64,000 nt of DNA from Brachyhypopomus gauderio. Lineage: Eukaryota > Chordata > Actinopteri > Gymnotiformes > Hypopomidae. The notes under the pieces are model-generated. The model did not search any database and had not been told where the DNA came from. It saw only the letters and a list, made by a program, of their open reading frames with translations. This document shows, one piece after another, positions 1-64,000 of the stretch (its first letter is position 1; every line of letters begins with the position of its first letter). Both the position numbers and the translations under genes were made by a program. The stretch is from NCBI RefSeq assembly GCF_052324685.1, contig NC_135212.1:8928778-8992777 (forward strand), in the 5' to 3' direction.

Positions 1-449
1 TTTATAGTCAATTCTGCATTAATCCTCAATCCACATCTATCTCTGTCAGGCCCTGTTCAGCCGTTGTTAATAATCAAAAGGGACATGGGATTATCTCTTA
101 TTGGCGCCTGTAGGACAGTGTTTTAGCGCAGGCTCTAAAACAAGAAGAACCGATTATTTGCGTTGATAAGAGCAAAGAGTATCACATTGCCTTTTGAACA
201 TATGACATTTGACACGCAGTTTTTATTGCTATAATAAAAGCTGTAAATTTTAAGATTAACAAAACGAGGATGTAGTTTTGTCATACACAGTTTATCGCAC
301 TTCACTTCAATGTATATTTTTGTGTTTCTCTGGTGACCAGGATAAAAATATATTTACATTTAAAAATGTTTTTTACAGTAATTTTTAGAATAAATTTTTA
401 TTCATGCACAACCACCCCAACTCGCTCTCAAAACGAACAAAAGATAATA
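1..449. other. Intergenic, nothing recognised
   Basis: AT-rich sequence upstream of the first hAT element. I see no supported exon, RNA gene or repeat. The short open frame at 333-545 runs straight into the transposon terminus and is not a gene. Confidence 0.5.
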
Positions 450-457
450 ATAATAAT

Positions 458-1420
458 CAGGCCCGTTGACAGTCTTGCTGGGGCCCGGGACAAGAAAGTT
501 TCATGTGCCCCCCCCCCACCCACGTCATTTGAATTTTCTCTGTAGCAGACAATCCTTGTGTTAGGTCATATAGTATATAATATAGCCACACATCAAAGCT
601 GTTTCTGACAGCTGACTGGTTTATATTTGACGCGTCGCGAACGGCGCGAGGATTCGCGAGGCGAAAATGAGGTAATCGCAGTGGCTTCGCCCGTGCGCGA
701 GGGCCTCACGCGCTGTCGATTCGCGAGGTCGTGCACCTCTCGAATTTTGTAACTTCGTCATGTTTGCAGGGTGCATACACCTTTACAAGGTGGAATTAAA
801 ACACTTGTACGTCACTTTAAAGGTCCATTTCAATATTTTCCAGCACGTTAAACTTAATTAAGTTAAATATTTAAACATACTCGAAATAATTCGCTTTTTT
901 ATCACATTATTTAATGGTGGTTTATTTCACAACAAACAGATATTTGTTGTGAAACAAAGTAGTTACAATTTCAAGCATTTTCAAGTACTTTAGCCTAAAT
1001 TCCAGAACTTTTCAAACCTGGAACACAATGCAACTTTAAAATTCGTCAGGTAAATGTTTTTCCTTTCTTTTCTGCGCTCCAGACTTCTGTATTTACTTTA
1101 ACTATCCACCACTGTATTTCCCGCTATTGGGCGGGTACCAGCCGGTTACGGTCGCTGGATCAATCCATTTTTCAGTGGTAGGCGGGGGTATGCACTTAAG
1201 TGTATGCACTTAATGGAAAATATGCAGATAGGTAAAAAACATATATTTTAGCCATTGAGCTTATTTTGAGTACATTATTTTATATTAATGAAAGATTTCA
1301 AGATTATTTAAAAATTATAGACTTTAAATAAAAAATAAATTGCTGGGCTCTTTGATGGGCCCCCCTGGCCCTGGGGCCCGGGACAACAGACCCGGTTGTC
1401 CCCCCCTGTCGACGGGGCTG
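458..1420 (+). mobile_element. hAT-type non-autonomous element, copy 1 (963 bp)
   Basis: The ends are imperfect terminal inverted repeats: CAGGCCCGTTGACAG at the left and, read inward from the right, CAGCCCCGTCGACAG. An 8-bp target-site duplication, ataataat (450-457 and 1421-1428), flanks it; 8-bp TSDs are the hallmark of the hAT superfamily, although this one lies in an AAT microsatellite and so is weaker evidence by itself. No transposase frame is present, so movement would need a transposase in trans. It includes a 10-base C run (508-517) and a GC-rich block (about 630-760) that recurs in the element at 60183-61084. A nearly identical copy lies inverted 159 bp to the right. Confidence 0.85.
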
Positions 1421-1579
1421 ATAATAATAATAATAAGGTGCATTTGCTATCTCCAGCTGACCCAGCTATAACATGTTTACTGCATGCATGTTTGTCATCT
1501 GATTTTTTCTCTATCCCCAATGAACAATGAATGAACAATGAGTGATTGTCGTTTTACCGACATGGCATGTAGGTGTTTG
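1421..1579. other. Spacer between the two inverted hAT copies
   Basis: 159 bp of unique sequence: an AAT repeat at the left (partly target duplication of copy 1), and ggtgttttg-like sequence at the right whose last 8 bases are the target duplication of copy 2. It would form the loop of a hairpin made by the flanking arms. No coding potential is evident. Confidence 0.6.
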
Positions 1580-2555
1580 CAGCCCCGTCGACAGGGGGGG
1601 ACAACCGGGTCTGTTGTCCCGGGCCCCAGGGCCAGGGGGGCCCATCAAAGAGCCCAGCAATTTATTTTTTATTTAAAGTCTATAATTTTTAAATAATCTT
1701 GAAATCTTTCATTAATATAAAATAATGTACTCAAAATAAGCTCAATGGCTAAAATATATGTTTTTTACCTATCTGCATATTTTCCATTAAGTGCATACAC
1801 TTAAGTGCATACCCCCGCCTACCACTGAAAAATGGATTGATCCAGCGACCGTAAGCGGCTGGTACCCGCCCAATAGCGGGAAATACAGTGGTGGATAGTT
1901 AAAGTAAATACAGAAGTCTGGAGCGCAGAAAAGAAAGGAAAAACATTTACCTGACGAATTTTAAAGTTGCATTGTGTTCCAGGTTTGAAAAGTTCTGGAA
2001 TTTAGGCTAAAGTACTTGAAAATGCTTGAAATTGTAACTACTTTGTTTCACAACAAATATCTGTTTGTTGTGAAATAAACCACCATTAAATAATGTGATA
2101 AAAAAGCGAATTATTTCGAGTATGTTTAAATATTTAACTTAATTAAGTTTAACGTGCTGGAAAATATTGAAATGGACCTTTAAAGTGACGTACAAGTGTT
2201 TTAATTCCACCTTGTAAAGGTGTATGCACCCTGCAAACATGACGAAGTTACAAAATTCGAGAGGTGCACGACCTCGCGAATCGACAGCGCGTGAGGCCCT
2301 CGCGCACGGGCGAAGCCACTGCGATTACCTCATTTTCGCCTCGCGAATCCTCGCGCCGTTCGCGACGCGTCAAATATAAACCAGTCAGCTGTCAGAAACA
2401 GCTTTGATGTGTGGCTATATTATATACTATATGACCTAACACAAGGATTGTCTGCTACAGAGAAAATTCAAATGACGTGGGTGGGGGGGGGGGGGGGGGG
2501 GGGGGCACATGAAACTTTCTTGTCCCGGGCCCCAGCAAGACTGTCAACGGGCCTG
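1580..2555 (-). mobile_element. hAT-type non-autonomous element, copy 2 (976 bp), inverted
   Basis: Same family as the copy at 458-1420 but in reverse orientation. The 8-bp TSD ggtgtttg (1572-1579 and 2556-2563) is perfect and differs from that of copy 1, so the two copies came from two separate insertions. The most visible difference between copies is a homopolymer: 23 G (2483-2505) here against 10 C at 508-517. No transposase is encoded. Confidence 0.9.
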
Positions 2556-2563
2556 GGTGTTTG

Positions 2564-3036
2564 TATACGACGTCTAAACACAGTGCTCATAGTAACCATA
2601 CACTTCTATGTAAGCAAATGCTCATCTTCATAAACAAAAGAATCAACATTCCCAAGTTCACAAGCACATAGATATGTATTATTTCCTTGGTTTTGGTGTA
2701 TGTGTGTAGGGTTAATCACTTGTACATCAAGTGAACTGTAAAACCATGGTATTTTCTGGCTCAGAAGATTCAGACACTGTAATGTAGAGAAGTAGAATGA
2801 AATAATGAAACCACACAAGAAAAGACTTACAGAGTTCTTTATGGTGTAATCGATACATAGTAAAGTGCCTGAGTAGCAATTACATAGGTAGCTGCACAAC
2901 GGAGTCATATTATGTTGTAAGCCAATTAGTAGGGGGTGTCAGCTATAAAAGGAAGTCTGACAATCAGCTCTTTTATGTGGGAATTTTCAAAGCAATGTGA
3001 GCCAATTACAGTTCCGAAGAGGCCAAACACCCATCA
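2564..3036. other. Intergenic, nothing recognised
   Basis: AT-rich sequence between hAT insertions. The 100-codon frame on the minus strand here shows no family resemblance and lacks support. Confidence 0.4.
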
Positions 3037-3044
3037 CCTGAACT

Positions 3045-3354
3045 CAGGGGCGTAGCAGCAAATTCTGGCCCCTGTACACTCTCAATGTCAGTTGAATGTC
3101 AGTCACTCAACTAGGGAGTTTTTCCTTGCCACTGTCGCCTTTGGCTTGCTCACTGGGGGCTAGGACTCTGCACTTGTAAAGCTGCTTTGTGACAACAACT
3201 GTTGTAAAAAGCGCTATATAAATAAAATTTGATTGATTGATTGAGTGGGCCCCTATAAATGCCAGCAAATGAGGCACATGAGCAAAATGAGCCCCTTTCC
3301 CTACTCGGGCCCTGGGTAGTCAGGTCCACTTTTCCCCCCACTACCACGCCCATG
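3045..3354 (+). mobile_element. Short hAT-type MITE carrying a nested LINE tail
   Basis: The left end CAGGGGCGTAGCAG matches the inverted right end (CATGGGCGTGGTAG when read inward), and an 8-bp duplication cctgaact flanks it at 3037-3044 and 3355-3362. The middle (about 3085-3247) is a later L2-type LINE tail, so the MITE itself was about 150 bp. No coding capacity. Confidence 0.7.
3085..3247 (+). mobile_element. L2-type LINE 3' tail
   Basis: The sequence has the stereotyped teleost tail: a block with 'agctgctttgtgacaac', then 'aaaaagcgctatataaat' and a simple repeat of attg units. Only the 3' end is present, as expected for 5'-truncated retrotransposition. Assignment to L2 rather than a sister clade is from memory of tail structure, not a search. 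Confidence 0.55.
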
Positions 3355-3362
3355 CCTGAACT

Positions 3363-5931
3363 GCAGATGCACAAGACACAAAGTACCAATCATGTAATGT
3401 ACAAGGCAAACAGTGAATAAACAGTAAATCATGAGCCAATCACAGAGCAGCACAGAGAAGCTGCTGTTGCAAGCCAAATTTTACCAAGAGCCACACAGAC
3501 ATTTTACTACAGGGCTTTTGCTAAACACTACAAAAGTACACACTCAGAAACTGCAATGAAACTGAATCAGTATATTAGTAAGGCAGTCTCAACAAAAGCC
3601 TCACAACTAAAGCTAGAATCAAAGGCAGATTGCTTTTCTTAAAATACATATCCAAGGCTAACACAAATAACACATAAAGACACAGAACCATGTAGCACAG
3701 AATGTGCCTTTCTTTCAAGTTTTATTTCATTCTTTTTTCCTTTTTTTACATCTAAATATTTGGAGAAAGTCAAAGAATGCCTATAACTCATAATATATGT
3801 TAGCAACTGTTAAAGATTATGTTGGAATTACAGTGATTTGTAGAGTCATGTATTTGGAACCACTAAGACTGATGTTCACAATCCTGTGTGTACACATGGC
3901 AGCCAAGGAACTGTGAGGCTATTTTACAGGATCAGGTTCACCATATGATACAAATACTGTTCCTACATAATGCTTCCATGTTCACTCATGAACAAATTCA
4001 GGTGTCAGTTGTCTTTCCAGTTACCTAATGTCATTGCATATTTATGGACCAAGCAAAGCAGATTACCATCTCCATCCTTTAAAGAACTGTTTTTTTTTCC
4101 TTTGCACACTCAGTTCAAAGCTTGTGTGACAGAAATCCTAGAAGAACTGAAACTGATCTTAAGTCAAGGGCTGAACACTGATTGTGAGCATATTTCCCAG
4201 AGGCTATAAACTGGCCCAGCTGGGAACAGGGAGGTCCAGTGTTGTAGGTAAGAAGCAGAGGCTCCATGTGGTTCCCACCCATCAGATCAGTCACATCAGA
4301 GCCTCAAAGTCCCCAGATCGCTTCTGGTCATTCGGCTGTAGTTCAGGTCACACGGCCTGCTGGTCTCCCTAATGGAGGTTTGCAGTTGAGGACATTCTTC
4401 CGAATGTCAAAACATGATGACATTTCCTTGGTGAAGAAAATGCTGTCACCGACTCCATTATCACCCAACCATCTCTCCTTTTGTTTCTTAGATCAGATCT
4501 TTCTCCTGTGTACTTAGAGTGGCTGGTGTTAGATTAATATCTTAAACTGGTCTGAAGACCAATACCATCGGACTTATCTTAGCCAGACATCTAAGAGACC
4601 TTGACTCAAATTCTACCAAAAATCAATGCTTATATATATGATCTGTGCAGCTTCCCAAGGGCCATATCTATACTGAAACATTCTTGTTTTTATGTATACC
4701 AGCAAAGCGGCAAAAGAGTTCACAGCAAAAACAGTTCATCAGGAATCCTTCCTCCATCTATCCCATGACCTTGCTGTCTCCTCATCGTTTCTGCCTCTGG
4801 TGTCCCCCTAAGCCCACCCACCACCACACAGTGACCACCCCAGCATCCATCACCCTGGACCCAAACTCAGCAACATGCCTCACTTTCTCCTTCATGATTG
4901 TTATAATCATAACATATTTTAATAACTTACAGTATAATGCTCCTGAATGTGTCTCAAAATCAGGAGTAAGGGTAAAATAAAAAGGTGTTTCATATTATTC
5001 ATTTATTTTAACCTTTTCAACACCAGATACACATTCAGTCTTCATTAAAAAAAACAATAATTGATCGATATGCGTGTGACGTATCGAATTTGAAAAGGAT
5101 CTGATGCGTCGATAAATGAGTAGGCTATCGATCTCTAGTTTATAGTTTACAAAAGTCTCGAGTAAGTCATAAAGCACAAACTCGATATTCTCACATAGCA
5201 CTTATGTCACTATAAAAAAATATTGGTCTGTGTATAGGGTGTAGGGTAACTTTAAGGTGCTCAGTTTTCTTATTATTAACTTTGAAGTTTTCTTGTTAAT
5301 TAACTTTGAAGTTTTCTTGACTATGACTTTTGAGAATTTAGCCGACACTTTTTGTTTCAATTATTTTTTTTCTAATATAAGATTTTCGTATTTTTTCAGC
5401 TCTTTTGTCAGGCTGGCTGATTTCGAGGTAAATCTCTCTTGACGCCTTGACGATAAAAAAGAGCTCTTGGACGAGATACATTGTCCAACGCACTAAATAG
5501 CCTACGACACAAGACTTTCATGCCAGCTCCGATACTTTCATTTAAGGTGCGGAAATAACGTCATTGAAACTGGGGAGTGAGACCATCCAGAGACGCTATA
5601 AGTTGTTAGGAGTTTGTCTTCACAAAGTTAAGCATGTACAGAGCCACCTCAAAAAGGTCTTAACTTAGCAGACTGAAGCACTTTTTAATTCCAATCTAAA
5701 TCCGGATTCCATGTTTTTACTTAAAAATAAACATTCTATATGTAATCCCAAACGTTTGCTGTGTTCATTTGAATCTAACTCAAAGAAAACTATCACTATT
5801 GTTTCTCCTAGAAAGCTTAATCTGTTTAAGACAAGGTACATTGCTAAAACAAAACTTGCAAGTATTTTTTTCCACATTGACCAATAGAAAAATGTTTATC
5901 TAATCTCTGCTATACACATGTGTTGTTTCAG
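3363..5931. other. Intergenic, no supported gene
   Basis: About 2.5 kb. Short open frames at 3970-4980 show no splice context or family resemblance. A His/Pro/Thr-rich frame near 4800-4870 looks like chance. No RNA gene or repeat is recognised. Confidence 0.35.
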
Positions 5932-6426
5932 GTTAATGACAAAAACATTTCACCTGAGCAGTATAATCTGAGAAGGAGCAGGATGCCCTCAGGGAACTTC
6001 AAGGACTGTGGTGCAAGAGATAACGAATCCAAACGCAAAGCCAGTGAACTCACTATATGGCAACATAGCACAAGGCTGGCTCACACTTACAGTTGCATCT
6101 CCAAGTCGCCACACCCTCAGTCCCCCTACCCTCACAGGAGGGGTTCGGCGAGACCACTTCTGCACCGAAAGATGCCAAAGACCAACATGCAGTCTGACTG
6201 CAGGTCTGCCACAGGAAAGGTTGCAACTACCAGAGCTGTGACGTATAGCAACTTTGGCAGAAGAAAGCAGGATGTATCCCAGGATGACCCAAATAAAACA
6301 CAGAGCCAGCAGATGACCAGCTCACAGAGCCCAGTAGAGCTCTTTTACATCACCGCAGGCACTGAGGAGATACCATCGCTTCCCTCGCAAGACTCATGTT
6401 TTCAGTTGCATGAAGGTTCAGACTAG
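5932..6426 (+). CDS. Candidate terminal exon of an unrecognised gene
   Basis: An open frame of 164 codons follows a good splice acceptor (tgttgtttcag, ending 5931) with GTT as its first codon, and stops at TAG 6424-6426. Composition is Ser/Gln/Arg/Lys-rich and hydrophilic, with no predicted membrane segment and low-complexity stretches, as in a disordered C-terminal tail. AATAAA signals lie downstream (for example 6649-6654). No upstream exon could be identified, and I do not recognise the protein. It could equally be a chance ORF. Confidence rests on acceptor quality and ORF length in an otherwise stop-rich AT region. Confidence 0.35.
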   Translation, partial: VNDKNISPEQYNLRRSRMPSGNFKDCGARDNESKRKASELTIWQHSTRLAHTYSCISKSPHPQSPYPHRRGSARPLLHRKMPKTNMQSDCRSATGKVATTRAVTYSNFGRRKQDVSQDDPNKTQSQQMTSSQSPVELFYITAGTEEIPSLPSQDSCFQLHEGSD

Positions 6427-7426
6427 TCCAACTGAATACATTTCATAAACCTCAGACTTCAAGTATTCAAGTTATTTCATACAGTTATCTGCTTTTGTGT
6501 TATTCTGCTTATCTCTAATGCAAACATATTTGCAATTAAATGATTGAAATAATACAAATCTAGTAAAGAATTATGCTTTATGTCATGCAACATCTCATTG
6601 ACCCTATTTGAAAGTTATAGTACTAATACATTTTGTTAATCAGTAACTAATAAACGATTTCTCTAGTCAAATAAGCCTTTGTGGGATAGGTGACACATGA
6701 ACAAAGTCCACTGAAATCAGGTACTCGTTTATTCTTAAGATCCTGTGAGACAAGTGCTGGTCAAACACAACGACACACTAATAAAGGTGATCAATGGCGC
6801 CCTCTTTTGGAAGCTGTACTTCATCACACAACATTAGTAAATTACTGATTAAAAACTACAAATTGCAGATGTAACATGATAATTTACTTATTTTGGTTGC
6901 TGAGGCATTTATTCATTATCAATGGCATTTTGAGAGGTAACAAATATAGTTAGAATATGTGTTATAAAAATATAACTTTTAATGAAAATGTATTTAATTT
7001 TTATCTAAAAACGGATGACATTTGCTACAAACTTTGAACAAAGTCTAAATATATTATTTATATTATGCATCTCATATTAATTAACATTTTTGAAATGCCT
7101 TAAAATAGTCACAAAGATAAAATCCAATACAGAATAATAATTTCTCAGATGTGTCACGTCACCTAAAAGAACTTGGGGATTTGAACATCATTATGTCATT
7201 CAGAGGTGAAACAATAATATTTGACCTTAAGTTAGTCAACATAGCATAAGTTATCAACAAATGAGTAGGTACTAGTCAGATATGACAGTAATCAAATAAC
7301 AGGGATATAGATGAAGTCTTGCTTGTAATAAACTCAAAAGGACATTCTTTTGTAGAAATACAATGCCAATTTGCTTGCCCATGTATGCAAGAATGTGGTA
7401 TGAGCCATGACAAGTAAATAAGCAAG

Positions 7427-7427
<1 letters not shown>

Positions 7428-7476
<49 letters not shown>
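7428..7476. repeat. (GT)n microsatellite
   Basis: About 24 uninterrupted GT units followed by (TCTG)n. It creates spurious Cys/Val and His/Thr open frames on both strands. Confidence 0.95.
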
Positions 7477-7478
<2 letters not shown>

Positions 7479-7576
7479 CTGTCTGTCTGTCTCAGAAGAT
7501 GATTCTAGATGCCAGGAAACTGCAGTGTACTGTACTGCAGTGTACTGTGCTTGTTGTTGCAGCACACCCTTTATAG

Positions 7577-7577
<1 letters not shown>

Positions 7578-7616
<39 letters not shown>

Positions 7617-7690
7617 TCTTTATTTGTATATCACCTTTCATGCATACATACATACAACTCAAAGTGATTTAAAGAATTTATAGCCAATTC
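7578..7690 (-). mobile_element. (AAT)n and L2-type LINE 3' tail
   Basis: An (AAT)n tract followed by 'aatctttatttgtatatcacctttcat...caactcaaagtg'. Read on the minus strand this is a LINE 3' terminus ending in an ATT repeat. The same tail, better preserved, begins at 48068 in the rcn2 intron. Confidence 0.55.
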
Positions 7691-8238
7691 AAAAATAAAC
7701 AGAAGAAAATGTTTATTGTAATGAAACTAAAATACTGTAATGAAATAAAATGGGACATATTAAAATAAACAGAAAAAAATGTAGCTAAATAAAAAAATTT
7801 AATAAAATGATCAAATGATAAATCATAGATGCTAGATCTTTGATATGATTTCATGATCCATCATAAAATGATAGATCATAGATGCTAGATTGGATTGAGA
7901 GGATACTTGGTTGCCATATTCCTCAATCCATTCATGAACAGATTTTGCAGAGTGATCATATCTACTGCCATGGCAGAATACCTTTGCCATGTTCTTGGCC
8001 TAGCTAGGTGGGACACACCAATGCAGCATCCACGTGAATGTAGGGACATCCAAGTTTTCCCAGAGGAACATTACCGCCGCCATCAGACCACCGCCATCAG
8101 ACTGCCGCCATCAGCTTGCCTGCTATACAGTCCCCAATACAGCAGCCTGCAATGAACTATGTGTTCTTAAAACTTCTCATCATAGGCAACATTAATGTTT
8201 TCAGCTATTTATGCCCCTGTAGCTCTTCTGTGGGATCA

Positions 8239-8440
8239 TTTACACTTATGGCATTTAGCAGACGCTCTTATCCAGAGCAACACACTAGGGGGCTGTGGTA
8301 CCCTAGGCCAGGGCCAGGGGAGCGGTCAGGGTTAAGTGCCTTGTTCACGGGCACTTCAGTCATGGGCATTGAACCCATAACTCTCCAGTCACAAGACTCT
8401 CTACCCACCAGACCATGCCTGCCCACATCAGACAAGGCAG
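8239..8440 (+). repeat. Dispersed teleost repeat ('gcagacgctcttatccagag')
   Basis: Starts with 'atggcatttagcagacgctc' and continues through 'gttaagtgccttgttcacggg' to 'gaacccataactctcc'. I recognise this as a widespread teleost interspersed repeat that often looks weakly coding (109-codon frame here). I cannot assign its class with confidence. Confidence 0.55.
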
Positions 8441-10247
8441 GTTAACCTTCAGTCCATCAGTGCTTCAGTGAGCCTTGGGTGGCCTGGACCCGGTTACTGG
8501 TTCACTGCTGCCCTCCCTTGAAGCACTTTTTTTAACTTACCACTGCATACCATGAGCATCCCACGGGACCCTCCATTTTGGAGATGCTCCAACAGTTGTC
8601 TAGCAATCACAATTTGGCCCTTGTGAAAGTTGCTCAGATCCTTAAACGTACCTGTTCTTCTTGTTTACAACACTTCGGTTTCAAGAACTCAGTTTATTTG
8701 ATGCCTAATACATCCCAGCCTATGACAGGCACCTGTATGACAATCAATTTTCCTTCCACCAGTTTTAAATCAATCTGTGTGTGTATCTTCTTAAGCCGAA
8801 TAATAGTTTCTTGTAGGATGACAGTACAGGCAATATACAAGATGGCTATGAAGGGAAAAAAATGTTTTTTTTTTCTTTTGATGCAACTGCAGCCTAGTGG
8901 GATGATTGTTGACTATTTGGCTGGCCTGATGAGGTGTTGGAAGGGCAGGGTGCACCCGTGTGGGCCCAGAGGGGGTGGCTCGCTTTACCTGCACCACCTT
9001 TGTGCTGCAGTCACAAAGGCTGCTGACTGTCTTATTGCATCAGGCAGTCTGAGCGGGTGTAATTGAGACTCCAGAGACTCCCACCCCCACTCCTCAGATT
9101 CAGGACTCCGCAGATGAGTAATAGAGGCTGAGTTGATGACAACCCCCCCCCCCTCCCCGCGCACGCACACGCATGCACGCACACACCCACTGCTGCAATC
9201 GTCTGCAATCCTTTCACCGCCACCAAGCACTGTGCTGTTGCCTGGCGACCAGATGCACTAGTGCCACGGCTGCCCTGAGAGAAAGAGGATCTACAACATT
9301 TGATGCACACACTTGTGTGCGCACACACACAAAATAATCATTCTTGATTGTTCTCTGAGCAATTAAGGATCATGTTGCAGTTCTGTAAACATATACACAG
9401 GACGGACTCGTCCATCTTCAGGTAAAGCCTGTTTGCTTTCAAAAATGTTTTCAAAGGTGGTAATGCAACAGGAACTTGTTTGTGTACATGTCCCTGACAA
9501 AGAGACAAAACACCACTGGGTTAGTCAGACCTTCAATCTGGTTTCATAATCGACCTTAAAGATTGCGTACGATGTTGCTTCGCTTTACGCCATTCAGTTT
9601 GTGCCTCCATTGAAGTGTCGAGGGGAGTTGCTAATTGATTTCTGCTCAGGGGAGAGAGTTTCATCATTCCTTGTTTTTAACCCCTCTCTCACACACACTC
9701 CTCTCGCAGGACTACGCAGACTGCTACATGAAAGTGAGGAGCACAAATGACTATAGAAAGCAAACAAATCAAGTTTCCAAAGGAGGCAAAACGCCAACTT
9801 TGAAGATGTGAAGGGTAGAATTGCTTGGAACTTTTACAAAACTGATTTTTATTTCACTTCCCCCCCAAACACAAATTGCCTTTATAAAAAAAAAAAAAAA
9901 AAAAAAGGTCCATCAACAAAAAACATTATCCTGCATATCAAACATAAAAAAAAAAACAACAAAATACTACCTACTGTAAGTATAATTTACAGTTATGATA
10001 AATCAGTTGTCACATTGTAATTATCACTGCTGGTCAATAAGGCACTGTAAACAAAATATTCAAACATGCCATATGAGGTTGAAAAAATGTGTTGGAAACA
10101 CAGCACTGAGGTATGGATGATAAGCTGGTGAAAAGTACGGACTAGAAAACTACACATTGCAATATTTCAGTCAAACTCTTAGAGTATTTCAAAGTAAAAG
10201 CATTTTCAGGTCAAAGTCTTCCACAAGACTGGGAGATCAGGTAATGG

Positions 10248-12094
10248 TTATTTGTCTAATGTGCTTTGCTGATAGGCGGAGATCTTATTCCTGTGTGATG
10301 GATTGAAACAGTATCCAATGGCCTGCTCTGCTTCCAAAATTCTCCTTTGGAAGCGGTCCCTGTCCCGAGCATGCTCCTCCCATGGCCCCTTACGAGACGC
10401 CTGATTGGCAAAGGACCAGGCCCACATCTTGTGAACCTCCACAACTGGAGAGAATCTCACCTGGAAGAAAAGAAAGAGTCAGAAAGAGGAAGTACAGCTT
10501 CAAAAAACATACAGAATGATAAAAAACAATTAAAATTAGTATAAAGGGTGTAGTTATATGATTAGGAACCATCACTTGCATGCAAAGTATTTTTTTAAAT
10601 TATATTAGTAATTATACAGTGTGAAACAGATAAATATTGTAAGCTGTATAAAAAGGTAAAAATAGTAGAATCGGACCTTAAATCATAGTAGAACTGATTC
10701 TTACCTTTTTCACAGGAGTCGAGTCCTTCTTTGAGCTGGCCTCAGTGGTCTTGTTTATAGGTCTTTTCCAGGGCACTTTTGAGGGTTTCTCCACAGACAA
10801 CTGAAGACACTGGTGACTGACGGCTCGCCTGGGCAGCACAGGGGGCTTTGTGGCTTTGTGTGCAGAGTCTCTCGTTACCTTTGAGCTTTGCTTATGGCAG
10901 TTGGGATCGCTGGTGTGACCACTTGTCCCGTTGCTAGCTGGACTGTGGAGAGGAGCTCTGAAATTCAGCGGGTGGTATGGGTCATCATCAAGGGATAGGG
11001 ACTTCCACAACGCCTCCTCTTCATCTTCTGAGGAGAAGGCCCCAGCATGCCCTTGCTCACCTGCATCCGAGCATGAAGACACACTTGTTTGCGATGCCGT
11101 GAACGTGTGACTCTTCTGAGGCACGCCAGAGCCTCTCTGCGTTCTCCTCTGGTCAGCAATTCCACTGGACACACACGCCGTGAAGTGCAGCGGGTGGTAT
11201 GGATCGGTGGATCTGGTAAGAAGGTCCCAAAGTCTGTCACTCTCCTCTTTGTCCCCATCCACACAGGAGCTGTCCGAGCCACCCCAGCTTACCTCACTGT
11301 CTGAACTCTGTCCTCCCAATTCCGGACGCCTGTCCTCAGAAGATGAACTGGAGAAATTACAGTAAAGTTCCGTGCGAGAATCATCATGCTTCTGGATGTC
11401 TTTCTGATAAAGACTCGACACACAGGCAGTGAAAGGAGCAGGGCGCACGTCCTCTGCACAACTGCGCTCCGAACCTGTAAGCAAATTCCAGTCAAAGCCT
11501 CGGTTCCAGCTGCAGTGCTCTCCGATGTAAAGCTCGTCGTTTTCCGACAGACACTCTGTTGCGCGGGACACAAAATCGTCCACCAAAGAGCAGCAAAGTT
11601 CGTCGTTAACCAGACTTGACAGAACGGACCTAGAATGAGAGTTTAGATCAAAGGGGTTTGAAAGAGGGTTTTGTCCCGCGACCATGACGTTTTTGTTCTC
11701 AAATAACGAGGAGAGAAAGCTGTCGGTGGCGTCTCCGGACGCACTCATGTGCTGAATGTGTTCTCCGGTGTCGTCCGTAATTCTCAGATGAACCTCAAAT
11801 CTGAACATTTGAAAGACTGAGGACCAAACAGAAAAAATAATAATCACGTTACGTTGCACATTTAAATTTTGAAGATGTACAAAATAAACTTTAAATAGAT
11901 GCAACATGCGCCATTCTATTGTCCAAATCTTACTTACCCGTCATCAAACTGTAACAGATTAACTGAACCAGCAGGCGTAAGTGTTCCCACAACACTCCCA
12001 GTATCTGTTTTGTCCACGGCAGAATCATCCCGCCGCCACCGACCCGCTGCATCGCGGACCTTTCGGTCCTCGCCGAACTCGTCACACTCTCCAT
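10248..12094 (-). CDS. ppp1r15b: PPP1R15B-like eIF2-alpha phosphatase regulatory subunit
   Basis: Three coding exons, 12094-11938, 11816-10705 and 10460-10248, join in phase to 493 residues. The product would direct PP1 to phospho-eIF2-alpha and so restore translation. Residues 23-65 form a hydrophobic/amphipathic N-terminal segment, fitting ER-membrane association. The middle is acidic and Ser-rich, with repeats of the type LW(D/K)xL...DPYHPLxF that occur in PPP1R15B. The PP1-docking motif KVRF (423-426) is split by the last intron, and the conserved RKGPWEEHARDRDRF block (446-460) is followed by AIGYC, again as in PPP1R15B rather than PPP1R15A. Introns are GT-AG (gtaagt at 11937, gtaaga at 10704). 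A minus-strand AATAAA at 9848-9853 may end the transcript. The start is the first ATG in frame with the N-terminal helix. Confidence 0.88.
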
Positions 12095-12113
12095 CCTCGA
12101 TCAGCGAGAGTCG

Positions 12114-12206
12114 TCAAGTGTTTTGATACTCGTCCCTTAAAGCGCGCTCCTTACAGCAACTTGTTTCGTCTTGAATTTTCCGAAAAAGCATTTTTATTCT
12201 AAACAT
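12114..12206 (-). promoter_or_regulatory. Upstream ORF 2 of ppp1r15b (30 codons)
   Basis: ATG at 12206-12204 opens a 30-codon frame ending TGA at 12116-12114, 19 nt before the main ATG; it contains a second in-frame ATG at codon 6. Mammalian PPP1R15A and PPP1R15B mRNAs carry an inhibitory uORF2 that is bypassed when eIF2-alpha is phosphorylated. A like role is inferred here and depends on the transcription start lying upstream of 12243. Confidence 0.5.
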
Positions 12207-12207
12207 A

Positions 12208-12243
12208 TCAAGAACTGCGAACGAAAACGGCGACGGTCTTCAT
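12208..12243 (-). promoter_or_regulatory. Upstream ORF 1 of ppp1r15b (11 codons)
   Basis: ATG at 12243-12241 opens an 11-codon frame ending TGA at 12210-12208, one base before the uORF2 start. This short-then-long uORF arrangement matches what is known for vertebrate PPP1R15 leaders. No TATA box or mapped start is visible, so inclusion in the mRNA is inferred. Confidence 0.45.
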
Positions 12244-12549
12244 GTTTTCGAAACAGCTGGGTATCCTTAATCCCCGGGATACGTGTTTGAAACGACTCGA
12301 ACTGAAGAAGCGCCTTCATATACGCGAAGGGTTCCCGCTAGTGGCGCGTGATTGGAGCCCTGTTGTGTCAATCAACACTTGCTCCATTTACAGCACGCCC
12401 CGCCCACGTGCACACACTCCAGGTACATTAGTGTCATTCTGACGCCCGTGTAATGTTTCTACTGCATTTACGGATGAAAATGCAAAGTGCTTATGTGCGT
12501 TATAACTCCCACTACGTCAAAAATAAATAAGAATGAAAGTACACATTAA
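12244..12549. other. Probable ppp1r15b promoter region
   Basis: Between the ppp1r15b leader and the 3' end of rps13. It is more CpG-containing than flanking intergenic DNA, with CACGTG-like sequence at 12405-12412. No TATA box is evident. I see no gene in it. Confidence 0.35.
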
Positions 12550-12585
12550 GTTTGAAATTTGCTTTTATTTCGTCTGAGTTACGGC

Positions 12586-15468
<2,883 letters not shown>

Positions 15469-15474
15469 GGTTGC

Positions 15475-15500
15475 GCGAAAGGAAGAGGCGGCCGTAAAGG
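15475..15500 (-). promoter_or_regulatory. Probable TOP-type start of rps13
   Basis: On the minus strand, CTCTTCCTTTC (15487-15477) lies just upstream of the ATG at 15468. A C followed by a pyrimidine run is the start motif of vertebrate ribosomal-protein mRNAs. Nearby 'cacttccgc' (about 15504-15512) is an ETS-type site typical of such promoters. The exact start is inferred. Confidence 0.5.
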
Positions 15501-15629
15501 CGGAAGTGACCAGCTGCAGCTCGCCATGAGGGGAACCGTCAAATAAACCTCAATATTCCTCCAAGAAACGATGGCACAGCCAGGCATAATTCAACACTTG
15601 GTTCAGAAAACATAATATAAAGGAACAGC

Positions 15630-17460
15630 AAGTCATTTTTATTAGCACAAAAATACAAATTTTATGAAAGTGAATTCATACCACTTTCAACCAGTTGCTG
15701 CTTCATAGAGCAGATGCCCACATGGAGGTGGCCATGTTAAAAATATTTAGTACAGAAATCTGAAACGTCAAGGCCACTAATTGTCAGTATAGTAGCATTT
15801 CATAAAGAGAATCACCACCACTGGAAAATTATTTTTGCTCCATTAAGTTCTCAATGTTCAGGTATTGGCCTCCATGTTTTCAGGGGAAGTAGAGAGCTAG
15901 TATTTTACCTCAAGATGGTCTGCAACATAGCAATGTGCATTATAAAAAAATGATGCTGTACAATGATTTAGCTGAACACACCTCCTTTGATCAGCCTAAA
16001 TATCCATGAAGTGGTGTGAATGTTAATCCCAGCTAATGTTAAATACCAAAGGCAAAGGTGTTCCTGTAAATCCAGCATACTATGACTTCAGTATGTCAGT
16101 TGGCCCCAAGCTGCACCATTCACAAACATCAGTGCCATAGTATGCTGGCATTGGGAATCAGCTTGGTTCACGATGCATCTGTCTGTACCCTCCGCTAGTC
16201 TTATATAGACTTGGGTTACTTAGGGAAGCATTTTACAGTCTGGGTATGAAATACTGAAACAAATAGTTGTGCACACCAATACATGAATTTTGTTGTCCCT
16301 TTATGAACAAAAGGTTGCATTCTCACAATAACATGTTCCACACAACACTCTCTGTCAACTGTCAAGCTGCAGCAGTCAAAAGCTCTAAAAGAATATGGCT
16401 TCAACACCCTGTTTTAGAACAGCACCAGTCATGTCAGTCTCTTGCACTGCTTATTTTCATCGTAAAGCTAAAATTAGAAGACAATGTTCAGACGTTTAAT
16501 TCATCCCGTGTGGAAAATCATTACAGTACACACTGATTTTTCCAGGTTAAACAACCAATTAACAATAAATAACTGGCCATAAACCGTTTCTCTTTTTTAA
16601 ACAATTATTAAAAGAACAAGTCTTGTTTGTGGTGTGAGTGATGATCTTTTCTTAAATAATAAACATTTAAAATGTTTCCAGGTAAACTCATGAATCATTT
16701 TAGCTTACTAAGTATCTGAACAGAAGAAGCAGCTTTTAGTCATTCCTGCCCTTCCCTTTACAAAGAATAAAAAGACAGAACAAAATGTCAATAGTTTACA
16801 ATACAAATTCAAGATTGTGCTGGCAATGGAGCCAAACACAGGAACTTTTATATATATAAAGTTTGAGAGAAATGGGACATGAGATAGGGTATTTCAATCA
16901 GGAATATCACAAATATCATTTTGAGATACATGAAATTTGTTAATTTGTTTAAGAGGAATAATGAATCCCAAACAAGGCACCCTGTTTTGTTCCCTTATGA
17001 GAAAAGTGGTCAAGTCATTTTAGTTCATTTGGCACATGATCAGGACAACCTTTACTCTCCTATGCCTGCCCAAACACCCAAGCCTTACAGGCTACTAATG
17101 CTTCCTATTTTTCTTTCTAGAAACGCAGAATGTAAAAATGAGCCCCTTTAAAAAAACGTCAATCTATATATATATATTTATATATAACAATATATACTCT
17201 TCTTTAAAGAAAGCCATTTTGGTCCTCTCATGACAAAATGTACAAAAAAATATTAGCTTTTCTTTTTTTAAAGTTCATGCACAAGAAATGTATTGCTTGC
17301 AAGGAGTGGATCTCAAGATTTGGCGGGTGAAACTTGTACATGGTGGCAGGAGTTACAGTTGTATACGGTGGTCGGGGTTCAACTTGCCCTTTAACGGGCT
17401 GGGGTTGAATCTCACTGCCTGCTGTAGGAGACTAAAATGGGAAGACGTACTCCCAGAAGT
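15630..17460 (-). other. Probable 3' UTR of pik3c2a
   Basis: No exon is seen between the pik3c2a stop codon (17461-17463) and the rps13 start. A minus-strand AATAAA (forward TTTATT, 15638-15643) is placed to end the transcript about 160 bp upstream of rps13. The stretch is AT-rich and includes a (TA)n tract near 17165-17185. Confidence 0.5.
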
Positions 17461-43166
<25,706 letters not shown>

Positions 43167-43234
43167 GGTGTCAGCTTGGATTTGCCATGTACATGGAGGA
43201 CCGTCAACAGTGGTACAGGTGGGTTATAAGAGGA

Positions 43235-45760
43235 CCTGGTAACTACCATTATTGTGAGGGAGAGAAAAAAAAAGGAAAGAGAGATAAAAGACTTTCAACA
43301 CCAGTGATTCAAATGTCAACAACAATTGGTGCACATCACGAAGGGTATTTTTAGTGGCAACTGAGATTCAATACTGAGGTTGTATGCCAACAAATCTAGT
43401 TAACTAGTCTCTAGTGGCCTACAGATAAGACATACCATAGCTACACCACAGATGGATATGCAATCAGACTCATATTTAGTGCACTGTTAAAGTCATTGGA
43501 CTAGTCTTGAAGATTAAATAATCACCAGTAAAAGCTGCCAGTGACAAATGCAATTCAAGATTTTGTATAGAAAATACGTTTCGCAACATTCATCATGTAC
43601 TAAAGTGAAACTGGAGCAAAGTTAAGTCAACAAGCAGCTCCCCAGGTCTAACTGGGAGCATTTGGAAGGCCGTGAGGCTTTAAGGTTCTTGTGGCAATAC
43701 TAGCCCATTATTGATGCAAAGCTGCTGAATGATGATTAATCCCCAACATTATTTAAGTGTATGCATTAGAGAGAGGCAATGTTTTTTGTGCAAGACTTCC
43801 TGTGAAGATAACGCTTAGCCTATATCAGACAAACAAATATTTACTGGTCAATACTGTTTCAGGAAGCTATCTTAACCCAGAGGGAAATATCTGGCAGAAC
43901 ATTTAATGTAGGAATTGGCATAGGCTATTACATAGTCTAACACCACCAAGATCATCTGAAGCCTAGATAATTCAATCCCAATTCAAAACTCACCATGTGA
44001 ATTATCTAGTTCTCTCATATAAAGGCCTGATTTTGTAATTCTACATAAAATATGGACCATACCACACTATGTTGACAAACTTGCACAGACGAGTATTTGT
44101 ATACAGAAGATGAATGTGTGGTGCTAGAAAGAATTGCATCGTTTGCACATAAAGCAACTTAATAAGCTACTACAAAAGGTGCTCAAAGTGCACAAGTCAT
44201 CTTTATGATGAAAATGAATAACAAGGTCATGCTCATGGCATCCAAAAAAAAAAAAAAAGCGAACTCTGCAACTGTCATTTATTGCACGCAGGTTAGAAAC
44301 GGAGTTCTCCTCTGTTAGGTTAGAAACTGAGTTCTCCTCTCAAATTTAATTCAACATAAGCTCGTGCGTGAATTAGACTGATTCTACCTGACCCATTATA
44401 AAATAACACCTAAACCAAGAACCCGTTTTTAAACACATTCAATACGTCTCTTTCCTATAATAAATATGTGCGCAGCAGCCCGATACTTGAGGGCAGGGGG
44501 GAAAAGTAACTCTGCAACCCCCAAGGGTGTGAACACTACCAGATTGTATCCCATAATTCAACACCACAGAGCAAAAGAATCAGGGGACTTGTGCAGCCCT
44601 GAAGCAAACAATCTAAGAAGCTGTCAATTTTTTTTCAATATTCAAACTGATAAACTCTTATGTATGAAATGCATTCCAAGAAATGGGCATGTGCATGCAT
44701 GTTAATGTTTCTTCTTTTGCCTGATAAAGTGTCATGGTATATAATGAGCTGCTCAAATCAGCTATAACCTGTGAAAACAGAATCCTGTGATGCTTTATAA
44801 CCTATTTACCAAATTGAGCACATAACATCCTTTTCAGCCCAGTTTCCTAGAAACTGGGATTCCACAAAGCCGACACATGTACCATGCTCTGTTCCAAAAT
44901 CCTCATGCAGAATTATGCCAGAGGCCTGCCCCTCTCTATTCAGATCCTTGAATCAGCATTTTAACAGACAGCTGATATTTCAAACGTGTGAAAACAAGTC
45001 GCCTACTAAACACTCAAATGTTTACGTTTTTTATGTTTATTATTCGCCTAAAATAGTATATTGATACTATAACTAGGTACATATAAGAATACCGCTTAAC
45101 ACTTTCCAACAGCAAAACAAGTCGCAAAACCCGCAAGTTTAACTACTTTTAAGGTCGCGTGACGTCATCAGCGAGAAGTCTTCACCTTAGTTACGTTAAC
45201 CTGCGTGACGTCGTTATCAGCTCGCTAGGACTCCAAGTAGCTTGCTAACTACCAAATAAAGCAAAAACAATATATCACAGCATATTATCTTGTCCGTTGC
45301 ACAAATATAGACTTTAAATCATGCATATGTAACCTCTAATATACAGTTCAGTAAAAGAAATATAAAGGAGAAAAAAAGATTTCGCTAGTTACTTCGCAAG
45401 AAAGTTATTAGAAACCAATTTACCCAGTAACCAACTATGCCATTAGCCATCTAGCTAACTTAAATGAGCAGGTAAAATACATATCAGAGCCAGGGACGTT
45501 GTAATTTATACTGAAACATTTCATAAAAACATAGCCGGCTATTAATGCTTCAGATCTGTGATTATTGGCGATAGTTTACGTCAACAGACAAACGTAGAAC
45601 AGTAAATTTCTAGAAAACAAGTTCCCAACAAACTTTACGCGATATTTGTGAAATGTTTGGGAGCACTAACGTTACACCTCAACTCGCCGACCAAGAGAGA
45701 AACACGACAAGCCAACCGCAACTACACGTACTTGGAGAAAGGCCGGAAACTTACGACCGC
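43235..45760 (-). other. 5' intron of pik3c2a (inferred)
   Basis: A good pyrimidine tract and acceptor end at 43236, giving a 69-nt 5' UTR piece before the ATG. A consensus donor GTAAGT begins at 45754. A non-coding first exon of about 100-200 nt upstream of 45755 is inferred. The intervening 2.5 kb shows no other feature; small open frames are unsupported. Confidence 0.45.
45160..45167. promoter_or_regulatory. Palindromic CRE (TGACGTCA)
   Basis: A perfect CREB/ATF site, with a second TGACGT half-site at 45206-45211. It lies in the inferred first intron, about 600 bp inside the pik3c2a start. Function is not shown. Confidence 0.35.
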
Positions 45761-46836
45761 CGAGCAAACAGAAGTGGCGAGACGTCTTTACTTCTACAAA
45801 TAAATATCCGTGAATAATGAGTTACTCCCACCTTCAAACTCTCCAATCTTTCATGCTGGACATCTTCGTACGGCTGGAAAATTCACTCGCACAGCTAGTC
45901 GTTGACACAACGTCATTTCCTACTGGAGTGTGTCGTCCACTTTTAACTGTGCAACAGCGACTTCAGGCGACATAGCAATATCGGCTTTTAATCACTGTAG
46001 CCTGGATTTAAGGATATTTGTTTCTTCTTCATACACTTTATGCTCGTGTGTAGAACGTTGCACTACTCAATTATGCAGGCATATAAACTAGTATGCCTAA
46101 TGCATATACTGCACTCATCTGTTTATGAACGTGCCTGAGTGACGGCATGACATAATTTGCCGAAACTGGAGCAGCACAAAGTGAACTGTGAGCTACTGTT
46201 GTTTTGTACTGTATTGTTTGCTTGTTTGCATTTAACCACAAAATAACGGGGCGCCTGCCTACCCTAGGCTACTTAATTATGAGATGGTCTGAACTGGTGT
46301 GTTCGTGCACTACCACCGAGTTGTGGTGGGAGAAACGCGCTCCAGGCCGCTGGGGGCAGTAAAGCTCCGTAACGCAAGGACAAACCAGCACCGAAGTAGA
46401 CCTGAACCATATCAAGATGCTAGCTTGCTTATCTTATTTTTGTGTATATTTTGCTACTTGTTTGTCTTTTAACTATTCTTAAACGATTTACTATTTACAA
46501 ATAGTGTTAAATATTTTTCGTCTCAAAACTGTGTTAGGGTAACAAAGTGTTATATTTGTAAAAGTGTCCCCAAAGTTGAGAACGACCAGAAACTTCGACC
46601 GGAGTTCATAGTGTCCAAGCATTCCAGAGGTATCTCCATGGTAACGATGTCTCGCGCTAGCCATCTGGATGAGCTGGCTTTAGCGATCACATATTTTCAT
46701 GCACCTTAACTGTGTTAAATGTGCACGTACAGCATGTCATTACTATTCGATGCCCTTTACACAAAGTTTAGTCATTTGTGGGCTGCCGTCAGCGGTCTGA
46801 CGGTGATCTTGTTCGATTTGTCTTGGCAGAGTGAAA
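45760..46836. promoter_or_regulatory. Divergent promoter region pik3c2a / rcn2
   Basis: The two genes are head-to-head with less than 1.1 kb between the inferred pik3c2a exon 1 and the rcn2 ATG. An RFX/X-box-like sequence, tctccatggtaac, is at 46633-46645. No TATA box was recognised. Promoter sharing is inferred from arrangement only. Confidence 0.45.
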
Positions 46837-49478
46837 ATGAGATCAGAAGTGGCGATTTTATTTCTTGTGCTGTGCTGCGCATCAGGAGACACCGGCCACA
46901 AAGCAGAACATAATCACGAACATAACGCACATGCTTTCCTTGGCACTGAGGTAGGAGTAGACATTACATCTCGTACTGTTGTGCGATGGTTGAGAATATA
47001 TTCATTCAGGAATTTGTTTCAGTTGCGTCTTTAAAGCCAAGTATATACCACACTGACGTGTAAAGTGATATCACCAACTGCCTTTTGAAGCATCTCTGTC
47101 ATCCTTTAGGATAAGGATGAAATAAAGAAACTGAGTCCATCTGAGCAGAGGAGCAAAATGGTGGAGATAGTGAAAAGAATCGATACTGACTCAGACAAAT
47201 ACCTGACTTCAGGTGAGAAGTTATCGAGTTGATTCAGACGTGAATGTTCAATGCATCATTTAAGGGGAGAGTTTAATATGCACATTTCAAGAAGCTACAA
47301 AAAAGGAACAGCAGTGTGTGGTAAAGTTCTGTTTCAAAATGAGCAACATCAGTATGTGGGAAGGTTCTGTCTTAAAATGAGCAACATCTGTTTGTGGTAA
47401 AGTTCTGTTTCAAAATGCTGCAGTCCATTTGTGTTGCTCTGGCAGAGGAGATCACTTTATGGATACAGAAGGTGTACAGAAGGTACGCAGTGGATGATGC
47501 AGAGGAACGCTTCCCAGAGTTTGACACAAATGATGATGGTCTGGTGTCTTGGGACGAATACAACTTGGTGATGCATGGCCACACCGTTGAGGTGGATGAC
47601 TGGGCTGTTCTTGATGACACAGAAGAAGAATCTCTCAGATTTGTATTTGAGCATTGAATTATTTGACAATTATTTGATCCTTTTATTTCATTGAAGGTTA
47701 TTTTATTTCAGCTTACTCTTCCATTCACAGCTTCATTTGAAAGAGAAAAGGAGATTCAACTTTGCTGATATGGATGGCATCCCCGGTTTGAACTTGACGG
47801 AGTTTCTTGCATTTACACATCCATCTGAAGTAGACCACATGGCTGTAAGTTACTCTCACTCTACTGCATAGCAATGGATTTGCTGCTTCTACTGATCTGA
47901 ATTATGTATGGTCATATGTAAGTTGTTTGTCACATGCTGAAGCATTTGATTATATGCTATTTTCAACTCAGGACTTTGCAATTGAAGATGTGTTAAGTGA
48001 GTATGATGTGGACAAAGATGGATTCATCAGTCTGACTGAGTTCATTGGAGATCTCAGAGCAACTGGTAAATAATAATATAATAATCTTTATTTGTATAGC
48101 ACCTTTCATACATACATGCAACTCAAAGTGCTTTACAGTATAAATAAATAGTATAAATCTATGCAGTCAAACAGTGAGCAAATTGATTTTAGGGCTTTAG
48201 GTTCTAACGAAATATAAAGTTGAGTGTCATCTGCATATTGATGATAACTAATACCATGTCGATCAAGAAGTATTTCATGATCAACGGTGTCAAAAGCGGC
48301 GCTTAAATCTAGCAGAAAAAGGACTGAGAGTTTGCCTGCATCCTTATTCAATCTCAAGTCATTTACTACCTTAACTAGGGCTGTTTCAGTGCTGTGGAGA
48401 GCTCTGAAACCAGATTGAAAAGTGTCATTTATTTGATTTACTTTGACATAGTCATTCAACTGGATTGACACTACTTTTTCAATTATTTTGCTAAGAAAGG
48501 AAAGGTTAGATATAGGTCGATAATTATTAAGAATTGTGGGATCAAGATTTCTGTTCTTTAATAGTGGTTTAACCATTGCAGTTTAAAAAATTTTAGGGAA
48601 TTCACCCAATTGCAGAGACTGATTAACAATCGTTAGAACTTCATTTGCTAATGAGCTCAGAACCTGCTTGAAAAAGCATGTTGGTAAAGGGTCCAGTTCA
48701 CAAGTAGAGGATTTTAGTGATGAGATCACATCAAGTAGTGTTACCATGTCAACTTCTTGGAAATAAGACATATTAAAGTTAGGCTGAGTAACTGATGTAA
48801 GGGTTGATGGTCTATTAGTGCTTGTTGCTATGTTCTGCCTTATACTAGTAATCTTGTCCCTAAATAAATATAGCAAACTCCTCACATTTATCAACTGAAA
48901 CAAGGTAAAGGCTAAGCTCAGTGAAGAGCTTGTCATTTTGCAACTTAATGTTCAGTACTCATCATAAATCTGTAAAAGCACTGATTTTATTCAATTGTAT
49001 TTAGTTCATAACAGTGTTGTAGCAGCTATTGTCTGTGTGTCAGTGTCTGGAAATGGTGAGCTTACATGGATTTGTTTGTCTGGGATCAAAGAAGGTGATG
49101 AGCCCTCACAGTGGGAGATTGAGGAGACAGTTCGCTTTAAAGACCTTTATGACCAGGACAAAGATGGCAGGCTGAATCGGGACGAGCAGTTGCGCTGGGT
49201 GGCTCCCAACAGCTATGGCTCAGCACGAGAAGAGGTCAGCATACAACATCCAACCCAGTAGTCAAATCTTTGCAGAATATTACCAAACACTCCTAATAGA
49301 TAAGCAATGTTTTCCATTCTCCTTTGAAAAATAGGCTATTCATCTAATTAAAGAAATGGATCAGGATGGAGACGAGAAGCTCTCAGAAAAGGAGATTTTG
49401 AAGAACCAGGACATTTTTATGAACAGCGAAGTAACGGACTATGGCAGACAACTTCATGTATCGCATGATGAATTATAA
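46837..49478 (+). CDS. rcn2: Reticulocalbin-2 (ER EF-hand protein, HDEL)
   Basis: Seven exons: 46837-46950, 47110-47212, 47446-47642, 47731-47844, 47972-48065, 49095-49234 and 49335-49478. They join in phase to 301 residues. An N-terminal signal peptide (about residues 1-18), six EF-hand loops (for example [48 protein letters not shown]) and a C-terminal HDEL mark a CREC-family protein of the ER lumen. The ending DYGRQLH and LHLKEKRRF match RCN2 rather than RCN1, RCN3 or calumenin. The third loop is degenerate, as in RCN2. The exon 3 donor (TTT|gtattt) is weak. Intron 5 carries a LINE fragment. pstpip1 follows on the same strand, as in human 15q24. Confidence 0.95.
48068..48960 (-). mobile_element. 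L2-clade LINE fragment with reverse-transcriptase remnants
   Basis: Antisense within rcn2 intron 5. Two open stretches (48576-48133 and 48936-48583) have RT motifs [42 protein letters not shown] and the palm YADDTQLY. Sequence between DTVDHEILL and YADD is missing, an internal deletion, and a stop separates the frames. The 3' tail near 48068-48130 matches that at 7612-7690. Dead copy. Confidence 0.85.
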
Positions 49479-50425
49479 CATTTTTAGTCATTTCTATAAT
49501 TACATTTTTTTTTTACATAATAAAATGTTCTTTTTTGAGAATCGTTCTAAAACTTGAATTAAATTTAGAAGTGCTAGGAGTACTGCACTAAATAATAATG
49601 TTTAAAAGGTGTTTCAGAGTGTTATATCTCCGTGTCAGGTGTGTTATGTCATGGTTGTAGATTGTGCATGTATTGTTTTCCATAAAGTAAGCCGTTCAAC
49701 TGAACAGTGTGTGAGGTGTGTGCTACTTATCAGCCTTTTATGTCACACTGCACTTGACACTAGATGCTGACAGTTAGCACATGACCTTCACAAGTTTATC
49801 ATACAATGAATGCTGAAGAACTTATCATAGGCCTAGTTCACACTAGAATGGGTAAAATGGAAAATGCATCTGTGTTCATTTTGCCCATTCATCCACACCA
49901 AAACATTATCTGTCACAGCATATCTTTTAAAATCTGGTCTTAAAAACAGATAATCTTTGAAATTACAGTGTAGTTGTGTGGCTAAGAGAAAAGAAAATTT
50001 TTTAGGAGTTTTTTTTTTTTGTTTTAGGAGCAATATTGGAAGAACATGGGAGCAGAAATAAAAAATAAAATAAAACATAAGAAAATAAAATATGGAGTTG
50101 TCCAAGTTGGTAGTTCATTTGTATTTATGAGAGTATTACTTCCTGGAGATTAATGCTGTAACACCTGATTTCTAATTGTGAATTAGAAATTAGAATTAGA
50201 ATTTTGACAATGTAATACATGCTGGTAACAGCCCAGCCAATCAAATAAACGCAGGAACAAAGGTGCTGAGAGCTGGTACAGACACCAGCCCCATGTACAA
50301 GATACCTGGCAATACACAGCACTAATATAATAATGATACACTCATATAATAATGTATTGTATCTGATCTAGTATTTTTTCTCAACAAAGCACTGGTGATT
50401 GAAGTTAACTGACCTGCAAAACTTT
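49479..50425. other. 3' flank of rcn2 and intergenic
   Basis: rcn2 3' UTR with AATAAA near 49518-49523, then AT-rich intergenic DNA. No other gene or element recognised. Confidence 0.5.
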
Positions 50426-50511
50426 TTATTATGTTGTTGGTAACAAATATCAACTATACATTTCTACTTTGTAAATATAAATACATCAGGAAACACCAAA
50501 GCCATAGGTTA

Positions 50512-50760
50512 ACACAGTGGGCAACATGTGGTTTGTGGTTAGCATATCTGCCTATCAACACTGGAGTCTTAGGTTCAAGCCCCTATCTGAGTGGAGTTTC
50601 CATTGTCTCCCTGTGTTCTCCTCTTCCTGCACCTGATCCCAGTAGAGTACACTGTGTGCAACTGGCTGTCACTTCTCCCATTGTAAAAGCTTGTACCTGT
50701 GCTAACTGTAAAGTGACTTTGGGGTATCTGGAAAGGTGCTATATAAATCTAAGTGTGATG
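50512..50760 (+). mobile_element. Diverged tRNA-SINE, shorter relative of 30719-31275
   Basis: Has 'gtggttagcatatctgccta', B-box 'ggttcaagccc', 'tatctgagtggagtttcca' and the tail 'ggtgctatataaatc'. The central part present at 30830-31060 is largely deleted. Confidence 0.65.
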
Positions 50761-51085
50761 CCTGTCTCCACCTTCACAGTTCAGTCCAGTCTCAATGTTT
50801 TTCTGTTCCCTCATAGTTGTCTGTAACTCCGTCCCTCATTAGTATTCCCTGGTGTGACTTGTTTCTGTGCTGATCATTGTTTGTAATACAGCCCTGTTGG
50901 TTGTGTCCATAACTTTTCTACTGATTGTTTTGTTTAGTTCTTGTATAATTATAATGTAGAACTCTTTAATGGATTTGACCTTGGCCTGCCTTTGTGACTC
51001 TGATTTTGGATCGCCCTTCATTGATCCACGCTCCTCTCAGCGTTTGCGCCGCCTCCCAATTGCGCCATGACACCCCGGCGTTACA
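50755..51085 (+). mobile_element. Possible solo LTR or LTR fragment (gypsy type)
   Basis: Sequence such as 'tgactctgattttggatcgc' and the end 'caccccggcgttaca' resembles teleost gypsy LTRs. Start, pairing and target duplication could not be fixed. Confidence 0.35.
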
Positions 51086-51851
51086 ATAAGTTTCATTCAT
51101 AACCACTATTGTGATGATGAAGTGGTTTTGATGTTCAAAGCTGCTTCGTGATTAGCTCCATGCACACAACACAGGGCTCCCTTAATCACCATGACTATGG
51201 AGTGGAGATCCTTCAAACTCACCCCACATACTGTTGCTCCTTACAACTAGAATGGATTTGTATTCATGAGATGGTTTGATGCATGTCTCCAAAAACACTA
51301 ATACATTTTGCAGCCTTATGTGCATTTACATAAGCCTGGTTTAACTGTTCCTGTATAGTGGCAGCTTAATTGTTACCTCTTGATACTTTAACACGTCTAC
51401 CTTTTTGCAGGATGTGGTGAAATATCAGTACTTGCTATTGTATAACATTATTTTTATTCTTATAAAATAAAATTTCTTTTTATTCTTATTTTTATTATAT
51501 AAAACATGCATAGCTTTTTATTGCATTGTTGGCAACATAAACATTATCAACCATCCATTTGTACTTCTACCCATCAGGAAACACCAAAAACGTAGGTGTT
51601 TCCTCACCATAACCACTATTGTGATGGTTCTGATGAAGCGGTTTACAGAGGTGTTCAAAGCTGCGTGAGGAGTAGCTCCACGCACAGGTCCATATTTCAG
51701 TTTTTTGTGGCGTACCACAAAGTGTCTCCCCTAATCATCATGACTACAGAGCAAGGTTATAATAGTTTTGGATTTTTCATTATAGTTTAGTTTTTATTTC
51801 ATTGTGACTTTTTTTTCTAATTCAGTTAGTTTAGTTTTTAGAGCAGGTTTG

Positions 51852-52194
51852 TGTTACGGAACAGCTCCGGACCCTTCCCTGTGGGCGTGCCGCTACGTTG
51901 TCTGCATGTCGTTTTGTCCATGTTTGTACTTCCGTGGGTGTGGGTCGTTTGTGAGCGTGTTCGTTAGTGTCACCTGTGCCTTGTCTCGAGGTCACGTGGG
52001 TCTGTGTAATTCACCCATTTAATGTGCGTTCGCGCAGTGTTGTGTGCTCATCTTTGTCTAAAGTTCCGTGTCAGCGTGAGAGGTGTTTATGTGATGCTCG
52101 CGCTCCGCTCGGAGCTTACACGTCTGAGTCTGCAATAAATGTTAACTGTTCACCTACAACGTCGTGGTGCCTGCCTCCTTCACCCGCTGTTACA
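51852..52194 (+). repeat. 5' LTR (343 bp)
   Basis: TGTTACGG to TGTTACA, with a polyadenylation-like AATAAA at 52134-52139. Bounded on the left by the element's TSD. Confidence 0.7.
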
Positions 52195-53188
52195 TAAAGA
52201 CGAGCCAAGTACAGAGGACATATGCCAGGATACGCCACCCGGGCACCGAAGGGGAAAAGAAACCACGGCTCTTCCCCAGTCCGGCGCCGCGAAGTCTCTG
52301 TCACCGAGCAGGAGATGAAGCAGGACCTCACTCCTCCTGAAGAAGAGTTTGGGAGTGAGAAATCCGGAGAGGAGGAGAGTCTCCCCCCCCCCCGTGTTTT
52401 CCGACGAGGAGAGTGAGGGCGAAGCCAGCTGCCCTTCCCCCACGTCAGCGGCTCCCCAGGCGTCGGACGAGGAGCAAGAGACCAGCCTCACTCCACCGGG
52501 CTGCCCCGACGCCAACGAGCGCCCCGAGAAGGCAGAGGACGACGTCAGCCCTCCCCCATCCGTACACTCTGAGTCTACGGTGTACTATGGAGAGGGGGAG
52601 AACGTCAGTCCCCCTCCGTCCCTGAACTCTAAGACAACGGTGTACTACGAGGAGGGAGGGAGCGCCAGCCCACCTCCGTCCGTTTGTTCGACCCCTTCCG
52701 GGTTCGACAGCAGGAGCGAGGGAGAGGACAGCACCTCGGTGGGTTCGGCGGACACCGTGCAAGGAGAGAAAGGGTGTCCGCTAGGCAGAGATGCCTCTCG
52801 GGCTACGTCGGAGAGGAGCAGCATGAGCTGGTCGCGCTACCCAGCCTCGGACGAACCCATGTCCCTGGACCAGAGTGTCTCAGACGAGGAGGAGGAGCCC
52901 ATGTCCCTGGATCTGTGTGTCTCGGAAGGGAAGGAGGAGCCCATGGACACATCGAGGGACAAAGCACCGGTGACCCCGGTAGTGCGGAAGGGATCTGGCA
53001 CGGTCGGCGGTCCAAGGTGGGGGTTCCGCACGCCTCAGGAGACGCCATGGCGGTTCGCCGGCGCACGGCGCCGAGTCCCGGCTCCAGTGGCGCCCAAGAG
53101 GAAAGCCAAGGCTCCGCAGGGGAAGCTCTCAGGCGCAAGGACCAAGGGCGCACCGGGAGGAGCTGCGCGCGCCGGAGACCGGAGGGAC

Positions 53189-53494
53189 CAGGGCCGGCGC
53201 CAGAACATATACAGTGAGGGGGCGTCAGTATTTCGGGGGGGGGGGGGGGGGGGGGGGGGGCGAACGTAAGTAGTTGAGCGGGGGGTGGCGAACGTAAGTA
53301 GTTGAGCGGGGGGTGGCGAACGTAAGTTGTTGAGCGGGAGGGGGGGGGTGCGTGTAACGATTGTCGAGCGGCCGAGGGGGCGCCATGTAGCGATTTTTGT
53401 AAAATAAATGGGTCTTATTTTTTACATTGAGGGGGCGGGACACCTCGCCTGAGGGGGCGACGCCCCCATTCGCCCCCTCGTGGCGCCGGCCCTG
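53189..53494 (+). mobile_element. hAT-type MITE inside the LTR-element ORF (306 bp)
   Basis: Ends CAGGGCCGGCGCCA and its inverted match TGGCGCCGGCCCTG. Perfect 8-bp TSD ggagggac at 53181-53188 and 53495-53502. Contains a 26-base G run (53235-53260) and a 28-bp tandem repeat. No coding capacity. Confidence 0.9.
53261..53345 (+). repeat. 28-bp tandem repeat (cgaacgtaagtagttgagcg...)
   Basis: Three units, each 'cgaacgtaagtagttgagcg' plus a short G-rich tail; the third is degenerate. A related motif, 'caaacgtacgttgtagagcg', follows the G run in the hAT element at 60183-61084. Confidence 0.8.
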
Positions 53495-53785
53495 GGAGGG
53501 ACTCCGCCGCCTGTTCCGCCTTCCGCGCCCGTCAGCCTGCTTTCCCTGGAGGGACAGCGCCACCACTTGCGCTTTGGCAGGCAGCCCAAACACTGTCGTG
53601 GTTGCCTGTTCCTGTTTGTATGTCTGCCCCTGTGTTTCTCCCGAACCCCCTGTTCCCTTTTGTGCCCTTTATGTTCTGTGTTCCAGTGTGCGTGTTTGTG
53701 CTTGTGCCTTTGTTTAATGTATTTTCCCCTGTCTTCCCAGGGAGGGTGTGCTAGAGCTGGTCGCGGCGGTTCCCGCCGTCGGGGG

Positions 53786-53907
53786 AGCGTGAGAGGTGTT
53801 TATGTGATGCTCGCGCTCCGCTCGGAGCTTGCACGTCTGAGTCTGCAATAAATGTTAACTGTTCACCTACAACGTCATGGTGCCTGCCTCCTACACCCGC
53901 CGTTACA
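53786..53907 (+). repeat. 3' LTR, 5'-truncated (122 bp)
   Basis: Matches 52073-52194 with about 4 mismatches in 122 bases; the first 221 bp of the LTR are missing. Homology begins at AGCG directly after the purine tract gggg, consistent with a deletion joining the purine tract to the LTR interior. Confidence 0.75.
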
Positions 53908-55130
53908 GTTTGCTAGTTTTTATTAGTTTTAGTTATTTTTTAAGCTTAGTTTTAGTTTAGTTTTCATTAGTTCTAGTATTAGTTTTAGTTTTTTATACTT
54001 TGGGTTATTTGTCAAGTGCAGGATTCAAAAAGTTCAAAGTAAATATTGTGAATAAAAACAAAATATACCATTTTTAAAAATGCATTCAATTACTGTTGAA
54101 CAACCAACAGTCCACAATATAGAAGCCTTAAGTGTGCAAAATGTGTAATATTGCTGCTGAAAATTGCCAGACTAGGATAGACGATCATAGGAGCGTAACT
54201 CTATTTTGGTTCCTGTGAAAAGCCAAACTTTTTGAAGGCACCGCAATCGGGTCACACAGTCGTGTGGACATCCAGTCTCAACACATTAACTAGTGCATCC
54301 ACCCGCTTGCGGTTTTCCTGCATATTAACTAGCCAGCAGCTATTTGATCACTGGTGAAGACGGTCCAAAATGGTTCTCCTTCCCGGTACTACCTAGCCGG
54401 GATGGTGCTTCTCTTTTGGCGGAGCTACTCAGAGGCTAGCTTGTCATGGTACTGACAGTTAGCCCTATTGTGTGAGCTATGAGATTTGTGGGGTTTTTCC
54501 TCTTGAGAACTACTCCATATATTTTATCACCCGTTTCCACTACAAGACATGTAGTCTTTCTCGTAGTCATATTAAAAACAACCCATACAGGACTCGCCGT
54601 TTTCTCCCAACGTTTGTTGTCGTAATTTTGCAGCTAGCATGGCGTGCAGGAGCGCTAAACAAGAGACAATGTGACGGACCATGCGGTGCCGGTGTTCTGC
54701 CCGCTAATGTAAAACTTCTAGTGAAAAAAATCCATTTATAAATAAACTGACAAACACGAAAACGAAGGGCATCCTATCTATAGTTTCAGAACGTTTTAGT
54801 TAGTTTTCTAAACATGTAATAGTTACAGTTAGTTATCGTTTTTTCTTTTAATTTTCGTTTATTTCTGTTAACGAAAATGGTTTTTCAATATCAGTTTGCT
54901 TTTTCTTTCGTTTTCGGTAACGATTATAATCTTGCTACAGAGGACCCTTTAATACTTTATATATGAATTACATAAAAATGCACTCCTTTATAAGCGGCAG
55001 CGTAAATATTACATCTTAATAAAGTATTAAAGTATTATGTTGCCACTCATAGGAGCATCTTAAGCTTTGTGCAGGGCGTGGTGAATGAAATATCAGTACT
55101 AATTATTGTATAACGTTACTTTAACGTCAT

Positions 55131-55627
55131 ACTTTTGGTGCATGCTTGTATAAAAAAATTGTGATCAATTAATTATGAAGTGAATAGATACTTAAAGCAA
55201 GGTGGTGTGAAAAACAGATTAGGCAATATTTTGTTGTTTATGCCCTACATTCGCAATGGAGTTCAACGACACTTATAATAATAAAAATAATATTACATTC
55301 TAAAAGCCCTATTATTTCAGGTTTACCCTACCCAGTATTCAAATGTTGAGTGAATCAAGTTGTTATCTTTTCCCCAGTCTGACTGTGGTTAGTGACATCA
55401 TACGAAAACTCTTCCTTATTCAAGCCATAGCTCCACTCTGTAGATGAAGAGCAGTGACGTTTCTGGTTTGCTGTGCGTACTTCTCTTCTGACTTTTGTAA
55501 CGTTTCTTCTGACTTTTGTAACATTTTTCTTTAAGATTTTTGGGGTACTGTGGAACTGTTTGCTGGGGCTATATTCCTGTTAGTGTTGGTGGGATAAAAA
55601 AAATAAATATCTGGAAATTTGGGCAAG
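55131..55627. other. 5' flank of pstpip1
   Basis: AT-rich with a 20-bp direct duplication 'cttctgacttttgtaacg' near 55484-55522. Transcription start not identified. Confidence 0.4.
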
Positions 55628-58600
55628 ATGACACTGTTACAATTCAAAGATGCTTTCTGGGTAAGTGAACTGGTGCTCACTGTAAATTTTTGTGACTTAT
55701 AAAGTGTTCATAAAGCTTTACTATTTATTGATGAGATGTTTTGGCAACGACCGTCCACACATGTATCTTTATTGACATTCATCAGATTGTGTAACTGAGT
55801 GTAAATGATACTATTTATAAGGGGACTTAAATTTCTTAAAACACATATGTGATGTGTTCAGAGTACACTATCTGCAAGCAGTTTGTGGTTTTTGTAACCT
55901 AACCCTACATATCCTCTGATGTTCCTTATTAATTTCAACAAATTAAACCCTCATGAATATGAAATCCTTTGTTACTTTCATAGAACTAATATTGAAAATG
56001 TGAAGTACAGTAATGCTTCGGTGTTACTGGCTGATGAGAATGGGGACACTTCGCTGACCCCATTGGAAAAATGAAACTGAACTTATGTTGCGGTGCTGTT
56101 GTGGTGAACTGATGTCATGCTATAGACAGTTGTGTTCTCTCTGAGTTCAAAAATCTGAATTTAAACGAATGACATGTTTCAGTTGTCAGGGCAGCGATCT
56201 CCAGTGTAACACAGTGAGCTTCTTGGTTCATTTGCATCATGTGTCCCGCTTCAGGAACATGCTCAAATCGCTGAACCGTCATAAAAAAAGCACTTTTAAA
56301 ACCTCCGATTTAAAACATGGACAGCAATAGCCTTGCAAAAGCAGACAATCATCATCATGTGTGGTGATATTCAAATATCACATGGCAAAAACGATTGTCT
56401 AGTCCCAGTTTGAATAGTTTGTCTGTTGGCTCGCTGCAGGATGAGAAACCTCATGTCACACGTCAAGTACAGAAAATAAACTTGTGATATAGAACAAACT
56501 ATACGTATCCAGTGCTAATCATGTTGCCTGTTGCATTTGGGGACATGCTGTGGCTCTTGAAGCTGGACGTGAATTTCCTACTGAGGGAAAGGTGCTTTTA
56601 CGTTTACATGATCCACAGGTGGCTATAGAAAATGGTTTCTCTTTTGGCACTAGGGCACAGAATTCACCAGCAACGCTGGCTATGAAACACTCACTCAGAG
56701 ACTTTTTGAAGGACGGCGAGCTTGCAAGGACATGGAGGAACTTTTGAAAATGAGGTGATGACTCATTCTTTCTTATGACTTGCCAAAAAAAATGTCTGTA
56801 CCCACTGGGCAGTCGTCAAAGACGTCTTGTCCTTATCCTAGGTCAGTGGCAGAAGAAAAATATGGGAAGGAGTTGATTACCATTGCACGTAAGGCTGGAG
56901 GTCAGAGTGAAGTTGGGTAGGTGTTCACAGAGTCAGTTGTAGTTGCCATAAATATGCCCATTGTTCATTTAGCTTATTTGAAATTTAGGCCTGATAATAT
57001 GCAAATAGAATATTTAGGGGAGCTATACCTGTTTATATAAGAAATGCCTTTTCATCTTCTTCCTAAAGAACTTTAAAAGCATCATTTGATCAACTGAAAG
57101 CACGTGAGTGATATAATTATATTTCTTGTGAGGGTGTTCAGCTCTGCTTTTTTTCTTGAGAAAGTTTCTTCATGGTCATTAATACTAGATTGTCATTCTT
57201 ATCAGAAATTGAGAACATTGGGAATTTGCACATTCACCTCTCTGGGATGCTGAAGGAAGAGGCCAAGCGCATGGAGCTTTTCAGAGAGCGGCAGAAAGAG
57301 CAGCGGAAAAAGGTACTTGTACAGTTAGCGTGCTGTCCAAGACCGAGACTCAACCACACTGTTGCACCTAAACCTGCTTTGCATTCGGGGGTGTTGTTTC
57401 AGAATAGTGAAGAGACATGTCTATTTTCAGCCTTGTGAGCCCATGGATTTTTTTTTTATCTTCCCCTGTAGTTCCTGTAACAAAATTTGTTTTTGTGTGT
57501 GTTAGTGTGCTAACATTCATTTAAAATAAAAGAAAATCCGTAATTCTTCTGATTATCTGTGCTCCTTTAAAGAAGAATATGTTACTTCTGGTTTACTAAT
57601 TACTAATACATTTAGATTTCTAAAACTACATTTTTTGTGGCAGTTTGAAGGAATTATGGAAAAAGTTCAGAAGTCCAAAGTTTCTCTCTACAAGAAAACC
57701 ATGGAGGTGAGTCATGTGTGTCTTGACTGTGCTCAAGCGCCTGTCACGAACTTGTCCTGAAACAAGGCTTATTTGCTTTGTGCTTCCAATGGGCCCTGTG
57801 TTTTACATGCAAGGACACATTGCCTTAAACTTTGGTTGCTATGAGTTGAAGGAAATGCTAGTTTGAGATGTGACAGTGAGGGAACAAGAGAGCAGCAACA
57901 CAGGAAAAGGAAGTAGCACCGAAGAGTGATTTAAATCGTGGTGCACAATTTCCATGCAGCACTAAAAATGTGCATGTGTTCGGATGGTGGGGGGTAGCTC
58001 TTCAAAACTCTTCGTTCAGGAAGTCACACTTCTCTGCTTGACTAATACATCTGAAACACAAGCATACTCACAAACAGACACACTGTGTTTCACAATTACA
58101 GGCTTCCCTATTTCACATATATTGTAATTTCCCCAAACTAGGCTTGTGTAGTGTATCATTCCTAAGCAAATTATGTTTGTTGGTTAATATTTCTTATTAC
58201 AGATAGATATAGAACCTTATATTTTGCATGCTAAGCCACCTTCATAAGATGTAGAACACAATTATAGAGCTTGCATATAAATATTCATTAGCATATATCT
58301 ACATAGCCTTGCCCTATCAGATGGAACAAAGCTGCTGTATTTTGCATAAGCGAGTCTTAAGCTGTGCTATTCTAAAAGAACCATCTACTTATCATTGCTT
58401 ATGTACGAAACAGCAACAGAGTCCCTACACAGCTGTTTTTCAATGTGTCTGACAGCTGTGAATCGAAACCAGGGACTTGTGTGTCTCTGTTAGCACCTAC
58501 ACTGTTTCTTCTTTACAGTCCAAAAGGTCCTACGAGCAGAGGTGCCGTGAAGCGGATGACGCAGAGCAGACCGCTGAGAAGATCCACAATTCTTCAGCGA

Positions 58601-59454
58601 CCGCCCCCAAGCAGGCCGAGAAGGTCAAGCACATTCACCCACAGCCTCAGCTACAATGCCTGTTTCTCTAGGGCGTGGCCGGAAGGTCAGGAATCATGAC
58701 CTTGAGCGTCTGCGGCTCAGGTCTCTCTTGCAGCCGTTCGGCATATTTCAAATGAAAGAGATAATCTTGCTTTTTTATGTTAACAAACTTTGCATCACAT
58801 CCGACTTTGTCATATCCTGTGTAAAGAAGAGGTCATTATAGACTGCTGTTATAGATCTGTTATGATGAAATGCTAAGCTTCGTTTTAAAGTTAAATGGTT
58901 AGATAAAATCACACAAACATTAATAATAAACAGTAAGAGTGTTTCTGCAGCTCTAAACATTATCCTTTTTTTCCCAGTCCAGTTTGCATTTGTTGTTGAC
59001 ACTGTATGCAAACGTGTAGTAACGTTTCGCATAACAGGGCTTTCATAATAATGCCCTTTTCTCCTTTCACAGATACAAGCCAAAGCCAAGCAGTGCAGGG
59101 AGGCTGCAGGAGAAGCAGGTAAGAACTCGGCTGTGGTTCATAGTCCATCCAGACCGTGATACTATCCTGAATCACTGCTACTACACAAGACAAATCTGAA
59201 AGAACGTCGTCTTAATTAATAACAGTAGCAAGCAACGTAACAATATAACAACACATCAAGCAGGATGTTGTGTAGTTATGAAAAAAAAATTATGATTAGC
59301 CATTTTGCCAGACTATGAATTCTTGATTGTTCTTGGAAATGAACTTTAATTTGTACATGACCTCTTTTGTTCAGAGAAACAGTACATGTCCAACATCGAT
59401 CAGCTGGACAAGGTTCGACAGGAATGGGAGACTACCCATGAGAGCACATGTGAG
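55628..59454 (+). CDS. pstpip1: PSTPIP1, F-BAR region (5' part; gene continues beyond window)
   Basis: Nine coding exons: 55628-55660, 56654-56754, 56842-56916, 57069-57103, 57206-57312, 57644-57706, 58519-58623, 59073-59118 and 59375-59454. They join in phase to 215 residues and end at a donor (gtacag, 59455). PSTPIP1 is an F-BAR adaptor that binds PTP-PEST, WASP and CD2 and links membrane to actin in haematopoietic cells. The start [11 protein letters not shown] and the blocks [21 protein letters not shown] and [14 protein letters not shown] match PSTPIP1 better than PSTPIP2. The C-terminal half and SH3 domain are outside the window. Position after rcn2 matches human 15q24. The next intron exceeds 4.5 kb because of nested transposons. 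Confidence 0.92.
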
Positions 59455-59689
59455 GTACAGTCAGAGCAGCTCCACAGTTGCATTCAGCCGTCAGCAAACA
59501 CCTTTTAGAACAGCCAGTACTGTTTCGCAGAAATGCTCACAAGTCATTTTTTGCGAGTCCAAGTCAAGTCTCAAGTCTTTGGTCTCAAGTCCAAGTCAAG
59601 TCTCAAATAGCAGTCGCAAATCACTTTATAGTTGTAATGGTCTGAAAAAGCCAGTTTTGGTCCTCTGCAGTTTTAACGGTTAAAAAGAA

Positions 59690-60056
59690 ATATTTAAATA
59701 GCGACGAATCTAGCGCTAGGACCATGCAGAAAACGACCGCTCCGGTAACACTTTACGTTCGTAAAAATGAATTTTCCATGAAGCAAAGCTGGCGACTTCG
59801 TGGCTGCATCCATGTAAACACACGTACGATTTGTAATTCACAGGTTTGAAAACTCTTCTCGCCCCTACTGTGCAATTTGGTTAGGAATACAGCCGAGCTA
59901 AACTATCAAGTTGAAAGTCATCATAGTTTGCTTACCCATTTTGACCCAGTTCCCAACCCAACTTTAAGAATAGATTAACGGCGATAATTTTTATATCGCC
60001 CGATAAGAGTATCAAATTAACGAACGCCGTTAACGCCGTTAATGGCCCACCACTAA
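59690..60056 (-). mobile_element. hAT-like terminal fragment
   Basis: Read on the minus strand, 'tagtggtgggccattaacgg' leads into 'cgttaacggcgttcgttaat' and further sequence typical of a teleost hAT end that I recognise. The other end is not identified; upstream at 59548-59610 is an 'aagtccaagtcaagtctc' pentamer-like repeat. Type is from memory. Confidence 0.4.
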
Positions 60057-60182
60057 TATATATATATATATACACTACCGTTCAAAAATTTGGGGTCACT
60101 TAGAAATGTTCTTATTTTTAAAAGAAAAGCAGTTTTTTTTCAATTTAGCTAACATTAAATGCATCAAAAATATACTCTATAC

Positions 60183-61084
60183 CAGGCGTACTCAACTAAA
60201 TTTGTCCGCGGTCCAATTTTGGCAGATACCTGTGACCTGAGGTCCGGGGGGGGGGGGGGGGGGGGGTTGTGGTGTTTTGTCCGAAACGATATGTGGTAGA
60301 AACACCCCTCAAAACAGTGGAATGAACATTTACCTGACCAATTTTAATGTTGCTATGTGTTTCAGGTTTGAAAAGTGCTGGAATTTAGGTTAAAGTACTT
60401 TAAAATGCTTGAAATTGTAACTACTTGGTTTCACAACAAATCTGTCTGACTGAATAGTTCTCTTGTATTAGGTTAACAAATACGAGCCTCTTGTAATTCC
60501 AGGACGAAACATGAGAACGTGAAGACGTGAAGATTGGGCGTTTTTAAAATAAACAATCATTAAATAATGTGATAAAAAGCGAATTATTTCCAGTATATGT
60601 ATAAATATTTAACTTAATTATGTTTAACATGCTGGGAAATATTGAAATGGACCTTGAAAGTGACGTACAAGTGCTTGAACTCCACCTTATAAAGGTGTAT
60701 GAACCCTGAAAACGTGACTTTGTTCATTGCGCTGAAGTGCGGCGCGCGCGAAGTTACAAAATTCGGGAGGTGCACGACCTCGCGAACCGACAGCGCGCGA
60801 GGCACTCGCGCACACGCGGAGCCTCAGCGATTATGTTATTTTCGCCGCGCTGACCCTCGTACACTCGTGACGGGGGGGGGGGGGGGGGGGGGGGGGGGCA
60901 AACGTACGTTGTAGAGCGGGGTGGCAAACGTACACTCGTGACGGAGTGTTTTTTCAATAGCCCTGAAATAAATGTTACGGTTTTGTTTTGGTCCGTATCC
61001 AGTTAATCAGGAATGAGATTGGGTCCGGACAGGACTGCGTTCGGGTCCGGATCCGGACCGCGGTCCGCCAGTTGAGTACCCCTG
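60183..61084 (+). mobile_element. hAT-type element in the Tc1 left flank (902 bp)
   Basis: Ends CAGGCGTACTCAACT and AGTTGAGTACCCCTG. Perfect 8-bp TSD ctctatac at 60175-60182 and 61085-61092. Internal 60325-60870 is homologous to the core of the elements at 458-2555, though the ends differ. Two G runs: 60246-60266 and 60872-60898. No transposase. Confidence 0.9.
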
Positions 61085-61514
61085 CTCTATACATTATTAA
61101 TGTGGTAAATGACTATTCTAGCTGTAAACGTCTGGTTTTTAATGCAATATCTACATAGATGTATGGAGACCCATTTCCAACAACCATCACTCCAGTGTTC
61201 TAATGGTACATTGTGTTTGCTAACCTGTGTAAGGAGGCTATTGGATATTTAGAAAACCCTTGAAAACCCTTGTGCAAGTAGGTTAGCACAGCTGAAAACA
61301 GTTTTGCTGATTAGAGAAGCTATAAAACTGACCTTCCTTTAAGCTAGTTGAGAATCTGGAGCATTACAATTGTTGGTTCGATTAAACTCACAAAATGGCC
61401 AGAAAAAGACAACTTTCAATTGAAACTCGAAAGTCTATTCTTGTTCTGAGAAATGAAGGCTATTCCATGTGAGACATTGCCAAGAAACTGAAGATTTCCT
61501 ACAATGGTGTGTAC

Positions 61515-62516
61515 TAGGGTTGTCCCGATTCGATATTTGGATCAGATCGGCTGCTGATATTAGCAAAAAATGCGTATCGGTATCGGATCGGCAGGCACGA
61601 GAAAATGCCGATCCAGACTCCCGCGTTTTCCAGCGCACCCATTTAGATAATCCATTCCAGTTTTTGCTGTGGTTTTGACAGTGAGAGTAAAATCCGGTCC
61701 GTATTTTCCAGCACACCTTCAGCACACGAGCATAGCGTCTGCCCCAATTTAGCTCCGTGGCATCTCGGACCGCCGTGTAAATTTGAAGTTATCGGTAAAA
61801 ATGTCAGTTGTGTGGGATTATTTTACCTTAAAGGATGACAAAGACGAAGAGGTAGAGTGCAACATATGCCACAGTAAAGTCAAGCGTGGTGGTAAAGCTG
61901 TAAGAACTTTTAATACCACCAATCTAATCAAGCATTTAGCGAAATACCACCATAAACAACATGACGAGTTTCTAAAGAAAACCGAAGACAAAAAGAAAGG
62001 TCCTACACAACTAACACTGGCAGAAACGTTTGAATTGAAGGGAGTGTATAGATGGGGATGGAGCAGCAAAGTGTGGAGTAGAAGGCATTCCAACTGATGG
62101 ATGTTAATGTTAATAGACTATTTTCCACTCAGGTTGTGTGTTTTGCTTTTTTAATATAATTTACAATATTATTTGCACTTGTGGCTTTTTAATCCTTGGT
62201 TTACTGATGCTATTTCTGTTTGTTATTTAATATTTTGTCTATTTTGAGTTTATTAATTGCTAAATAAACAGGTCAGTTTCTCCTTACCAACCATTGTGTA
62301 TTATTCAAACACACCTAATTCAGCTGGCTACTTGTTATCAAGAGTAAAACGCTTTTCAACATGAGTTTGACAACAAAGTAAGTTGGCTAAATAACTTTAA
62401 ACTTTAATACATGCTCGGATAGGCCGGTATCGGTATTGGCCGATATCGGTATCGGAAGTGCAAATAAATATCGGTATCGGATCGGAAGTTCAAAAAGCTG
62501 GATCGGGACATCCCTA
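61515..62516 (+). mobile_element. hAT element with BED finger inside Tc1 transposase (1,002 bp)
   Basis: Ends TAGGGTTGTCCCGATTCGAT and GGATCGGGACATCCCTA. Perfect 8-bp TSD gtgtgtac at 61507-61514 and 62517-62524. Many 'tatcggtatcgg' subterminal repeats at both ends. Internally deleted: only the N-terminal part of a transposase remains. Confidence 0.92.
61801..62097 (+). CDS. Truncated hAT protein: BED zinc finger only
   Basis: 98 codons from ATG 61801 to TGA 62095-62097. The BED-type finger has CNIC (first metal pair), a Thr/Asn linker TFNTTNLIKHL and HLAKYHH (second pair), as in ZBED proteins and hAT transposases. The catalytic DDE and hATC dimerisation parts are missing. It could bind DNA without transposing; expression is unknown. 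Confidence 0.6.
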   Translation: MSVVWDYFTLKDDKDEEVECNICHSKVKRGGKAVRTFNTTNLIKHLAKYHHKQHDEFLKKTEDKKKGPTQLTLAETFELKGVYRWGWSSKVWSRRHSN

Positions 62517-63610
62517 GTGTGTACTACTCCCTTCAGAGGAGAGCACAGACAGGCTCTAACCAGAGTAGAAGGAGAAGTGGAAGGCCCCGCTGCACAACTG
62601 AGCAAGAAGACAAGTACATTAGAGTCTCAGGTTTGAGAAATCAACGCCTCACAGGTCCTCAACTGGCAGCTTCATTAAATAGTACCCGCAAAACGCCAGT
62701 GTCAACATCTACAGTGAAGAGGCGACTCCGGGATGCTGGCCTTCAGGGCAGAGTGGCAAAGAAAAAGCCATATCTGAGACTGGCTAATAAAAGAAAAAGA
62801 TTAATATGGGCAAAAGAACACAGACATTGGACAGAGGAAGATTCGAAAAAAGTGTTATGGACAGACGAATCAAAGTTTGAGGTGTTTGGATCACACAGAC
62901 AGACATTTGTGAGATGCAGAACAACTGAAAAGATGCTGGATGAGTGCCTGACACCATCTGTCAAACATGGTGGAGGTAATGTGATGGTCTGGGGTTGCTT
63001 TGGTGCTGGTAAAGTGGGAGATTTGTACAAGGTAAAAGGGATTTTGAATAAGTAAGGCTATCACTCCATTTTGTAACACCATGCCATACCCTGTGGACAG
63101 CGCTTGATTGGAGCCAATTTCATCCTGCAACAGGACAATGACCCAAAGCACACCTCCAAATTATGCACAAACTATTTAGAGAAGAAGCAGGCAGCTGGTG
63201 TTTTATCGGTAATGGAGTGGCCAGCGCAGTCACCAGATCTCAACCCCATTGAGCTGTTGTGGGAGCATCTTGACCGTATGGTACGAAAAAAGTGCCCATC
63301 AACCCAATCAAACTTGTGGGAGTGGCTTCTGGAAGCATGGGTTGAAATTTCTCCAGATTACCTCAGCAAATTAACAGCTAGAATGCCAAAGGTCTGCAAT
63401 GCTGTAATTGCTGCTAAGGGAGCATTCTTTGATGAAAGCAAAGTTTAAAGTAGAAAATTATTTCAAATAAAAAAAAAACATTATTTCTACCTTGTCAATG
63501 TCTGGACTATATTTCTATTCATTTTGCAACTCATTTGATAAATAAAAGTATGAGATTTCAGGGCAAAACACAAAATTGTCTAGGTGACCCCAAACTTTTG
63601 AACGGTAGTG

Positions 63611-63934
63611 TGTATATATATATATGAGAGGTCTGCATATAAGAAAATAGCAACCAAATTAGTGATTATAAAATAAAAATTAAAAACAGAATTCAAATTT
63701 TACAATAATAATGATTCTGACATAAAAAGCCCTGCAGCAACAACTTTTTGTCTCCTAATGAACTGGATCAAATACAATCTATTTGAACTTCAAGGTGTCT
63801 TTCAGTGTCCCAACACAGGGAAAATGTTTATGCAACTTAACGAATTCAGAGGTGTCAATTCCAGGTTCAGAAAGTAAAAGTCCTCACCGGGATTTTGCTC
63901 AGGCTTCCTGGATTGTGTTGATTGCACTAATTAG
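63611..63934. other. pstpip1 intron, nothing recognised
   Basis: AT-rich intron sequence right of the Tc1 element. No exon recognised. Confidence 0.4.
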
Positions 63935-64000
63935 TAGGGGTGGGTATCACCACTGATTTCCCATTTCGATTCGATTTCGATTCACAAGGACCCGATTCAA
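63935..64000 (+). mobile_element. hAT-like terminus cut by the window edge
   Basis: 'taggggtgggtatcaccact' followed by 'gattcgatttcgattcacaa' resembles a known teleost hAT end. The rest is outside the window. Confidence 0.45.

What the first reader, a model, noticed from the sequence alone, without database searches (positions are those of the whole stretch)
51852..53907. LTR retroelement without pol that carries an unrecognised long ORF
The element has TG..CA ends, a 5-bp target duplication and a gypsy-like 3' junction, but no protease, RT or integrase. Instead it codes an acidic Ser/Pro-rich protein with internal repeats, then a basic region and a hydrophobic end. It is the best candidate here for an undescribed element type or captured gene.
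Basis: partly seen in the sequence, partly recalled or inferred. Interest (0 to 1): 0.7.

Follow-up and report, generated by a model that had tools for sequence, protein, structure and literature searches.

The report
Self-priming retroelement family with own protein
A broken copy of a large family of small jumping genes, probably in a fish, that lack the usual copying enzymes, appear to start copying from their own folded RNA, and carry a conserved protein that matched no known family we could search.

Summary
The element at 51852-53907 is real: TG..CA ends, a perfect 5-bp target duplication (GTTTG), a 343-bp 5' LTR and a 5'-truncated 3' LTR. This copy is dead: a 306-bp hAT-like MITE sits in the ORF, the frame shifts at a C-run, 234 nt of ORF are missing, and the true 3' junction is deleted.

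It belongs to a large family in its own genome. A PBS pattern occurs 1,650 times (reversed control 27), and 37 of 40 such places examined carry the same protein start. In 9 of 12 places the element is about 2.0-2.5 kb, with no room for pol. Some copies are young (LTR pairs 1/341 and 1/338 different).

The protein (459-527 codons in four open copies) gives no credible Pfam or PDB match. It is under purifying selection (N-terminal dN/dS 0.14-0.46 in 8 disjoint pairs). A 10-nt LTR segment pairs with the PBS, and the predicted RNA fold closes there in both siblings folded. Six autonomous chromoviruses of the genome use a different, equally matched decamer.

Best reading: a non-autonomous, Tf1/sushi-like self-priming LTR family, moved in trans, with a selected accessory or Gag-substitute protein. 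Helper and protein function are inferred.

The parts
51847..51851 (.). 5-bp target-site duplication GTTTG, left copy
51852..52194 (+). 5' LTR, 343 bp, TGTTACGG..CTGTTACA
   Evidence: 39 further LTR matches scored in the genome (40 of 2753 candidates scored, this one included); aligned with 19 others
52017..52024 (+). TATA-like ATTTAATG, seen in nearly all of 20 aligned LTRs (promoter role inferred)
52046..52055 (+). self-primer decamer GCTCATCTTT (GCTCGTCTTT in most siblings), inferred RNA 5' end
   Evidence: 9 of 10 pairs in this copy
52134..52139 (+). AATAAA polyadenylation signal
52196..52205 (+). PBS decamer AAAGACGAGC, complementary to the LTR decamer
   Evidence: sibling folds
52222..52416 (+). 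start piece of the element's protein (MPGYATRAPKGKR...), leaves the frame at the C-run 52383-52393
   Evidence: N-terminus shared by 37 of 40 PBS places
52394..53188 (+). main piece of the protein: acidic Ser/Pro-rich with 20-aa repeats, then basic
   Evidence: aligned with 7 siblings
52537..52656 (+). two 60-nt (20-codon) tandem repeats, 75% alike
53181..53188 (.). 8-bp target duplication GGAGGGAC of the nested MITE, left copy (right copy 53495-53502)
53189..53494 (.). nested hAT-like MITE, 306 bp, ends CAGGGCCGGCGCCA..TGGCGCCGGCCCTG (hAT label recalled)
   Evidence: similar pieces in L013, L020, L023, L024
53599..53754 (+). hydrophobic C-terminal piece (WLPVPVCMSAP..FSPVFPGRVC, stop), read by eye
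   Evidence: same end in 5 of 7 sibling proteins; dN/dS about 0.1-0.4 in divergent pairs
53785..53786 (.). deletion breakpoint: 117 nt of internal 3' end plus 221 nt of the 3' LTR missing against L009, L010, L011
53786..53907 (+). 3' LTR remnant (122 nt)
53908..53912 (.). 5-bp target-site duplication GTTTG, right copy

Best explanation
The window holds a decayed copy of a large family of about 2.0-2.5 kb non-autonomous LTR retrotransposons that appear to use Tf1/sushi-type self-priming. Shown: paired LTRs with 5-bp TSDs; a PBS decamer directly after the 5' LTR that is complementary to a decamer inside the LTR, just downstream of a TATA-like box; a PPT before the 3' LTR; one ORF starting shortly after the PBS; no pol in the copies spanned; young copies; and selection on the ORF. 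Inferred: the transcript starts at the LTR decamer, folds back onto the PBS and is nicked to make its own primer; reverse transcriptase and integrase come in trans from one of the abundant chromoviruses of the genome; and the element's own protein acts mainly on the RNA that encodes it (packaging, particle targeting or membrane association), since otherwise selection could hardly keep it in a non-autonomous family.
For: PBS pattern 848+802 places against 15+12 for the reversed pattern. The protein N-terminus follows within 351 nt at 37 of 40 examined places; strict PBS+ATGCC pattern 115+140 against 0+0. A second LTR ends 1.63-2.20 kb after the first in 9 of 12 places. Pairing: 7 of 11 family copies have 10 of 10 Watson-Crick pairs, the other 4 are off at one position (L023 judged by eye); predicted RNA folds close by that helix in L013 and L010 (z -3.2 and -3.6, 0 of 200 shuffles each). 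Of 8 chromovirus 5' regions fetched, 6 held both motifs, and in 6 of 6 a different decamer pair matches 10 of 10: six positions differ, on both sides. Purifying selection: whole-frame dN/dS 0.28-0.37 between subfamilies and 0.40-0.41 for L024 against the window and L009; 0.14-0.46 in 8 disjoint N-terminal pairs, pooled codon-position differences 96/81/165; alignment made on DNA alone still shows third-position excess in 3 of 3 pairs (p 9e-3 to 3e-7). Indels keep the frame between L009 and L024 (3, 33, 60, 39) and L009 and L011 (3, 60, 39). Recent activity: LTR pairs differ at 1/341 (L009), 1/338 (L013), 3/337 (L027). Chromoviruses: 150 of 150 scored SH3_Tf2-1 matches over the cut-off, many in frames over 1,100 codons; a Chromo domain at one 3' end (E 8.4e-9).
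Against: No helper with this PBS was found: 0 places with the PBS followed by a chromovirus-like ATGGAYCC start (reversed control 0+1; its positive control never got an answer), and no autonomous LTR seen resembles this one beyond its ends. With CpG, TpG and CpA sites masked only 1 of 10 pairs keeps p below 0.05; the near pairs window/L009 and L013/L027 show no significant excess at third positions, nor do L043/L013 and L057/L030. L013/L027 and L012/L013 have dN/dS 0.68 and 0.79. Frame-breaking indels occur in L010, L012 and the window, and several sampled N-termini hold stops. No RNA or protein data exist here. The window copy pairs at only 9 of 10 positions and its fold is ordinary (z -0.9, 35 of 200 shuffles as stable). 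3 of 12 places showed no second LTR within reach.
Confidence: 0.72

Rival explanations
1. The ORF is a highly diverged Gag: a TR-GAG-like element whose protein forms or joins particles, derived by deletion of pol from a chromovirus.
For: It is the first ORF after the PBS, and its length (459-527 codons in 4 full open copies) is near fish gag lengths (mostly 300-500 aa, a passage of PMC11117352); basic stretches could bind RNA.
Against: No gag or zinc-knuckle match at E<=1 in 7 proteins or among 18 N-termini; no CCHC motif in 7 proteins; chromovirus frames of the genome start differently, with ATGGATCCAGC soon after their PBS in L071, L072 and L076; mostly low-complexity.
Confidence: 0.25
2. 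The ORF is a captured host gene carried by the element (transduction).
For: No similarity to any element protein searched.
Against: No host counterpart could be looked for; subfamilies are down to 40-45% identical over the frame, so any capture is old.
Confidence: 0.08
3. The open frame is a by-product of GC-rich, stop-poor sequence and drifts neutrally.
For: 10 of 500 shuffles give as long an open run; masking CpG-type sites leaves 1 of 10 pairs significant; near pairs show no significant excess at third positions.
Against: Transversions alone show uneven codon positions with most at the third in 7 of 10 pairs, which share sequences and are not independent (p 4e-6 to 2e-2); 8 of 8 disjoint N-terminal pairs have dN/dS below 0.5; frame-keeping indels; the same start, layout and hydrophobic end across subfamilies.
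Confidence: 0.03

Closest known systems
Tf1/sushi-type self-priming chromoviruses (Tf1 and Tj1 of fission yeast; vertebrate Tf1/sushi group, the latter recalled)
   Same: PBS next to the 5' LTR complementary to the inferred RNA 5' end (described for Tf1/Tj1 in PMC4600332, passages read); LTR ends of siblings (TGTTACG..CGTTACA) fit the Sushi motif TGTYANR..CNTNACA, but equally the rGmr1 motif TGTNANR..CGTNACA (PMC3601003, Table 3 passage); 5-bp TSD.
   Different: No gag, protease, RT, RNase H, integrase or chromodomain found in this family; one unrelated protein instead.
TR-GAG, LARD and TRIM non-autonomous LTR elements (PMC6022998, passages read)
   Same: LTRs, PBS and PPT without pol, so mobilised in trans.
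   Different: TR-GAG needs a GAG domain (not found); LARD and TRIM carry no domain, whereas this family has a selected ORF. With no recognised domain, copies of 2,000 bases or more would fall into the catch-all LARD bin of that scheme.
LTR elements with additional ORFs (bdelloid rotifers, PMC5408684, abstract read; plant Retand, PMC11963269, passages read)
   Same: An extra ORF of non-gag/pol kind kept by an LTR element.
   Different: There the extra ORF accompanies gag and pol; here it stands alone.

Membership tests
LTR retrotransposon | Paired LTRs with TG..CA ends, TSD, PBS and PPT | tested here: met
   Window: LTRs and TSD. Of 9 two-LTR siblings, 6 have an exact 5-bp TSD (L009, L012, L013, L014, L024, L027; by eye); L010 has 4 of 5, L011's 3' LTR is cut short, L023 none. 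PPT before the 3' LTR in siblings and in 8 of 12 further places.
Tf1/sushi-type self-priming element | PBS complementary to the RNA 5' end | tested here: inconclusive
   Complementarity to an LTR decamer is met (7 of 11 fully, 4 off at one position; folds), but that the RNA starts there is inferred, not measured.
Tf1/sushi-type chromovirus | RT, integrase and chromodomain in the element | tested here: not met
   No Pfam match in 4 window frames or 7 sibling proteins; 9 of 12 elements span only 1.63-2.20 kb from LTR end to LTR end, 3 of 12 undetermined.
TR-GAG | A recognisable GAG domain and no pol | tested here: not met
   No gag family at E<=1; sequence profiles only, a diverged capsid fold is not excluded.
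LARD / TRIM | No coding domain | tested here: not met
   A conserved, selected ORF, though without a recognised domain.
Ty3/gypsy superfamily by RT phylogeny | RT groups with Ty3/gypsy | not testable with these tools
   No RT was found in the element; assignment rests on LTR ends, PPT and self-primer.

The most novel reading that the evidence does not exclude
A protein-coding parasite of retrotransposons: a vertebrate LTR family that lost or never had pol, kept its own self-primer evolved in step with its LTR, and survives by encoding a dedicated protein that diverts the helper's particles or enzymes to its own RNA, much as a satellite virus uses a helper virus.
Probability: 0.3. Interest if true: 0.82.

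Novelty: new variant of a known kind. Interest (0 to 1): 0.62.

Why it matters
Non-autonomous LTR elements are usually seen as passive deletion products. Here a family of perhaps 1,500 copies, some very young, keeps an unknown protein under selection and its own self-primer. It raises the questions why such a parasite needs a protein, how cis-preference arises, and how a 10-nt primer and its binding site change together. The copies are a ready natural data set for self-priming in a vertebrate. Whether the family exists in other fish was not tested.

Tried and rejected
Rejected: ORF length as proof (10 of 500 shuffles as long). tRNA priming: no TGG directly after the LTR, by eye (no tRNA comparison was run), while the self-complement is conserved. 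U3 homology to an autonomous element (1 of 500 shuffles as good): withdrawn, because the matching piece in L077 is a neighbouring LTR of this family's type cut by the autonomous insertion (TSD GTGTG; the autonomous LTR starts TGTCAGGAACAGC). Weak hits DDE_3 (E 0.0058, below cut-off, 1 of 18 members) and NETI (2 of 18, best 0.16), iota-carbonic anhydrase (E 0.0019 over the basic start), a CopG-like regulator (0.14) and surfactant protein B (0.47), and three Bagel or cell-surface chains (0.067-0.34) are treated as chance or composition.

Led nowhere: viral-contig scans, plasmids, genome contigs, Rfam and tRNA scans, structure prediction of the main window piece (mean pLDDT 50.3, pTM 0.19). Literature: nine searches listed no title or abstract start describing such a family; most listed papers were not opened, and subscription journals and Repbase reports are not held, so 'undescribed' is limited to that.

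Not answered: the genome search was busy. Hence the positive control, a count of the 3' junction and a protein search of the genome are missing.

Full report
What was checked. The element at 51852-53907 has a perfect 5-bp target duplication (GTTTG), a 343-bp 5' LTR (TGTTACGG..CTGTTACA) and a 122-nt remnant of the 3' LTR with 4 differences, K2P 0.034. Four open frames of it match no Pfam family at E<=1. The window is part of contig C2 of a 796.5-Mb assembly of 840 contigs. I take it to be a vertebrate, probably a ray-finned fish; this is inferred from a PPP1R15-like frame, a Tc1-like transposase, genome size and its many chromoviruses, and no call names the species.

The copy is dead. Against siblings L009, L010 and L011 it lacks 234 nt of ORF. 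Its start piece (52222-52416) and main frame (52394 on) meet at a C-run (52383-52393). A 306-bp hAT-like MITE with an 8-bp duplication splits the frame. In the same three siblings 117 nt stand before the 3' LTR that are gone here, with the first 221 nt of that LTR.

The family. A search with the LTR scored 40 of 2,753 candidates, all 40 matching, the window's own included, several as pairs about 1.9-2.04 kb apart. I fetched 20 regions. Nine held two LTRs of one element (L009-L014, L023, L024, L027); L017 held a further pair of another subfamily plus a separate 3' LTR; ten held LTRs whose flanks show a 5-bp duplication as solo LTRs do (L015, L016, L018-L022, L025, L026, L028; by eye). LTR pairs differ at 1/341 (L009), 5/341 (L010), 10/300 (L011), 2/338 (L012), 1/338 (L013), 6/341 (L014), 24/330 (L023), 2/105 (L024), 3/337 (L027), 33/336 (L017, rough boundaries) and 0/59 (L029, only the tail of its 5' LTR was fetched). 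So some copies are very young while having no pol.

Self-priming. Directly after the LTR stands (G/T)AAAGACGAGCC, which does not begin with the TGG expected opposite a tRNA 3' end (recalled). Its decamer is complementary to GCTCGTCTTT, a block nearly invariant among 20 aligned LTRs and about 28 nt downstream of TTTAATG. Of 11 copies with both sides in hand, 7 pair at 10 of 10 (L010, L012, L013, L014, L017, L027, L030); the window, L009, L011 (a G-U) and L023 (by eye) are off at one position. An exact-match count agrees: 10 nt in the same seven, 9 in L011, 6 in L009, and only chance 5-nt runs elsewhere in the LTR for the window and L023. RNA folds from the decamer to the PBS close by this helix in L013 (-57.3 kcal/mol, z -3.2) and L010 (-56.0, z -3.6), 0 of 200 shuffles as stable in each; the decayed window copy is ordinary (-44.5, z -0.9, 35 of 200). 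These three were all that I folded. The mechanism is the one described for Tf1 and Tj1 (PMC4600332, passages read).

Scale. The pattern GTYACADAAAGACGAGYC with up to one mismatch occurs 848+802 times against 15+12 for the reversed pattern. I fetched 351 nt at 40 of the first 41 perfect places on C1; the other one is in L029, fetched longer. Of the 40, 37 carry the protein's N-terminus (34 with an MPGY-like start, 3 with a decayed start: L033, L065, L068; several hold stops), and 3 do not (L032, L055, L061). L032 is the same place as L030, where the ORF start lies about 1.6 kb further on. Extrapolated from perfect places on one contig, about 1,500 copies. The strict pattern PBS + ATGCC occurs 115+140 times, control 0+0. 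For 12 of the 40 I fetched 1.2 kb downstream: 9 of 12 have their second LTR end 1.63-2.20 kb after the first (L045 by a 20-nt match of the tail only, L057 by a weaker one, score 30 over 48 nt); 3 (L038, L042, L050) show none there. The nine have no room for pol.

The protein. Open as they stand: L009 459, L013 515, L027 515 and L029 527 codons from the start, L024 456 codons without the start, L017 406 codons from the second codon, L030 162 codons. L010, L011, L012, L014 and L023 have broken frames. The layout is shared: MPGY...KGK...HHxSSP, a stretch that looks helical by eye, an acidic Ser/Pro part with 20-aa repeats (SPPPSxxSxxTVYYGEGE), a basic part, and in 5 of 7 proteins a hydrophobic end ..FNVFSPVFPGRV.; FSPVFPG is also seen in 8 of 12 downstream stretches. 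Net charge by 40-aa blocks runs plus, minus, plus, then about neutral in the proteins with both ends. L017 lacks the hydrophobic end, and L031 and L067 lack part of the helical-looking stretch. Pfam: 0 of 7 proteins at E<=1; of 18 N-termini one weak sub-cutoff hit (DDE_3, 0.0058) and two to NETI, best 0.16. PDB profile searches gave none or hits that I take for composition or chance.

Selection. Whole-frame dN/dS (Nei-Gojobori): window/L009 0.49, window/L024 0.40, L009/L024 0.41, L011/L009 0.63 and 0.23 (two pieces), L013/L027 0.68, L012/L013 0.79, and between subfamilies 0.28-0.37 at dS 1.5-2.1, near saturation. The hydrophobic end has dN/dS of about 0.1-0.4 in the divergent pairs (for example L013/L009 dS 0.97, dN 0.11), but one amino-acid change and no silent one in L013/L027 and in L012/L013. 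For the N-terminal 85 codons, 8 disjoint pairs give 0.14, 0.29, 0.22, 0.19, 0.37, 0.46, 0.39, 0.35; pooled differences by codon position 96/81/165 (p 2e-8), transversions 39/33/61 (p 0.007); L043/L013 and L057/L030 show no clear third-position excess on their own. Against: near pairs (window/L009, L013/L027) show no significant excess, and masking CpG, TpG and CpA sites leaves 1 of 10 pairs below p 0.05 (L013/L009, 0.041). For: transversions alone are significant in 7 of 10 pairs (p 4e-6 to 2e-2; not window/L009, window/L024, L013/L027; the pairs share sequences), and alignments made on DNA alone keep the excess in 3 of 3 pairs tried. Indels between L009 and L024 (3, 33, 60, 39, apart from L024's lost start) and L009 and L011 (3, 60, 39) keep the frame; L009/L010, L012/L027 and window/L009 include frame-breaking ones; L013/L027 has none in the ORF; the distant L029/L024 alignment is too ragged to judge.

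The helper. The genome is rich in chromoviruses: 150 of 150 scored SH3_Tf2-1 matches pass the cut-off, 1,765 candidates, many frames over 1,100 codons. Of eight 5' regions fetched, six show the PBS AATACTTCGC with GCGAAGTATT upstream, 10 of 10 pairs in 6 of 6; L074 showed neither, and L077 only the LTR part. The two kinds of element thus differ at 6 of 10 primer positions, each matched on the other strand, which is covariation in support of self-priming in both. One 3' end fetched carries a chromodomain. But no element with this family's PBS and a chromovirus-like gag start was found (0+0, reversed control 0+1), and no listed SH3 place on C1 lies just downstream of a listed PBS place (both lists partial; by eye). 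The helper is thus inferred.

How it works, most likely. Shown: anatomy, copy number, youth, complementarity, selection. Inferred: RNA start, nick by RNase H, help in trans, cis action of the protein. The last follows from the argument that a freely shared protein would not be kept open in a non-autonomous family; this argument is general and was not tested here. A diverged Gag is the strongest rival.

Compared with the known. By the scheme in PMC6022998 (passages read) it is neither TR-GAG (no GAG domain) nor truly LARD or TRIM (it has a selected ORF). By priming it sits with Tf1/sushi elements. Its LTR ends fit the Sushi motif but equally the rGmr1 motif in PMC3601003 (table passage), and the window's own 5' LTR end (TGTTACA) departs from both by one base, so the ends do not decide. 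Extra ORFs in LTR elements are known beside gag and pol (PMC5408684, abstract). I file it as a new variant of a known kind.

Noticed in passing
window 53189-53494: hAT-like MITE of 306 bp with 8-bp TSD and an internal 28-nt minisatellite (GGCGAACGTAAGTAGTTGAGCGGGGGGT); similar pieces occur in L013, L020, L023, L024.
   Followed up: partly
window 10678-11940, - strand: Open frame with a PP1c-binding domain (PF10488, E 1.8e-11), like PPP1R15 (name recalled).
   Followed up: no
window 62468-63052, + strand: Tc1-like transposase piece (PF01498, E 1.7e-16).
   Followed up: no
window 42033-43223, - strand: 396-codon open frame without a credible Pfam match; may be a host exon.
   Followed up: no
L029 83-1663: The ORF looks chimeric: N-terminal half like L024/L009, C-terminal half like L014, suggesting recombination between subfamilies (by eye).
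   Followed up: partly
G000:C6:34064238-34080904: Four PBS places on one strand spaced 7345, 1941 and 7344 nt, a likely duplicated segment with tandem elements sharing an LTR.
   Followed up: no
L080 about 815-1390 (reverse strand reading): Tandem array of a 29-nt unit TTTACATTGGTCCATTCATCACCATCACA beside an autonomous chromovirus.
   Followed up: no
L077 1327-1411: An autonomous chromovirus has inserted into an LTR of this family's type, with TSD GTGTG.
   Followed up: partly
L017 4851-5191: A 3' LTR preceded by the family's PPT, with no matching 5' LTR in the 4.8 kb fetched upstream and no open frame of 150 codons there.
   Followed up: partly
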